Positions 1 through 64,000 of a stretch of DNA of 64,000 nt are shown here, piece by piece. The stretch is from Granulicella aggregans. GTDB taxonomy: Bacteria; Acidobacteriota; Terriglobia; Terriglobales; Acidobacteriaceae. The notes beneath the pieces are model-generated. The model saw only the letters and a list, made by a program, of their open reading frames with translations, did not search any database and was not told where the DNA came from. Position 1 is the stretch's first letter. Every line of letters starts with the position of its first letter. The stretch spans positions 1 through 64,000 of the forward strand of contig NZ_JACHIP010000007.1 in assembly GCF_014203275.1 (NCBI RefSeq). Reading direction: 5' to 3'. Position numbers and translations under genes: made by a program.

Positions 1-1823
1 TCGGCGTACTGCTTGGTATTTACCCCTTGGAAGTCGAAGCACTGAAGGCGGGACATCTCCAGGCTGTCTTCCACATTGTCGAAGACGGAGTGATAAACGC
101 CGTGCCCGGTCCACTTCGCCATGTAGCGGTCGAGATGCTTGGGAAGAGTGAGGTTTGAGAGTCTCCGCATCGCTTGCGGAAGGTTGTAGATGCCTTTGAC
201 CGACTTGAATACCTCGTCGTCATCTTCAGGACCAATCGCCGCCCCTGAATTGGTAAGCAGGAGCTTGATGAAGGAGTGGAGAAAACCGATGTTGGTTTCA
301 GTTGGTTCGAGTGCGAAAGGGTTGATGCGGGGACCGTTCCTTCCGACCCGCTCGATGCGCCCTCCATACAGCTCAACGACGCTCTCGTAGCTGCCGCCGA
401 TGTCGAAGATGAAGGTGAAACCACCGTATTTCTGCTCCAGGCTGAGCATTTGGCAGGCGTTTACGCTTTTTCCACTACCCGTTGGACCGATGATGAGCTG
501 GACCCTCACGCCATTAACGTAGGCATCCTGGAAGTAAGGGGTCCTTGTTCGCGTCTCAAAGATGTTCAAATACTCGGCGTCAAGATCGTCCGAACGAACG
601 TGGCCTAGGTTCGGAGCGAAGATGCTCGACAGGCGCGCGTGATGGTCTTCCCGCAGCCAAAGCGGATAGACATTGAACTGCCGGTTGCCCGGGAACATCG
701 CGTAGAAAGCGGAAAGATTGCCGTAGGTCTCTTCGATGATTGGAGCGCGCGCATCCACAAAGAGACGATGGACAGCGGGCGTTGCATCACGTAGCTCAGC
801 TGCTGTACCTGCGGAGAGCAGCAACCGGAGCGCATAGTCGCCCTGGCCCAGTTTGTCGAGCGATGAGACAACCTCCGCGAGGCTGTCCACATTTCCCGTG
901 ACAGCTTTGGCGGTCGCGCTTGTTTCGAGCGGTGCCGTATTCTTACCGCTCATCAGACGCTGGATGGGCGAGTGTTTGAAGAACTCCAGAAACTTCTCCT
1001 GGCTCGTTACCTCCTTAAGCGTGGCGCTGTCAGTTTGTGGCCGCCAAACCGAGCACAGGATGCTGTCGCAATCGAGCTCCATCAGGTTCGTGAACAGACA
1101 CGGGCGAGAGATCTCAGGTGTGTTCGTCAACGGGAACATCTGGACGTAACGACGTCCGATGCGAAGATGGTCGCGATGCCATTCCACTGGGGATTGAACT
1201 ATCTGTCGGTCAATACCCGCGTCAGAGCGCAGACGAACGCCCGATGACCACTCTTCAAGGTTGAACATGTAACTGAAGAACTGAAACGCTTGTTCCTTGC
1301 CCAGAAGTTTCAGACCGATCGCATCGCTCAGATGTGACTCTAGGATCGTTGCTGCCTTTTCGAGTTCAAGCAGCCGTCGGTCTATTACCGTCCTCTGTTC
1401 CTTTGGCTTACGAGCTAGCGGATTACCGGTATCGGGCTCAATTGTGAGGCACCAATGCAGGTCGACGCGGCGGAAGCGGGCCGTCTTATCCAGGAATGCG
1501 ATTCTGTCGCTCACAAAGGATTCCGTCGCTGTGTCGGGGTATCTCCCCTGCCGGGGCAGATCGAAACCAGCCCTTACGCGGGCGTATTGGTACAGGCATG
1601 AGTCCTGTGGCAGACCACGCAACGAAGCTTCAACACCCCGCACGCGGACATCAAGATCCTCGTCGGTGCGGCTCTCGGCATCTATTCCATCGAGCGAGAA
1701 CAGGCAACCGTAACCGCCGCCCTTGAGCGCGAAGATGCTGTCCCCAACAAAGTGTGAGATCGGTACAATGCTGCTCGCTGCTCCTGCCTTCGTAAACCAC
1801 GGTGCGTTATCTGCGCGGGTCAT
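1..1823 (-). CDS. virB4: VirB4/TrbE-type conjugation ATPase, C-terminus outside window
   Basis: Cytoplasmic ATPase that energises assembly of the type IV secretion channel and pilus. Reading from ATG at 1823 to the window edge gives about 607 uninterrupted codons. A Walker A motif GPTGSGKS lies at residues 446-453, followed by the VirB4-like stretch CFDFQGVNTKQYA close to the edge. The N-terminal ~430 residues fit the CagE/TrbE/VirB4 N-domain. GAGGAG sits a few bases before the ATG, and the start overlaps the end of virB3 by 17 nt, a sign of translational coupling. Family members are usually 800-900 aa, so the Walker B and C-terminal part should lie left of position 1. Part of the element inserted at tRNA-Gln. 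No frameshift seen in the visible part. Confidence 0.9.
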   Translation of the reverse strand, partial: MTRADNAPWFTKAGAASSIVPISHFVGDSIFALKGGGYGCLFSLDGIDAESRTDEDLDVRVRGVEASLRGLPQDSCLYQYARVRAGFDLPRQGRYPDTATESFVSDRIAFLDKTARFRRVDLHWCLTIEPDTGNPLARKPKEQRTVIDRRLLELEKAATILESHLSDAIGLKLLGKEQAFQFFSYMFNLEEWSSGVRLRSDAGIDRQIVQSPVEWHRDHLRIGRRYVQMFPLTNTPEISRPCLFTNLMELDCDSILCSVWRPQTDSATLKEVTSQEKFLEFFKHSPIQRLMSGKNTAPLETSATAKAVTGNVDSLAEVVSSLDKLGQGDYALRLLLSAGTAAELRDATPAVHRLFVDARAPIIEETYGNLSAFYAMFPGNRQFNVYPLWLREDHHARLSSIFAPNLGHVRSDDLDAEYLNIFETRTRTPYFQDAYVNGVRVQLIIGPTGSGKSVNACQMLSLEQKYGGFTFIFDIGGSYESVVELYGGRIERVGRNGPRINPFALEPTETNIGFLHSFIKLLLTNSGAAIGPEDDDEVFKSVKGIYNLPQAMRRLSNLTLPKHLDRYMAKWTGHGVYHSVFDNVEDSLEMSRLQCFDFQGVNTKQYA

Positions 1824-2067
1824 AGTAGCTCCTCTGCTTCAGACTCAGAGACCAGAGTTGGAACATCTTTGGGTGCTTCCGGACCACCAGCCATGCTCCA
1901 AGCAAGAGTGCGGGAAAGCTGAAGATGGCAAGCCATTTGAAACCGGCGAGGAATACCGTCACCGTAACGAACACAATGGACATCCACGCTGACAGTTCGA
2001 GACCTAATTTGGTCCTGGGTCGATTCAGTGCGCCATTGATTGGGGACGGAATTCCTCGCCTTATCAT
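1807..2067 (-). CDS. virB3: VirB3/TrbD-like type IV secretion membrane protein
   Basis: Small (86 aa) inner-membrane component of a conjugation channel. A basic N-terminus (about 27 residues) is followed by two adjacent hydrophobic segments around residues 28-62, then a polar tail ending in RSYYDPRR, which is the VirB3/TrbD layout. GGAGGT eight bases before the ATG supports the start. It lies 13 nt after virB2 and overlaps virB4 by 17 nt, and the virB2-virB3-virB4 order is diagnostic although the protein alone is too short to be certain. Confidence 0.8.
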   Translation of the reverse strand: MIRRGIPSPINGALNRPRTKLGLELSAWMSIVFVTVTVFLAGFKWLAIFSFPALLLGAWLVVRKHPKMFQLWSLSLKQRSYYDPRR

Positions 2068-2080
2068 GTCGATGTACCTC

Positions 2081-2464
2081 CTACATCGACTGCCCGGTCA
2101 GTGAGCCGATCCAGCCGGCACCCCAACCGAGCACTCCGGCGCCAAACAGCGCACCGAAGAGCCCTGGGATAGCATCTTGAAATCTCCCACTCATCATGCG
2201 GATTCCGGCGAAGATCAAACCGCCGAAGCAGATGACCGCCCCCGCGTAAGTTGCGAAAGTTTTGAATGAGCCCATGAGCGTTGTGGCCCCAGAGAAGTCC
2301 ATCGTTCCCTGGGCATGAGCAATGCTTGTGACTGTGAGCGCGGCGAGCGCCGGCCACATCACACGCGTGGCGCGGAACAGTTTACGTTTCGAAAAAAGTC
2401 GGGCCAATCGCTTGGCAAGGCGGGCGGTACTGCGGGAGATCACTACTTGGCTGCTGCGTATCAT
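2081..2464 (-). CDS. virB2: VirB2/TrbC-like conjugative pilin precursor
   Basis: Probable major pilin of the conjugation apparatus, 127 aa. It has a long basic N-terminus, a hydrophobic signal segment ending AHAQG near residue 52, and two hydrophobic helices separated by a short polar loop (MMSGRFQDA), as in VirB2/TrbC pilins. ATG at 2464 is chosen over the in-frame ATG at 2476 because GGAGG lies five bases before it. First gene of the virB2-virB3-virB4 operon. A 43-bp operator-like element ends 66 nt upstream of the start, so transcription is probably controlled there. Confidence 0.8.
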   Translation of the reverse strand: MIRSSQVVISRSTARLAKRLARLFSKRKLFRATRVMWPALAALTVTSIAHAQGTMDFSGATTLMGSFKTFATYAGAVICFGGLIFAGIRMMSGRFQDAIPGLFGALFGAGVLGWGAGWIGSLTGQSM

Positions 2465-2530
2465 CGGCACCTCCATCGACTGGTCTCAGTCGGGAATATG
2501 TCGTGATGATTGAGCCTGTCCTCCGCCCTC

Positions 2531-2573
2531 GTCCAATACTTGTTATCAATCGGGTGATTGATCTGATTGATCG
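2531..2573 (-). promoter_or_regulatory. Operator-like element copy A upstream of virB2
   Basis: 43-bp element matching 39/43 positions of copy B (3750-3792) when both are read toward the downstream gene. The core is a 7-bp inverted repeat with a 4-bp spacer (ATCAATC-N4-GATTGAT, perfect in this copy), with a GATCAAT half-site on one side and CAAGTATTGGAC on the other. It also contains ATTGATAACAAGTAT, which fits the T-N11-A pattern of LysR-type regulators. It is the only candidate control region of the virB operon in the window. The binding protein is not known. Confidence 0.75.
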
Positions 2574-2594
2574 GCGTCCTCCGTGAAGGCCGTT

Positions 2595-3572
2595 TCAGCT
2601 GAGAAGTGTGAGTTGAGTGGGCTTGTCTTGCGGCGCTTCAGAGGCCCGTCCGAGGCTCGTGGAGGCCGCCTGCTTTCCGTTTTTTCTGAGCTGTCGTTTG
2701 AATCTACGAACCAGGACGGGAAGCGTTTTTGGATGACGTTCTTGGTGGTAGATCAATACGGTATCTACTGTCCAATTCACACCGGCGATCGGACGAGTCG
2801 TCAACTCGCTCTCAAGCGTTGATCCTTGTCGAATCAGAGCTAGCCCGTAGCCTTCTTTCACGAGAGTTTGCATCTCGTTCGGATGCGATGCTCGGGAATG
2901 CTCCTCGAGTTCGACACCGGCATTTCGGAGCAATTCAAGGAGCCTAGCGTGAGCCATGGGATGTCGTTGCGGGTGATAAAGGATAGTGAGATGTTTCTGC
3001 AAATCCAGCGTGGTTAAGGCATTTTTCGAAGCCAGAGGATCATCTTTGCGCAGGCAAACGACGAGGCGATCACATTGGATGTCCTCGACCCGCAATGCCG
3101 CGTGTTCAATCGGGCGGGTCACGATTGCGGCATCGAGCACGCCTGCCAATACATCTTCTACGAGCGGCATCGTGTCGTCTCGCTCCGGACGAACGGCACA
3201 GCTTGGCAGAAGCTCTCGATGCATTTTGCAGAAGCTTTGAAATAGAGTTTGATCCGCGAGAGGAGAGCACCCAAACCTCACTGAGGTGATCGCCCTACGC
3301 TCGATTGCAGCCAGAGCCTCGAACGCCTCCTCTCTTGCCTCCAAGACTGACTTCGCAATGAATTGGAAGGCAACGCCGGTATCGGTCGGCTTGATGCGTC
3401 CATCTTTTGCCTTCTCATACAGGCGAACGGAGGCATTTTCCTGAAACTGTTTCGCCTGGATGCTCAGGTTGGGTTGCCCCGTGTTGAGTTGTTCCGCTGC
3501 CGCGCGAAATCCCCGCAGTTCCAGAATCGTTAGCAGGTATCTGAAGTGTCGAAATTCGGCCCAATCATACAT
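2595..3572 (-). CDS. LysR-type transcriptional regulator on the integrated element
   Basis: 325-aa LysR-family regulator. The N-terminal winged helix-turn-helix covers residues 7-66 (HFRYLLTILELRGFRAAAEQ..QPNLS), followed by a linker helix and a substrate-binding-like effector domain (residues about 95-300). The C-terminal ~25 residues are polar and beyond the usual family length. The gene lies between the virB operon and alpA, and between the two copies of the operator-like element, one of which sits in its divergent intergenic region. That is the classical position for a LysR regulator binding site, so it is the best candidate controller of transfer and excision. The effector cannot be deduced. 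Confidence 0.9.
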   Translation of the reverse strand: MYDWAEFRHFRYLLTILELRGFRAAAEQLNTGQPNLSIQAKQFQENASVRLYEKAKDGRIKPTDTGVAFQFIAKSVLEAREEAFEALAAIERRAITSVRFGCSPLADQTLFQSFCKMHRELLPSCAVRPERDDTMPLVEDVLAGVLDAAIVTRPIEHAALRVEDIQCDRLVVCLRKDDPLASKNALTTLDLQKHLTILYHPQRHPMAHARLLELLRNAGVELEEHSRASHPNEMQTLVKEGYGLALIRQGSTLESELTTRPIAGVNWTVDTVLIYHQERHPKTLPVLVRRFKRQLRKNGKQAASTSLGRASEAPQDKPTQLTLLS

Positions 3573-3878
3573 AGTCCAACCGCCTCAATCATTGGAAATC
3601 CAACTCTAATTCGGCGAACAAAAGTTCGTGCATGAAGTCCGATTCTTCCGGTGATTTTGGCAAACGAGGGCACCGATAACAACAGAAATAGTGCAATTTG
3701 GCCAAACTTACTGCACATCAAGCGAAAAAACACGAAGTTTCATCTCGCCCGATCAATGAAATGAATCACCCGATTGATAGCAAGTATTGGACAGCATGCC
3801 GCAGTCGAGCGACGCTAGATATATTTCCCGATATGAATTCGAAAGCGCGCTTCTGAGTTGGCTGAGCTGGAGGTCACT
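3573..3878. other. Divergent intergenic region between the lysR-type gene and alpA
   Basis: About 305 bp, clearly more AT-rich than the flanking chromosome. It contains operator copy B (3750-3792). The rest (3573-3749) should contain the promoter of the LysR gene, but I see no convincing -35/-10 pair, no repeat and no small gene there. Confidence 0.6.
3750..3792 (+). promoter_or_regulatory. Operator-like element copy B upstream of alpA
   Basis: Same 43-bp element as copy A, with four differences. The inverted repeat has one mismatch here (ATGAATC-N4-GATTGAT). It ends 86 nt before the chosen alpA start and points toward alpA, as copy A points toward virB2. Conservation continues through CAAGTATTGGAC beyond the palindrome, so the shared unit probably includes promoter or activator contacts as well as the palindrome. 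Confidence 0.75.
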
Positions 3879-4229
3879 GTGAGGAACCGATTAGCCGTGG
3901 AGTCAAAACTTGTAGAGCATCTTGGAATCAGCTCAGGCAGCCGCAAGGCTATATTAAGCGGTTCGGATGAAATTATTTTTTGGCGGCTGCCAGAGGTGAA
4001 AGCGGTGACAGGGCTGTCGAAGTCGAGCCTTTATGAGTTGATCCGAGCGAATAATTTTCCTTCGCCTGTCCACCTGGGAGCACGCACGGTTGCATGGGTT
4101 GCGTCCGAGGTCAAACAGTGGGCAGCTGAACGCATCCTCAGCTCAAGAACCCCTGCGCCTAGTGTCGGCAGCAGGCGGATGCCCCAGGGTGCTCTTCCGG
4201 CACAATGGGCGTCGAAGAAGTGGGCTTAG
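3879..4229 (+). CDS. alpA: AlpA-family excision regulator (MerR-like HTH)
   Basis: 116 aa from GTG at 3879. This start is preferred over TTG at 3858 because GGAGG stands five bases before it. The core (IIFWRLPEVKAVTGLSKSSLY) followed by LIRANNFPSPVHLGARTVAW and SEVKQWAAERI is the Phage_AlpA/DUF-type winged helix found in P4 AlpA and related regulators of integrase expression or excision. It is convergent with the integrase and their stop codons overlap by 4 nt. Operator copy B lies upstream. The likely role is as recombination directionality or activation factor for the neighbouring integrase, inferred from family and position. Confidence 0.85.
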   Translation: MRNRLAVESKLVEHLGISSGSRKAILSGSDEIIFWRLPEVKAVTGLSKSSLYELIRANNFPSPVHLGARTVAWVASEVKQWAAERILSSRTPAPSVGSRRMPQGALPAQWASKKWA

Positions 4230-5452
4230 GCTGTCAACGCCCGTCTTCCTTTGGCGAGCTGCGCGTCCAAATAATCTGCCCACCACTGCATCATTTCCGC
4301 GCGCTGCTTTAGGTATTTCGCGTGGTTGTAGGCTGCAGCCACTTTGTCCCGTTTCATGTGGGCAAGCTGCAATTCGATGTGTGCTTCCTCGTAATCGTTC
4401 TCGTGAAGAATGGTCGAGGCCAAGCCGCGGAATCCGTGGCCAGTCATCCGGCCCTGATATCCAAGCCTGTAGAGCGCGTAAAGGAGGGTGTTGTTGCTCA
4501 TGGGCTTCTTCTTATCCATGGCTCCTGGGAATACCAAAGCGCCATTGCCAGTGAGCAATTTGAGAGCTCGCAGCACGGCCACCGCCTGATGTGACAGAGG
4601 AATGATGTGAGGTGTGTCCATCTTCATCCGTTCAGGCGGGATTATCCATCGCGCCTGGTCTAAGTCGAACTCTGTCCACGGGGCCTCGATCAGTTCGCTT
4701 GTGCGAGGAAAGCAATAGGCAAGAAGCTTGAGTCCGAAGCGAGTGAGCGCGTCCCCGTTGTAGTCATCCATCTTGGCCAGCAATTCCGGCAGGTCCTTCT
4801 CGTCGACTCGCGCGAAGTTCTCAGTCTTTGCTGCGGCCAAGATGTCTCTCGGCCTAAAGTCGGCAGAGGGATTCCGGCTTGCAAGATCGCGGGCGATCGC
4901 AAAGCGAAAAATCTGTCCGATCGATTGATGTGCTCTCTTGGCGACATCGCGAGCGCCTCGCGTCTCGATCGCAAGCATGATGTCGCGAACATGGCCTGTT
5001 TGAACGCCGTCAATGGGCAAGTGCCCGATGACGGGGAACACATCCGCTTCAAGACGGTTCATCAAGATTTCTGCGTGTCTAGGCGACTTGCCAATCGACC
5101 ACCAAGTCCACCACTTGCGGGCGACCTTCTCAAAACTGCTGTCAGCTTCACGTTCGAGGGCCTTGACCTCCTGTTGCTTTGCTTCCGCCTCAGCTTTGCG
5201 TTCGGCCATCGGGTTGACGCCCGTGGCCAGCAGTTTCTTCGCAGCATAGTGAAGCCCGCGCGCGTCCTTCGGGCCGACGAGTGGGTATTCCCCGAATGTC
5301 ATGTTCTTTTCTGCGCCATCAAACCGATAACGCCACAGCCAAGACTTTCCACCCCATGGCTGCACGAGGAGACAAAGCCCACCACCATCAGCCAATTTGT
5401 ATTTCTTGTCCTTCGGCTTTGCGTTCTCGATTTCCTTGATTGTCAGTGCCAC
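4226..5452 (-). CDS. int: P4-type tyrosine recombinase (element integrase)
   Basis: 408-aa site-specific recombinase that inserts and excises the element at tRNA-Gln. GTG at 5452 is chosen because GGAGG precedes it by eight bases and the product then begins MALTIKEIENAKPKD, the usual DUF4102 arm-binding start. A SAM-like core domain follows, then the catalytic domain. The tyrosine recombinase residues are present: R250 (FPRTSEL), H339 and R342 (GHGFR), H365 (QLAH) and nucleophile Y375 (AAAYNHAKY). The gene starts about 210 bp from the tRNA 3' end, the standard arrangement for tRNA-inserted elements. It appears intact and so potentially active. Confidence 0.95.
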   Translation of the reverse strand: MALTIKEIENAKPKDKKYKLADGGGLCLLVQPWGGKSWLWRYRFDGAEKNMTFGEYPLVGPKDARGLHYAAKKLLATGVNPMAERKAEAEAKQQEVKALEREADSSFEKVARKWWTWWSIGKSPRHAEILMNRLEADVFPVIGHLPIDGVQTGHVRDIMLAIETRGARDVAKRAHQSIGQIFRFAIARDLASRNPSADFRPRDILAAAKTENFARVDEKDLPELLAKMDDYNGDALTRFGLKLLAYCFPRTSELIEAPWTEFDLDQARWIIPPERMKMDTPHIIPLSHQAVAVLRALKLLTGNGALVFPGAMDKKKPMSNNTLLYALYRLGYQGRMTGHGFRGLASTILHENDYEEAHIELQLAHMKRDKVAAAYNHAKYLKQRAEMMQWWADYLDAQLAKGRRALTA

Positions 5453-5603
5453 GGCGGACCCTCCATAGCTGGGGTTTTTCTTTCCCCACACTTTGGCTCA
5501 TCCTACCCCACATTTTTCCCCACAGGAAAGTCTGGGTGTCCTCGGACGTTCCCGCACGCTCACACACGCATTTAAGACGTAAGTAGCTGTAAAACAACAA
5601 CAC

Positions 5604-5617
5604 CCTCGCGTGCGAGG
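5604..5617 (-). terminator. Short GC-rich hairpin between tRNA-Gln and integrase
   Basis: CCTCGC/GCGAGG perfect 6-bp stem with a 2-nt spacer. On the minus strand it is followed by a T-rich tract (GTGTTGTTGTTTT). It could end the tRNA-Gln transcript or be part of the integrase arm-binding region. A second GTGCGAGG copy lies at 5630-5637. Confidence 0.4.
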
Positions 5618-5661
5618 ATGTTTGGGGAGGTGCGAGGAAGTTCAGGTTTTAGGTGTTTTGG

Positions 5662-5695
5662 TTGCCCCCCAGGGATTCGAACCCCGATCGAGCGA
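5662..5695 (-). other. Predicted attachment site (attL/R) in the tRNA-Gln 3' end
   Basis: Inferred from an integrase that starts 210 bp away and faces away from the tRNA. P4-type integrases typically recombine at tRNA 3' ends and leave a short direct repeat at the far end. The far copy is not in this window, so the exact core cannot be set. Confidence 0.55.
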
Positions 5696-5732
5696 GTCAG
5701 AGTCGCTAGTCCTACCATTGAACGAGGGGGCA
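5662..5732 (-). tRNA. tRNA-Gln (anticodon CUG)
   Basis: 71-nt cloverleaf without encoded CCA. The acceptor stem TGCCCCC pairs with GGGGGCA, discriminator base A at 5662. The anticodon stem AGCGA/TCGCT encloses loop CTCTGAC, so the anticodon is CTG. The T-arm CGGGG-TTCGAAT-CCCTG has one G-T pair. It reads CAG glutamine codons. The 3' half is the likely attachment site of the element to the left, and the gene is left intact by the insertion. Confidence 0.95.
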
Positions 5733-5780
5733 ATGCAGAGTTGTGCGGGCCGCGAGGTGCTCATCACAGCCACTAGCTAG

Positions 5781-5809
5781 AGTGTACGAGGCATTGGGCT
5801 TAAGGTCAA
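5781..5809 (-). promoter_or_regulatory. Promoter of tRNA-Gln
   Basis: TTGACC (5804-5809), 17-bp spacer, TACACT (5781-5786) on the minus strand. The predicted start is about 40 nt before the tRNA 5' end. Good match to housekeeping sigma-70 consensus. Confidence 0.7.
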
Positions 5810-5829
5810 CGCGCCGCGATCCACAGACG

Positions 5830-6987
5830 TCACTCCACCGGCAACTTTGCTTTGTACCCATCGCGCGCGATGATGGAGTACTTCACCGACTTGCCTTTCT
5901 CATCCACCATCTTCAAGGGATGTCCTTCATTGTCAACCAATAGCACCTTGATCTTGCGATAGGTCCCGTCCGGCTTCGTATTCGTTGGCCGGTACGTCAA
6001 GACGTATTGGTTGCGAATCGAGTCGTTGATCTGCGCAAACACATCCGGCAGTTCGCCCTGGAAGATGGGACTGAAACTAAGGCCGCCGGTCATCGAGGCG
6101 AAGGTCTTCAGTTGGTTCTGTGCCTGGAGGTAGTTCATGTCGCGAATGGAACCGCCAATGCCGCCCCGGCCGCCGTATAGTTCGTTCTGGAACGCTCCCG
6201 TTCCAATGGTGAAGATGGTCACATTCGGAGTCGCCTTCACCTTGGCGAGAATCTTGTCCAAGGTCAACTTCGAAAAAGTATCTCGGCCTGAACCGATCAG
6301 GATGATGTACTTCCTTCCCTCAATGCGGCTCACACGGTCGAGCGTCTCGTAGAGCGCGTCGAAGGTATTCGTATCGCTAAAGCCCGGAATGGTCAGGCTC
6401 TGCAACGCTTGTCCGAGAATGTCCTTGTTGTTCGTGAAGTCGTTCAGGATATGGGTCTTCAGATCAAATGTGACGACTGCGATGTAATCATCGGGCCGTA
6501 GAGACCGAAAGAAGCTATAGGAGGCGTTTCGCATGTCCTGGATGTATCCCCAGTTGTTGGCCGCGAACTCAAGCAGCATCACGGCGGTGATGGGAGTCTG
6601 GGTCATGCGGACGGTGTCTACCTTCTGCTCCACTCCGTCTTCCAGAACGAGAAACTGTGCGGGCCTAAGCCCGGGGACAAACTGCTTGGTCTTATCCAAC
6701 TGGACGCTAACGTCGAGTGACACCAGAGGATTGTCGACGCGCAGGTTGTAGTTCGCGCCATTCGGATTCTTGATCTTCTCCTCAGCCGGGGCTGCTGGCG
6801 GGGGCGGCTCTTGCGCATCCTTCTTCTTCTTGATGACCACGGGGCCATTATCTGTTTGTGGTCCACCCTCGTCGGGCGCAGGCTGCTGCTGTTGTGCCGG
6901 GACGGTAGCGGGAGTCGACGTCTGGGCCTGCCCGGCCTGGGGCAGAGGAGACAGGGCTGCGAGAAGAAGCAGATAGCGGAACTTCAT
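5830..6987 (-). CDS. Secreted VWFA-related domain protein (acidobacterial type)
   Basis: 385 aa. A signal peptide (residues 1-21, ending AGQA) is followed by a Pro/Gln-rich and Lys-rich linker (22-75), a short beta-rich segment (VDNPLVSLDVSVQLD) and a von Willebrand factor A domain (about residues 130-350). It matches the acidobacteria-specific VWFA family (TIGR03436 type) in layout. The metal-binding DxSxS site expected after ITAVMLL reads EFAANN, so a MIDAS metal is probably not bound as in integrins. Function unknown, probably extracytoplasmic protein interaction. It is convergent with tRNA-Gln and divergent from the S55 gene. Confidence 0.85.
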   Translation of the reverse strand: MKFRYLLLLAALSPLPQAGQAQTSTPATVPAQQQQPAPDEGGPQTDNGPVVIKKKKDAQEPPPPAAPAEEKIKNPNGANYNLRVDNPLVSLDVSVQLDKTKQFVPGLRPAQFLVLEDGVEQKVDTVRMTQTPITAVMLLEFAANNWGYIQDMRNASYSFFRSLRPDDYIAVVTFDLKTHILNDFTNNKDILGQALQSLTIPGFSDTNTFDALYETLDRVSRIEGRKYIILIGSGRDTFSKLTLDKILAKVKATPNVTIFTIGTGAFQNELYGGRGGIGGSIRDMNYLQAQNQLKTFASMTGGLSFSPIFQGELPDVFAQINDSIRNQYVLTYRPTNTKPDGTYRKIKVLLVDNEGHPLKMVDEKGKSVKYSIIARDGYKAKLPVE

Positions 6988-7083
6988 GATGAAAACTGTA
7001 CCTCACGCGTCGTTACGAGTGCTGCTTTGCCTATTGTGCATCGTTGCAGCAGCTTTGAAGTAGGGATGATCTAGTCTGTAGAT

Positions 7084-8922
7084 GTGAGACGAATCCGAAT
7101 GAGCCAAACCCCAGAACATGGAAGGCCGTGGCTCCGCCTGCTGATCTGTTTGACGTTCCTTGCGCCTGGTTTGGTAACGGGCAGCTCCGCTCAGTCCGCA
7201 AATCCTTGCAGCAGCTCGATAGTTCCACCCTCTCCCCCGGCAACCACCATCGTCTTCCCTCTCTCGGAGGTTCGTCGCGGTCTGTGCGGCACCGCCTATA
7301 CGGTCTTCGAGGGAGTCAACCCCGAACCCATGCAGGTGGAGATCCTTGGCTTGCTGAAGAACTCCCGCGGTCCGGGCCAGGACATGATCCTTGCGCGACT
7401 CCACGGACTGAAGCCGGAGTACACGGGCGTAGTCGCCGGCATGAGCGGCAGCCCTGTCTACGTTGAAGGCAAATTGCTGGGAGCACTGAGCTTCCGTATC
7501 GGCCAATTCAGCAAAGAGCCAATCGCCGGAATCACCCCGATCGCCGAAATGCTCGCAGTTCGCGACGGAGCAACAACGGTGGCTGCGGGGACTGAAAAAG
7601 CAGCCACTACGCCAACCCTCGGTGGCGCATCGGCGACGCCCATCGAAACACCGCTGGTCTTCAGCGGTTTCTCTCAGGAAGCCATCGACCGCTTCGGCGA
7701 CCGATTCCGCGCTCTCGGACTTAGCCCGGTGATGGGGCTCGGCTCCTCTGCAAGCGATCTCCCTCAGCCCGAACCTATCGTGCCGGGATCGGCGGTCAGC
7801 GCAGTCCTGATTCGTGGCGATCTCTCCATGGCCGGGACCTGCACTGTCTCTTACGTCGACAAGTCGAGCCTTCTCGCCTGCGGCCACCCCATCACGCAGT
7901 TCGGCCACATCTCGTTCCCGATGACGAAGGCCACCGTACTGGCGACATTGCCATCTCCCCTGAACGCCTTCAAGATCATCACCACCACGGAGACAGTGGG
8001 CCAGTTCACGGAGGATAGAAATGCCGCGATCGAGGGGCGTTTCGGTGAGACAGCGCACATGATTCCGGTAGAAATCGAAATTACCGGCGACCCCGCCGCG
8101 GAAGGCGGCGCTGCACCAAAGAAGACTGTTCAATTTGAGGTCGCGGATAATAAGGAGCTGACTCCTTCGCTCATGTTGGTCTCGATCTTCCAGAGTCTGC
8201 AGCAGAATAATCTCGCCTCAGCCGAGGCCAGCTATCGTCTGTCTGGAGAGCTAACCTTGGAAGGGGAACGCCCGGTACAACTTGACGCGCTGGTGTCCCC
8301 AAACGAGTTGAATCCGGCGGCGATCAATGCTGCTTTATATGTCAATGAGCGATTTTCCCGGCTCTATGGAAACGCAACGACAAAGCCGGTGATATCCGGT
8401 CTGCATCTGACGTTGTCGTCCGTCGGACCGACCCGCTCCGCGACTTTGGAAGGTGTTCGCCTGAGCCGAAACGACGTTCGTCCCGGAGATTCCATCGACT
8501 TGGAAGCTACCCTGCGTCCGGTGCGTTCTTCACCAGTAATTCTCCGCCTGTCAGTCAGGATTCCGCCCGGGACCGCGCCCGGCGACTTGCGCCTTGTTGT
8601 AGGAGATAGCGCAACGGCGGACAGAATGAGTCTGCCCAATAGCGTTCAGGGACAAAATATCTCGCTCGCCGATGCTGTCACCCAGCTAAATCGAACGCAC
8701 GCGAACCACCGCGTCTATGTCACTCTACTGACACATGACGTCCAGACCTCGCTTGAAGGCGGGACGATAGGAATGGTGCCGCTCTCCCTGGCAAACGTCT
8801 ACGAGTCGCAGCGATCGGAACAAAAGATTCAGCTGAATGGCGAAAGCGTGGAAGAACTGGGTTCGGTCGAGGGTGGATTCGCTATCAGCGGGTCACAGGT
8901 TCTTACGTTGAAGGTAAAGTGA
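7084..8922 (+). CDS. Secreted SpoIVB/S55-family serine peptidase-like protein
   Basis: 612 aa with an N-terminal signal segment (residues 17-37, ending SSAQS). An S55 (SpoIVB) domain spans about residues 55-290. The catalytic-serine motif GMSGSPV is at 119-125 and the family GITPIAEM element follows. The C-terminal half has no motif I recognise and looks beta-rich. In Firmicutes SpoIVB starts a sigma-K cascade; acidobacterial homologues do not imply sporulation, and here it is presumably an envelope protease. The start is GTG at 7084, with ATG at 7099 as an alternative. The gene stands alone and divergent from the VWFA gene. Confidence 0.8.
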   Translation: MRRIRMSQTPEHGRPWLRLLICLTFLAPGLVTGSSAQSANPCSSSIVPPSPPATTIVFPLSEVRRGLCGTAYTVFEGVNPEPMQVEILGLLKNSRGPGQDMILARLHGLKPEYTGVVAGMSGSPVYVEGKLLGALSFRIGQFSKEPIAGITPIAEMLAVRDGATTVAAGTEKAATTPTLGGASATPIETPLVFSGFSQEAIDRFGDRFRALGLSPVMGLGSSASDLPQPEPIVPGSAVSAVLIRGDLSMAGTCTVSYVDKSSLLACGHPITQFGHISFPMTKATVLATLPSPLNAFKIITTTETVGQFTEDRNAAIEGRFGETAHMIPVEIEITGDPAAEGGAAPKKTVQFEVADNKELTPSLMLVSIFQSLQQNNLASAEASYRLSGELTLEGERPVQLDALVSPNELNPAAINAALYVNERFSRLYGNATTKPVISGLHLTLSSVGPTRSATLEGVRLSRNDVRPGDSIDLEATLRPVRSSPVILRLSVRIPPGTAPGDLRLVVGDSATADRMSLPNSVQGQNISLADAVTQLNRTHANHRVYVTLLTHDVQTSLEGGTIGMVPLSLANVYESQRSEQKIQLNGESVEELGSVEGGFAISGSQVLTLKVK

Positions 8923-9056
8923 TTGATGGCGCTGCTGATTGCCGAGGTCCGACCTGTAGGCTGAAGTCCGCAGGGAATTCCACCGGGCCGGTGTTGTAGC
9001 ATCAGAACATCTGGGCCTGAGAAAATACAGCGCACAAGAAAGTCGGGAACAGAAAC

Positions 9057-10064
9057 ATGAAACAGATCCATGGTCTGGCCGTGCACGCGGCCGGGGCCCA
9101 GTTGTTGGCCTATAAATACGGCGTTGAAGAGATCGCGCCAAACGATGTCGAAGTCAAGATCTCTCACTGCGGCGTCTGCCACAGCGACGTCCATCTGATC
9201 GACAACGATTGGGGCATCAGCAAATATCCCTTTATCCCCGGCCACGAGATCGTTGGCGTCATCACTGAGATCGGAAGCTCCGTCCGTGATCGCAAGGTCG
9301 GTGAGCGTGTCGGCATCGGCTGGCAGGCAGATAGCTGCGGCATCTGCGAATGGTGCCGGCAGGGCGACGAACATCTCTGTGCCCTGTCACAGCCCACCTG
9401 TGTCGGTCGCAATGGCGGATATGCGGATGGCATCCGCGTCAACTCACGGTTTGCCATTCCCGTTCCTGAAGTTCTCGAGAGTGAGAATGTCGCTCCCCTC
9501 CTGTGTGGCGGAATTACCGTCTATGCTCCGATCCGCAATCATGGCATCCGGCCATCGTCGCGCGTCGGTGTCGTTGGCATCGGAGGTCTCGGGCATATCG
9601 GACTCCAGTTCGCCAAGGCTTTCGGCGCAGAGGTCACAGCCTTCTCCACATCGAAGGACAAGGAAGCCGAAGCAAAGTCGCTCGGAGCTCATCACTTCGT
9701 GAGCACACGCGATACCGGAGCCCTCAAGAAGGTCGCCGGATCATTCGACTTCATCCTGTCGACTGTCAGCGCCGACCAGGACTGGCCCGCATACATTGCT
9801 GCGCTTCGTCCCAAGGGCACTCTTTGCGTCGTCGGAGTTCCTCCGAGTCCGATTCAACTTCCAGCCTTCGGCTTGATTGCCGGACAGAAGGCCGTAGCCG
9901 GCAGTCCGATAGGAAGTCCGCGCGACCTGCACGAGATGCTGGACGTTGCAGCAAGGCACGGCGTGAAGGCGATCACCGAGCGCTTCCCCATGGCCAAGGC
10001 AAACGAGGCCATCGCAAAGGTAAAGAAGAACCAGGTCCGCTATCGCGCGGTGCTCGGAAACTAA
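9057..10064 (+). CDS. Zinc-dependent alcohol dehydrogenase (CAD/AdhC-like)
   Basis: 335-aa medium-chain dehydrogenase of the cinnamyl-alcohol/YahK-like group, interconverting aldehydes and alcohols with NAD(P). Catalytic zinc ligands are visible in HCGVCHSD and GHE. The structural zinc lobe has four cysteines (CGICEWC...C). The Rossmann motif is GIGGLGHIG near residue 173. The start has modest support (GAACAGAAAC before ATG). A strong hairpin terminator follows 23 nt after the stop, so this is probably a single-gene unit. The substrate cannot be set from sequence. Confidence 0.88.
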   Translation: MKQIHGLAVHAAGAQLLAYKYGVEEIAPNDVEVKISHCGVCHSDVHLIDNDWGISKYPFIPGHEIVGVITEIGSSVRDRKVGERVGIGWQADSCGICEWCRQGDEHLCALSQPTCVGRNGGYADGIRVNSRFAIPVPEVLESENVAPLLCGGITVYAPIRNHGIRPSSRVGVVGIGGLGHIGLQFAKAFGAEVTAFSTSKDKEAEAKSLGAHHFVSTRDTGALKKVAGSFDFILSTVSADQDWPAYIAALRPKGTLCVVGVPPSPIQLPAFGLIAGQKAVAGSPIGSPRDLHEMLDVAARHGVKAITERFPMAKANEAIAKVKKNQVRYRAVLGN

Positions 10065-10087
10065 GCCGCTTCAACCTCTCAAGACAC

Positions 10088-10121
10088 AAAGGGAACGTCA
10101 GCGATTGCTGACGTTCCCTTT
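10088..10121 (+). terminator. Rho-independent terminator after adh
   Basis: AAAGGGAACGTCAGC / GCTGACGTTCCCTTT perfect 15-bp stem, loop GATT, followed by TTTCTTT. Confidence 0.9.
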
Positions 10122-10178
10122 TTCTTTGCTCGCCCTATCCTCGCCCCCGCTTCCGCTTTCGCTTAGACTCGAAAGACG

Positions 10179-12371
10179 ATGATGCGACGGATGGCAGCAG
10201 TTTTAGCGGTATGTGCAACCTCACTTGGAACACTGTCCGTGCAAGCCCAGGGGACGAAGCTCTGGACGCAATCGCGTTATGAAGAGTTCGAGCGAGGAAC
10301 GGCGGATGGCGTCGCGATCCGCAACGACGGACGCCTTGAAGTGGCTCCTGCGAAAAAGCTTCTGTACACCACAAGCGGAAATTACATCTGGTCCATCGCA
10401 TCCGATGCCGCTGGCAACGCCTTCCTTGGCCGCGGCGGTACGTCTTCCGGCTCTGCGACGATCACTCTGGTTAAGCCAGATGGCAGCGCCGCCGACATCT
10501 TTACCGGCAAGGAGATGGCTGTCCAGGCTATCAAGTCCACGTCTGAAGGAACGATCTTTGCCGCGACCTCACCGGACGGCAAGGTGTATCGCATTGACGC
10601 GCCCAAGGCTGCAGCGACCGCGAAGGTCATCTTCGATCCGGCTGAGACCCAGGAGAAGCCGAAGTACATCTGGGATATCGCGACGGGCAAAGGCGGCGAA
10701 GTTTACGTCGCGACCGGTGCCCCGGCAGTGGTCTACAAGATCTCTCCCGGCAGCAGGCCCGCAGTTCTCTTCAAGACTTCAGATCAGCACATCCGCTGCC
10801 TCCTGCTCGCCCCCGACGGCACACTCTTTGCTGGCAGCGACGGCGCGGGCGTGATCTACAAGATCGACACGACCAAGTCCGACGCCAAGCCCTTCGCGCT
10901 CTACTCCGCCGCTCGCCGAGAGATCACTTCCCTCGCGCTCGATTCCGCAGGCGCTCTCTACGCCGCCGGAGTCGGAGCGCGCGGAGCCGTCCCCCTGCCC
11001 AATCTTCCGGTGAGTGGAGCATCGGGAATATCGATCACCTTTGTTCAACCCGGATCATCGACCGCAGCAACCTCCAGCACGGTCATTCCTGACGGCTCCG
11101 AGATCTACAAGATCACCTCTGATGGTTCACCGTCAAAGCTGCTGACCCTGAAAGACGACGTCGTCTACGCGCTCACTTTCCGGAACGGAAGTCTTCTCGC
11201 GGCGACCGGCAATCGCGGCCGCATCTATCGCATCGACACGACCGTAGCCGGACGCTGGACCGACATCGCCCATCTCGACGCCACGCAGGCCATGGCCTTT
11301 TCTTCGTCTCCGAACGGCCTTCTCGTCGCGACGAGCAACAGCGGCAGGCTCTTCCAGATCGCGGACGCGGGAGCTTCAGATGCAACCTTCATCAGCGCCG
11401 TCTTCGATGCGCAGATCTTCTCCCGCTGGGGTAGATCAGAACTGCTGCCAACGACGGCGAGCAGCGATCTTGACTTGTATGTGCGGAGCGGGAACGTCGA
11501 GAACCCCATCCTCGGCTGGAGCGATTGGATCAAGGCCACGCCAAACTCTGGGGGCACGGGCGCTCCACCAGCGCGCTACATCCAGTGGAAGGCAGTCCTG
11601 CGTGGCCCCGCCGCTATCGACTCCGTCAGCCTGAGCTACCTCACTCGCAATGTAGCTCCGGTAGTGGAAGAAGTGGTCTCCCAGCCCGGTGCCCGCGTCG
11701 CCGTCGTCCCACCTACACCAAACCTCACCGTCCAGGTGAATCTTGCGCCAGGCACGCCCACGACCTCGCAAATCGAGAACGCCGCTACCCCGCTCACCGC
11801 GCAGAAGGACAAGACCGCCGTCACCGTCCGCTGGTCTGCTCGTGACGACAATGGCGACGATCTGGTCTTCAGCGTCTTCTACAAGGGTGAAGGCGAGCAG
11901 AACTGGCGATTACTCAAAGAGAAGATCACAGATCGCTTCTACAGCTTCGACTCTTCCCTTCTCCCCGACGGCACCTATTCCGTGAAGGTCGTGGCAAGCG
12001 ACCTGCCAGCCCACTCTCAGGCAGATGCGCTGTCAGGCGAGCGGACCAGCGAATACTTCGTCATCGACACCACACCGCCAATCCCCGGCACATTGACCGC
12101 AACGATCGAAGGCAAGAACATCCACGCTCGATTTGAAGCGAAGGACACAATCTCGCCTATCAGCCACGCTGAATACTCTATCGACGCCGGCCCTTGGCAG
12201 TATCTCGAACCCTCGGGCGGCATCTCGGACTCGCTCGCGGAACATTATGACTTCCTCGCCCCTATCCCGCCGCCAACCACCGCAGTCGTCGATGCCAAAG
12301 AGCACGTAATCGCAATTCGCGTCTACGACCGCTACGAAAATGCCGTCACCGCGAAGGCGATCGTTCGATGA
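10179..12371 (+). CDS. Secreted beta-propeller protein of unknown function
   Basis: 730 aa with a signal peptide (residues 1-24, ending VQAQG). Residues about 50-400 hold repeated short blades of the form (G)xVYRID/VYKI...GxLFAGT (for example KVYRID, VVYKIS, VIYKID, EIYKIT, RIYRID), as in WD40/NHL-like propellers. The C-terminal 300 residues look like Ig/fibronectin-like domains (VRWSARDDNGDDLVFSVFYKG; DGTYSVKVVASD). It is probably an envelope or extracellular binding protein. The lolC-like gene begins 20 nt downstream, so the two may be co-transcribed. I do not know a characterised relative. Confidence 0.75.
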   Translation: MMRRMAAVLAVCATSLGTLSVQAQGTKLWTQSRYEEFERGTADGVAIRNDGRLEVAPAKKLLYTTSGNYIWSIASDAAGNAFLGRGGTSSGSATITLVKPDGSAADIFTGKEMAVQAIKSTSEGTIFAATSPDGKVYRIDAPKAAATAKVIFDPAETQEKPKYIWDIATGKGGEVYVATGAPAVVYKISPGSRPAVLFKTSDQHIRCLLLAPDGTLFAGSDGAGVIYKIDTTKSDAKPFALYSAARREITSLALDSAGALYAAGVGARGAVPLPNLPVSGASGISITFVQPGSSTAATSSTVIPDGSEIYKITSDGSPSKLLTLKDDVVYALTFRNGSLLAATGNRGRIYRIDTTVAGRWTDIAHLDATQAMAFSSSPNGLLVATSNSGRLFQIADAGASDATFISAVFDAQIFSRWGRSELLPTTASSDLDLYVRSGNVENPILGWSDWIKATPNSGGTGAPPARYIQWKAVLRGPAAIDSVSLSYLTRNVAPVVEEVVSQPGARVAVVPPTPNLTVQVNLAPGTPTTSQIENAATPLTAQKDKTAVTVRWSARDDNGDDLVFSVFYKGEGEQNWRLLKEKITDRFYSFDSSLLPDGTYSVKVVASDLPAHSQADALSGERTSEYFVIDTTPPIPGTLTATIEGKNIHARFEAKDTISPISHAEYSIDAGPWQYLEPSGGISDSLAEHYDFLAPIPPPTTAVVDAKEHVIAIRVYDRYENAVTAKAIVR

Positions 12372-12391
12372 TCATGGACACTGAATAGCCG

Positions 12392-13639
12392 ATGCGATTC
12401 GAACTCTTCATAGCCTCACGTTATCTCCGCGCCAAGCGCCGCCAGGCTGTCGTCGGCGTCATCACGGCGATCTCCGTCATCGGAGTCGCCGCCGGGGTCG
12501 CCTCGCTCATCATCGCCCTCGCGATCACCAACGGCATGCGTCGCGACCTACAGGACCGGCTCGTCGGCTCGACCGCCCACGTCATGCTGATGCGCGTTGC
12601 TGGAGATGGCATCCGAGATTGGCAGCCTCTGCTATCCCGCCTTCGCACGACACCGCACGTCACTGCTGCTGCTCCCGGCCTCTGGGAGCAAGTCTTGATT
12701 TCGCGTGGCGCACGCAGCAGCGGAGCGCTCATCAAGGGCATCGTCCCCGCCGACGAGCGCACCGTCAGCGATCTCCTCAAAGGCATGGTCGCCGGATCAG
12801 CTAACGCTCTTGAGCCTCTTGTTGACAGCGACCCTAACGCCCCCGCGATCCCACCCATCGTCATCGGCAAAGACATGGCCGACAGCCTCGGCGTACAAGT
12901 TGGCGAGACCGTCCAGGTCATCAGCCCGCAGGGAGAGATGACTCCCTTCGGCCTCGTCCCTCGCTACCAGCGCTACACCCTCGTCGGCATCTTCAAGTCT
13001 GGCTTCTACCAGTACGACTCCGCCTACGCCTTCACCCGCCTCGCCGACGCCCAGCGCCTCTTCTCCGAGCCCGACCTCATCTCCGTCATCAGCTTCAAGG
13101 TCGACAACCTCTACGCCGCCGACAAGATCGGCCGCGCCATTGAGACCTCCGCAGGCCCCGGCTTCCAGACCACCAACTGGATGGAGCAGAACATCGAACT
13201 CTTCCGCGCCCTCCGACTCGAGCAGTACGTCTCCTTCATCGTGCTCACGTTGATCGTCTTCGTCGCCGCGCTCAACATCCTCATCGCGCTCACCATGATG
13301 GTGATGGAAAAGACCCGCGACATCGCCGTCTTGATGAGCTTCGGCGTGCGCCCGGAGCAGGTTCGCCGCATCTTCCTCTTCCAGGGCCTGCTGATCTCGG
13401 TCATCGGCACCGTCCTGGGCCTGATCGTCGGCTACGGGATGAGCTGGCTTGGCGGCCACTACCGCTTCATCCACCTCGACGCCTCGGTCTACTCCATCGA
13501 GTACCTTCCGTTCGCGCCAACCCTGATCGACGGCCTGATCGTCACCGCTGTCTCGTTAGGAGTTAGCCTCATCGCCACACTCTACCCCAGCGGTAGCGCC
13601 GCCAGTGTGCTTCCTGCAGAGGCGTTGCGCTACGAATAG
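12392..13639 (+). CDS. lolC: LolC/LolE-family lipoprotein-release permease
   Basis: 415-aa inner-membrane permease of the LolCDE exporter, which extracts lipoproteins from the inner membrane. It begins FELFIASRYLRAKRRQAV, the LolC/E start, with TM1 at about residues 25-48, a periplasmic MacB-like domain (50-270) and three C-terminal TM segments (about 278-300, 325-350, 372-395) of the FtsX type. The ATPase partner lolD lies 870 bp downstream, separated by a small membrane gene, a lolC 3' remnant and an AhpD-like gene. A close copy of its last 22 codons recurs at 13959. Confidence 0.9.
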   Translation: MRFELFIASRYLRAKRRQAVVGVITAISVIGVAAGVASLIIALAITNGMRRDLQDRLVGSTAHVMLMRVAGDGIRDWQPLLSRLRTTPHVTAAAPGLWEQVLISRGARSSGALIKGIVPADERTVSDLLKGMVAGSANALEPLVDSDPNAPAIPPIVIGKDMADSLGVQVGETVQVISPQGEMTPFGLVPRYQRYTLVGIFKSGFYQYDSAYAFTRLADAQRLFSEPDLISVISFKVDNLYAADKIGRAIETSAGPGFQTTNWMEQNIELFRALRLEQYVSFIVLTLIVFVAALNILIALTMMVMEKTRDIAVLMSFGVRPEQVRRIFLFQGLLISVIGTVLGLIVGYGMSWLGGHYRFIHLDASVYSIEYLPFAPTLIDGLIVTAVSLGVSLIATLYPSGSAASVLPAEALRYE

Positions 13640-13666
13640 TCCGGCCCTCGACTGATAGGATCTCTC

Positions 13667-13939
13667 ATGCGGCCAAATAGAGCGATTCACACGTTGCTGT
13701 CTTCCACAGGATGGGTCTTCGCGGGCATTGCGGCTAGTGCATTATTGGGAATTGCGCTTCTTGTTCTCGTGATGATGTTGTCGAATAGCGAGGCTGTCGG
13801 ACAAGGGATGATTCTTATCGGAGCTTGGATGATTCTTGTACCCGTAGGGGTCTGCATCGGGTTTACTCACGCTCTCTTCGCGTGGGAAAGGAGGAACGCG
13901 CTCCGTCAAGAGCTGCCGAGCACTTCCTACCAGAAGTAG
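13667..13939 (+). CDS. Small two-helix membrane protein, unknown
   Basis: 90 aa, ATG at 13667, 27 nt after lolC. Two hydrophobic segments (about residues 14-37 and 45-68) and a basic, polar tail. No family recognised. It is inserted between lolC and a degenerate lolC 3' end, so it may have arrived together with the rearrangement there. Confidence 0.55.
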   Translation: MRPNRAIHTLLSSTGWVFAGIAASALLGIALLVLVMMLSNSEAVGQGMILIGAWMILVPVGVCIGFTHALFAWERRNALRQELPSTSYQK

Positions 13940-13958
13940 ATTTTCGGAAATTCTGCTC

Positions 13959-14027
13959 GTCAACCTTATCGCGACTCTCTACCCCAACGGGAGCGCCGCC
14001 AGCGTGCTACCTGCCGAAGCATTAGGG
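13959..14027 (+). pseudogene. Remnant of a second lolC 3' end
   Basis: In frame it encodes VNLIATLYPNGSAASVLPAEAL, which matches the end of LolC (VSLIATLYPSGSAASVLPAEAL) at 20 of 22 residues. At DNA level 53 of 66 positions match (13562-13627 against 13959-14024), and 11 of 13 differences are at third codon positions. Nothing upstream of it resembles lolC. It reads into the frame of the AhpD-like gene, so annotation from the upstream GTG at 14004 would wrongly append 11 lolC residues. Confidence 0.8.
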
Positions 14028-14036
14028 AAAACCCTC

Positions 14037-14483
14037 ATGGATCAACGCCTTCGCTACGCCCGCCTCATCCCCGACGGTCTCGCCAAGATGACCGCTCTCG
14101 AGCACTATCTCAACACCGAAACTGGACTGGAACCGATCCTTCTCGAACTAGTCCGTCTGCGCGCCTCCCAGATGAACGGCTGCGAGTACTGCATCACCCT
14201 TCACACAGCCGAACTCAAGAAACACAACGAATCCCCCGCACGCATCGACTCTGTCGCCGACTGGCGAAACTCCGACGCCTACACCCACCGAGAGCGTGCC
14301 GCCCTTGCCTGGGCCGAGGCCATCACCAACATCCAGGACGGGCACGCCCCCGGTCCCGTCTTTGAAGAACTCCGCGCCCACTTCTCCGAGGTCGAGGCCG
14401 CCAACCTCACCCTCGTCCTCACCACCATCAATGCCTGGAACCGTCTTGCCATCGCCATCGGCCCGCACTCCGGCAACCGCTAG
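14037..14483 (+). CDS. Carboxymuconolactone decarboxylase/AhpD-like protein
   Basis: 148 aa from ATG at 14037. The longer version from GTG 14004 only adds the lolC remnant. CMD-family helical protein with the redox motif GCEYCITLHTAELKK (CxxC, then His four residues on), typical of AhpD-like peroxidase or alkylhydroperoxidase proteins. Probably a cytoplasmic thiol-dependent peroxidase or disulfide reductase; the substrate is unknown. It sits between lolC and lolD and its position is probably incidental. Confidence 0.85.
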   Translation: MDQRLRYARLIPDGLAKMTALEHYLNTETGLEPILLELVRLRASQMNGCEYCITLHTAELKKHNESPARIDSVADWRNSDAYTHRERAALAWAEAITNIQDGHAPGPVFEELRAHFSEVEAANLTLVLTTINAWNRLAIAIGPHSGNR

Positions 14484-14508
14484 GTCGTTTGCGTTACTGT
14501 GGAAAGAG

Positions 14509-15255
14509 ATGCCGGAGACCGAAGACATATCGCGCCTCGAGCCCTATCGCCTCGAACCCCTGATCGTCGAACCGCGCGACATCGTCCTCCGCGCCGCCAA
14601 GCTTTCGAAGACCTACACAACCGGCCGAGGTCAACTAGACCTCTTCCGCGACCTCGATCTCGAGGTCCACGCCGGAGAGATGGTCGCCATCGTCGGCGAG
14701 AGCGGCGTCGGTAAGAGTTCCCTGCTTCACCTTCTCGCCGCCCTCGACCGTCCCACTTCGGGAGAGGTCTGGTGCGGCGAAAGCAAGCTGAGCGAGTTCA
14801 CTCCATCGCAGGCTGCCGAGTTCCGCAACCGGGACGTCGGTTACGTCTGGCAGTTTCACTACCTGCTGCCGGAGTTCACCGCCGCCGAAAATGTAGCCAT
14901 GCCGTTGCTGGCCCGAGGCGACTCCCGCCGAACCGCCATACACCAGGCGATAAAGTGGCTATCGGAGGTCGGCCTTGCGGATCGCGCCGAACACCGTTCC
15001 GGCGAGTTAAGCGGAGGCGAACAGCAGCGTGTCAGCCTTGCCCGCGCCCTGGTCACCGAGCCGAAGCTCCTTCTGGCGGATGAACCAACCGGGGATCTTG
15101 ATGGAAAGACAGCAGATATCGTCTTCGACCTCATCCAGAACCTCCACAAAGCACATGGTCTGGCCAGCGTTCTGGTCACTCACAATCTTGAGTTCGCGGC
15201 ACGCTGCGACCGCATGCTGCGCCTCCGCGACGGACGCCTGGCTCCCAGCATCTAA
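14509..15255 (+). CDS. lolD: LolD-like ABC transporter ATPase
   Basis: 248-aa ABC ATPase. ATG at 14509 with GGAAAGAG before it; the frame is open farther upstream, but that stretch overlaps the preceding gene. Walker A GESGVGKS (63-70), Q-loop WQFHYLLPEF, signature LSGGEQQR, Walker B LLLADEPTGDLD, switch His in VTHN. The best match is the LolD/FtsE/MacB group. With LolC-like permease 870 bp upstream it probably forms a lipoprotein exporter. The first ~25 residues before VLRAAKLSKTY are an extension. Confidence 0.88.
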   Translation: MPETEDISRLEPYRLEPLIVEPRDIVLRAAKLSKTYTTGRGQLDLFRDLDLEVHAGEMVAIVGESGVGKSSLLHLLAALDRPTSGEVWCGESKLSEFTPSQAAEFRNRDVGYVWQFHYLLPEFTAAENVAMPLLARGDSRRTAIHQAIKWLSEVGLADRAEHRSGELSGGEQQRVSLARALVTEPKLLLADEPTGDLDGKTADIVFDLIQNLHKAHGLASVLVTHNLEFAARCDRMLRLRDGRLAPSI

Positions 15256-15505
15256 AGGCATCACCCGGGAGCGGGTCTCGTACCACCTTTTTCACATGGC
15301 CAGCCGAACTTGAGGTGATGTAACGTAACGGTAACTTTGGCGAGACGCAAAGGGTCTGTTGGTGGTATGCCACCGGACAGATACACTATTCGCAGCGGAT
15401 GGATGTCCTGGCTAATTTGGCAGGCACCCTGTTTTCAGTGCAAGTGGACCAAAGGCACCCAATCGTGCCCCAGGGCCGGTGGTTGCCCAGTCTGTGAGGG
15501 GGAAC

Positions 15506-17983
15506 ATGTTCGAACGCTATACGGAGAAGGCGCGGCGCGTTATTTTCTTCGCGCGGTATGAGGCCAGTCAGTTCGGGTCGCCTTACATCGAGACCGAGCA
15601 TCTGCTGCTCGGGTTGTTGCGGGAGGACAAGGCTCTAACCAATCGTTTCCTGCGGTCGCACGCCTCGGTCGAATCGATCCGCAAGCAGATCGAGGGGCAC
15701 ACTACGATCCGTGAGAAGGTCTCGACCTCAGTCGATCTTCCACTTTCCAATGAGTGCAAGCGAGTCCTCGCCTACGCTGCGGAAGAGGCCGAACGTCTCT
15801 CCCATAAGCACATCGGCACCGAACATCTGCTCCTCGGCCTTTTGCGCGAAGAAAAGTGCTTTGCCGCCGAGATTTTGCAGGAGCGCGGCCTCCGTCTGCC
15901 TGCAATCCGAGAGGAGCTTCAGCGCACCACGCAGGAGAAGGCACCTGCTGCACAGGCCGCCGGAAAGCAGAGCGGTCAGCGTGGCGAACAGTCCATGCTC
16001 GCCGAGTTCTCCCGCGACCTCACTCAGTCCGCGATGGACCAGCAACTCGATCCCCTCGTTGGCCGCGACACCGAGGTCGATCGCGTCATCCAGATCCTCT
16101 GCCGCCGAACGAAAAACAATCCCGTCCTTATCGGTGAGCCGGGCGTCGGCAAAACCGCAATCGTCGAAGGCCTCGCGCAAAAGATCGCCGATGGCGAAGT
16201 TCCGAGCTTCCTCGCGGACAAGCGCGTCCTCGCGCTCGACCTCTCGCTCATCGTCGCCGGAACCAAGTACCGCGGCCAGTTCGAAGAGCGCCTCAAGACC
16301 ATCATGAAGGAGTTGATGGAGAACCAGAACTCCATCGTCTTCATCGACGAACTCCACACCCTCGTCGGCGCGGGATCAGCGGAAGGCTCGCTTGACGCTG
16401 CCAACATCCTCAAGCCCGCCCTCAGTCGTGGCGAGATCCAGTGCATCGGAGCCACCACCCCGGCCGAATACCGCAAGTCCATCGAAAAAGATCGTTCTCT
16501 TGAGCGTCGTTTCCAGGCGGTCAAGGTACCGCCGCCGAACGAAGAAGACGCGATCAAGATCATCATGGGCATCAAGGAGAAGTACGAGAAGTTCCACGCC
16601 GTCAGCTACACCGACGAGGCGATCAACTTCTCTGTCTCGCACTCCAGCCGCTACATCCCGGATCGCTTCCTTCCCGACAAGGCCATCGACCTAATCGATG
16701 AGGCCGGTGCTCGCGTCAAGCTTCGCCAGACTTCCCTGCCCGAAGAGTTAACCGAAGTACAGAAGCGCATCAAGTTCATCGTGCACCGCATGGAGAACGC
16801 CATTGCGAACCACGAATTTGAAAAGGCGCGCTTCTACTCTGACGAAGAGCGTAAGGAACGCGAGAACCTCCGCGCCTTACGCGACAAGTATCATCTCGAC
16901 GATTCTTCAGCCGGTATTGTCACCCGCGAGGACATCGAAGATGTGGTCAGCCGCTGGACCGGCGTTCCCATCACCTCGATCAAGGAAGAAGAGACCCAGA
17001 AACTTCTCCGCGTCGAAGAAGAGCTGCACAAGCGCGTCATCTCGCAGGACAAGGCGATCTCCGCCCTGGCCCGAGCGATCCGCCGCTCTCGCGCTGGCTT
17101 GAAAAATCCTGCCCGCCCCATCGGCAGCTTCCTCTTCCTCGGACCCACCGGCGTCGGCAAGACCGAGATGGCCCGCACCCTTGCCCAGTTCCTCTTCGGC
17201 AATGAGAAGGCGCTCATCCGCTTCGACATGTCGGAATTCATGGAGAAGCACTCCGTCTCAAAACTCATCGGCTCTCCTCCGGGCTACGTCGGCTACGAGG
17301 AAGGCGGCCAGCTCACCGAGCGCGTCAAACGTTCGCCCTATTCGGTCGTCTTGCTCGACGAGATCGAAAAGGCGCACCCCGACGTCTTCAACCTGCTCCT
17401 GCAGGTCTTTGAAGACGGTCAGCTCACCGACGGTCTCGGCAACCAGGTCGACTTCAAGAACACCATCATCATCATGACTTCGAACATCGGAGCCAAGCAC
17501 CTGCAGAAGCGGCAGGGTCTCGGATTCCAGAGCGAGAAGGAAGACATGATCCTCGACAAGATGGAAGAGCTCGTCAAGGGAGAGGTCAAGCGGACCTTCA
17601 ACCCCGAGTTCCTCAACCGTCTCGACGAGATCATCATCTTCATGGCGCTCACCGACCATGACCTGATGCAGATCCTCGAACTCCTCGTCCAGCAGCTCAA
17701 CACCAACCTAGTACATAAGGCGATCACGCTCTCGGTCACAGACGAGGCCAAGCAATATATTCTCGCCAAGACCGTCGCGGACCGCACCTACGGCGCTCGT
17801 CCTCTGCGCCGCGCCTTGCAGCGCTTCATCGAAGACCCGCTCTCAGAGGCCCTCATCGGTGGCGGCATCATTGAGCGGCCAGCCTTCCTTGAGGTCTACC
17901 TCGACAACAACGTGCTCCATTACCGCCCCATCGCAGCCGACGGTGAAGAGAAGGCCGCGGGCCTCGCTCTCTCCACCGTCTAA
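15506..17983 (+). CDS. clpC: ClpC-type AAA+ unfoldase
   Basis: 825-aa Hsp100 unfoldase that feeds proteins to ClpP. ATG at 15506 after GAGGGGG is the start ([19 protein letters not shown]); an upstream GTG is out of place. Two N-repeats with [14 protein letters not shown] and [15 protein letters not shown]1 Walker A GEPGVGKT (210-217), middle UVR-like domain (about 425-460, [23 protein letters not shown]) that marks ClpC, and D2 Walker A GPTGVGKT (546-553). A ClpP-binding VGF-like loop is expected but I did not identify it with certainty. A very strong terminator follows. Confidence 0.95.
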
Positions 17984-18000
17984 CCCAGCTTTCAAGGAGC

Positions 18001-18038
18001 AACAGAAACGCCCCGGAGCGATCCGGGGCGTTTCTGTT
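18001..18038 (+). terminator. Terminator after clpC
   Basis: Perfect 17-bp stem (18001-18017 with 18022-18038), loop GCGA, ending in TTTCTGTTT. Could work on both strands. Confidence 0.9.
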
Positions 18039-18087
18039 TGTCTTCTCATTCCCAAAGAAAACTTGTTTCTAAAGCTGTGCCCACACC

Positions 18088-18393
18088 TTAGATCATCGAC
18101 TTCACTTTGTTCACCGACTTCGCCGCACTCGAAACAAAATCTCCGGCAGCATCGACCGCATTGTCCGCATACTCCTTCGACAGCTTGATCGCCTTATGCG
18201 CTTCCTTGCTCAGCTTCTCAGCCTGTTCCTTCAGGTAGTCGCCCGCGTCCTCAAGATAATCCCCGGCATCATCAATATTGCGCTTCAGCTTCTTGCGCGT
18301 CACGGTGCCCGTCTGCGGCGCGTAGAGAAGTGCGATCGCCGCGCCAATCGCTGCACCCGCGCCGAAAGTGATCCAGAATCCTTTTTGACTCAT
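18088..18393 (-). CDS. YtxH-domain protein
   Basis: 101 aa from ATG at 18393. It starts MSQKGFWITFGAGAAIGAAIALLYAPQTG, the YtxH glycine-rich membrane anchor with the LLYAPxSG motif. A Lys/Glu/Ala-rich amphipathic helix region follows (residues 35-100). General stress or envelope-associated protein with no known enzymatic role. It is followed on the same strand by the clpC terminator. Confidence 0.85.
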   Translation of the reverse strand: MSQKGFWITFGAGAAIGAAIALLYAPQTGTVTRKKLKRNIDDAGDYLEDAGDYLKEQAEKLSKEAHKAIKLSKEYADNAVDAAGDFVSSAAKSVNKVKSMI

Positions 18394-18483
18394 ACGTACC
18401 TCGTCCTTTGTATTTTCCAACCAACACTTGTTCAGATTCTCACTTCCCGGCATAGGTTGGATTTAATTCTTTCTGCGCGGGCG

Positions 18484-19212
18484 TCAATCGAGCCCGGCCA
18501 GTTCCCGCGCCCGCACAAAAATCCGTGCAAACATTACCTTATCCAGCCGTCCCGTATTTGTATTTCTCAGCGACGGGTGATAGGCCGCCAGCAGAACCAG
18601 CCCATTCGGCAGCCGATACTCGGCACCATGCCCAAATTTGTACAGCGACCGCCGCTCAATCACGCCCGCTGCGAGCAGATGCGCGAGGTAGCCATCGAAC
18701 GCAATCTTTCCGAGCGCCACCACGACCTTCACTCGCTTCAACTCGCCCAACTCCGCCGTCAGGTGCCTCGAACAGTTTCGTATCTCCTGCGGAGTTGGCT
18801 TATCGCCCGGCGGAGCGCATCGCACCACCGAGCAGATCCACGCATGGCGCAGCTTCAGGCCATCGTCACGCGAAACCGCGTTGCCGTGGTTCGCCAGGCC
18901 CATCTCGTGCAGCACGGGATACATGAAGTTCCCAGCCCCATCGCCAGTGAACGGCCTGCCCGTGCGATTTGCCCCATGCGCCCCGGGGGCGAGCCCGATG
19001 ATCAAAATCCGTGCCTTCGGGTCGCCGAACCCCGGCACCGGCTTCGCCCAGTACGTCTGGTCGATGTAAGCTCGGCGCTTCACCACGCCCAGATTCTCGC
19101 CGTAGGCACGCAGCCGCGGGCACTGCGTACACGCCACAATCCCCGCCTGAATCTCCTGCAGAACCGTCAACTTCCCGTCTACGACCAAACTCTTCTTCAC
19201 AATCGCTTTCAC
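18484..19212 (-). CDS. Family 5 uracil-DNA glycosylase (UdgB-like)
   Basis: 242 aa, GTG start at 19212. Motif A GLAPGAHGANRTGRPFTGD is typical of family 5 (UDGb) enzymes, and motif B is HPSLRNTNTG. Four cysteines (CTQC near residue 28-31, VRC and RNC near 130-145) fit the Fe4S4 cluster of family 4/5 enzymes. It removes uracil and some deaminated purines from DNA in base excision repair. It has no evident operon partner. Confidence 0.9.
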   Translation of the reverse strand: MKAIVKKSLVVDGKLTVLQEIQAGIVACTQCPRLRAYGENLGVVKRRAYIDQTYWAKPVPGFGDPKARILIIGLAPGAHGANRTGRPFTGDGAGNFMYPVLHEMGLANHGNAVSRDDGLKLRHAWICSVVRCAPPGDKPTPQEIRNCSRHLTAELGELKRVKVVVALGKIAFDGYLAHLLAAGVIERRSLYKFGHGAEYRLPNGLVLLAAYHPSLRNTNTGRLDKVMFARIFVRARELAGLD

Positions 19213-19393
19213 TACTTACAATCCTATTCGGTTCCAGGGCGGGAAATCCCCGTTTTCAGCAGCACGCCGTTTGACCCCTCCCATTCAAGACTCGTACAGT
19301 AAAGGTTGAGGCGTCGGTCGCATCCTGCGTGTATATCCGCGCACACCGGCCTAAAAGATTTCAGTCACACGCACTCCGAAAGGCAACAAGACA

Positions 19394-20833
19394 TTGACCC
19401 CTACCGAGCTTGAAACGACTGCTGAAGCAGCACACGATCACACGCACGACCACAATCACGATCATGACCACGCGCACGATCACGACCACAGCGACCTCGC
19501 GCCCGGTCTGCATCAGCATCAGCATGGCCCAACGCTTAACCCCGAGCTCGCCCGCGAGATTGAAGTGGAAGTTCCGGCCGAAGAAGTTTCGAAGGCCTTC
19601 AAGACCATCACCAAGCGCTACCAGAAGCTCGCCCGCATCCCCGGCTTCCGCGCCGGCAAAGTACCGGAGTCGCTCATCAAGACCCGCTTCGCCAAGGAAG
19701 TCCGCCAGGAAGTCCTTGAAAGCCTCGTCTCCGATCGCTTCAAGCAGGCCATCGACGAGCAGAAGATCACTCCTGCCTCGCAGCCGCAGATGGTCGACAT
19801 GCAGCTCCTCGACGGCCAGCCGCTGAAGTTCAAGGCCGCCTTCGAGGTCTTCCCTGAGATCGACCTGACCGGCTACGATTCTGTTCGTGTCGAGAAGCAG
19901 GACGCCACCCTCACCGACGATGAGTTCCAGGCCGAGCTAGACCGTGTCCTCGAGAGCCACGCCGTAGTAGAGCCGATCGAAGAAGACCGCGAACTCGTCG
20001 ATGGCGACTGGGCCGAGATCGAATTCAAGGGCCAGATCAAAGACCTCGCCCAGACCGTCACCGAGGAGGGCGTCGAGAACGCCGCTCCGACAGAGCCGAT
20101 CACCGGCGAAAACGTACTCGTCGAAATCGGCGGCAAGAACACCCTGCCCGCCTTCAACGACGCTCTCCGTGGCACCAAGCCCGGCCAGGAGATGAGCTTC
20201 GAAGTCTCCTACCCTGCGGACTTTGGCGAACCCAAACTCGCCGGTCAGACTGTCGCCTACGACGTCACCACGAAGGCCATCAAGAAGAAGACCTTCCCCG
20301 CCCGCGATGCAGAGTTCGCCTCGCAGCTCGGAGCCTTCGAGACATGGGAAGAGTTCGAGTCCAAGCTCCGCGAGATGGCCTCCAGCCGCAAGGCCGAGTC
20401 CCTCCAGAACGTCGCCAAGGACAAGCTCCTCGGTGACCTCATCGAGAAGTATCCCTTCCCTGTCCCCGAGTCCTTCGTGCAGCAGCAGATCGATGCTCGT
20501 CTCGATCGCGGCCTTCGCGCTCTCGCCCAGCAGGGCATGAGCACAGACGACATGCGCAAGCTCGACTTCGCCCGTCTCCGCGCCGCCCAGCGCGACCAGG
20601 CTGTCAACGAAGTAAAGGCCTCGATGATCCTTGACAAGCTCGCCACGGCAGAGAACGTTGAGATCAGCGAAGACGAACTCAACAACGAAGTCATGATGCT
20701 CTCCATGCAGTCGCGCGAGCCCTACGAGACCCTCGCGGCTCGTCTCGCCTCCGACGGTGGCATCGACAGGCTTCGCGATCAGATGAAGCGCGAAAAGGTT
20801 GGCAACCTGCTCTACGAGAAGCTGGCTTCGTAA
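19394..20833 (+). CDS. tig: Trigger factor with His-rich N-terminal tail
   Basis: Ribosome-associated chaperone and peptidyl-prolyl isomerase. 479 aa from a TTG at 19394. Residues 14-44 contain 13 histidines, mainly HD/HDH repeats. The canonical ribosome-binding domain starts near residue 50 and has the signature [11 protein letters not shown] (normally GFRxGKxP), followed by a PPIase-like domain (about 205-290) and the helical C-domain. No ATG or GTG is placed to remove the tail while keeping the N-domain. First gene of tig-clpP-clpX. The tail probably binds metal ions; that is inference. Confidence 0.93.
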
Positions 20834-20910
20834 GCAAAACCCGCAACCCGTCAACCGACAAAGTGCAGCAGAACCGCGGTGGAGACACCAGCAAAAGGAA
20901 AGAGCGTGTT

Positions 20911-21501
20911 ATGGGACTAGTACCTATGGTGATCGAGCAGACGAGTCGTGGCGAACGTGCCTACGACATCTACAGCCGTCTGCTCCGCGACAACATCATC
21001 TTTCTCGGCACCCCGATCGACGACAACATCGCCAACGTCATCATCGCGCAACTGCTGTTTCTCAGCGGTGAAGATCCGGAGAAGGACATCCAGCTCTACA
21101 TCAACTCTCCGGGTGGCTCCATCACTGCTGGTCTCGCGATTTACGACACCATGCAGTACATCAAGAATGATGTTGTGACCTTCTGCATCGGACAGGCCGC
21201 CAGCATGGGAGCCTTCCTTTTGATGGCCGGTAAGAAGGGCAAGCGCTTCGCTCTGCCGAACGCGCGCATCCTCATCCACCAGCCGTCCATGGGCGGGCTT
21301 AGCGGCCAGGCTACCGACATCGACATCCACGCTCGAGAGATACTTCGCATTCGCGAGATCACCAACAAGCTGATGAGCCATTCGACCGGCCAGCCGCTTG
21401 ACCGCATCGAACGCGACGTAGAGCGCGACTTCATCATGACCGCTGCTCAGTCCAAGGAATACGGCATCATCGATGACATCATCGACCGGCCACGCACGTA
21501 G
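20911..21501 (+). CDS. clpP: ClpP protease subunit
   Basis: 196-aa serine protease subunit of ClpXP/ClpCP. ATG at 20911 ([19 protein letters not shown]) is chosen over an upstream frame start. Catalytic S98 in GQAASMGA and H123 in IHQP, with the acid in IERDVERDF. It lies 77 nt after tig and 289 nt before clpX. Confidence 0.96.
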
Positions 21502-21515
21502 CCGCTACTCACATA

Positions 21516-21554
21516 CCCGTTGGTCGCTTGAATCTTCCTCTTGCGACCAACGGG
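21516..21554. terminator. 12-bp hairpin after clpP
   Basis: CCCGTTGGTCGC / GCGACCAACGGG perfect stem with a 15-nt T/C-rich loop. No T-run follows on either strand, so it may be a stability or attenuation element rather than an intrinsic terminator. Confidence 0.5.
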
Positions 21555-21557
21555 AGC

Positions 21558-21608
21558 ACCACGCGAAGCGGTATACACGTCACGAAGTGACCGCGCCACG
21601 CGAAGTGG
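21558..21608. repeat. Three tandem small hairpins between clpP and clpX
   Basis: Three related palindromes in 51 bp, each centred on CGAAG: ACCACGCGAAGCGGT (21558-21572), GTCACGAAGTGAC (21579-21591) and CCACGCGAAGTGG (21596-21608). The region from 21609 to the clpX start shows nothing else I can name. Confidence 0.55.
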
Positions 21609-21790
21609 GCCCGTCCGGCAGGACAAGCTGTTGCCCTTCTGACGCATTACTTTCATGCACCCTATCCGGTACCCGCCGGGAATTAACTTCGACTTGCCCA
21701 CAGCGACGGTCGATCTCATCAGGTGTAAACTTCGATATAACGTGACGCAAGTAACGGGTCACCGTGGTCTCGACAGGAGCTGTTCCCCCA

Positions 21791-23074
<1,284 letters not shown>

Positions 23075-23091
23075 TCCTCGCTCTACCCCCC

Positions 23092-23130
23092 GCAAAAGCC
23101 TGAAGAGCGCGCAGCTCTTCAGGCTTTTGC
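23092..23130 (+). terminator. Terminator after clpX
   Basis: Perfect 17-bp stem GCAAAAGCCTGAAGAGC with its complement, 5-nt loop, followed by TTTTTCCC after the stem. Confidence 0.92.
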
Positions 23131-23249
23131 TTTTTCCCGCTAAGAAATAGCCGTGACGGCTGTACGTTTTGGCGCAAATTGCCGATAGAGCGACAGCGTC
23201 GCGTGTGAGCCAAGGTCTCTCCGCGCCTGTGTCAAAGTGGAGGAGTAAA

Positions 23250-23804
23250 TTGGCGCAATTTATCCGGAACGCGGCGCTCTTGGCGCTTTTACTTTGCTTC
23301 GTGAAGTCGCTCGAGGCACAAACTGCAAAACTCTCCCCGGACGACACCGTCTCCTACATCAACACCACGATTCACAAATATCCCACGCTGGAGTTTGTCG
23401 ATTCTGGCTGCCCCGGCTTCGAGCAAGCCATCTCGATCTCCGAAGATCGCCGAAGTCTTCTTATCAAGCAGGATTTTGCCCACTCTGTGGCAGGAACGTG
23501 CAACTCTCAAACGCTGACAGTCCCTATCTTTGGCTTGAGCCAGCAAGGACTTGGCGGTTGGTCCAGGGTGGGCCAGCACTCCGCGTTTCTCCTGGATTGT
23601 AAGAATCACGTCGACTGTTTCAGCCGCGGTTCTACCGCACAACACTTCCCCTTCTCTGCAAACAAGTGGTATCTGCGATTGACGGGGCCAAACCAGGTCT
23701 CGGACGAACTCACGAGGGCGATTCAGCACCTCGTGGACTCACTCTTGACCGAAGCGAATGGCCGTCTGGATGGCAACGATCCCTTCGCAAAGCGCTCTCA
23801 CTGA
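23250..23804 (+). CDS. Secreted hypothetical protein
   Basis: 184 aa from TTG at 23250 with GGAGG seven bases upstream; the product then begins with a clear signal peptide (LAQFIRNAALLALLLCFVKSLEAQ). The mature part has four to five cysteines (SGCPGF, GTCNS, LDCKNHVDCF) suited to periplasmic disulfides. No family recognised. It sits between clpX and lon but is not obviously related to proteolysis. Confidence 0.7.
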   Translation: MAQFIRNAALLALLLCFVKSLEAQTAKLSPDDTVSYINTTIHKYPTLEFVDSGCPGFEQAISISEDRRSLLIKQDFAHSVAGTCNSQTLTVPIFGLSQQGLGGWSRVGQHSAFLLDCKNHVDCFSRGSTAQHFPFSANKWYLRLTGPNQVSDELTRAIQHLVDSLLTEANGRLDGNDPFAKRSH

Positions 23805-23957
23805 TTCTTCGCCGTAGTGGGAAAACCGCGAATTCGATGGGACGCTAAAGCGGCCCTTGCTCGATTCGCATGTTCCTCGATCCCCAATTACAATCACGTA
23901 AACGCACGGCGGCCTCGTTTGCATCCTGCAGCGCTGTCGAACGTCTAATGGGGATAT

Positions 23958-26384
23958 ATGACAAACCGAGCAAAAGAGACTCTGACCGGCGAACTCCGCA
24001 AGCTTCCGATGATGCCGATTCGCGACATGGTGATCTTCCCCCATATGATGACGCCCTTCGTCGTCGGCCGGGAGTCGAGCGTCCGCGCCCTCGAAGAAGC
24101 TCTCAACGGCGACCGCAAGATCTTTCTCGCCACCCAGCACGACGCCTCAGTCGACGAGCCCAATGCAGACGACATCTTCGCCACCGGTACCATCGGCAAT
24201 ATCGTCCAGAGCGTGAAGATGCCCGACGGCAACATCAAAGTTCTCGTCGAAGGAGTAGAACGCGCCCGCGCCACCGAAGTGAATGACGAAGACGGCTTCT
24301 TCGTCGCCACCGTCCGCACCGGCAAGACCCGCCTCGAACTCACCCCGCAGATCGAAGCCCTCGCGCAGCGCGTCCATACCCTCTTCGAGCAGTACATCAA
24401 ACTCCAGCAGTCTTTGAACTACGAGACCATGGCCGCCACCGTCCGCATGGACGAGCCCACCAAGCTGGCCGACACCATCGCCGCTAATCTTCAGCTCTCC
24501 ATCGAAGAGAAGCAGCAACTCCTCGAGGTCTTCGATCCCGAACTGCGCCTCTCCCGTATCGCCGACGTCCTCGACGTGGCCATCGAAAAGCTCAACATGG
24601 ACCGTACCATCCAGAGCCGTGTGAAGCGCCAGATGGAGAAGGCCCAGAAAGAGTACTACCTCAACGAGAAGATCAAGGCCATCCAGAAGGAACTTGGCCG
24701 CGGCGAAAAGTCCGAGTTCGACGATCTGAAGAAGAAGATCGACGAATCCGGCATGCCCAAGGATGTCCTCGAAAAGGCGACGCAGGAGCTGAAGAAGCTC
24801 GAAGCCATGCCGCCCATGTCCGCTGAGTCAACCGTCTCGCGCAACTACCTCGACTGGCTGCTGGCGGTGCCCTGGAAGAAACGGTCTAAAGAAATCAGAT
24901 CCATCGAGCACGCCGAAAAGATCCTCAACGAAGATCACTACGGCCTCGAGAAGATCAAGGAACGCATCCTCGAATTCCTCGCCGTCCGGCAGCTCGTCAA
25001 GAACCCCAAGGGCTCGATCCTCTGCTTCGTCGGACCTCCGGGCGTTGGCAAAACCTCGCTCGGCATGTCCATTGCCAAGGCCACAGGCCGCAAGTTTGTC
25101 CGCATGTCCCTCGGCGGCGTTCGCGATGAAGCGGAGATCCGCGGTCATCGCCGCACCTACATCGGAGCACTCCCCGGCCAGATCATCCAGTCGATGAAGA
25201 AGGCCGGCACCAAGAATCCCGTCTTCATGCTCGACGAGATCGACAAGATGGCGTCGGACTTCCGCGGCGATCCCGCCAGCGCCCTGCTTGAAGTCCTCGA
25301 CCCTGAGCAGAATACGAGCTTCCAGGATCACTATCTCGACGTCGAATACGACCTCTCGCAGGTTCTTTTCGTCGCCACGGCAAACGTACTCCACACGATC
25401 CCCGGCCCGTTGCAGGACCGCATGGAGATCCTTCGCCTGCACGGTTACACGGAGGTCGAAAAGCTCGAGATCGCCAAGCAGTACCTGGTCAAGAAGCAGC
25501 TTGAAGGCACCGGTGTCACCGCTCAACAGATCAGCTTCACCGACGACGCTCTCAAGGGCATCATCCGTGGCTACACCCGCGAAGCTGGCGTCCGCAATCT
25601 CGAACGCGAGATCGGTAACGTCTGCCGCAAGGTAGCTCGCCGTGTCGTCCAGAACGGCCCGGAACACAAAGAAGAGATCACCGGCGAGAACCTCGAATCC
25701 ATCCTCGGTGTCGCAAAGTTCCGCGACTCTCAGGTCCATGAGAAGAGCGAGGTCGGCCTCGTCACCGGCCTTGCTTGGACGGAAGTTGGCGGAAGCATCC
25801 TCCAAACCGAAGTCCAGATCCTCGACGGCAAGGGCAAGCTGACCACCACCGGCCAGCTAGGCGATGTCATGCAGGAGTCCGCACAAGCCGCTCTTAGCTA
25901 TATTCGGTCTCGCGCGCGGCAGCTTGGCCTCGAGCGCGACTTCTATCGCCACCTCGACATCCACGTCCACGTTCCCGAAGGGGCTATCCCCAAGGACGGC
26001 CCGTCGGCTGGCATCACGCTCGCTACCGCGCTGGCAAGCGCTCTAACGAAGATCAAGGTTCGTCGCGACATCGCCATGACCGGCGAGATTACGCTGCGCG
26101 GCAAGGTTCTTCCCATCGGCGGCCTCAAAGAGAAGCTTCTCGCCGCTCATCGCGCCGGCATCTTCGAAGCGATTCTCCCGGCAGAAAACCGCCGCGACTT
26201 CGCGGATCTTCCAGAGCTTTTGAAGTCGTCGATGAAGCTGCACTTTGTAGAGCAGATGGATGAAGTTCTCCAAATCGCCCTTGAAGAGGAACTTCCCACG
26301 CTCTCGGAAGAGCTTCCCGAGGCTCTCGCTGGAAGCGTAATTCCGCCTGTGACTTCCGTTCCTCAACCCATGTCGCACCAATAA
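23958..26384 (+). CDS. lon: Lon ATP-dependent protease
   Basis: 808 aa. LonN domain (residues 10-205, [19 protein letters not shown]), coiled-coil linker, AAA+ module with Walker A GPPGVGKT (359-366), and C-terminal protease domain with S683 (KDGPSAG) and K726 ([14 protein letters not shown]) 43 residues apart, as in E. coli. Degrades misfolded and regulatory proteins. It ends in its own terminator. Confidence 0.97.
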
Positions 26385-26401
26385 TCCTCACGCAATAAAG
26401 A

Positions 26402-26432
26402 AAAAGACCGAGCCAATGTGGCTCGGTCTTTT
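26402..26432 (+). terminator. Terminator after lon
   Basis: AAAAGACCGAGCC / GGCTCGGTCTTTT perfect 13-bp stem, 5-nt loop. Symmetric A/T flanks allow bidirectional use with the convergent small gene. Confidence 0.9.
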
Positions 26433-26452
26433 CAGTTTCTGAGGAGCTATTT

Positions 26453-26599
26453 CTAAGCTCTTCGACCCGATATAAAGTGCATCACAATCGAGATCACAGC
26501 GAAGATCAGAAGAATATGAATCAGAAATCCGCTGACATGGAAGAGTGTGAAGCCACCAATCCAGCAAAGTACGAGAACAAGGGCAAGGATCAGGAACAT
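26453..26599 (-). CDS. Lmo0937-type small membrane protein
   Basis: 48 aa from ATG at 26599. Two hydrophobic stretches (LILALVLVLCWIGGFTLF and GFLIHILLIFAVISIVMHFI) ending SGRR, the layout of the lmo0937/DUF5670 family (GGxxIHxLLVIAVIxxxxxxIxGRR). Function unknown. A 65-codon reading from farther upstream adds a non-family leader and is less likely. Confidence 0.7.
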   Translation of the reverse strand: MFLILALVLVLCWIGGFTLFHVSGFLIHILLIFAVISIVMHFISGRRA

Positions 26600-26659
26600 G
26601 GCATCTGCTTTCTTGAAACCAGAGAGTGGCGCGGTTGCGCTTGGCTGCACCTTATGAGA

Positions 26660-26714
26660 GACACTGCGCGACCGAATCGTTGCTTGTAGTCAAACGAATC
26701 AGTCGCGCAGTGTC
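26660..26714. other. Long imperfect hairpin downstream of the cysO-like gene
   Basis: GACACTGCGCGAC (26660-26672) pairs with GTCGCGCAGTGTC (26702-26714), 13 bp perfect, and the stem extends inward with one G-T pair and one mismatch through CGAATCG/CGAATCA. No T-run. It lies just past the end of the thrC-cysO unit and probably marks its 3' end. Confidence 0.55.
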
Positions 26715-26739
26715 CCCAGGCAGCAATCCAGCCCTCGGG

Positions 26740-27021
26740 TCAGCCCTTGCCTCCGGCTATCGACGGAATCAGCATGACTTCATCGCCATCCTTGAAGCTA
26801 TAAGCGTCGCCGCCCAGGAAGCGGATGTCCTCGTCGTTGATGTAGATGTTGATGAACCTCCGCAGCTTCCCATCGTCGCCCTTGATCTGCGTGGCAAGCG
26901 CGGGAAAAGTCTGGTCGATATCGGCAAGTAGTCCGGGCAGGTCTGAAGCAGAGGAAGCAAACTGCTTCTGTCCATCGGTGTGGCGGATGAAGGCAGTCGG
27001 AAGCACAACTTTTACTGACAT
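26740..27021 (-). CDS. CysO/HcyS-like ubiquitin-fold sulfur carrier
   Basis: 93 aa from ATG at 27021 (MSVKVVLPTAFIRHTDGQK), with AGGAGA upstream. MoaD/ThiS beta-grasp protein; RRFINIYINDEDIRFLGG and DGDEVMLIPSIAGG are strongly like mycobacterial CysO. In that family the C-terminal Gly is thiocarboxylated and donates sulfur to a PLP enzyme. Here GG (90-91) is followed by K92-G93, so two residues must be removed before activation, as for carriers processed by JAMM-type proteases; none is in this window. It lies 51 nt after the threonine-synthase-like gene in the same SAM-riboswitch-controlled unit. This points to amino-acid sulfur transfer rather than molybdopterin or thiamine synthesis. Confidence 0.85.
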   Translation of the reverse strand: MSVKVVLPTAFIRHTDGQKQFASSASDLPGLLADIDQTFPALATQIKGDDGKLRRFINIYINDEDIRFLGGDAYSFKDGDEVMLIPSIAGGKG

Positions 27022-27072
27022 TGATTCATTTCTCCTGTAGCTAAGCAAAAACACAAACATGAAACGACCGGC

Positions 27073-28350
27073 CTAAACTTCGACCAATTCGGGTTCCGGT
27101 TCGCGAACTCCGTCGAGTTCTTCGAGGTACTCCGCGAAGTCGGCAAGCCGCGGGCGAACCGCCCGATCAAACTCGTACCGGTTCGCAATCGCGTCCGTGG
27201 TCTTCAGGCCATTGCCGGTGATGCAGATCACCGTCGTCTCATCCTCGGAGATGCGGCCATCGGCGTACAACCGAGCCGCAACCGCCGTCGTCACGCCGCC
27301 CGCCGTCTCAGTGAAGATGCCCTCTGTCTCAGCCAACTCTTGAATGCCAGATGCCAACTCCACATCCGAGACATCCTCCGCCCAGCCGTTCGTCGCTGCG
27401 ATCATTTTCGCCGCAGCAGGCCCATCCGCCGGATTCCCGATTGCCAGCGACCGCGCGATCGTGTTCGGACGCTGCGGTTCGATGTAGTCAGTTCCCTGCT
27501 TTACCGCAGTTGAAATCGGCGAGCATCCCGTAGCCTGCGCTCCAAAGAACCGCACCGGCTTGTCTTCCACCAGCCCCAACGCGATCAACTCGTTGAACGC
27601 CTTGCGGATCTTGCGAATCAGCGACCCACCCGCCATCGGGCAGACCACATTGTCGGGCAGCTTCCACCCAAGCTGCTCGACGATCTCGTAGCCAACAGTC
27701 TTCGATCCCTCAGCGTAGTAAGGCCGCAGGTTCACGTTCACGAAGCCCCACTTGTAGTCGTCCGCAATCAGCGTGCAGAGCCGATTTACGTGGTCGTAGT
27801 TGCCATCGATCCGCACCAACCGCGCACCGTACACCAGCGTGTTCAGAATCTTCGCCGGCTCCAGATCTGCCGGAACAAGAATGCATGCCCTCAGTCCCAA
27901 CCGCGCAGCCTGTGCCGCCACAGAGTTCGCCAGATTCCCAGTCGACGAGCACCCCACCGTCTCAAATCCAAATGCCTGAGCATTCGCCAGCGCGACAGAC
28001 ACAACGCGGTCCTTGAAGCTCAAAGTCGGGAAGCAGACAGCATCGTTCTTGATGTACAGATTGTTCGCGCCAATGCGCTTGCCCAGCCGCTTCGCCTTGA
28101 CCAGCGGCGTAAAGCCCACTGGAAGATCCGGTTCGAAACCTGCCGGGATTGGCAGCAGCGCCTTATAACGCCAGATATTCGCAGGTCCCGCGGCGATCTT
28201 CTCGCGGGTAAACTCTGCGCGGACAGCCTCTAAATCGTAATGAACTTCAAGCGGGGCCAGGCAGTCGTCACATGCGGAAAGGGGCTGGTTGCCAAAGCTC
28301 TTGCCGCACTCATTGCACTTCAACTCATACGCCGAACAGGAATACTCCAT
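27073..28350 (-). CDS. thrC: Threonine-synthase-like PLP enzyme, SAM-riboswitch controlled
   Basis: 425-aa fold-type-II PLP enzyme. N-terminal zinc ribbon with four cysteines (CNECGK... CDDC, residues 12-30), PLP lysine in LSFKDR (about residue 114), phosphate-binding CSSTGNLANS, and the C-terminal GNGLKTTDAI element. By homology it converts O-phosphohomoserine to threonine. Its leader is an S-box SAM riboswitch and its operon partner a CysO-like sulfur carrier, which are features of methionine/homocysteine synthesis. It may therefore use O-phosphohomoserine with a protein thiocarboxylate to make homocysteine, or serve both routes. Family call is firm; the changed reaction is inference. Confidence 0.85.
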   Translation of the reverse strand: MEYSCSAYELKCNECGKSFGNQPLSACDDCLAPLEVHYDLEAVRAEFTREKIAAGPANIWRYKALLPIPAGFEPDLPVGFTPLVKAKRLGKRIGANNLYIKNDAVCFPTLSFKDRVVSVALANAQAFGFETVGCSSTGNLANSVAAQAARLGLRACILVPADLEPAKILNTLVYGARLVRIDGNYDHVNRLCTLIADDYKWGFVNVNLRPYYAEGSKTVGYEIVEQLGWKLPDNVVCPMAGGSLIRKIRKAFNELIALGLVEDKPVRFFGAQATGCSPISTAVKQGTDYIEPQRPNTIARSLAIGNPADGPAAAKMIAATNGWAEDVSDVELASGIQELAETEGIFTETAGGVTTAVAARLYADGRISEDETTVICITGNGLKTTDAIANRYEFDRAVRPRLADFAEYLEELDGVREPEPELVEV

Positions 28351-28461
28351 TGCACACTCTCTCGTGAAGGAGGGGTGCGGCTGTCTGCGACGTACTCTTT
28401 TCTGGAAGAATTACAGGAAGGAAATGCGGGGGTGCCCACCCTGGAATAGCGGCAGCGTGCT
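28351..28461 (-). promoter_or_regulatory. Leader between SAM aptamer and thrC (expression platform)
   Basis: A short hairpin GGGT-GGGC-ACCC lies at 28430-28441 just after the aptamer. No U-run follows, so I cannot tell whether control is by terminator, Rho or sequestering of the ribosome site. CCTCCTTCACGAGAGAGTG lies before the ATG. No small gene seen. Confidence 0.45.
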
Positions 28462-28573
28462 CCGAATCTCATGTTCCCTGTTTCCAGGAGAGAGTTGACA
28501 CCGGTACGCATGTTCTGTCCGGTTGTCGTGGCGTCTCAGGGCTCGTCCCTCAACCACTCTGCATGAAATTCAA
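28462..28573 (-). ncRNA. SAM riboswitch (S-box/SAM-I type)
   Basis: Read on the minus strand it follows the S-box order: P1 5' strand ATTTCAT (28563-28569), AGAGTGGTTGAGGGA, GCCC, GCCACGACAACC, P3 ACCGG/CCGGT, GGTGTCAACTC, P4 CCTG-GAAA-CAGG, and P1 3' strand ATGAGAT (28466-28472). P1 extends to about ten pairs including G-U. GTGG/CCAC closes P2. These match the consensus GAGGGAC..GCCC..GA..CC..GGCAACC and GGTGCCAAtTCC. It lies about 110 nt before thrC. SAM binding should reduce expression of thrC and the carrier gene. Confidence 0.87.
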
Positions 28574-28603
28574 ATTTGCCCGAAGGCAAACTGGAATGAA
28601 TCT

Positions 28604-28632
28604 GTTGTATCACGCGTAATTTTTGAATGCAA
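28604..28632 (-). promoter_or_regulatory. Promoter of the SAM-riboswitch/thrC unit
   Basis: TTGCAT (28627-28632), 17-bp spacer, TACAAC (28604-28609) on the minus strand. Predicted start about 24 nt before the aptamer P1 stem, which fits a riboswitch leader. Confidence 0.6.
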
Positions 28633-28690
28633 CAAACGCTGTCTTACCAAGGTGGTGTCGCGAGATGCAACAGCCCCAAAACCCGCTTCG

Positions 28691-29119
28691 TTATTGCTTC
28701 GCGACGATATCCTGCACACCACCGACGAACCTTGCAGGATCGAACTCAGTCCGCAGAATCTCGTCCGGGCAGTCGGTCAGGATCGCGACGCGCCAGTTGC
28801 AGACGAACGCCACAAGCTGCTCTGGCTGTGCCGTCTTGATCTCCGAGCACATCGTCTCCGCATCATGGATCGCCTGCTCGCCTTCCACGTCAATCAGAAC
28901 CAGGTCGTAATGCTTCGCCCAGAACATGTCCAGCCCCTCCACCGCAGACAACGTCGAGTCCACATCAAATCCCGAGAGCCGCAAGATCTGGTCACGCAGA
29001 GGTCGAAGCATCTCCCGCTTGCAGATATGCAGAATGGCGCGCTTATCGTTCGGTAAAACTACGGGAGTGCTTGTCGAATCTTCGTTGATTGCCATTGCGT
29101 CGGCCGGACCCATTTCCAT
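28691..29119 (-). CDS. Response-regulator receiver-like protein
   Basis: 142 aa; about residues 28-135 fit a CheY-like receiver (AILHICKREMLRPLRDQILRLSGFDVDSTLSAVEGLD, then LVLIDVEGEQ with the likely phospho-Asp). The acidic pair at the first strand end and the Lys of KP are not obvious, so it is divergent and may not be phosphorylated normally. It has no output domain. ATG at 29095 (MAINEDS) is an alternative start. It reads toward the thrC promoter. Confidence 0.65.
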   Translation of the reverse strand: MEMGPADAMAINEDSTSTPVVLPNDKRAILHICKREMLRPLRDQILRLSGFDVDSTLSAVEGLDMFWAKHYDLVLIDVEGEQAIHDAETMCSEIKTAQPEQLVAFVCNWRVAILTDCPDEILRTEFDPARFVGGVQDIVAKQ

Positions 29120-29293
29120 CGCACCGTCAGTCGACAGTGGCGATCGATCAGTAGTTTTCTTCGATCATCCCATTCTACGGCGGTAGTCTTGTATCAAGCC
29201 AGACCATTCGATGACAGATCGTTCATCATGCCCAAAAACTCTGCCCCTGTCTGTCGCGTGAAAGACACACATCCAACCGTCTAAACTGGAACT

Positions 29294-30544
29294 ATCGCCA
29301 CCGTACCCAATCCGCGCATCTTTCTCTCCGCCGGTGAAGCCAGCGGCGACCACTACGGCGCGCAACTCATTGATGATCTAAAGCTGACAAACCCGGATTC
29401 CAGCTTCTTCGGCCTTGGCGGACGTGAGATGGAAGCCGCTGGTCAACACCGGATCGTTCGAGCCGAAGACGTTGCCCATATGGGCATCACGGAGGTCATC
29501 CGTCACGCTCCGTTCATCTACTCGCAGTACCGAAAATTGGTCAGCGCCATCCGACGCGAGAAACCCTCGGTGGCCATCCTGATCGACTTCCCCGACGTAA
29601 ACTTCCGTCTTGCAAAGCATCTTCACCGCCTCGGCATCCCGGTCGTCTATCTCGTCAGTCCGCAGCTCTGGGCATGGAAACGCAGTCGGCTTCAATGGGT
29701 GCAGGAACGCGTCACCAAGATGCTCGTCATCTTTCCCTTTGAAGAGCCGTTCTACCGGAACCGAGGCGTAGACGCCGAGTTCATCGGCCACCCGCTCGCC
29801 GCGCTTCCCAAGCCCAGCGTTGCCCGCGAAGCCTATGCGGCCCACTACAAGCTCGACCCGTCCAAACCCTGGATCGCCTTGCTGCCCGGAAGCCGCTGGA
29901 AGGAGGTGACGGCGAATCTCCCGACGATGGTTCAGATGGCCAGCCATATTCCCTATCCCTGCGAGTACATTCTCCCCGTCGCCTCTACCATCGACCGCGC
30001 CCGTCTGCAGGAGTTCGTCAAGGGTTGGATCACCACCTCCACCTCGGCCCCGTTGCCCTATATTCACCTCGTGCCCGACGCACGTGAGGCGCTCTTCCAT
30101 GCTCGCGCGTCGGTCGTCGCCAGCGGTACGGCGACGGTTCAGGCCGCAGTCATCGGCAACCCCTTCGTTGTCGTCTATCGTGTCTCTCCGCTCACCTTCG
30201 CGCTTGCTCGCAACCTCGTGAAGTACCCACCCGAGATTCCCGCCGACACCGACCGCTACGGCAACCTCCCTATCGCCATGGTCAACCTCATCGCCGGTCG
30301 CCGCATCGTCCCGGAGCTTCTCCAGCAGCAGTTCACGCCGGAGAACCTGGCCGCCGCCATCGCTCCCTTGCTGGCCGAGACCCCCGACCGCCGCCGGATG
30401 GTCGAAGACCTCGCCCAACTCCGCACCCAACTCCTGCCTGACCCCACCATTCAACCGATCAAGCGTGCGGCGGAGATCGTGGCTGATCTGCTCACACCGC
30501 CTAAATTGGAGGCTTCTCAAGGCGTTCCCGATCTCAATCGCTGA
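29294..30544 (+). CDS. lpxB: Lipid-A-disaccharide synthase with non-standard start codon
   Basis: GT19 enzyme joining UDP-2,3-diacylglucosamine and lipid X to form lipid A disaccharide on the inner membrane. The frame carries the conserved N-terminus RIFLSAGEASGDHYGAQL before the first ATG (29429), so the ATG product would lack the family's first ~45 residues. Between the in-frame stop at 29282 and this motif no ATG, GTG or TTG exists; ATC at 29294, with GGA five bases before it, is the best candidate. Other motifs: DFPDVNFRL, SPQLWAWKRSR, FPFEEPFY, LLPGSR, ASGTATVQAA. 416 aa from ATC. A sequencing or assembly change at the start is the alternative. Confidence 0.88.
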   Translation: MATVPNPRIFLSAGEASGDHYGAQLIDDLKLTNPDSSFFGLGGREMEAAGQHRIVRAEDVAHMGITEVIRHAPFIYSQYRKLVSAIRREKPSVAILIDFPDVNFRLAKHLHRLGIPVVYLVSPQLWAWKRSRLQWVQERVTKMLVIFPFEEPFYRNRGVDAEFIGHPLAALPKPSVAREAYAAHYKLDPSKPWIALLPGSRWKEVTANLPTMVQMASHIPYPCEYILPVASTIDRARLQEFVKGWITTSTSAPLPYIHLVPDAREALFHARASVVASGTATVQAAVIGNPFVVVYRVSPLTFALARNLVKYPPEIPADTDRYGNLPIAMVNLIAGRRIVPELLQQQFTPENLAAAIAPLLAETPDRRRMVEDLAQLRTQLLPDPTIQPIKRAAEIVADLLTPPKLEASQGVPDLNR

Positions 30545-30594
30545 ACCCACAAAGTTTTCTGCAATCTCCATCCCTCATTCGCAGCGTCTAAGGT

Positions 30595-32643
30595 ATGAAG
30601 ATATCGTTGGTTGTGAGGAACTTGACCCGCATGATCCGCATTTGCCGCTCTACCCTGGCGCACCTTTCGCTCTGCACCCTGCTGCTCTGCGCCGGCGTAA
30701 CCTTCGCCGCACCTGTGCGCCCCCAGGTGCAGGCAACCGGATACGTCATCAATGCCACAGTCGATCCTGCTACGAACAAACTGACTGCCACGGTTGCGGT
30801 GACCCTGACAGCGCTCGAAGATGTCTCGCAGATCACGCTTGAACTGAATAACGGCCTGCAGATCACGAAACTCGTCGACGCTGCGCAGCACCAGCTCACG
30901 CCAGAGCGCTTGACCACGAACTCAACCGTCCGCATCCCGCTTACAACGCCCTTCGCCAAGGGCACAAGCACGACGCTCACCTTCGACTACTCTGGAACCC
31001 TCACGGGCTCCGACACCAGCCCCGTCGAAGGCATCAAGCTCGCCGCCATCGCCGATCCTGTCTCGATCCTGCTCTACGCCGGCCGCTGGTTCCCTCTTGC
31101 CACTCCCGGCCTGTTCACCAACCGCTTCACCGCGGAGATGCACATCCATGTGCCGTCAGACTACCGCGTCGTCGGCAGCACCACCACGGAGTCCAGCCCC
31201 AAGAGCATCCCCGGCAATCTCACCGAATACAACTTCAATTGGACCAAGCTAGGCTTCCCCGGCACGCTGATCATCGGAAAGTTCCTCGCTCCGATCTCGG
31301 CACCCGGCATCCCTAACGTCCGCATCTGGGTAACCGAGAAGCATAAGGCACCTGCAAGCGGATACGCCGAGACTGCAGCGGAGCAGTTCGAATATTTCAG
31401 CTCAGTCTTTGGTCAGCCCGAGTCCGGCCGCCTGAATATCGTCGAGCTTCCAGATGACGCCGTCTCCGCCGCCTGGGCACCCCAGATTGCTGCCATCGCC
31501 GGCAATCGCATCGGTGATAAGAACAGCCGCCGCCTCCTCGCCAACACCATCGCGCACCAGTGGTGGGGGTCTGAGGTCTCTCCGGCGACTCTGAACGACG
31601 CCTGGATCACCAATGGCATGTCGCGCTACTCCGAGTTGATGTATCTGGAGGAGACTGCAGGCAAAACATCCTTCCAAAGCGCGATCACGGACGAGTCCGC
31701 CGCCGCGCTGGCTTATGACACCGAACCACTCACCACGCTCGGCCGTCTCGACTACTTCTCCCCGCAGTTCCAGAACATGACGATCGAAAAAGGCGCCATG
31801 GTCTTTCACATGCTCCGCTGGGAGATGGGCGACGAGGTCTTCAAGAAGTTCCTTCGCGGCCTGCTCTCGCAGTACACCGACAAAGGCATCCGCAGCTCCA
31901 ACATCGAGACGGTGGCCGAGGCCCAACTGACTCCCGCTAACGGAAGCGCTCCGAATCTACAGGCCTTCTTTGCCCAATGGCTGGATGGAACCGGCGCACC
32001 CCAGTTCCACAACAAGTTCACCGTGTATCGTCTGGGCAACAATAAGGGCTTCCGCACCGTCGGCTCCATCGACCAGGATCTCGACCTCTTCCGCATGCCC
32101 GTTGCCTTACGCATCGAGACCGACGGAAAGACCGAACTGCGCCGCGTCGATGTCTCCGGCAGCGAATCGCAATACACCATCGAGACCTTCGGCCGTCCAC
32201 GCCGCATCAACATCGATCCCGACAACTGGCTGCTCAAGAGCACACCGGATCTCGCTGTCCGCGTCGCTGTTCTTCGCGGTCAGAACCAGGCTGCCCAGGG
32301 AGACCTGATGGCTGCGCTCGGCGAATATCAGAAGGCGCTCGACATCAACAAAACCAGCTCCCTCGCCAACTACCGTATCGGCGAGATATTCTTCACGCAG
32401 CGCAACTACCAGTCTTCGGCCAACTCATTCCGCGATGCCTTGCGAGGCGACGGCGATCCGAAGTGGGTCGAAGTCTGGAGCCACATTCAACTCGGCCGCA
32501 TCTTTGACGTGACCGGCCAACGCGATCGCGCCGTCAACGAGTATCGCCTGGCCGTCCAAACCAACGACAATACGCAAGGTGCGGTCAACGAAGCTCGCGC
32601 CCTCATGCAGAAACCCTATCAACGTCCCCGCGAAGAGAACTGA
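30595..32643 (+). CDS. Secreted M1-peptidase homologue with lost zinc site, plus TPR
   Basis: 682 aa. Signal peptide (ending CAGVTFAA; ATG at 30631 is a possible start), N-terminal M1 beta domain (50-240), M1 catalytic-like domain (250-480) and C-terminal TPR repeats (about 575-670). The HExxH site reads NTIAH (317-321), and the third zinc ligand, expected 19 residues after the last His, is N340 in TNG where NEG is usual. The substrate motif GxMEN is also absent. So it should be inactive as a metallopeptidase and may act as a binding scaffold. The WWG and YSELMYLE context still marks it as M1. Confidence 0.85.
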   Translation: MKISLVVRNLTRMIRICRSTLAHLSLCTLLLCAGVTFAAPVRPQVQATGYVINATVDPATNKLTATVAVTLTALEDVSQITLELNNGLQITKLVDAAQHQLTPERLTTNSTVRIPLTTPFAKGTSTTLTFDYSGTLTGSDTSPVEGIKLAAIADPVSILLYAGRWFPLATPGLFTNRFTAEMHIHVPSDYRVVGSTTTESSPKSIPGNLTEYNFNWTKLGFPGTLIIGKFLAPISAPGIPNVRIWVTEKHKAPASGYAETAAEQFEYFSSVFGQPESGRLNIVELPDDAVSAAWAPQIAAIAGNRIGDKNSRRLLANTIAHQWWGSEVSPATLNDAWITNGMSRYSELMYLEETAGKTSFQSAITDESAAALAYDTEPLTTLGRLDYFSPQFQNMTIEKGAMVFHMLRWEMGDEVFKKFLRGLLSQYTDKGIRSSNIETVAEAQLTPANGSAPNLQAFFAQWLDGTGAPQFHNKFTVYRLGNNKGFRTVGSIDQDLDLFRMPVALRIETDGKTELRRVDVSGSESQYTIETFGRPRRINIDPDNWLLKSTPDLAVRVAVLRGQNQAAQGDLMAALGEYQKALDINKTSSLANYRIGEIFFTQRNYQSSANSFRDALRGDGDPKWVEVWSHIQLGRIFDVTGQRDRAVNEYRLAVQTNDNTQGAVNEARALMQKPYQRPREEN

Positions 32644-32737
32644 TATCCAATCTCGTCTCGCTAAGTAAGTGTCTGCGTAGGCTTCGAGCAACTAGTCCCG
32701 CTGACTCCCGGTAAACCTTCTCTCAAAGGAACAAAGA

Positions 32738-33856
32738 ATGGCATCGCAAGTAGAAAGAGACTCCATCAAGGCCGCAGTGCTTGGATTTGGTCTGGCAGGT
32801 CGGGTCTTCCACGCTCCCTTCATTAGCGCAGTCCCCGGACTTCAACTCTCCTCCATCATGCAGCGCAAGGGCGACGAGGCCTCAAGGGCGTATCCCGATG
32901 TCACGATCCTTCGCAGCGTCGACGAAGTCCTCGCCTCCGATGCTCAGCTCGTCGTCGTGGGTACTCCCAATGAGACCCACTTCGATCTAGCCATGCGCTC
33001 CCTTGAGGCGGGCAAGCATGTGGTCGTCGACAAGCCTCTCGCCGCCACCAGCGCCGAAGCTGCAACGATGGCCAAGCTCGCAGCCGAAAAGGACCTCATC
33101 CTCGCTCCCTTCCACAATCGCCGCTGGGACGGTGACTTCCTCACCGTACGCGCTCTTCTAATGCAAGGTGCTCTCGGACGCCTGACCACGTTCGAATCGC
33201 ACTTTGATCGCTTCCGCCCCATCCCGCGCGCGGGCACATGGAAAGAAGCGGCGCACCCTTCAAACGGCATGCTCTTCGATCTCGGCCCGCACCTCGTCGA
33301 CCAGGTCCTCTGCCTCTTCGGGGTGCCCCAGGCGATCACCGCCAGTGTTCGCAGCGACCGCGACAACTCCGAAATCGAAGACGCCTTCGACATCACGCTG
33401 CATTACCCGCGCATGCTCGCCATCTGCCGAGCCACAATGATCGCCGCCGACCCTGGCCCGCGCTTCCAACTGCACGGAACCAAAGGCAGCTTCCGCAAGT
33501 ACGGCCTTGATCCACAGGAGCCTGCCCTTGTCGCTGGCGCTAAAGTTCCCCGCCTCGGGAGCAACGGCAAACCGGAACCCGGCGACGACTGGCTCGGCGA
33601 AACCTCAACCCGATGGGGCAAGCTCTTCATCGCTCCGGACCCCGAAAAGCCCTCCGAGATCACAAACTACGAGGTCGAAACTGAATTGGGCGACTATCGC
33701 GGCTTCTATCTCAACGTGCGTGACGCAATCCGCGGTACAGGCAAACTCGCCGTAACACCCACCGATGGCTACCAGGTCATCCGCCTGCTCGAACTAGCCC
33801 GCGAAAGCAGCGAAACCGGCCGCACGCTGCCGGTGAAGTTTGAGCCTATTACGTAG
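32738..33856 (+). CDS. Gfo/Idh/MocA-family oxidoreductase
   Basis: 372 aa. N-terminal Rossmann domain (AAVLGFGLAGRVFHAPFI; GTPNETHFDLAMRSLEAGKHVVVDKPLA) and C-terminal GFO/IDH/MocA alpha/beta domain with FESHFDRFRP and DLGPHLVDQ. The start follows AAAGGAAC. NAD(P)-dependent dehydrogenase acting on a sugar or cyclitol; the EKP-type lysine is in VVDKPLA. Closest to YdgJ/YhhX-like members. Ends in a strong terminator shared with convergent araD. Confidence 0.87.
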   Translation: MASQVERDSIKAAVLGFGLAGRVFHAPFISAVPGLQLSSIMQRKGDEASRAYPDVTILRSVDEVLASDAQLVVVGTPNETHFDLAMRSLEAGKHVVVDKPLAATSAEAATMAKLAAEKDLILAPFHNRRWDGDFLTVRALLMQGALGRLTTFESHFDRFRPIPRAGTWKEAAHPSNGMLFDLGPHLVDQVLCLFGVPQAITASVRSDRDNSEIEDAFDITLHYPRMLAICRATMIAADPGPRFQLHGTKGSFRKYGLDPQEPALVAGAKVPRLGSNGKPEPGDDWLGETSTRWGKLFIAPDPEKPSEITNYEVETELGDYRGFYLNVRDAIRGTGKLAVTPTDGYQVIRLLELARESSETGRTLPVKFEPIT

Positions 33857-33917
33857 TTTGTATCGCTTGCCGTAAGCCTCTTTGTTTGAAGGTTTTGAGA
33901 AAATGGCTTGCAGAAGA

Positions 33918-33948
33918 AAACGCCCAGTGGTCTGACCACTGGGCGTTT
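33918..33948. terminator. Bidirectional terminator between the oxidoreductase and araD
   Basis: AAACGCCCAGTGG / CCACTGGGCGTTT perfect 13-bp stem, loop TCTGA, with A-rich and T-rich flanks. Confidence 0.9.
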
Positions 33949-33970
33949 CTGTGTCCTTCCTGGTGAACAA

Positions 33971-34660
33971 TTACTGCCCGTAAGTAGCCTTCGCGCCATG
34001 CTTGCGGAAGTAATGCCGATCAAGCAGAGCCTGCGAAACCCCATCAGCCTCGGGGTTGAGGAGGAGCGTCTTATAGGCCATCTTGGCCACTGCCTCCAGG
34101 ACGACAGCGTTGTGCGCCGCATCATGCGCATCTTTACCCCACGCAAACGGAGCGTGTCCCGCCACCAGCACCGCCGGAATTGCCATTGGGTCAATTCCCT
34201 CGAATCGCTTCACGATCGCCACTCCGGTCTCGTGTACGTAGGCTCCGCCGATCGCTTGGTCGGACAGAACCGCCGTTACGGGCACCGGCCCATAAAAATA
34301 ATCCGCATGAGTCGTGCCAAGCGCCGGAATCTCCATGCCCGCCTGCGCGAAGCTCGTCGCAAACTCCGAATGCGTATGCACCACTGCACCAATCTCCGCA
34401 AACTCACGGTAGAGCAAAGTATGCGTATCAAGATCCGACGACGGCTTCAGGTCGCCATCCACGATCTTTCCGTTGAGGTCTGTCACCACCATGTGTTCCG
34501 GCCGGAGATCGTCGTAATCCACGCCGGACGGCTTGATGACCACCAGTCCCTGCTCCCGATCCACACCCGAAGCATTGCCAAACGTGTACAGCACCAGTCC
34601 ACGCTTCACCAGTTCCAGGTTCGCCTCAAGCACTTCGGTACGCAAATCTTTCAGCAGCAT
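33971..34660 (-). CDS. araD: L-ribulose-5-phosphate 4-epimerase
   Basis: 229-aa class II aldolase-fold epimerase that converts L-ribulose 5-phosphate to D-xylulose 5-phosphate. ATG at 34660 (MLLKDLRTEVLEANLEL) is preferred over ATG 34681 because AGGAG lies eight bases before it and it aligns with E. coli AraD. GNASGVDRE, IKPSGVDY, zinc ligands in VHTHSEFAT and GHAPFAWG, and HYFRKHGAKATYGQ at the end. No araA or araB nearby. Confidence 0.93.
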   Translation of the reverse strand: MLLKDLRTEVLEANLELVKRGLVLYTFGNASGVDREQGLVVIKPSGVDYDDLRPEHMVVTDLNGKIVDGDLKPSSDLDTHTLLYREFAEIGAVVHTHSEFATSFAQAGMEIPALGTTHADYFYGPVPVTAVLSDQAIGGAYVHETGVAIVKRFEGIDPMAIPAVLVAGHAPFAWGKDAHDAAHNAVVLEAVAKMAYKTLLLNPEADGVSQALLDRHYFRKHGAKATYGQ

Positions 34661-34777
34661 CGGTCCGTCTCCTGTACTCACTCGGCCCTGGGTTGGGCGG
34701 GTTGAGAAATCGTTTTCTCATACAGAATATCTCTTCCGTTTCTCATCCGTCGACATCCGCTTGATAAAGTAATTTCT

Positions 34778-36046
34778 ATGAGTTCCGACGCATCGCTCCC
34801 TTCCGCAGATCTTCCTCTCGGCTTCCAGTGGGGAGCAGTTAAAGCTGGCATCAAAGTCAGTGGCAAGCTTGATCTCGCCGTCGCCCTTGCCCCCGGCGGA
34901 GCCAACGCCGCAGCGATGTTCACCCGTAACCGCGTTGTGGCTGCCCCGATCATCGTTGGCAGAAAGCACCTCGCCGCCACGGGTGGCCGAGTCTCCGCGA
35001 TCCTCGTCAACTCCGGCAACGCCAACTGCATGACCGGAGAAGCTGGCATCGAGGCCTGTATTCAGACCTGCGTCGCCGCTGCTGAAGAGTTCCACTGCAT
35101 CTTCGATGAGGTCTTCCCCTCCTCAACGGGGATCATCGGCGTCCCCTTCCCCGCCGAAAAGATCGTCGCTGCCCTGCCCTCTACATCCGACAAGATTGGG
35201 CCATCCGCTGCCCACGCCGAACTCTTCGCCAGCGCTATCCTCACCACCGACACGCGCATGAAGGTGGCACGCGCCATCGTCGGCATCGATGCAACCCACC
35301 CCGACTACGCTGGAATGGAATTCCGCATCTTCGGCGTCGCCAAGGGCGCGGGCATGATTCATCCCCAACTGGCCGCCGCCATGCCCCCCCACGCGACCAT
35401 GCTGGTCTACCTCTTTACTGACCTTGACGCCACGCCCGCCGAGCTTGAACCTCTGCTCGCGCTCGCTGCGGAAGGCAGCTTCAACAGCATCTCCATCGAC
35501 GGCGACACTTCCACCAACGACACCGTCCTTCTGCTCGCCAGCGGAGCCAGCGGCGTGAAGCTGGACGCCACCGGCAGTGGCCGCATCGGCGAGGCCTTTG
35601 CCAATGCCCTCGGCCTGGTCTGCAACTCGCTTGCTCACCAGATCGTCGACGACGGCGAAGGCGTCACCCACCTCGTCAACCTCCACATCACCGGAGCCGC
35701 GACAGAGACCGATGCCCGTCGTGTCGCCAAGGCCATCGCCCACTCGCCGCTGAACAAGACCGCATGGTCGAGCGGCGATCCCAACTGGGGCCGCCTGCTC
35801 GCTGCCGCCGGCTACTCCGGAGTTGACTTCGACCCGAACACCGTGACCGTCTGGATCGGCCCGCACCTCGTGCTTGCCAATGGCCTCCGTGTGCCTGAAT
35901 TCGATGAAGCCGCCACCCACCAGACCATGCTCGAACGCGAGTACACCATCCGACTCGACCTGGGTGTCGGCACGGCGGAAACCAAGTTCCTCACCTGCGA
36001 CCTCACCGCCGAATACGTCGCCATAAACGCCGACTACTCAAGCTAG
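34778..36046 (+). CDS. argJ: Bifunctional glutamate N-acetyltransferase/ornithine acetyltransferase
   Basis: 422 aa. Transfers acetyl from N-acetylornithine to glutamate in the cyclic arginine pathway. Autocleavage site in PPHATML with nucleophile T207 (A206-T207). Conserved NSGNANCMTG, FPSSTGIIG, SIDGDTSTND and a C-terminal NWGR. No other arg genes adjacent. A palindrome overlaps its stop. Confidence 0.95.
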   Translation: MSSDASLPSADLPLGFQWGAVKAGIKVSGKLDLAVALAPGGANAAAMFTRNRVVAAPIIVGRKHLAATGGRVSAILVNSGNANCMTGEAGIEACIQTCVAAAEEFHCIFDEVFPSSTGIIGVPFPAEKIVAALPSTSDKIGPSAAHAELFASAILTTDTRMKVARAIVGIDATHPDYAGMEFRIFGVAKGAGMIHPQLAAAMPPHATMLVYLFTDLDATPAELEPLLALAAEGSFNSISIDGDTSTNDTVLLLASGASGVKLDATGSGRIGEAFANALGLVCNSLAHQIVDDGEGVTHLVNLHITGAATETDARRVAKAIAHSPLNKTAWSSGDPNWGRLLAAAGYSGVDFDPNTVTVWIGPHLVLANGLRVPEFDEAATHQTMLEREYTIRLDLGVGTAETKFLTCDLTAEYVAINADYSS

Positions 36047-36062
36047 GCGCTTGAGTAGTCGG
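36030..36062 (+). terminator. Hairpin overlapping the argJ stop codon
   Basis: CCGACTACTCAAGC pairs with GCTTGAGTAGTCGG around the TAG stop. No long T-run; probably an argJ terminator or 3' stabilising element, also facing the convergent SDR gene. Confidence 0.6.
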
Positions 36063-36096
36063 TGTGAACTGCGATATCGCAGTACTCGCATCAGGA

Positions 36097-36849
36097 CTAA
36101 ATACCCGCTCCGCCCGATACAAAGATCGTCTCGCCGGTGATCCAGCGCGCATCCTCAGAAGCGAGGAAAACCGTGGGCAGAGCAATATCCGCCGGCAGAC
36201 CAGTACGGCCAAGCGGGGTGGTTGCAATGGTCTGCTTCTCCATATCGCTGCCAATGATACCGAGACTCTCCGCGCCTTCGGTCACAACCATGCCGGGATT
36301 GATGGCATTGACGCGAATCTTGCGTGGCCCAAGCTCCTTGGCAAGCGACTTGGTGATGGTGTCGAGCGCTCCCTTGGTTCCCGAGTAAACCGAACCAAAC
36401 GGCGGAGCAAGCGTGCTGACCACGGAACTGATATTGACGATACTGCCGCCGGTCTCAGGAAAGAGGGGCAGCGCATGTTTAGTGGCAAGAAAGACGCCAA
36501 GCACGTTCGTGTCGTACTGGCGGTGGTAGTCCTCCACTGTGATCTGTTCGACCGGCGAAAATGCGAAGACGCCCGCGTTGTTGATCAGGATATCGACCTT
36601 GCCGTAGGCTTCCTTGGTCTTCGCAAAGAGATTGATTACTTCGTCCTCTCTAGCAACGCTGCCGCCAATCGCGATGGCCTTGCCGCCGGCCTTGACGATC
36701 TCGTCGACGACCTTGTCAGCGCCCTCTTTGCTCGAAGCATAGTTCACAACCACTGAGGCTCCCTCAGCCGCCAGGTGTTTGGCAATCGACGCGCCGATGC
36801 CCTTCGATGCTCCAGTAACCACTGCAACTTTATCCGCAAGCTTCGCCAT
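36097..36849 (-). CDS. Short-chain dehydrogenase/reductase (FabG-like)
   Basis: 250 aa from ATG at 36849 (GAGGAAG upstream). Classical SDR: TGASKGIG, NNAG, Ser in ISSVVS, YSGTK catalytic Tyr/Lys, and C-terminal VSGGAGI. Resembles glucose or 3-oxoacyl reductases; the substrate is not set. Stands alone, divergent from aceE. Confidence 0.88.
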   Translation of the reverse strand: MAKLADKVAVVTGASKGIGASIAKHLAAEGASVVVNYASSKEGADKVVDEIVKAGGKAIAIGGSVAREDEVINLFAKTKEAYGKVDILINNAGVFAFSPVEQITVEDYHRQYDTNVLGVFLATKHALPLFPETGGSIVNISSVVSTLAPPFGSVYSGTKGALDTITKSLAKELGPRKIRVNAINPGMVVTEGAESLGIIGSDMEKQTIATTPLGRTGLPADIALPTVFLASEDARWITGETIFVSGGAGI

Positions 36850-37038
36850 ATGGTGCTTCCTCTTTCGTTTACTCGGACTCGCCATTTCGCGAGTCACCTA
36901 GTTGATGTGAGGCTATTCCCAACGATGCAGAATTCCGCTCCGACTCGCCGTTCACAGCGTGGAAATGATTCTCAAGGTGACGTTTCCCGCTGCACCTATT
37001 ATCTTTATCAATAGCGCTATTAGAGGAACCCAACACCC

Positions 37039-39744
37039 ATGTCGACCAAGCTCGAAGCACCTGACCAGACCGCTACCCAAATCGATCACTCTGCAGAAGT
37101 CTCCGAGTGGATTGAAGCCTTCGACGATGTCGTCGCAGCCGACTGGCAACACGGTGCCGAGCTCCTCGAAGCCCTCCGCCAACGAGCCCGCGAGGCTGGC
37201 GTGCCCACTCCCACCGAACTAACCACGCCGTATCGCAACACCATCCCCAAGCACGACGAAGTCCCGTACCCAGGCGACCGCGCCCTCGAGCGCCGCGTAG
37301 AAAGCCTCATCCGCTGGAACGCCATGGCCATGGTCCACGGCCAGAACAAGAAGGACGCCGGCATCGGCGGCCACATCTCGACCTACTCCTCGCTCGCGAC
37401 GCTGCTCGAAGTCGGCTTCAACCACTTCTTCCACGCCAAGTACCCCTCGCCCACCGGCGGCCCGCAGCAGCCCGGAGACTTCATCTACTTCCAGGGCCAC
37501 GCCTCGCCCGGCGTCTACGCCCGCGCCTTCCTCGAAGGCCGCTTCGACGAGTCCCGCCTCGGCAACTTCCGCCACGAACTCCGTGGCGAGCCTGGCCTCA
37601 GCTCCTACCCGCACCCGTGGCTGATGAAGGACTTCTGGAACTTCCCAACTGTATCGATGGGCATCGGCCCGCTCAATGCCATCTACCAGGCGCGCTTCAT
37701 GAAGTACCTGGAGAATCGCGGCCTCATCGAAGCCACGCCGCGCAAGGTCTGGGCCTTCGTCGGAGACGGCGAGACCGACGAGGTCGACACCCTCGGTGCC
37801 ATCTCGCTCGGCGCGCGCGAGAAGCTCGACAACCTCGTCTTCGTCGTCAACTGCAACCTGCAGCGTCTCGATGGCCCGGTCCGTGGCAACAAGCGCATCA
37901 TTGACGAGCTCGAAGGCGTCTTCCACGGCGCGGGATGGAACGTCATCAAGGTCATCTGGGGCAGCGACTGGGACGCCCTCTTCGAGCGCGACCACACCGG
38001 CCTTCTCCTCCGCCGCATGGAAGAGTGCGTCGATGGCGACTTCCAGAACTTCAAAGCCAAGGACGGCGCGTATCTCCGCGAGCACTTCTTCGGCAAATAT
38101 CCCGAGCTTCTCGAACTCGTCAAGGACATCTCCGACGATGACCTCGCCCGCCTGCACCGCGGCGGTCACGACCCGATCAAGATCTACAACGCCTACAAGC
38201 GTGCGCTAGAGCACAAGGGCAGCCCTACCGTCATCCTCGCCAAAACCGTGAAGGGCTACGGCCTCGGTTCCGCACAAGCTCGCAATGCCACGCACTCTGA
38301 GAAGAAGCTGGCTGACGACGCGCTCGCTGCCTTCGTGAAGCGCTTCGACATCCCGGTCCCCGAGGAAGCAGCCAAGGATGGGGCCTTCTATCGCCCGGCT
38401 CCGGACTCGCCAGAGATTGCGTACATGCAGAAGCGCCGTTCGGCACTCGGCGGCTACCTGCCCACCCGCGAGACCCCAAAGCTCGGATTTACCGCTCCCG
38501 GCCTCGACTACTTCAAGGAGTGGACGGCAGGCTCCGGCAAACGCGCCGTCTCCACCACCATGGGCTTCGTGAACATCCTTAAGCACCTGCTGAAAGATCC
38601 GACCCTTGGCAAGTTCGTCGTTCCGATCGTGCCCGACGAAGGCCGCACCTTCGGTCTTGAGTCCGTTATCCGTCAGGTCGGCATCTACGCGTCTGAAGGC
38701 CAGAAGTACACGCCGCACGATGCGGACATGCTTCTGTACTACCGCGAAGCCAAGGACGGCCAGATCCTCGAAGAGGGTATCACCGAGGCTGGTTCCATGG
38801 CCTCCTTCACCGCCGCTGGAACTGCGTACTCCAACTACGGTGTTCCGTCGATTCCCTTCTACATGTACTACTCCATGTTCGGCTTCCAGCGCATCGGAGA
38901 CATGGTCTGGGCCTTCGCGGACTCGCGCGGCAAGGGCTTCCTCATGGGCGGAACCGCCGGTCGCACCACCATGCTCGGCGAAGGCCTTCAGCATCAGGAC
39001 GGCCATTCGCTCGTGCTATCAAGCACCGTTCCCACCTGCGTCACCTTCGACCCCGCCTACGTCTTCGAACTGGCTATCGTGCTTCAGGACGGCATCCGCC
39101 GCATGTACCAGGAGGGCGAAGACGTCTTCTATTACGTCACCATGTACAACGAAGATTACGAACAGCCCGCGATGCCGGAAGGCGCGGCCGAGGGTGTTCT
39201 AAAGGGCCTTTACAAGTTCCGCGCCGCGACGAACGGTCCGGCACAGGCGCAGCTCTTCGGCAGCGGCCCTATTCTCAACGAAGTGCTCCGCGCGCAGACC
39301 ATCCTCGCCGAGAAGTACAACATTCCCACGGACGTCTGGAGCGTTCCCAGCTACACGGAGGTCCGCCGCGAGGCACTCTCCGTCGAGCGCTGGAACCGCC
39401 TCCACCCCGCCTCTCCCGAGCGCAAGCCGTACCTTGTCGCGGCGCTCGAAGGCGCAGGCGGCCCCATCATCGCCGCCAGCGACTACATGAAGTCCATCCC
39501 GGACGCCCTTGCCCCGTGGCTGAACGTCACTAGCCAGCGACTCGTCACCCTTGGCACGGACGGCTTCGGCCGCTCCGACAACCGCGAACATCTCCGCCGC
39601 CACTTTGAGGTCTCTGCCGAAGCCATCGCCGGGGCCACCCTCTCAAAGCTTGCCCGTGACGGCAAGATCAAGCCCAAGAAGGCCCAGCAAGCGCTCGTCG
39701 AACTTAACCTCGACACCGAAGCTGCCGACCCAGCTCACGCATAA
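37039..39744 (+). CDS. aceE: Pyruvate dehydrogenase E1, homodimeric type
   Basis: 901-aa TPP-dependent decarboxylase feeding the pyruvate dehydrogenase complex. Full-length AceE: start EWIEAFDDVVAA, GGHISTYSSLATLLEVGFNHFF, TPP motif GDGETDE...NCN, then the pyrimidine and C-terminal domains (EGITEAGSMASFTAAGTAYS; DGFGRSDNRE). No lipoyl domain, and no aceF or lpd in the window. An E1-alpha-like gene without TPP motif follows 36 nt on. Confidence 0.96.
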   Translation: MSTKLEAPDQTATQIDHSAEVSEWIEAFDDVVAADWQHGAELLEALRQRAREAGVPTPTELTTPYRNTIPKHDEVPYPGDRALERRVESLIRWNAMAMVHGQNKKDAGIGGHISTYSSLATLLEVGFNHFFHAKYPSPTGGPQQPGDFIYFQGHASPGVYARAFLEGRFDESRLGNFRHELRGEPGLSSYPHPWLMKDFWNFPTVSMGIGPLNAIYQARFMKYLENRGLIEATPRKVWAFVGDGETDEVDTLGAISLGAREKLDNLVFVVNCNLQRLDGPVRGNKRIIDELEGVFHGAGWNVIKVIWGSDWDALFERDHTGLLLRRMEECVDGDFQNFKAKDGAYLREHFFGKYPELLELVKDISDDDLARLHRGGHDPIKIYNAYKRALEHKGSPTVILAKTVKGYGLGSAQARNATHSEKKLADDALAAFVKRFDIPVPEEAAKDGAFYRPAPDSPEIAYMQKRRSALGGYLPTRETPKLGFTAPGLDYFKEWTAGSGKRAVSTTMGFVNILKHLLKDPTLGKFVVPIVPDEGRTFGLESVIRQVGIYASEGQKYTPHDADMLLYYREAKDGQILEEGITEAGSMASFTAAGTAYSNYGVPSIPFYMYYSMFGFQRIGDMVWAFADSRGKGFLMGGTAGRTTMLGEGLQHQDGHSLVLSSTVPTCVTFDPAYVFELAIVLQDGIRRMYQEGEDVFYYVTMYNEDYEQPAMPEGAAEGVLKGLYKFRAATNGPAQAQLFGSGPILNEVLRAQTILAEKYNIPTDVWSVPSYTEVRREALSVERWNRLHPASPERKPYLVAALEGAGGPIIAASDYMKSIPDALAPWLNVTSQRLVTLGTDGFGRSDNREHLRRHFEVSAEAIAGATLSKLARDGKIKPKKAQQALVELNLDTEAADPAHA

Positions 39745-39780
39745 GGGTCGGCGCTTGCACAACCGATCGAGGAGAAACAA

Positions 39781-40638
39781 TTGAAGTCCCCAAAGAAGAG
39801 TGGCGCTCCCGCAGTTGAAGTTCCATGGGAGAATCCCCTCATCCCGAATAAGCGCCTCCGCGAGCTCTACACGGCCATGGCAGAACTTCGCCTGCTCGAA
39901 GAGCACATCGCGACCATCCAGCGCCGTGCCAAGCCCTCGTCACGCCTGCAAGTCAATCCCGGCGAAGAAGCATGCCGGGTCAGCGCCGCTCTTTCGCTGC
40001 TGACAGACGACGTCACGAGTGACCCAGCTCCCGGCATCGCAACCCGTTTTCTTCGCGGCGGGAAGCTGGCGGGGATTCTACAAAGCGCGGAACTCGACGT
40101 CGATGCTACCCAGCCGGTCTCCACAGAGCTTCCCTTTGCGATAGACCCTGAGAGACGCCTGCTCCTCGCCATCGGCGCGGCCCTGGCACTCGCCTCAAAG
40201 AAGAAGGGGCAGCTCGTCCTGGCAAATATCTACCCAGGCGAACTCACGCTTCCCGAGTGGAAGCCCATCTTTCGCCTCGCCTCCGCGCACTCCGCGCCCA
40301 TCCTCTTCGTCGCCCTGCCTGCATTCGGCAACTCGCCCAAACCTGGCAAGCTCGCTGAGCTCTCCACCTCCGCGAGCGTTCCTGGCATCCCCGTCGACGC
40401 TGTCGATGCTGTCGCCCTCTACCGCGTCGTGCAGGAGTCCATGGTCCGCGTGCGCGCCGGTGGCGGCCCCGTCCTCATGGAATGTGTTCCCTTCCAGCTT
40501 GCTGGACAAGATCCACAGTCCAGCGATCCCGTCCTTGCGATGCGTGCCTCGCTCGTCCACCGCCAGATCGCCGACGATGCCTGGTTCCATTCCATCGATA
40601 CCCGCTTCACCGCCCGCCTCAAGGCCGTCAAGCTTTAG
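39781..40638 (+). CDS. Degenerate E1-alpha-like protein next to aceE
   Basis: 285 aa from TTG at 39781, 36 nt after aceE with GGAGAAAC before it. LRELYTAMAELRLLEEHIATIQ and EEACRVSAALSLLTDDV are like the start of heterodimeric PDH/BCKDH E1-alpha. GAALALASKKKG follows, where the GDGxxN TPP motif should be, but the sequence is NIYPGELTLPEWKPIF. The C-terminus keeps the VLMECVPFQ and DPVLAMR elements of E1-alpha. It cannot bind TPP in the normal way. It may modulate AceE, be structural, or be decaying; no partner E1-beta is visible. Confidence 0.75.
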   Translation: MKSPKKSGAPAVEVPWENPLIPNKRLRELYTAMAELRLLEEHIATIQRRAKPSSRLQVNPGEEACRVSAALSLLTDDVTSDPAPGIATRFLRGGKLAGILQSAELDVDATQPVSTELPFAIDPERRLLLAIGAALALASKKKGQLVLANIYPGELTLPEWKPIFRLASAHSAPILFVALPAFGNSPKPGKLAELSTSASVPGIPVDAVDAVALYRVVQESMVRVRAGGGPVLMECVPFQLAGQDPQSSDPVLAMRASLVHRQIADDAWFHSIDTRFTARLKAVKL

Positions 40639-40678
40639 TCACGTTACCTGATTTAGACTTAGGGCTATCGAGGTGCAG

Positions 40679-42610
40679 GTGCGTACAGCATTTCTACTTG
40701 CCGTGGCGGGTATCGCTTCGGCTCTCTGTTCTCCGCTTTTAGCCCAATCGACAACCCCGTCACTCAATTTCAGTGCCAGAGTTCCCTTCGAATTGACGGA
40801 GGCAGCGATCATCCCTGCGCCCGGCCAGCAGGTTCAGTCCGTTCCCGCTCCTACACCCAATCAGGGACCAATACCTTCGCTCCCCGCCTATCTGCCGGTG
40901 CCGTTGCCTCCTGCGGAGCTTCCGCCGCCCACACCTCCGTCTCATCCTTTTCCCGAAATCAACGCCTACGATCCCGGCGTCCTCCTGGCGCTGCCGGACC
41001 GGTCCGGCTCGGTCTATATCCCCGTCGACAACTGGATCTACCCCGAACTTGTCCGCCTGTACGAACTCGGCTATGCGGACACACTCTCGCTCGGTTTGCG
41101 CCCATGGACCCGCCGCTCCGTTCTCCACGTCCTAGAAAAGTCGCAGGCCGAGATCCTCAACGGCGACAGCGAGGAGGCTAAAGGCATCTTCGCGACGCTG
41201 GTCGACGAGTTAGACACGGAGCGCGAGACCGGACACGCCGCGCGCCCCATCGTCTACGGCACGGAGTCCGTCTACACGCGCCTGATGGGCATCTCCGGCA
41301 CGCCGCTGCGCGACAGCTTCCACCTCGGTCAGACCATCAGCAACGACTACGGCCGCCCCTACGAACACGGCTTCAACGCCATTGCCGGATTCTCCACGCT
41401 AGCTGAAGCGGGCCGATTCTCGCTCTACGTTCGGGCCGAGTACGAACATGCTCCCTCAGCAACTGGGTACTCGCTTGCCTTGGCTAACCAACTCTCCCTC
41501 GGCGACATCATCGGACCCTACCAGGCCCCGAACGCTCCGCAGGCCACCATTCCCGCCGGCCCCATCTCCGCCCAGAATCCCTTTCGCATCGTCGAAGCGA
41601 ACCTGTCGTATCACGTGCTCAGCCACGAGATCTCCTTCGGCAAGTCCGACGCCTGGCTCGGTCCCGCCGCCGGTGCTTCCATGGCCTGGTCGAACAACGC
41701 CGAAGACATCTACTCCTTCCGCATCAATCGCATCGAGCCCCTTCGGATTCCTCTGCTCTCACGAATCACCGGGCCTTTCCGTTACGACTTCTTTTACGGC
41801 AGCCTCAAGGGTCACACCGCCCCCAACAGCCCCTACGTCCACTCAGAATCACTCAGCTTCCAGCCCACCGGCAACCTTCAAATCGGTTTCCAACGCACCA
41901 TCATCTTCGGCGGCAAAGACCATGCCCCGGTCACGCTTCACACCTTCCTGAAGGGCTTCTTCAGCACGGCAAATACCACCGCTGCTGAGAAATTCTCACG
42001 GGCCGACCCTGGCGCGCGCTTCAGCTCCTTCAATCTCAGCTATCGCCTGCCATACCTGCGCCACTACGCAACCTTCTACGTTGACTCCAACGTCCACGAC
42101 GACGTCTCGCCCATCGATGCTCCCCGCCGCGCTGCCTTCCGGACTGGCATCGACCTCTCCCAGTTCCCCCGCATCCCGAAGCTTGAACTCCGCGTCGAAG
42201 CCGTCTCCACCGACCCCCGCATCACTCAAAGCCAGCAAGGTGGATTCTTCTACTACGAGACCGTTCAGAAGCAGGGCTACACCAACAAGGGTCTCTTGCT
42301 CGGCGACTCCATCGGTCGCGAGGCCAAGGGCGGCCAGGCGTGGCTCACCTATCACCTCGCCCCCAAAGAGTGGATCCAGCTTGAATATTTGAACAAGAAG
42401 ATACCCAATGACTTCGTGGGAGGCACCACCCAGAACCAGTTCAAAGCCTCGGTCGTGAAGCGCTTCCACCAGGACATCGAACTCAATGCTTACGTCCAGT
42501 ACGAAGCTTGGAAAGCACCTATCTACAAGACTGGAAGACAATCAGATACCACCGCCGCGGCCCAGGTCACCTGGTTCCCCAAATTGCACTCCACCACGCT
42601 CAATAAATAA
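40679..42610 (+). CDS. Wzi-like capsule-assembly outer-membrane protein
   Basis: About 643 aa; GTG at 40679 is chosen because GAGG precedes it by five bases (GTG at 40673 is the alternative). Signal peptide, Pro-rich linker (residues 60-95), then the YIPVDNWIYPELVRLYELGY segment and many alternating beta strands ending in an aromatic-rich barrel. Fits PF14052 (capsule assembly Wzi). Probably an outer-membrane barrel involved in polysaccharide display; an exopolysaccharide cluster lies 4 kb on. No terminal Phe, so barrel closure is uncertain. Confidence 0.75.
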   Translation: MRTAFLLAVAGIASALCSPLLAQSTTPSLNFSARVPFELTEAAIIPAPGQQVQSVPAPTPNQGPIPSLPAYLPVPLPPAELPPPTPPSHPFPEINAYDPGVLLALPDRSGSVYIPVDNWIYPELVRLYELGYADTLSLGLRPWTRRSVLHVLEKSQAEILNGDSEEAKGIFATLVDELDTERETGHAARPIVYGTESVYTRLMGISGTPLRDSFHLGQTISNDYGRPYEHGFNAIAGFSTLAEAGRFSLYVRAEYEHAPSATGYSLALANQLSLGDIIGPYQAPNAPQATIPAGPISAQNPFRIVEANLSYHVLSHEISFGKSDAWLGPAAGASMAWSNNAEDIYSFRINRIEPLRIPLLSRITGPFRYDFFYGSLKGHTAPNSPYVHSESLSFQPTGNLQIGFQRTIIFGGKDHAPVTLHTFLKGFFSTANTTAAEKFSRADPGARFSSFNLSYRLPYLRHYATFYVDSNVHDDVSPIDAPRRAAFRTGIDLSQFPRIPKLELRVEAVSTDPRITQSQQGGFFYYETVQKQGYTNKGLLLGDSIGREAKGGQAWLTYHLAPKEWIQLEYLNKKIPNDFVGGTTQNQFKASVVKRFHQDIELNAYVQYEAWKAPIYKTGRQSDTTAAAQVTWFPKLHSTTLNK

Positions 42611-42701
42611 CCGATAGACCTGCGTAGGTGTCCGATCTTCGCACCGCACCAAAGTGTCACGGCGGCTTTGACGTTCTCGCGCCATACTGTCTGGAACGAA
42701 G

Positions 42702-45212
42702 ATGCGACCCGTGAAGACTAGCCTCTGTATAGCTGCCTGTGCGCTTTGCTTCTATCTCAGCGTGCCAGGACTGTGCGCGCAGATCGCGCCTCCCAACTCC
42801 AAGACCGGCAAGCCTGCTGTGACTGATCCCACGCGGATGCCCGATCTGATAGAAAGCCACGGTCGCATCAGCCTACCTGCACCTGCAAAGCCGTTTCCGC
42901 TTGGAGAGGACACCGCACTCTCCCTGACCCTCAAAGGTCCATCCCCACTTCACATCTTCACCTCTCAGAGCACCGTCGATGCAAAGGGCGTATTGTCGTC
43001 GAGGATCGAGGGCGGAGATGCGGAGGTTACGCTTCAGCGGACGGCCGAAGGGCAAACTTTCTTCAACATTGTTCCGCAGCGACCTGGCAAGTTAAGAGTC
43101 TCGGTGGACGTCTCCTTTTCGGATGGCGGCTTGGAACAGGCATCCGCCATCGTAGACGTGGTCGCGACTAAACCGCCGACCCGCCTGAACGCGGGATTTG
43201 CTCTTGGCGGTATCGGACGGATGAGACTCGATCTATCCGAGTACGGGCGGCGGGAGTTTCTAAGGATCAGCGCGACGTACGTTGGGATCAAGAATCCACT
43301 GCCCATAGACATAGCCCAGGCGCAGTTCAAGGTCACGATGCCCGGCGGACCGCCGCCAATAGCCTTCGATCCGAAGACGTTGGAGGTCAAGGCACTCCGG
43401 ACTGGCCATGCGCTCATTGAGGCGCTTTACGCTGGGCTCTCGCTCAAAACCTGCATTCAGGTTCGCGAAAGCCGTGAGGGATACGACCGGTCTGATTGCA
43501 GCGAGCTATCAGCGGATCATGACAGACCGGCTCCAACCGCTGGCGGGAGCCCGTCAGCCTACGAGTCCCGACTTCCCTACGAAGCGAATGACAATCGTAT
43601 CGGGCGATTTCTCGCGGACGACCGGGTCGAAGTCGTCCCGCCGAGCAAGCCGTTGCACATCGCAATGGACAATCCAGTTACCCTCCGCTTGAACGGACCG
43701 GCGGCGGTGCGGATTGATTGCCATCCTTCGTCGAACAGCAACCCATGTGAAGCGTGGAAGGGGGAATGGTCACGCACAGGCATGCCATTCAAGCAGAACG
43801 ATGACGGCACGGTCGCGCTGAATCTCTTCCCCATGAACTTCGGCACAAACGAGTTCACCTTCTCCGTTCTCTTCGTCGATGGGGGCGTAGCTCTCAAGAA
43901 AATGACTGCGGAGGTGGATTCCGGCAACGTAAAGCCGATCTCCATCGGTCAACCTTGTGCTGCCGAAAGCACCGATGCCGATCTTCCGCTGGCGCTGGTG
44001 CCACCGAAGGACGGTCACGAAGTCTTCCCAGGTAAGAGCACGCTCTCCACATACGCCTGCTACAGCGGTGTCCGCACCTCGGTCAGCGTCCCAACCACAG
44101 CTGTGAAGTATCAAATTAGGAGCGAGGGCAAAGAAGCCCCGATCGAGTTCGATGCCTCAACCGGCACGGTTAAGGCGATCCGATCCGGCCAGGCGCTCGT
44201 TCAGCGGAGCTTCGCGGGACTGACCAGCACGACGTGTGTTGTCGTAGCCCCGATGGAGGACCCGGAAGCGTCGAACTGCCGCCATCTGCGTGCAAAGTAC
44301 GGAGTTCCACTGCCACAGCTAAAGGCGAAGGTCCTTCCGCCGGAGACAGAGGATGAGCCGGAACGCCCCGCAGCGGGCAGACCTGGAAGTATTGGCGTCA
44401 TCCAGTTGGGATCCGGGAAGACGCCGCCGATTCCGGTTATCAGTGCCCTGGCTGGTGCCAGGCTCTCGCCGAATGTCCGCGACCGTTTCAACGCGGATGC
44501 GCGCTTGACTTTTGCCATGGCGGGTTTAGCAGTGGAACTCGGTCAACCCACCAACCTCCCTGTCCGCTTCACCGGCCCTGCAGTCCTCTCAGTCAAGATC
44601 CAGCAGGAACTGATCCGCTACTCCGCAAAGTTTGGCGCTCTTCCGTATGAAGAGTCCGCGTACATGGAAGAGCGCAACGCAAACCGGATCGGACGCAACC
44701 CTGATGGGAGCACCTATCTCCACATCGTGCCGCTGCGGACAGGAACGGCCGAGTTCCACATATCGGTGTTATTTGTGGACGGTGGCGTTGCTACCCGCAT
44801 CGTCCGTTTGCCGGTGAAACTGGCCGCCAGCCCGCAGCCGCGCCTCGTCAACGGGCTCGAAGACACGATGCGCGGCACACAGTTCGAGGCTACGACGCTG
44901 CACCTGGCCGCTGCTCCGCCCGGCACCCGCAATCTATTCCCCTTCCTCTACTTCGAGGGCACAAGAAGCTCGATTTCACTCAGCCCTGGCGAAGTCGAAT
45001 TTTCCCTAAAAGACACCAACGCCAAACCTATAGTCCACCTTGAACCAAACACAGGGAAGGTGACTGCTCTGCGAGCGGGGCACACCCTGGTCAAGACCCG
45101 CTACGCCGGCATCGAGACTGAGACTTGCGTCGTCGTCGTGGATGACATAACGGCGGGAGACGCATCGACCTGCCGGGAGCTTCGCGATCCAGCACTGTCG
45201 ACCAGACCGTAA
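42702..45212 (+). CDS. Secreted protein with three internal repeats, unknown
   Basis: 836 aa, signal peptide ending GLCAQ. Three repeats of about 230-250 residues (approximately 60-270, 290-545, 600-830). Each has a GPxxLxI strand, a (N/H)xxPxxxGxxxFxxSVLFVDGGV strand pair, an Ig-like (PxxFDPxTGxVxALRxGHALVxxxYAGL) segment and a TCVVV...CRxLR end with two cysteines. BIG2-like adhesion or envelope protein, inferred. It stands between the Wzi-like gene and the ugd region, and I know no named family. Confidence 0.75.
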   Translation: MRPVKTSLCIAACALCFYLSVPGLCAQIAPPNSKTGKPAVTDPTRMPDLIESHGRISLPAPAKPFPLGEDTALSLTLKGPSPLHIFTSQSTVDAKGVLSSRIEGGDAEVTLQRTAEGQTFFNIVPQRPGKLRVSVDVSFSDGGLEQASAIVDVVATKPPTRLNAGFALGGIGRMRLDLSEYGRREFLRISATYVGIKNPLPIDIAQAQFKVTMPGGPPPIAFDPKTLEVKALRTGHALIEALYAGLSLKTCIQVRESREGYDRSDCSELSADHDRPAPTAGGSPSAYESRLPYEANDNRIGRFLADDRVEVVPPSKPLHIAMDNPVTLRLNGPAAVRIDCHPSSNSNPCEAWKGEWSRTGMPFKQNDDGTVALNLFPMNFGTNEFTFSVLFVDGGVALKKMTAEVDSGNVKPISIGQPCAAESTDADLPLALVPPKDGHEVFPGKSTLSTYACYSGVRTSVSVPTTAVKYQIRSEGKEAPIEFDASTGTVKAIRSGQALVQRSFAGLTSTTCVVVAPMEDPEASNCRHLRAKYGVPLPQLKAKVLPPETEDEPERPAAGRPGSIGVIQLGSGKTPPIPVISALAGARLSPNVRDRFNADARLTFAMAGLAVELGQPTNLPVRFTGPAVLSVKIQQELIRYSAKFGALPYEESAYMEERNANRIGRNPDGSTYLHIVPLRTGTAEFHISVLFVDGGVATRIVRLPVKLAASPQPRLVNGLEDTMRGTQFEATTLHLAAAPPGTRNLFPFLYFEGTRSSISLSPGEVEFSLKDTNAKPIVHLEPNTGKVTALRAGHTLVKTRYAGIETETCVVVVDDITAGDASTCRELRDPALSTRP

Positions 45213-45276
45213 AAGCTGTACTCGTTTCAGTGTTTAAAAGGCAACTTCGGATGTCTAACGAAATCAGGCTCTCAGT

Positions 45277-45366
45277 CAGCAAGACATCGCAAAGATAAGA
45301 GCCGAAAAATCCGGCAGCTCCCGTAACCAGAACTCGTTGCGACAAAGGGTTGCTTCCGTCTTGCAT
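45277..45366 (-). pseudogene. Truncated SDR (UDP-glucuronate decarboxylase/epimerase) remnant
   Basis: From ATG at 45366 the frame reads MQDGSNPLSQRVLVTGAA and GFFGSYLCDVLLTES, then leaves homology. RVLVTGAAGFFGSYLCDVLL is the NAD-binding start (GxxGxxG) of extended SDRs such as UXS. The remaining ~280 codons are absent; the frame merges into the 3' end of the 42702 gene. It lies downstream of ugd, where UXS/epimerase genes often follow, beyond a terminator. Confidence 0.75.
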
Positions 45367-45449
45367 GGGCAGCCATAGCCGCCTTTGTAGCGGCCCGCCA
45401 ATGACAGTCGACTGGCCATCAATCGCCGGTCTGTGGTTGGGTGTCTCTT

Positions 45450-45489
45450 AACAAGCAAGGCCGTTCCATCGGGAACGGCCCTGCTTGTT
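45450..45489. terminator. Hairpin after ugd
   Basis: 18-bp stem with one A-C mismatch (AACAAGCAAGGCCGTTCC / GGAACGGCCCTGCTTGTT), 4-nt loop, 11 nt past the ugd stop on its strand. Confidence 0.75.
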
Positions 45490-45500
45490 TATGGAGGCTC

Positions 45501-46916
45501 TTAGACGAGTGCAGGTTCCACAACTGACTCGCGTACCGGATAGGATGTGGGCCGGCCAACGCTCACGTAAGTGAAGTTGTGGCTCGCCATCACTGCCGGA
45601 TCAAACATATTGCGACCGTCGATCAGGATGGAGTAACGCATCGAGCTGTTGAGGCGTGCCAGATCCAGATGCTTGAACTCAGCCCAGTCCGTCAGGATGA
45701 GCAGCGCGTCGGTATCCGCCGCAGCCTCGTAAGCGTCCTTCGCGTAAGTCATCTGCGGTCCGGACGGAATCACTTGCGCAGCCCGTTCCATCGCCGCTGG
45801 ATCGAACGCCACGATCGAGCAGCCTTCAGCCATCAGCATCTCCACAAGCTCAATTGCAGGTGAGTCACGAATATCGTCCGTCTCGCCCTTGAACGCCAGC
45901 CCGAGAACGCCGAGTCGCTTTCCGCGAAGTGTCCACAGTGCCGCGCGAACCTTGCGCACGAACCGTACCTTCTGGTTCGCATTGATCTTCTCTACCTCGG
46001 TCAGCAGGCTGAAGTCCACGCCGAGCTGGTCGGCGACGGAACGAAACGCCGCCACATCCTTCGGGAAACATGAGCCGCCGTATCCGATACCCGGTCGCAG
46101 GAACTTCGGCCCGATGCGCGAATCCAGCCCCATACCATGAGCTACCTGTTGCACGTTCGCGTCCGTCGCCTCGCAGAGGTTCGACACCGCGTTGATGAAC
46201 GAGATCTTCAGCGCCAGGAACGCATTCGAAGCGTGCTTGATGATCTCTGCGCTCTTGGTGGAAGTGAACAGAAGCTGCGGAACCGCGGTCTCATTACACA
46301 TTCCCGGGATCGCATCGGAGGTCTTGTAGTAGCTGCCTTCGGTCAGAGGTGCGTAGATCTTCCCCAGAATCGCTGCTGCGCGCTCGCTGTCCGCACCGAC
46401 CACGATGCGGTCCGGGTGCAGGAAGTCTGCAACCGCTGTACCTTCACGAAGAAACTCGGGGTTCGAGACGACATCGAAGAGGTTCCGCGGAACTCCGTTC
46501 CGCTCCATCGCTCGGCGAATCCACTCGTTGGTGTACACCGGCACAGTGCTCTTCTCGACGATCACCGTGTACTTGTTCAAAGACCGTGCAATCTCACACG
46601 CCACGGCTTCCACATACGAAAGATCCGCGTCGCCGGTCTCGCTCTGCGGTGTTCCCACCGCGATAAAGATCGCATCGCTCTCTCGCGTCGCTTCGGCAAG
46701 ATCAGTCATGAACCGGATACGCTCGTTCCTGTAGCGTCCCAGAAGCTCGGGGAGAAATTCCTCGTGAATCAAGGTTTCGCCGGCGCGTAGTGCGGTGACC
46801 TTGCGCTCATCGTTGTCTACGCAGATAACCTGGTGTCCCATCTCGGCGAAGCACACAGCGGCTACCAGTCCAACGTATCCTGAACCGACGACCGCAATCT
46901 GGATCGAAGATGACAT
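45501..46916 (-). CDS. ugd: UDP-glucose 6-dehydrogenase
   Basis: 471 aa from ATG at 46916 (AGGAGAACCCCTC upstream), preferred over ATG 46937. Oxidises UDP-glucose to UDP-glucuronate for polysaccharide synthesis. GxGYVGL NAD site (VVGSGYVGLV), catalytic Cys in GIGYGGSCFPKDV, EKSTVP. Divergent from the BY-kinase gene, with which it shares a 119-nt promoter region. No partner gene downstream except the truncated SDR. Confidence 0.95.
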   Translation of the reverse strand: MSSSIQIAVVGSGYVGLVAAVCFAEMGHQVICVDNDERKVTALRAGETLIHEEFLPELLGRYRNERIRFMTDLAEATRESDAIFIAVGTPQSETGDADLSYVEAVACEIARSLNKYTVIVEKSTVPVYTNEWIRRAMERNGVPRNLFDVVSNPEFLREGTAVADFLHPDRIVVGADSERAAAILGKIYAPLTEGSYYKTSDAIPGMCNETAVPQLLFTSTKSAEIIKHASNAFLALKISFINAVSNLCEATDANVQQVAHGMGLDSRIGPKFLRPGIGYGGSCFPKDVAAFRSVADQLGVDFSLLTEVEKINANQKVRFVRKVRAALWTLRGKRLGVLGLAFKGETDDIRDSPAIELVEMLMAEGCSIVAFDPAAMERAAQVIPSGPQMTYAKDAYEAAADTDALLILTDWAEFKHLDLARLNSSMRYSILIDGRNMFDPAVMASHNFTYVSVGRPTSYPVRESVVEPALV

Positions 46917-47035
46917 GAGGGGTTCTCCTGTTTTCATTTTTGGCTACCGCTTCATTCTAAGCGAAGACCTTGAACAGTTCATAACCACCGTGATTCGCGA
47001 ATCGAACTCTTAGGTCTTTCGGCTACAATCCCCTT

Positions 47036-49297
47036 ATGGCGTTACAGATAGAGCAGCCTGCCTCACCCAGGGAGTCGGCGAGTTTCACTCCTGCGGGTTC
47101 AGGTGCTACGACAGAGTCATCGCTCTCTGAATCACTCATCGTCCTTAAAAAACGTAAGCTCGTTGTCATTCTTGCCATTACCCTTGGGCTTGTATACGGG
47201 GTCTACCGGGCGGTAACCCAAATCCGCATGTTCGACTCCTCAGCCAAAATTGAGGTTCGAAACGGAGCGTCGCAAGAGTACAAAATCGATCCCGCCCAAG
47301 CGCTCCAGGGCGACTCCACAAGCAACAAGATGGCTGCTGAGGTCGTCATTCTGCAAAGCGACTCGCTGATGATGACGGTTGCTCGCGAGATGAATCTTTG
47401 CAATAACGCTGCCTTCCTCGGCGAAAAAGGCCCTGTCCCGTTCAGTTCGCTCGATGACCTGGCCACCCGCGAAAAGACGCTCCATCGTCTTCACTCCGAG
47501 CTTAAGATTCAGCTCGTCCCGAAGACGGACATCATCAGGCTCAACTACTCCAGTCTCGATCGCAAGCTCTCTGCCGACATCGTGAATCGCGTGATCGCGG
47601 ACTACATCCAGAGAAGCTACGAGACGCGATATCTCTCTACGCAGCGTGTCTCGCAGTGGCTCTCCGGGCAGCTTGACGACTTGAAGCATCAGGTCGAGAC
47701 ATCTCAAGAGCAGATGCTCGACCTCCAGCGCAGGCTCGGCATGCTTGGCCTGGACCCCACCAAGAACCAGAACACGACGACGCTCGAGGACCTCTCCGTT
47801 GCCGTGGCACAGGCAAAGATTCAGCGCATCCTGGCTGAGTCGCGCTACCGGGCCATGACACAAATGGACCCGAATTCCATTGAGGACTCGATCGATCCAA
47901 GCAAGGGTGCCGCGCCTCCGGCTCTCACCTCTCTTCGCACGGCCATCTCGACTGCGAAGGCCACTCTCGCGGATCTCGAGGCGAATCTCGGCCCCAACCA
48001 TCCCCAGGTCAAAGCTCAGAAGGCGCAAATAATTTCTCTGGAGAAGGAGCAGGACAAGGAGCAAGCCCGACTGCTCGCGCAAGCCAAGGAAAACTTTGTC
48101 ATCGCCAAGGCAAGCGAAGACCGCATCGACGCATCCCTTGACGCGCAGAAGCAGGATGCGTACAAGATGCGCAACGATCTCGTCGAGTACACACTCCGTG
48201 CCCGTGAGTTCGAGAGTAATCGCACCTTGTACGAGGGCCTGCTGCAGCGGCTCCGTACCGCGGGAGTCGAAGCTGGCCTGGAGTCATTAGAGATCGACAT
48301 CGTCGATCCTGCAGTTCCCGCTGCTGCCCCGACCCTCAAGCCGAAGTCGACCATCATGATCACCGCGTTCATCGTCAGCGCGCTTGCTGGGATCATGATT
48401 GCCTTCATTCTCGAGAGTCTCGACACCGGCTTGAAGAGCATCGCAGATGTCGAGGCCGCCACTCAGTTGCCATCGCTGGCGATCGTGCCCCGGTTCAAGC
48501 GGGGAGCGGGCGAGGTGACCGACAGGATGTCGATCGCCCAGAAAAATCTCTCGGTCCTCACCTCTCCGAAGTCGCAATTTGCCGAGGCTCTGCGCTCCCT
48601 TCGAACATCCCTCCTGCTCTCGCATACAGGCAAGCCACCGAAGTTTATCCTCTTCACCAGCGCGACTCCGGCTGAAGGCAAGACCACGGTGTCGACCAAC
48701 ACCTCCTGCATCCTCGCGGGTGGTGGAACACGGGTTCTCCTCATCGATGCGGATATGCGCCGCCCGGCTGTTCACCCCCGCTTTGGGCTTAGCGGAAAAA
48801 TCGGCCTCAGCACGTTGCTAACCGGTGGAACGACCTTCGAACAAACTATCCAGAGCGTACCCGAGGCTCCCACGCTCGACATCATCGCAAGCGGTCCGGT
48901 CCCTCCGTTCCCCGCAGAGCTTCTCGGCTCACAAGCGATGAAAGATCTGCTGGCCTACGCAGGCACCGTCTATGACTACGTCGTCATCGACTCGCCGCCC
49001 ATCCTGTCCGTCACCGATGGCGTTATCCTGGCACGCGATGCCGACGCCGTCGCTCTGGTCGTGCGTCACGGAAAGTCCAGCAAGCACATCGTCCGCCGCG
49101 CGCGCGATCTCCTCATCCGTGCAGGAGCTCCCATCACAGGCATCGTGCTCAATGCGGTTGATTTGAATGCACCCGAGTATCAGGGATACTATGGCCAGTC
49201 CGGCTACCACTACTCCGGAAGCGACTCCGAGACCTGGGAGCCCCAATCCACGAAGTCCAACTCCCCCAAGTCTGGCGACTTCGACAGGAAGGGATAA
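47036..49297 (+). CDS. wzc: Bacterial tyrosine kinase/polysaccharide co-polymerase (Wzc-like)
   Basis: 753 aa. TM1 near 42-60, a long periplasmic GNVR/coiled-coil domain, TM2 about 438-460, then a BY-kinase with Walker A TPAEGKTT (K549), Walker A' LLIDADMRRP and Walker B VVIDSPP. The tail holds a Tyr cluster (YQGYYGQSGYHYSGS), the autophosphorylation site. Controls chain length and export of exopolysaccharide. Next gene (Wza-type) starts at 49300, 2 nt after the stop, so they form an operon. Confidence 0.92.
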   Translation: MALQIEQPASPRESASFTPAGSGATTESSLSESLIVLKKRKLVVILAITLGLVYGVYRAVTQIRMFDSSAKIEVRNGASQEYKIDPAQALQGDSTSNKMAAEVVILQSDSLMMTVAREMNLCNNAAFLGEKGPVPFSSLDDLATREKTLHRLHSELKIQLVPKTDIIRLNYSSLDRKLSADIVNRVIADYIQRSYETRYLSTQRVSQWLSGQLDDLKHQVETSQEQMLDLQRRLGMLGLDPTKNQNTTTLEDLSVAVAQAKIQRILAESRYRAMTQMDPNSIEDSIDPSKGAAPPALTSLRTAISTAKATLADLEANLGPNHPQVKAQKAQIISLEKEQDKEQARLLAQAKENFVIAKASEDRIDASLDAQKQDAYKMRNDLVEYTLRAREFESNRTLYEGLLQRLRTAGVEAGLESLEIDIVDPAVPAAAPTLKPKSTIMITAFIVSALAGIMIAFILESLDTGLKSIADVEAATQLPSLAIVPRFKRGAGEVTDRMSIAQKNLSVLTSPKSQFAEALRSLRTSLLLSHTGKPPKFILFTSATPAEGKTTVSTNTSCILAGGGTRVLLIDADMRRPAVHPRFGLSGKIGLSTLLTGGTTFEQTIQSVPEAPTLDIIASGPVPPFPAELLGSQAMKDLLAYAGTVYDYVVIDSPPILSVTDGVILARDADAVALVVRHGKSSKHIVRRARDLLIRAGAPITGIVLNAVDLNAPEYQGYYGQSGYHYSGSDSETWEPQSTKSNSPKSGDFDRKG

Positions 49298-49299
49298 CG

Positions 49300-50316
49300 A
49301 TGAACCTCCTCGCCTCTCTCATCAAAGGAAGCACATCGATGCCCCGCCTCCGGACACTCACCCGCTCCCTTCTTGCGACCCTGCTCCTCTCTTTCGCAAC
49401 GGCATCGGTTCACGCGCAGTTCAGCGGGCCAGGCGTCAAAAGTCCCGTCCCGTCGGACTCCGGCACTCTCACCACCGATGCTGCTCTTCTGCGGCCGACA
49501 AATCGTTCGATCTACCTGGTCCCTGGCGACCTCGTCACCGTACACATCTTCGGCTCACTGGACTATAGCCCCGTCGTTCGCGTCTCGTTGGATCAGACCA
49601 TCCAGCTTCCGCTCATCGGCATCATCTCCGTAAAGGGACTTACCGTCGAGCAGGCCGAAACTCTCATCGCCACAAAGCTCAAGACCTCGGGAATGTACAT
49701 CGACCCCCAGGTAAATATTCAGATCACCGAGTCCGCCAACGGTGTCATCACGGTCGCGGGCGAAAGCCACGCTGTGATTCCGGCAAGCTCGGAGCGCAGG
49801 CTCTTGGAGGTTCTCTCGGCTGCCGGCGGGCTGCCGGTCAACGCGAGCCACACCATTACCATCGATCGCCCCGGCGTCGAAAAGCCCATCGTTGTTGATC
49901 TGGGCAACGATCCCTTGCATAGCCGGGAAGTCAATCTCCCGCTGTACCCCGGCGATACCGTCATCATCTCGAGGGTTGGGGTTGTCTATATGCTGGGCGA
50001 GTTCAAGACCCCTGGCGTCATTCCCATCCAGCAAAACTCTCCTTTGACTTTGCTGCAAGCGACTTCGGTCGCCGGTGGCACTCTTTACGCAGGCAAATAT
50101 CAAGATCTCCGCATCATCCGAACAGTGGATAGCAAGCGTTCCTTCGTCCAGGTTGATGTTCGACGCGTCATGCTCGGCAAGGATCCCGACCCGATCCTTC
50201 AAGCGGACGATGTCGTCTATCTCCCCACCAGCGCTCTTAAATCTGCCGTCGTGTCCGGAGGCCTCAATCTTCTGATCAGCGTAGCCAACCTCGCGATCAT
50301 CTCCGCCCGCTACTAG
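49300..50316 (+). CDS. wza: Wza-type polysaccharide export protein
   Basis: 338 aa; ATG at 49339 (MPRLRTL) is an alternative start. Signal peptide ending SVHAQ, Poly_export domain (about 60-145, YLVPGDLVTVHIFGS, GLTVEQAETLI) and SLBB-type domains (150-230, 235-310). No lipobox Cys, so not an acylated Wza as in E. coli; the C-terminal hydrophobic segment may insert into the outer membrane. Operon partner of the BY-kinase. Confidence 0.9.
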   Translation: MNLLASLIKGSTSMPRLRTLTRSLLATLLLSFATASVHAQFSGPGVKSPVPSDSGTLTTDAALLRPTNRSIYLVPGDLVTVHIFGSLDYSPVVRVSLDQTIQLPLIGIISVKGLTVEQAETLIATKLKTSGMYIDPQVNIQITESANGVITVAGESHAVIPASSERRLLEVLSAAGGLPVNASHTITIDRPGVEKPIVVDLGNDPLHSREVNLPLYPGDTVIISRVGVVYMLGEFKTPGVIPIQQNSPLTLLQATSVAGGTLYAGKYQDLRIIRTVDSKRSFVQVDVRRVMLGKDPDPILQADDVVYLPTSALKSAVVSGGLNLLISVANLAIISARY

Positions 50317-50378
50317 ACGCTTAGTACCACCTTTAGTTGATCGACCGCACGCCGGTGTCCCGTAGACTATGCCCACGA

Positions 50379-51641
50379 ATGCCTAGCGAAACCCAAGCAC
50401 CACACGGCCAGAGACGCCGAATCAGGCTGGCCTACCTTGTAAGCCATCCCATCCAGTACCAAGCCCCGCTCCTCCGTCGCATCGCGCAGGAGCCGGACAT
50501 CGACCTGACTGTCTTCTTTGGGTCGGATTTCTCCCTGCGCAACTATGCGGACAAGGGATTCGGAGTAACGGTGAAGTGGGATGTGCCGCTCGTCGAGGGA
50601 TACAAGCATGAGTTCCTTCCGGCACTCCGCGACAACGGCACTGTATCTCCGTTTACCCCCATCAGCCGAGGCATCCTGAACCGTCTTAGCGGCCGTGGCA
50701 CCGGCCCGGCATTCGACATGCTTTGGGTCCACGGATACGCCAGTGTCAATGCCCTTCAGGGAATCTTTGCAGCGAAGGCGCTTGGCATACCGGTTCTGCT
50801 CCGTGCAGAACCCACGCTGATCGACCGTCCGCGCAGCACCGGCAGGCTTGCCGGAAAGGAACTCTTCTTCCGCACCCTGCGACACCTCATCTCCGGGGTC
50901 GCTCCCATCGGAACGCTCAACTCCGAGTATTGGAAGCACTACCTCAGCCCGGACATACCCTCTTTCCCTATGCCCTACTGTGTCGACAACGCCTACTTCC
51001 ATGCACGCAGCACAGAGGCACAACAGGGGCGAGCGGATCTGCAAGACGAGCTTGGCATTGATCCCTCCCGGCCAGTCATCCTTTTCGCCTCAAAGCTTCA
51101 GGAGCGCAAACGTTGCATCGACCTGATGGAAGCGTATCTCCAGGTGATCACGCGACCGGGGCTGAAGCCTTATCTGGTGATCGTCGGAGATGGCGAAGAG
51201 CGGGCTACTCTTGAAGCACGTGCCGCTCAGAGCGGTGTCGACAGCATTCGGTTCTGCGGCTTCCGCAACCAGTCAGAGCTCCCGCGATTCTTCGATCTCG
51301 CCACAGTCTTCGTACTTCCATCGCGTCACGAGCCATGGGGACTTATCGTTAACGAAGCGATGAATGCCGGTCGGCCCGTCATATTGTCCAACGACGTGGG
51401 CTGCCAGCCCGACCTGGTAACCGATGGCGTCGAAGGCTTCGTGTTCCCGGTGGGCAACGTGAACTCTCTTGCTTCGGCCCTGGTCCGTCTGCTCGAAGAT
51501 CCTGGATGCGCCTCACGCATGGGCCTCCGTGCTCTGAAGAAGATTCAGGAGTACGACTTCGAGGCTGACGTGCGCGGTCTTCGCGCAGCCGCCGCCTCGC
51601 TCACTCGGATCATTGCTGAAAAATCAAAGTCGGTATCTTAG
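50379..51641 (+). CDS. Glycosyltransferase, GT4-like
   Basis: About 420 aa from ATG at 50379. GT-B fold: N-terminal domain begins RIRLAYLVSHPIQYQAPLLRRI, C-terminal donor domain holds VILFASKLQERKRCIDLMEAY and VLPSRHEPWGLIVNEAMNAGRPVILS with the E-x7-E element. Transfers a sugar from an NDP donor to the growing exopolysaccharide repeat, by context. Donor and acceptor are unknown. Confidence 0.88.
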   Translation: MPSETQAPHGQRRRIRLAYLVSHPIQYQAPLLRRIAQEPDIDLTVFFGSDFSLRNYADKGFGVTVKWDVPLVEGYKHEFLPALRDNGTVSPFTPISRGILNRLSGRGTGPAFDMLWVHGYASVNALQGIFAAKALGIPVLLRAEPTLIDRPRSTGRLAGKELFFRTLRHLISGVAPIGTLNSEYWKHYLSPDIPSFPMPYCVDNAYFHARSTEAQQGRADLQDELGIDPSRPVILFASKLQERKRCIDLMEAYLQVITRPGLKPYLVIVGDGEERATLEARAAQSGVDSIRFCGFRNQSELPRFFDLATVFVLPSRHEPWGLIVNEAMNAGRPVILSNDVGCQPDLVTDGVEGFVFPVGNVNSLASALVRLLEDPGCASRMGLRALKKIQEYDFEADVRGLRAAAASLTRIIAEKSKSVS

Positions 51642-51695
51642 TTTGCTCAACCTCGTGCGCCTGATCTTTTGCCGAAGCTGATAGGCTTCCAGTTG

Positions 51696-52880
51696 ATGCG
51701 AACGCTTCACATTATCGGCACGCTCAATCCAGCCTCTGGCGGTCCGGCAGCTGCTGTATCGATGCTTATCGAGTTTTCCGGGCCGGGTCATGCGAGCGAG
51801 GCGGTCACGCTCGATAACCCCTCATCGCCGTTTCTAGAGAACCTTTCTTACCCGGTCACCGCCCTTGGGCCAACGCGAATGAAGTTTGGCTACAACCGAC
51901 GCCTCGTTCCGTGGCTGCGACAAAATGCCTCCCGGTTCGACGCTGTAATCGTCCACGGGCTCTGGCAATACTGCGGTATCGCGACGTGGAGAGCGCTATC
52001 GGGCAAAGTGCCCTACTTCGTCTTCGTGCATGGCATGCTGGATCCCTACTTCAAGCGGGCGTTTCCCTTCAAGCATCTCAAGAAGTGGGCCTATTGGATC
52101 GCTGCGGAACACTGGGTGCTTCGCAGCGCATCAAATGTTCTTTTTACCTGCACCGAAGAAGAGCGGCTGGCTCGCGAAAGCTTCTGGCTTCACCGCTGGA
52201 CGCCGGTTGTCGTCCCTTATGGCTCCAGAACTCCGGACATCGATCTCACACAGGCCGCAGCGGACTTTCACCAGCACTTTCCGCATCTCCAGGGACGTCG
52301 CTATCTCCTCTTCCTGGGCCGCATCGACCGGAAAAAGGGCTGCGACCTGCTTATCGACGCCTTCATCTCGACCGCCGCAAGTGATCCCGCACTCGATCTA
52401 GTCATGGCGGGTCCGGACGAGACTCGATGGCGGCCTCAACTTGAAGAGAGACTTCGGAGAGCCGGAATCAGTCACCGCGTTCACTGGACGGGAATGATCG
52501 CCGGCACCCAAAAATGGGGCGCGTTCGCTACCTGCGAAGCTTTTGTCCTGCCTTCTCACCAGGAGAACTTCGGCATCGCCGTTGCTGAGGCCCTCTCCTG
52601 CGGTCGACCGGTTCTGCTCTCGGACAAGGTCAACATCGCGCCTGAGATCATAGCGGACCACGCGGGTCTCATGGAAACAGACACACTTCAGGGGACAACA
52701 AATCTCCTCCTGTGCTGGATGAAGATGTCGCAAGCGGAGAGAGAGACGATGGGCGCCAATGCGCTCGCCTGCTTTCAGTCGCGCTTCGATATGAAGGCGA
52801 ACGTCACTATCTTCAACGATCTGTTGGAGGCTGCGGCCCATTTACAATCGAACGAGCAGCTGACCCCTGCATCCAGGTAA
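51696..52880 (+). CDS. Glycosyltransferase, GT4 family
   Basis: About 394 aa from ATG at 51696 (MRTLHIIGTLNPASGGPAAAV). GT-B with LFLGRIDRKKGCDLLIDAF and VLPSHQENFGIAVAEALSCGRPVLLS (E-x7-E). Similar in layout to WcaI/mannosyl- or galactosyltransferases of colanic-acid-like clusters, and followed 31 nt on by a WcaF-like acetyltransferase. Confidence 0.88.
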   Translation: MRTLHIIGTLNPASGGPAAAVSMLIEFSGPGHASEAVTLDNPSSPFLENLSYPVTALGPTRMKFGYNRRLVPWLRQNASRFDAVIVHGLWQYCGIATWRALSGKVPYFVFVHGMLDPYFKRAFPFKHLKKWAYWIAAEHWVLRSASNVLFTCTEEERLARESFWLHRWTPVVVPYGSRTPDIDLTQAAADFHQHFPHLQGRRYLLFLGRIDRKKGCDLLIDAFISTAASDPALDLVMAGPDETRWRPQLEERLRRAGISHRVHWTGMIAGTQKWGAFATCEAFVLPSHQENFGIAVAEALSCGRPVLLSDKVNIAPEIIADHAGLMETDTLQGTTNLLLCWMKMSQAERETMGANALACFQSRFDMKANVTIFNDLLEAAAHLQSNEQLTPASR

Positions 52881-52911
52881 CAGGCTCCCACTCGAGACAC
52901 TCGTTCGAATC

Positions 52912-53508
52912 ATGTCCAGACAACCCCTCTACAACGCCGCCGAACATGCCTCGCTGCATACCTCGAGCGACCCTTATCTTCGGCCAGCGTTTTCCCGTGC
53001 GAGCAGGATCGGCAGAGCAAGCTGGAACGTCGTCTGGCTTCTGCTCTACAGGCCGTCACCCAGGCCCTTCCACGCATGGCGCTCGATGCTGCTCAAGCTC
53101 TACGGTGCGAAGATGGGTCCGAACTGCCACTTTTACCCCGGCTCAAAAGTCTGGGCACCCTGGAATCTCTTCTGTGGCGAGCAGGTCACCGCAGCCGACG
53201 GAGCGGAGATCTACAATCCAGCGCCCGTCACCTTCGGCGGACACGCCATTCTTTCTCAGGATGCCTTCGTCTGTGGAGCTACGCATGACTACGACGATCC
53301 AGCGTTTCCTCTGATCGCCTTTGCCATGTCGATCGGCTCCTACGCCTGGGTCTGCGCCCGGGCTTCGGTAGCCCCAGGCGTGAATCTTGGCGATGGAGCC
53401 GTACTGGGCCTTGGTTCTGTGGCCACCCGAGACCTGAAACCATGGACTGTCTACGCTGGTGTTCCCGCGATAGAGATCAAATCTCGCCGTCAGCCTGCAA
53501 CACGGTAA
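52912..53508 (+). CDS. WcaF-like hexapeptide acetyltransferase
   Basis: 198 aa. Left-handed beta-helix fold with isoleucine-patch turns (ITIGSYAWVCARASVAPGVNLGDGAVLGLGSVATRD; NPAPVTFGGHAILSQDAFVCGATHDYDD), as in WcaF and NodL-type O-acetyltransferases. Probably acetylates the exopolysaccharide. Last gene of the cluster. Confidence 0.88.
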   Translation: MSRQPLYNAAEHASLHTSSDPYLRPAFSRASRIGRASWNVVWLLLYRPSPRPFHAWRSMLLKLYGAKMGPNCHFYPGSKVWAPWNLFCGEQVTAADGAEIYNPAPVTFGGHAILSQDAFVCGATHDYDDPAFPLIAFAMSIGSYAWVCARASVAPGVNLGDGAVLGLGSVATRDLKPWTVYAGVPAIEIKSRRQPATR

Positions 53509-53605
53509 AGCCGGATCATCCGGACCTCGCAACTCGATCTGCAAACATGAAGGAAGACTTTATTGTCCCCGCCAGTTCGCACGACCAGTGCCGGTCCGGA
53601 CTTCC

Positions 53606-53989
53606 TTAGCTGCGCAATTTGGCCAGGAGATCCGTGGGATGTACGGGCTTCGCCAGTATCTCGAACTCGTGGCCTTCAGCTCGCGCCTTTTCCAACAAAT
53701 CGGCTGTAGCTGCCTGACCTGAAAACAATAGAATCTTGCACTTGGGAAGTTTCTCCCGCGTAATGATGGCAGTTTCAATCCCGGTCAAGCCTGTCATGAT
53801 GACATCGCTGATCAGCATGTCGGGTTCAAAGGTGTCGAGTGCTTCGATCGCCTTTTCTCCGCTGTAAACTGCCTTCGCTTCGAATCCAGCCTGGTTGAGA
53901 ATAATGGCAAGTGTATTCGCAATCACCTGTTCATCGTCGGCAACAAGTACCTTGGACTTCGGTGCGCTGGTGGGTGTTGTCTCTGGCAT
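53606..53989 (-). CDS. CheY-like response regulator
   Basis: 127-aa stand-alone receiver: ADDE acidic pair (16-19), phospho-Asp in LISDVIM (about residue 56), T/S in LFSGQ, and Lys in AKPVHP. No output domain. Convergent with the acetyltransferase and probably unrelated to it. Confidence 0.88.
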   Translation of the reverse strand: MPETTPTSAPKSKVLVADDEQVIANTLAIILNQAGFEAKAVYSGEKAIEALDTFEPDMLISDVIMTGLTGIETAIITREKLPKCKILLFSGQAATADLLEKARAEGHEFEILAKPVHPTDLLAKLRS

Positions 53990-54174
53990 GTCTTTAGTTT
54001 TCCTTGGGGTTATTACTTCCTTTGGTACAGTACTTCATTATCTGGGACTACAGCGCGTACGAGTCCTCAGTCCACTTCATCATGCTCTGCTCCGTCTAAT
54101 GATACGCTGACCGCTGAGCAGCTTGTCTATTCAACCCCGATTTCAGCCGGACGACTCGCTCTATCCCAAATCCA

Positions 54175-55536
54175 ATGAGTCCCATGCCAGAAGCGATCAT
54201 CCGCGCCGAACGTGTCGAGAAATATTACGCGCAACCCAGCGAGAACCGCATCCAGGTTATCTCGCCGACCGACCTCTCCGTCGTCCCGGGCGAGATCGTC
54301 GCTCTCCTCGGCCCCTCCGGCTCAGGCAAATCGACCCTCATGCGCATGCTGACCGGCCTCTCCATCCCCTCCGCGGGCCAGGTGTACTGGCACGACCGCC
54401 CCATTGGCACCGCCGACGTCAACGTCTCCATCGTCTTCCAGAGCTTTGCGCTCTTCCCCTGGCTTACCGTCTTCGAAAACGTCGAAGCCCCCCTGAAGGC
54501 CCGTGGCATGGAGCCCGCCGAGCGCCGCCGCCGGGCCATGAACATCCTTGACACCGTCGGCCTCGACGGCTTCCAGGCCGCGTACCCCAAGGAGCTCTCC
54601 GGCGGCATGCGCCAGCGTGTCGGCTTCGCGCGGGCGCTTGTAGTCGAGCCCGAGGTCCTCTTCATGGACGAGCCCTTCTCCGCCCTCGACGTCCTCACTG
54701 CGGAGAACCTCCGTTCTGAACTGTTGGAGCTCTGGCAGAAGAAGACCATCCCCACCCAGGCAATCTTCATCGTCACCCACAACATCGAGGAAGCCGTCCT
54801 CCTGGCCGATCGCATCATCGTCCTCGGCCGAAATCCCGGCCATATTCGCACTGACTTCAAGGTCTCTCTCGTCCACCCGCGCGACCGCAAGGCCAGCGCC
54901 TTCACCCAACTGGTCGACTACATCTACAAGGTCCTCACCCAACCCGACGCCAAACCACCCGCTCTGCCCCAGACCGGCGACGGCAAACCAGTCCGCGACC
55001 AGCGTCAGATGCACTACCAGATGCTTCCCCATGCGCGTCCCGGGGGCATCGCTGGCTTGCTCGAGATCCTCATCGATCACGCAGGCAAGGACGACATCTA
55101 CAAGCTTGCCGACGACCTCGCATTCGAGATCGACGACCTCCTCCCCATCGTCGACGCCGCCCAACTCCTCGGCTTCCTCAAGGTCAACGAGGGCGACGCC
55201 GCCATCACCCCGACCGGCACAGAATACGCGAACTCCGAGATCCTTCGTCAGAAGGAACTCTTCCGCATCGCGGCGGTGGAGAACGTGTTGCTGCTTCGGC
55301 AGATTGTCAGAGCCATCGAAGCGAAGTCCGACCGTACTGTACCCGAAGAGTTCTTCCACGACATGCTCGACGAGCAGTTCAGCGAAGACGAGACCCTCCG
55401 GCAGCTAGAGACCGCGATCAACTGGGGCCGCTACGCCGAGCTCTTCGACTACGACGCCTCCCGCCGCCGCTTCATCCAGCCCGAGAAGCTCCACGAAGAC
55501 GCGAACGACGAGGAAGCCGCCGAGATCGACGCTTAG
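54175..55536 (+). CDS. NitT/TauT-type ABC ATPase with C-terminal AAA-associated domain
   Basis: 453 aa. ABC domain (1-250): Walker A GPSGSGKS, FQSFALFPWLTVFENVEAPL, LSGGMRQRVGFARAL, LFMDEPFSALD, VTHN. Then a helical ~160-residue AAA_assoc_C domain (PF09821-like: IAGLLEILIDHAGKDDIYKLADDL) seen in bicarbonate/nitrate-type importers. No permease or binding protein is adjacent, so it is orphan here. ATG at 54175; ATG 54184 possible. Confidence 0.88.
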   Translation: MSPMPEAIIRAERVEKYYAQPSENRIQVISPTDLSVVPGEIVALLGPSGSGKSTLMRMLTGLSIPSAGQVYWHDRPIGTADVNVSIVFQSFALFPWLTVFENVEAPLKARGMEPAERRRRAMNILDTVGLDGFQAAYPKELSGGMRQRVGFARALVVEPEVLFMDEPFSALDVLTAENLRSELLELWQKKTIPTQAIFIVTHNIEEAVLLADRIIVLGRNPGHIRTDFKVSLVHPRDRKASAFTQLVDYIYKVLTQPDAKPPALPQTGDGKPVRDQRQMHYQMLPHARPGGIAGLLEILIDHAGKDDIYKLADDLAFEIDDLLPIVDAAQLLGFLKVNEGDAAITPTGTEYANSEILRQKELFRIAAVENVLLLRQIVRAIEAKSDRTVPEEFFHDMLDEQFSEDETLRQLETAINWGRYAELFDYDASRRRFIQPEKLHEDANDEEAAEIDA

Positions 55537-55812
55537 CCCACGCCGAACTCTTTTCCTGCCCGAAGCTTCTTGCCTCGCCTAAGGGCGCGGCTTCAGCCGT
55601 GCTGCTTCTGTTGACCCTCCCAGGGCTCCAGCCGCGGAGTTAGGCTTTCCATACGTAACTTCCACTCCACGAGGACTTCCCTGAATCCGCCTAAAGCCAG
55701 ACTCCGTATGTCTATCGAGGACGCGACGAAAGAAACTTCACGCCCACATTGTTTTCGTGAAACGATTTTGACGTTCGCTGCACACTCCTGAGTCAGCCCC
55801 ACGAGGTTCCCA

Positions 55813-58026
55813 ATGGCAGATGTAGCCGTAGCTCTTTCAATCGACGTTCTCCACGATCTTGAATCCGCGAGCTCGCTGAAGTCTCTCCTCAGTTCGAGCA
55901 AGGATGTCCTCTTCAACCTCGGAAGCGAAGTGGCGAAGTTCGCCACGCAGCCCGTTAAAGATGCCGCCGCCGCCAAACCCTCGGCTCAGCTGACCCTTAC
56001 CGCTCCCGCCAGTTGGACCCTTCCTAACGGGATTGTCTTCTCCCTCTCCGGCAGCGCGAGTTGCGCGATCAGTATCGACACCGCCAGCGAGACCTTTTCA
56101 GTTGCGACGACGCTCGACTCCGATGCTACAACTGACATTGTTGCTGGACCGACCGCAGGCATCGCATACATCAACATCGATCTCGACTTCAGCATCCAGG
56201 CCTCTGCTTCCGGCAGCGGCACGGTCAGCGGCATTGGCATTGCAGGCACCGCCTCAGGTGGACGCTCGGCCACACTCTCCTTCTGCCAGCCCGTCAGCGA
56301 CTCGCTGAACACCCTTGAAGCCGTCAAGCAGGCCTTCTCGCAGATCGTCTTCCCGCTCGATCCCACGCGCATCGCCGACATGCAGACCGGTGCTCTCACC
56401 CGCGTCCTTTTCGACGGCACGTTCAACGCCGAACTCGATGTCACCTACGGACTCGGCGATCACCTCTTCGCTGCCCCCGGCGTCGCCAGCGCCCTCGCCA
56501 GCGCCGAGAAAGTCGTCTCTCTCACACCGCCTTCGGTCGAGATCAACGCTGGTGTCACCGGGTCGGTCACCTACACCCACACCGACCACTTCGCACTCGT
56601 CATCGACAAGTCCACGGCGACGGTCGCGACCGCCTACCTCATCCGCGTCCTCGCGTCCGACGCCGGGCTCAACGCCGCTCTGAACGTCGGTGTCACCACA
56701 ACAAACGTCTCTGTCGCCGTCGACCAGGGTGCCCTGCAGGCCGTCGTGAAGGATGTCACCAAGAGCGACCTCCTCGCCACCGCGGTCGTCAAGGCCGCGT
56801 CGACCCCGCTCAACAACCTCGTCACCAGCCTCAACGCCAGGCTCGCGAAGTGGGCCGCCGAAGTCACGGGCGAGATCGGTCTCTCCGCCGGCCTTGCGAG
56901 CCACAAGAACCGCACAGCGCTCTTCGTCTTCGACTGCGACCTCACCTCCCCAGCCCTCACCACGGCAAGCTGGTCGGCCCTCATCAGCGGCGACATCATC
57001 AAGGCAGTCAACGCGGGCGGCCTCAAGCTTCAGTCTGGCTCCGGTGTCTCCGAGAGTCTCAAGCGCTCCGCCACCATCAACTTCCAGTTCTTCAATCTCT
57101 TCTCGTTCAACAACGTCACTGATTTCTTCTCAAACGCCACCGCCGAACTCGGTCCGGACGGCACCATCCGCTTCCACGCCTCGATCGGCGACGAGTCGAA
57201 GTCGACAACCAAAACTTCCTTCTCCGCCTTCCGCATCTACTTCGTCGTCGCGGCTAGCAGCGACGCTGCCGGACATGTCTCTACCAGCGAAGTCGACCTC
57301 CGCCTGGAACTCTCCGAGGCCAACCGTACGAAGAAGGGCTCATCCTTCGCCGATACTCTCTCTCTTTCCGCTCCTGCTTCCGCCATCACGGACGCGCAGA
57401 AGGCGCTCGCGACCTACCTGGGAGGCCATCCTACCGGCGGCGTCACCCTCATCTACAACATCAAGCCGTCCATCTACAGCAAGCTCGCATTCAGCGCTTT
57501 CGCGGCCAACAAGCCAGCTCCGCTTCCCCAGGCAGACGACCAGGCCAACTGGTCAGCCTTCCACGGCGCGACCTCCAGCCTCGTGCCCGATCTCGCCTTC
57601 GTCTCCGCGCTCACCTACCCCGTGTGGATGGACTACAACCGCGCTTCCATCGATCAGCCCGGCTCCACCATCGTCCCGGATCGCCGCCACGTCGGCAACC
57701 CTGCCGCAGGCCTGGCTATCCTCGCAAGTTCTGCCACGCGCGATCTTCAAGGATTCTTCCTCCAGGCCAGCCAGGGATTCATGAACCTCTGCGAAGACCT
57801 GAGCATCCTCGCGAACAAATCCACTGCGGTCACCGATCTGGCAAGCTACAACACGATGCTCGGCTTCATCACCAACATCACCACGAACGATGTCTTCCTC
57901 GACTACGCGATTCCCACGGCGGGCGCGCTTCTGCACCAGTGCAGCAATGCCGGGGCGCAACTGGCCTCTGTTGTCGATCTACCCTCAGACGCAAGCTCCG
58001 TAACCTGCACCCTCACCCTCTCGTAG
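55813..58026 (+). CDS. Large protein of unknown function
   Basis: 737 aa, no signal peptide (MADVAVALSIDVLHD). Beta-rich with many Ala/Ser/Thr, few charged residues, and occasional amphipathic helices (YATEVTGEIG region). Residues 60-330 show alternating beta strands with GSGT/GSAS turns; a helix-rich tail (620-720) ends in CTLTLS. No named family. Start ATG at 55813 after a G-rich leader. The 275 bp upstream holds nothing I can name. Confidence 0.7.
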   Translation: MADVAVALSIDVLHDLESASSLKSLLSSSKDVLFNLGSEVAKFATQPVKDAAAAKPSAQLTLTAPASWTLPNGIVFSLSGSASCAISIDTASETFSVATTLDSDATTDIVAGPTAGIAYINIDLDFSIQASASGSGTVSGIGIAGTASGGRSATLSFCQPVSDSLNTLEAVKQAFSQIVFPLDPTRIADMQTGALTRVLFDGTFNAELDVTYGLGDHLFAAPGVASALASAEKVVSLTPPSVEINAGVTGSVTYTHTDHFALVIDKSTATVATAYLIRVLASDAGLNAALNVGVTTTNVSVAVDQGALQAVVKDVTKSDLLATAVVKAASTPLNNLVTSLNARLAKWAAEVTGEIGLSAGLASHKNRTALFVFDCDLTSPALTTASWSALISGDIIKAVNAGGLKLQSGSGVSESLKRSATINFQFFNLFSFNNVTDFFSNATAELGPDGTIRFHASIGDESKSTTKTSFSAFRIYFVVAASSDAAGHVSTSEVDLRLELSEANRTKKGSSFADTLSLSAPASAITDAQKALATYLGGHPTGGVTLIYNIKPSIYSKLAFSAFAANKPAPLPQADDQANWSAFHGATSSLVPDLAFVSALTYPVWMDYNRASIDQPGSTIVPDRRHVGNPAAGLAILASSATRDLQGFFLQASQGFMNLCEDLSILANKSTAVTDLASYNTMLGFITNITTNDVFLDYAIPTAGALLHQCSNAGAQLASVVDLPSDASSVTCTLTLS

Positions 58027-58083
58027 GAGCTCCCCCATGTTGAACTGCGTCTTGCCCCGCGTCAGACGTAGGCGCAAGGAAAA

Positions 58084-58120
58084 AGCGAGAAGACCCTCAA
58101 CATCTGAGGGTCTTCGCGCT
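58084..58120 (+). terminator. Terminator between 55813 gene and the CysJ-like gene
   Basis: AAGACCCTCA / TGAGGGTCTT stem (loop ACATC) extended by AGCG/CGCT, followed by TTTGG. Serves convergent transcripts. Confidence 0.85.
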
Positions 58121-58160
58121 TTGGTCTAGATTCCTTACCCTCACCGGCGATGAGAGAGTC

Positions 58161-59345
58161 TTAGTAAACGTCTCGCTGATACCGCTTCTGCTTCTTCATC
58201 GTCTCGAGATACTCAGCGGCGTGATCCAGCGTCCCGTGCGATCCCTTCGCGATCACGTCCAGCAGCGCTGTCTCCACGTCCTTTGCCATGCGAGTCGCAT
58301 CGCCACAAACGTAGAAGTAAGCACCTTCCTCAAGCCACTTGTATAGATCAGCCGCCTTCTCCTGCATGCGGTCCTGTACGTAGACCTTCTTCTGCTGGTC
58401 GCGCGAGAACGCCAGATCCAGATGCGCTAGAGTGCCGTCCTTGTGCATCCCCTCCAACTGCTCTTCATACAGGTAGTCCAGCTTCTTCCGCTGGTCGCCA
58501 AAGAACAGCCAGTTCTTCCCTGTCTCGCCCTTGGCCTGCCGCTCTTCCAGGAACGCACGAAAAGGCGCGAGCCCTGTACCTGGCCCGATCATGATGATCG
58601 GCGCGCTTGTATCTTCCGGAAGGCGGAACATCTGGTTCGCATGCAGAAAGATCGGCAGCGTCGATCCCACTGGCGACCGCTCGCCCATATGTCCGCTCGC
58701 CAGCCCCTGCCGCTCCCGCCCATGCGCGTCATACCGGATCACGCGCACCGTCGTCTCCACGCGATTCGGGTGCGCCAGTTGGCTCGACGCAATCGAGTAC
58801 ATCCGCGGCGTCAACCGCTGCAGCACCGTGAACAGCTTCTGCGGGTCCTTCACCACTCCGGGAAACTCGTGCAGCAGGTCAATGAACTCACGACCCCAGC
58901 AGTGCTCCTCGGCCATTGCCTTGCCATCAGCACCGCACATCGCCGCAAGCCTTGGGATCGGCGTCGAAGGATCGACCAGCTTCGCATACTGGTTGATCGT
59001 GCTCCGCGTTAGCTTACCGATCGCCAGCCGCGTCCGCACTGCTTCCTCAAGCGAGATCTCCACCTTGTAGTGATCGAGCACGCGCTCTTCGCCTGTGAAC
59101 CCAAGCGCCGTCAGCACCATATCCACTTCGCTCTTGCGATTCTCAGCCAGGATGCCGACCGCATCGCCCGGGGTGTACTGCATACCCTCTTCGAGCTCCA
59201 GCGCGACGTGGCGTGTCTCCTTTTCGGAGCCCTCGGCCGTCAGCCGGTAGTTCTCGGTCACTGCCGATGTGTAAGGGTTATTGCGGGTGTACTTCGACGC
59301 GTGTCCCGCCTTGGTGGGCTCTACTGCTTCAATCACTTCACTCAT
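58161..59345 (-). CDS. CysJ-like FAD/NADPH oxidoreductase without FMN domain
   Basis: 394 aa. FAD domain with RMYSIASS, GPGTGLAPFRAFLEER and NADPH domain YVCGDATRMAKDVE, ending VY, as in sulfite reductase alpha and cytochrome P450 reductases. The N-terminal flavodoxin (FMN) domain is missing and replaced by about 25 residues. It could pass electrons to a separate flavodoxin or ferredoxin; a hemoprotein partner is not nearby. GGAGGT lies 15 nt before the ATG. Confidence 0.88.
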   Translation of the reverse strand: MSEVIEAVEPTKAGHASKYTRNNPYTSAVTENYRLTAEGSEKETRHVALELEEGMQYTPGDAVGILAENRKSEVDMVLTALGFTGEERVLDHYKVEISLEEAVRTRLAIGKLTRSTINQYAKLVDPSTPIPRLAAMCGADGKAMAEEHCWGREFIDLLHEFPGVVKDPQKLFTVLQRLTPRMYSIASSQLAHPNRVETTVRVIRYDAHGRERQGLASGHMGERSPVGSTLPIFLHANQMFRLPEDTSAPIIMIGPGTGLAPFRAFLEERQAKGETGKNWLFFGDQRKKLDYLYEEQLEGMHKDGTLAHLDLAFSRDQQKKVYVQDRMQEKAADLYKWLEEGAYFYVCGDATRMAKDVETALLDVIAKGSHGTLDHAAEYLETMKKQKRYQRDVY

Positions 59346-59464
59346 TCAACAATGATAAAACACCTCCTACATCGCTGAGGGCTTAAGGGCCGCCCCAATC
59401 CCCGGCGTTCCAACCTCAGGTGTTATCCTGACCCAACTGAAACTCGAAGAGGCCCTTCCCGTAC

Positions 59465-61240
59465 ATGTCCGAGATCAATCCGCTGAATCCTGAAGTCGCC
59501 AACGAAGAAGCTGTCGCCACCCACCTCCCCCAGGAATCCGAAGCCAGCGTCACCGTAGGCGAGGAAGCCCCTTCCGAGTCATCCATCTCCTTCGAAGACG
59601 AGCTCGCCGCCTACGAACGCGAGAACGTTCGCCGCCCCGTCTCTGACGACGGCGCTCGCTCCAACCAGATCAACGGAATCGTCGTCAGCATCACCGCCGA
59701 CGCCGTCCTCGTCGACATCGGATACAAGACCGAAGGCACTCTCCCACTCTCCGTCTTCGGCGAGAAGCCGCCCGCCATCGGCGACAAGCTCCTCGTCACC
59801 AGCAAGGGCCGCAACGAAGAGGGCTACTACGACCTCTCGCTGCAGCGCGTAGCCCAGCCCAAGGACATCTCCTCGCTCGAAGCCGCCTTCGCCGCCGGTT
59901 CGACGATCCCCGGCACTGTAACCGCTGCCGTCAAGGGCGGCCTCTCGGTCGACATCGGCGTTCGCGCCTTCATGCCCGGCTCGCGCAGCGGCGCACGTGA
60001 CGCAGCCGATCTCGAAAAGCTCGTCGGGACCGAGATCCTCTGTCGCATCATCAAGTTAGAGAAGGAAGAGGATGAAAAGGTTGATATCGTAGTTGACCGC
60101 CGCGTCGTCCTCGAAGAAGAAGCGGCTGGCCTCAAAACCCGTCGCTACTCTGAGCTCGCCGAAGGCAACATCGTCTCCGGCACCGTCCGCAGCCTCATGG
60201 ACTTCGGCGCATTCGTCGAGATCGGCGGCGTCGACGGTCTCCTCCACATCTCCGACATCTCCTGGACCCGCATCGCCAACCCCTCCGACGTCCTCACCGC
60301 CGGCCAGCAGATCGAAGTCAAGATTCTCAAGATCGATCCTGCCACCAAGCGCATCGGCCTAGGCCTCAAGCAGCTTCAGCCCCATCCCTGGGATGCCGTC
60401 CCCGGAACTTACACCGTCGGCGAGCGCATTACGGGCACCGTAACCCGCCTCACCGACTTCGGTGCCTTCGTGGAACTCTCCCCCGGCGTCGAGGGGATGA
60501 TCCACGTCTCCGAGATGTCCTGGGCCAAGAAGGTCCGCAAGCCAGAGGACATGCTAAAGCTCGGCGACACCGTCGAGGCGGTCATCCTCGCCATCGACAC
60601 CGCCGCTCAACGCATTGGCCTCGGCCTCAAGCAGACCCTCGGCGACCCGTGGGCCGACGCCCCGGCAAAGTTCCCTGTCGGCTCGACCGTCACCGGCCCC
60701 GTCTCCTCGCTCACCAAGTTCGGTGCGTTCATCACGCTCGCCGACGGCATCGAGGGCATGGTCCACGTCTCCGAGATCCTAGCCGAGAAGCGCGTCGAAC
60801 GCCCGCAGGACGTCCTCCGCACCGGCCAGGTTGTTCAAGCTAAGGTACTCGAAGTCGACGCGACCAAGCGCCAGCTCAAGCTGAGCATGAAGCAGCTCAT
60901 CCCCACCGGCCTTGACGAGTATCTCGCAGAACACAAACCCGGTGACACGGTCACGGCCCGCATCGTCAAGCTCGACAGCACCAGCGCCCGCATCGAGCTC
61001 GGCGAGGGCATCTTCGCCACATGCACACTCAAGGCCGCCGAGCCGGTCGTCGAGGAACCGAAGGCGACCGGAGCAGTCGACCTCTCCGCCTTCAGCTCCA
61101 TGCTCAAAGACAAGTGGAAGGGCGGCTCCTCCACCACGAAGCCAAAGTCCGAGACCCCACAACAAGGCCAGATCCGCAACTTCCGCATCACGGCGATCGA
61201 TCCGGAGAGCAAGACGATTGCCGTAGAACTTGTGAGTTAG
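59465..61240 (+). CDS. rpsA: 30S ribosomal protein S1
   Basis: 591 aa with six S1/OB motifs (GIVVSI, GTVTAAVKGG, GTVRSLMDFGAFVEI, GTVTRLTDFGAFVEL, GPVSSLTKFGAFITL, ARIVKLDSTSARIEL) after an acidic 50-residue N-terminal extension. Translation initiation factor for structured mRNAs. The count of six is normal for Gram-negative S1. Confidence 0.94.
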   Translation: MSEINPLNPEVANEEAVATHLPQESEASVTVGEEAPSESSISFEDELAAYERENVRRPVSDDGARSNQINGIVVSITADAVLVDIGYKTEGTLPLSVFGEKPPAIGDKLLVTSKGRNEEGYYDLSLQRVAQPKDISSLEAAFAAGSTIPGTVTAAVKGGLSVDIGVRAFMPGSRSGARDAADLEKLVGTEILCRIIKLEKEEDEKVDIVVDRRVVLEEEAAGLKTRRYSELAEGNIVSGTVRSLMDFGAFVEIGGVDGLLHISDISWTRIANPSDVLTAGQQIEVKILKIDPATKRIGLGLKQLQPHPWDAVPGTYTVGERITGTVTRLTDFGAFVELSPGVEGMIHVSEMSWAKKVRKPEDMLKLGDTVEAVILAIDTAAQRIGLGLKQTLGDPWADAPAKFPVGSTVTGPVSSLTKFGAFITLADGIEGMVHVSEILAEKRVERPQDVLRTGQVVQAKVLEVDATKRQLKLSMKQLIPTGLDEYLAEHKPGDTVTARIVKLDSTSARIELGEGIFATCTLKAAEPVVEEPKATGAVDLSAFSSMLKDKWKGGSSTTKPKSETPQQGQIRNFRITAIDPESKTIAVELVS

Positions 61241-61245
61241 CCGAT

Positions 61246-61656
61246 CTATGTATCTTTATCTGCGAGGACCAGTCGCTCAAGTTTGTCCTCTTTCAGATTG
61301 GGAATGGCCGGATTCTTTGGGTTGTAGTGGACCTGAATCTTCTTGTCTTTTAAGGCGCTCACGAAGTGAGTTGCTGAATCCTCGCGAAGAAAGCTACGCG
61401 TGTACTCGCCCGATTGGTACTCGTTAACGAAGTAGGAATAAGCGATAACTCCATACTTGCCGAGATCTCGCCCCTTACCTTCGATAACTTTAGCCTGCTG
61501 CACCCGACCTTCGACCACGCACCAGTCATCGCCGGGCGTCCTCTTCCACTTACGAAACGCAAACGCGAAAAAGATGATGCCTAGAGTGCAGATAGGCACC
61601 ACGGCGGAATAGAGCTTCTCGAGCAGCCACATCGAATCGTTGGAGTTCGTACTCAT
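61246..61656 (-). CDS. DUF3592-like membrane protein
   Basis: 136 aa. One TM segment (residues 17-33) and a soluble domain with GRVQQAKV, VIAYSYFVNEYQSGEYTR and QVHYNPKNPAI, which is the DUF3592 layout. Function unknown. Convergent with rpsA (5 nt apart). Confidence 0.7.
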   Translation of the reverse strand: MSTNSNDSMWLLEKLYSAVVPICTLGIIFFAFAFRKWKRTPGDDWCVVEGRVQQAKVIEGKGRDLGKYGVIAYSYFVNEYQSGEYTRSFLREDSATHFVSALKDKKIQVHYNPKNPAIPNLKEDKLERLVLADKDT

Positions 61657-61754
61657 TAGAAAATCCTCGGGATTCGAACTTAATTCTGGCGACCAGTATT
61701 ATCGGTCGCCAGAATAGCATCGAGAACCCCTGCCGCCGGATACTCTGCAGAAAA

Positions 61755-62564
61755 TCACGCCAGCTTCCCGCCGCAGTCCTCGCAGAACTTCGCCGTCGGC
61801 CCTGAGACATGTCCGCAAGCGGCGCACGCCCTCGGGACTGGCGGAGCCGTGGGAGCTCCACACCCCGGGCAGAACTTGCCTCCACTCAGCGCCTCGCCAC
61901 ACGATGTGCAATGCGCAACCGCCGCAGATGCAGGGACGGTACTCCAGGGAGTCTGCGTCGGCACAGGAGTTGCCTCCTGCGATGTCCACTGATCTGAAGC
62001 AGGAGCTGAAGGCATTGCCTGAGCCGCGCTCTGTACTGGCAACTGAGGGCTGGGTGCCGGAGGATTGAAGCGGATCTGGGCGTCGGCGCTCATATCGACA
62101 CCCGAGACGTAGTCCGTTCCCCGCGCCTTCTCGTACATCTGTTCGCGTGTGGCGGTTATCTGAGCCTGCGTCCGCAGCGAGATGGCTTCCTGCTCGTACT
62201 TGGGGGTGCATCCGGTGCACTGCGACGCCTGCGTGTTCCAGCAGACCTCCGCGCACACCCACTCCCCGCAACGCTGGCAGCGGTGGAACTTCTCTTTGAC
62301 CTCGGTGACTGCCTGTTGCAGAGCGCGGTCATGTGCCGGACCGCCGATAGCGCGCTGGATCTCGTAGCTGCTGTTTCCGGCGCTTCCCAGAAAGCCGCCG
62401 AAGATGCTTCCCGCAGCCTGCAACAGTCCACCCGCTGTGCCGATCAGCGACGCCTCGTACGACGACATATATCCGTTGCCGCAGTGGTCGCAGCGAAATT
62501 CGAACTGATATCCACGATCGGTCGAGTGGTCGCTGTAGTTCCGTACAAACTCAATCATTGCCAT
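61755..62564 (-). CDS. Multi-zinc-ribbon protein
   Basis: 269 aa. N-terminal C4 ribbon (CDHC), central CQRC...CWNT..CTGC cluster, a Pro/Gln linker (170-225), then two C-terminal zinc ribbons (CTSC...CPGC and CAAC...CEDC). A short Gly-rich hydrophobic stretch (IGTAGGLLQAAGSIFGGFLG) may be membrane-associated. Function unknown. Confidence 0.75.
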   Translation of the reverse strand: MAMIEFVRNYSDHSTDRGYQFEFRCDHCGNGYMSSYEASLIGTAGGLLQAAGSIFGGFLGSAGNSSYEIQRAIGGPAHDRALQQAVTEVKEKFHRCQRCGEWVCAEVCWNTQASQCTGCTPKYEQEAISLRTQAQITATREQMYEKARGTDYVSGVDMSADAQIRFNPPAPSPQLPVQSAAQAMPSAPASDQWTSQEATPVPTQTPWSTVPASAAVAHCTSCGEALSGGKFCPGCGAPTAPPVPRACAACGHVSGPTAKFCEDCGGKLA

Positions 62565-62653
62565 AGCCGCAGTTGGCCCCTTTTGCAGAATTCAACTCGT
62601 ATAAGTCCCAGAGTTTACTACGCAAGTGATTCTGCCTGAAGAATCGAAGCCAG

Positions 62654-63250
62654 TTACGGATAGAGCCTCATCTTGTTCCACCTACTTCCGTCTCGCTCAA
62701 ATAAGATCCGGTCGTGAAGCCGGTCCGGCCCATCCTGCCAGAACTCAATCCTCTCGGGAATCACCAGAAATCCTCGCCAATGCTCCGGCCGCGGAATCGT
62801 TCCCGGGTACTGTACCGCAAGCCCCGCAGCCTTCTCTTCTAACTCAGAGCGGCTCGCCAGCGGACGGCTCTGTTGCGAGGCCACCGCCCCAATCTGACTC
62901 CGCCGTGACCGGCTATGGAAGTATTCGTCTGAGTCTGCCACTGAAACCGGTTCGACCGGTCCCTCCACCCGCACCTGTCTCCGCATGCTCTTCCAATGAA
63001 AGCAGAGCGCCGCGTGGGGATTCGCTTTCAACTCCTGCCCCTTCTGGCTCTGCTCGTTCGTATAGAAAGTGAATCCCTTCTCATCGACCTTCTTCATGAG
63101 AACCATCCTCACGGAGGGCCGCCCCTCCGCCGTCGCCGTAGCCAGCGACATCGCGTTCGGATCGTTCACCTCGCTCGCCTTCGCCAACTCGAACCATGTC
63201 TCGAACAGGACGATCGGATCGACTGCATCTACTGCATCAAACTCTGCCAT
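62654..63250 (-). CDS. pdxH: Pyridoxamine 5'-phosphate oxidase
   Basis: 198 aa from ATG at 63250 (AGG five bases upstream), preferred over GTG 63256. FMN enzyme making PLP from pyridoxine/pyridoxamine phosphate. Motifs RMVLMKKVDEKGFTFYTN, HWKSMRRQVRVEG, SRRSQIGA, and C-terminal RPEHWRG...WNKMRLYP as in standard PdxH. Confidence 0.95.
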   Translation of the reverse strand: MAEFDAVDAVDPIVLFETWFELAKASEVNDPNAMSLATATAEGRPSVRMVLMKKVDEKGFTFYTNEQSQKGQELKANPHAALCFHWKSMRRQVRVEGPVEPVSVADSDEYFHSRSRRSQIGAVASQQSRPLASRSELEEKAAGLAVQYPGTIPRPEHWRGFLVIPERIEFWQDGPDRLHDRILFERDGSRWNKMRLYP

Positions 63251-63325
63251 AACCACCTGCCACCCTTCAGCCTACAGAACTGCTCTGTCGCATGGGTGTC
63301 CAACTTTGCCCAGCATCGCAGCATG

Positions 63326-63354
63326 AAAAACGGCCACGGAATCTTCCGTGGCCG
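63326..63354 (-). terminator. Terminator of the DinB-like gene
   Basis: CGGCCACGG/CCGTGGCCG stem (63331-63354) with TTTTT on the minus strand at 63330-63326. Confidence 0.85.
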
Positions 63355-63373
63355 CCACATCCCTTAAGAGATA

Positions 63374-63868
63374 TCAGCCTTCGTCGGCTGAAGGCCCGTA
63401 GATCGACGGCACCGGGCAATCGTTCAGCCGAAGATACATCCCAAGCTGCGCCCGGTGGTGAATCATGTGGTTGAAGAAGAGGTTTCGGATAACGAGATAG
63501 CGCGGATCGGAGAAGATGATGTGCTCGCCAGCCCGCAGGGTAAAGCGCTCATCCAGCGCCTCATCGGATGCCGCAGCCAGATTCGCCCGGGCCGTCGACG
63601 CCAGCGCGTCGAAGTGCTTCAAGCGCTCCGCGCCATTCGCCGGTGGAGCGGAGGGCTCGCGCGGCTGCGCCATATCGACCTCGGTGTACGCCAGAATCCG
63701 CGTCACATGAGCCGGTATGTCCGCCGTGTGATTCGCCAGCTTCACGAACGACATCGACTTCTCATGCGGCTTGTACTCGCACTTTTCGTCCGGCAGACGC
63801 TCCAGCATCTTTCGCGTCCGGGCTATCTCGCTGTCGAACTCAACCAGCAGCACCTTCTTCAGTTCCAT
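63374..63868 (-). CDS. DinB-family protein
   Basis: 164 aa. Four-helix DinB/YfiT-like fold with metal-binding histidines (ANHTADI near residue 46 and HMIHHRAQLGMYL near 135-138). Putative thiol-dependent transferase or DinB-type stress protein; no substrate known. Its terminator lies before pdxH. Confidence 0.85.
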   Translation of the reverse strand: MELKKVLLVEFDSEIARTRKMLERLPDEKCEYKPHEKSMSFVKLANHTADIPAHVTRILAYTEVDMAQPREPSAPPANGAERLKHFDALASTARANLAAASDEALDERFTLRAGEHIIFSDPRYLVIRNLFFNHMIHHRAQLGMYLRLNDCPVPSIYGPSADEG

Positions 63869-63882
63869 GATGCGAACCTCTT

Positions 63883-64000
63883 CTAGAAGCCCATGATGTT
63901 GTAGCCGCAGTCGACGTACATCACCTCGCCCGTGATGCCCGATGCCAGCGGCGAAGCGAGGAAGAGCGCCGCGCCACCGACTTCACTCTGCTCGACGTTG
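63883..64000 (-). CDS. fabI: Enoyl-ACP reductase C-terminus (FabI), partial
   Basis: Last 38 codons only: [19 protein letters not shown] then [14 protein letters not shown] and TAG at 63883. The VYVDxGYNIMG end is typical of FabI, the NADH-dependent enoyl-ACP reductase of fatty-acid synthesis. N-terminus lies beyond the right edge. Confidence 0.88.

Follow-up and report, generated by a model that had tools for sequence, protein, structure and literature searches.

A SAM-riboswitch-controlled MetM/MetO-like gene pair in Granulicella aggregans predicted to synthesise homocysteine

In Mycobacterium tuberculosis, CysM uses the thiocarboxylate of the carrier protein CysO, and the protease Mec+ releases cysteine from CysO. 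Relatives of threonine synthase can accept O-phosphoserine as well, as in the case of cysteate synthase. In Wolinella succinogenes a protein thiocarboxylate reportedly donates the sulfur for homocysteine in the MetY/HcyS/HcyD/HcyF system of Krishnamoorthy and Begley (2011), the carrier being trimmed by a JAMM-type protease. In Streptomyces metO is said to follow metM, and MetO to form the thiocarboxylate that acts as sulfur donor (work of Hasebe et al. from 2024). MetM of Streptomyces albulus, the gene of which stands behind a SAM riboswitch, is described as a novel homocysteine synthase acting on O-phosphohomoserine (Hasebe et al. 2024, Appl Environ Microbiol 90:e01247-24, as cited in PMC12172450). 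The same source gives a ThrC of Microcystis that is 51.6% identical to MetM and is adjoined by a metO-like gene, ascribes threonine synthase and threonine deaminase activity to this homologue and doubts that the homologue works as a MetM in vivo (PMC12172450). As of 2018, at least one route to homocysteine was still considered undiscovered, and Aquifex, Pyrolobus and Acidimicrobium are named as lacking a known one (PMC5764234). We found no report of a MetM/MetO pair in Acidobacteriota in the openly licensed literature, a scope outside which the survey of Hasebe et al. 2024 falls.

The window analysed here (the whole stretch of 64,000 nucleotides, from the acidobacterium Granulicella aggregans) carries a unit of comparable composition, with the following features:

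28466 to 28569, minus strand: SAM-I (S-box) riboswitch aptamer in the leader of the unit (RF00162, full length)
28351 to 28465, minus strand: leader from the aptamer to the start codon (terminator scan and folding)
27073 to 28350, minus strand: metM-like gene for a threonine-synthase-family PLP enzyme of 425 aa, predicted to be an O-phosphohomoserine-dependent homocysteine synthase (Pfam, NCBIfam, clade and pocket columns)
26740 to 27021, minus strand: metO-like gene for a CysO/ThiS/MoaD-like sulfur carrier of 93 aa (Pfam and structure match)

The S-box that the sequence-only reading had placed upstream of the enzyme gene was recovered on the same strand by the RF00162 covariance model (E 5.4e-14; 68.9 bits, where the gathering score is 44.4), and no further RF00162 match was found in the genome of 7.3 Mb to which the window belongs. 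That this sole match lies directly upstream of the unit was counted in favour of a SAM-controlled MetM/MetO pair. In the leader the terminator scan turned up a single weak stem of five pairs (28439-28426) but no terminator bearing a distinct run of T, and control of the unit by translation rather than by termination is therefore more likely, as far as can be judged from the leader sequence. In the whole region scanned, 4 terminator-like sites were found (2.7 expected) and 0 promoter sites (1.0 expected), and the aptamer and leader together fold no better than shuffled sequences (z 0.09).

Relatives of the unit were collected in two ways. A search of 247 Acidobacteriota genomes (enzyme matches at E 1e-70 or better) gave 61 matching genomes, 60 of which were counted as MetM family after removal of the row G034 (37% identity), which in the tree forms a long branch outside the MetM clade; 50 regions of the 61 genomes were taken, with flanks of up to 3 kb, leaving out 10 close relatives and the window's own region. 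A wider scan was limited to the 80 best out of at least 584 relatives and so covers part of their spread; 81 further loci were used.

The window enzyme is indeed related to threonine synthase, as had been read from the sequence: it belongs to the PALP family of PLP enzymes (PF00291, 2e-66), it scores above the cut-off of the NCBIfam thrC model TIGR00260 (274.4 bits, cut-off 167.1) and its best solved relative is the threonine synthase of T. thermophilus (1uim, 2.2e-45). All members of our family alignment (16/16) match the same model at E 1e-40 or better, so that the thrC model fails to separate MetM from ThrC. A clear separation was found in the tree, built from 45 of the 129 MetM rows, 28 ThrC rows (27 and that of T. 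thermophilus) and two other rows, in which the 45 MetM rows form one clade that is split from the 28 ThrC rows with 100/100 support. The window enzyme shares 44.7-87.5% identity with the rest of the MetM rows, as against 26.8-33.8% with the 27 ThrC rows and 35.0% with the T. thermophilus enzyme. Comparison of the active sites, which the sequence-only reading had proposed as a check, pointed the same way: window positions 140, 207, 209 and 212 (aligned with T88, S155, N157 and R160 of T. thermophilus) are L, N, R and Y in 129/129 MetM rows and T, S, N and R in 27/27 ThrC rows. In threonine synthase, several of the residues in these four columns are presumably in contact with the phosphate of the substrate. 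The PLP lysine (K113) is present in 128 of the 129 MetM rows, the remaining one having a gap at this position; all 129-row counts exclude L095 and L096 (both shorter than 350 aa) and L097. By these sequence comparisons the enzyme belongs to a clade of its own, apart from canonical ThrC. A riboswitch in front of an ordinary thrC was ruled out by the separate clade and the four replaced pocket residues. The N-terminal CxxC...CxxC cysteines are replaced in 4 of the 129 MetM rows, including that of the Microcystis group, and one more row is truncated.

The carrier gene starts 51 nt after the stop of the enzyme gene. Its product was assigned to the ThiS family (3.6e-10) with 3dwg_C as its best solved relative (3.6e-20), and its place as the next gene on the same strand bears out the CysO-like carrier recognised earlier. 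The 3dwg_C entry is labelled '9.5 kDa culture filtrate antigen' and we take it to be CysO of M. tuberculosis.

The same arrangement was found in many relatives. RF00162 matches upstream of the unit in 26 of 49 Acidobacteriota loci and has no match in the other 23 (two of the 49 lack upstream sequence). A riboswitch model made from 22 riboswitches of the set (that of the window and 21 others), which recovers its own members when rerun on the set, finds 21 riboswitches in the 81 further loci (the wider scan being that of the 80 best out of at least 584 relatives), namely in 15/22 Terriglobia-type loci, 6/11 loci of other groups and 0/48 cyanobacterial loci. A downstream carrier gene on the same strand was present in 99 of 130 loci, the scan of the 80 best out of at least 584 relatives included (in three of these at a distance of 2.3-4 kb), and in 46 of the 48 cyanobacterial loci of that scan; no carrier gene was found within the stretch taken in 26 of the 49 Acidobacteriota loci. 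The presence of the carrier in 99/130 loci and the recurrence of upstream SAM-I riboswitches imply that the arrangement in the window is not due to chance.

Other neighbours were identified with tblastn, using queries partly drawn from the same loci (each of which finds itself), and examples were classed by Pfam/NCBIfam. In the 130 loci, again including the scan of the 80 best out of at least 584 relatives, these were aspartokinase (18), ThiF (11), homoserine kinase (11), homoserine dehydrogenase (11), sulfite reductase (9), tetrapyrrole methylase (7), ThrC (6), cysteine desulfurase (5), JAMM (2), MetY (1) and MetX (0). A deltaproteobacterial metagenome-assembled genome combines in one unit (L160 7797-13014) a riboswitch, MetM, MetO fused to a NIL domain (PF09383, 9.1e-14), two cysteine synthases (one of CysK and one of CysM type, with models over cut-off), JAMM and ThiF. 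MetM, MetO, ThiF, homoserine kinase and aspartokinase form a row of genes in L178, and MetM, MetO and homoserine kinase follow one another in L124, the homoserine kinase scoring over cut-off in both, and in the actinomycete Nonomuraea (L181) the order is S-box, MetM (52.6% identity) and MetO. The neighbours from the homoserine pathway and from sulfur activation point to O-phosphohomoserine as the substrate and to a thiocarboxylated carrier as the sulfur donor. We also observed, in the Neomarinimicrobiota genome of L178, a MetY-like match (38%) that lies upstream of MetM at a distance of 6.4 kb, and, at other loci, a borderline SAM-II match (RF00521, 36.3 versus 36 bits, L065 5211-5285) before a short-chain-dehydrogenase-like gene that precedes MetM, and an Acido-Lenti-1 RNA (RF01687, 52.8 bits, L091 1030-1075) near a MetM unit.

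Another line of evidence came from the distribution of MetM and of the enzymes of other homocysteine routes, for which thresholds of E 1e-40 (MetX), E 1e-60 (MetY), E 1e-20 (MetA, PF04204) and E 1e-60 (canonical ThrC) were used. MetX was found in 57, MetA in 20 and MetY in 71 of the 247 Acidobacteriota genomes. MetX or MetA is present in 6/60 MetM genomes versus 71/187 others (Fisher p 2.3e-5, the relatedness of the genomes being ignored), a combined signal that stems from MetX (3/60 versus 54/187); MetA by itself does not differ significantly (3/60 versus 17/187, p 0.42). Canonical ThrC was found in 52 of the 60 MetM genomes, the other 8 giving no match at E 1e-60. All 13 other congeners searched have MetM and gave no match for MetX, MetY or MetA, and four genomes of the taxonomic family to which the window belongs (G007, G073, G121 and G171) carry MetX and MetY without MetM; a further one (G210) gave no match for MetM, MetX, MetY or MetA. 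In 30 further MetM genomes, hand-picked from the 81 loci (1 Edaphobacter, 20 cyanobacteria and 9 others), a separate ThrC was present in 30/30, MetA in 0/30 and MetX in 5/30; four of these five are cyanobacterial, including the Microcystis one. A Synechococcus elongatus control genome gave a MetA-family match, so that MetA is not absent from all cyanobacteria. With no MetX or MetA match in 54/60 Acidobacteriota MetM genomes and in 16/20 of the cyanobacterial genomes tested, the MetM family appears to fill apparent gaps in methionine synthesis. Besides MetM, the Microcystis genome (G264, locus L170) contains MetX and a canonical ThrC encoded separately. Among plasmid records 34 matched; of those listed, one exceeds 50% identity (Nonomuraea, 53.1%) and the other 29 lie at 30.7-35.8%.

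The genome of the window itself was searched for related genes. The sequence-only reading had suggested looking for a second thrC, and three threonine-synthase-like genes were found, one of them a canonical thrC that overlaps thrB (L002) and is separate from the window enzyme gene; the possibility that the window gene is the only thrC was thereby ruled out. The third such gene lies at L003 1435-2697 (PRK08197, 509.5 bits). The same reading was to fall if the window gene were the sole thrC and metB or metY were present: the gene is not the sole thrC, and metX and metY were both found. On the window's own contig (C7:83991-86422), metY (PRK08248 homocysteine synthase, 729.9 versus 726 bits) overlaps metX, with no Rfam match near the two genes. 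Among the 14 congeners with MetM, the window genome alone also has metX-metY, which was possibly acquired, and the presence of these genes means that the MetM/MetO pair need not be essential in this genome. A JAMM protease gene, the presence of which had likewise been put forward for checking, was found in a second operon (L019 11784-14839, contig C2) of the CysM-CysO type, encoding a cysteine-synthase-like enzyme (best NCBIfam score 325.5, under the cysKM cut-off of 344.15), the JAMM protease, a carrier that ends in IAGGCCCNL and is 32% identical to the window carrier, and a ThiF-rhodanese protein.

The window carrier ends in IAGGKG, with Lys-Gly after the Gly-Gly, and the latter becomes terminal only if this tail is trimmed. 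Such an extension past Gly-Gly was found in 30/32 carriers of the Terriglobia group, the window's included (22 of the 32 come from the scan of the 80 best out of at least 584 relatives, in which 20/22 Terriglobia-type loci have tailed carriers), and trimming by a protease is therefore predicted. The 23 carrier-bearing Acidobacteriota loci of the phylum search comprise 10 with tailed carriers, 9 of which are from the window's own taxonomic family, and 13 with carriers that end at Gly-Gly, as do the cyanobacterial carriers examined. Tails of 17-33 residues past Gly-Gly occur in L054, L098, L104 and L105, and those of L054 and L105 are cysteine-rich (CCSYCGQEEC). A JAMM (PF14464) match was found in 10/10 genomes with tailed carriers versus 7/13 without tails (p 0.019), and in 53/60 MetM genomes versus 61/187 others. 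The JAMM search gave no match in the other 7 of the 60 MetM genomes, so JAMM is not obligatory everywhere. MetM-less genomes of the window's taxonomic family have JAMM as well and the window's JAMM lies within the CysM-CysO-type operon, and for these reasons an involvement of JAMM in MetO maturation is suggestive only. We propose, as an idea for which the case is evenly balanced, that in Terriglobia and in certain members of other phyla the carrier would be a pro-MetO from which 1 to 80 residues (once a NIL domain) are cut by JAMM before thiocarboxylation, and that one JAMM and one E1 would serve both the cysteine and the homocysteine carriers.

The unit is thus very probably a MetM/MetO pair for homocysteine synthesis under feedback by SAM, a reading that we base on sequence. 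High SAM would turn the unit off through the S-box, judging from the class of the aptamer. MetO would be made as a precursor from which a JAMM protease removes Lys-Gly, exposing Gly-Gly, and the ThiF-rhodanese E1, probably supplied by the operon of the CysM-JAMM-CysO-E1 type, would adenylate the carrier C-terminus and convert it into the thiocarboxylate, as homology suggests. MetM, which has kept K113 and carries L140, N207, R209 and Y212, is predicted to eliminate phosphate from O-phosphohomoserine, after which attack by the thiocarboxylate would yield a carrier-homocysteine adduct or homocysteine; by analogy with the action of Mec+ on CysO, JAMM may free the homocysteine. Threonine would come from the separate ThrC encoded beside ThrB. 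The formation of homocysteine from O-phosphohomoserine and the carrier, which the sequence-only reading had put forward, is supported by the clade, the pocket columns, the operon partners and the complementarity with MetX/MetA, and the step from O-phosphohomoserine to homocysteine is the one cited for MetM of S. albulus (PMC12172450).

Three other explanations were weighed against a SAM-controlled MetM/MetO pair. The enzyme could make threonine as an additional synthase, or be a threonine synthase/deaminase, and stand behind a SAM riboswitch by chance, as its score over the NCBIfam thrC cut-off and the synthase and deaminase activities given for the Microcystis homologue (PMC12172450) would allow; we consider this improbable given the canonical ThrC with ThrB in the same genome, the separate ThrC in all 30 other picked MetM genomes (Microcystis included), the replacement of four pocket residues without exception and the carrier beside the enzyme in 99/130 loci (the scan of the 80 best out of at least 584 relatives included). 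Even less probable is a cysteine synthase of the CysM/CysO kind that uses O-phosphoserine. The resemblance of the carrier to CysO and a weak match of the enzyme to cysteate synthase (47.7 bits versus a cut-off of 324.9) speak for it, and it is countered by the SAM control of the unit, by the homoserine kinase, homoserine dehydrogenase and aspartokinase genes that lie near the unit in relatives and by the operon elsewhere that has its own cysteine-synthase-like enzyme, JAMM, carrier and E1; with a CysM-CysO-type operon at another place in the genome, the identity as cysteine synthase was rejected.

The least probable of the three is a homocysteine synthase that uses free sulfide, with the carrier working in another pathway. 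It would fit the 26/49 Acidobacteriota loci without a carrier within reach, and is opposed by the same-strand carrier in 99/130 loci from several phyla (the scan of the 80 best out of at least 584 relatives included) and by the E1 genes that in some loci lie within the same unit as MetM and the carrier.

If the MetM/MetO assignment holds, a family that is scored as threonine synthase by the NCBI model is indicated by the present comparison to serve the homocysteine step of methionine synthesis, and the separate ThrC in the Microcystis-group genome bears on the published claim of threonine synthase activity for the Microcystis homologue. The tails of the carriers, together with a JAMM and an E1 that may be shared, pose a concrete question on the maturation of bacterial ubiquitin-like carriers, and processing by JAMM would, if true, be an undescribed step of the MetM/MetO route that couples cysteine and methionine synthesis.

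The different known systems resemble the window unit in different respects. Canonical ThrC (TIGR00260) shares homology and the PLP lysine with the window enzyme, which differs in its separate clade, its four replaced pocket residues, its carrier partner and its SAM control. MetY of W. succinogenes belongs to PF01053, unlike the window enzyme (PF00291), and the PF01053 genes of the window genome lie elsewhere. The CysM/CysO/Mec+ system of M. tuberculosis is similar in its carrier (3dwg_C) and in the logic of a carrier thiocarboxylate, and the window genome has an operon of the CysM-JAMM-carrier-E1 type elsewhere; the window enzyme, however, is of the threonine-synthase and not the cysteine-synthase branch, and is under SAM control. 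The closest likeness is to MetM/MetO of S. albulus, with its threonine-synthase-like homocysteine synthase and a SAM riboswitch before metM (PMC12172450), to which the window is tied through the intermediates L170 of the Microcystis group (54% identical to the window enzyme) and L181 of Nonomuraea. Compared with that system, the window has an acidobacterial host, carrier residues past Gly-Gly and metX-metY in addition, and the JAMM and E1 of its genome are encoded in another operon, together with a pair of the CysM/CysO type. The window pair is mainly a well-supported further member of the MetM/MetO pathway already described in Streptomyces in 2024 (as cited in PMC12172450); it is unusual in that its carrier has a tail, in that JAMM and E1 may be shared with a cysteine pathway, and in that this one congener has metX-metY beside it.
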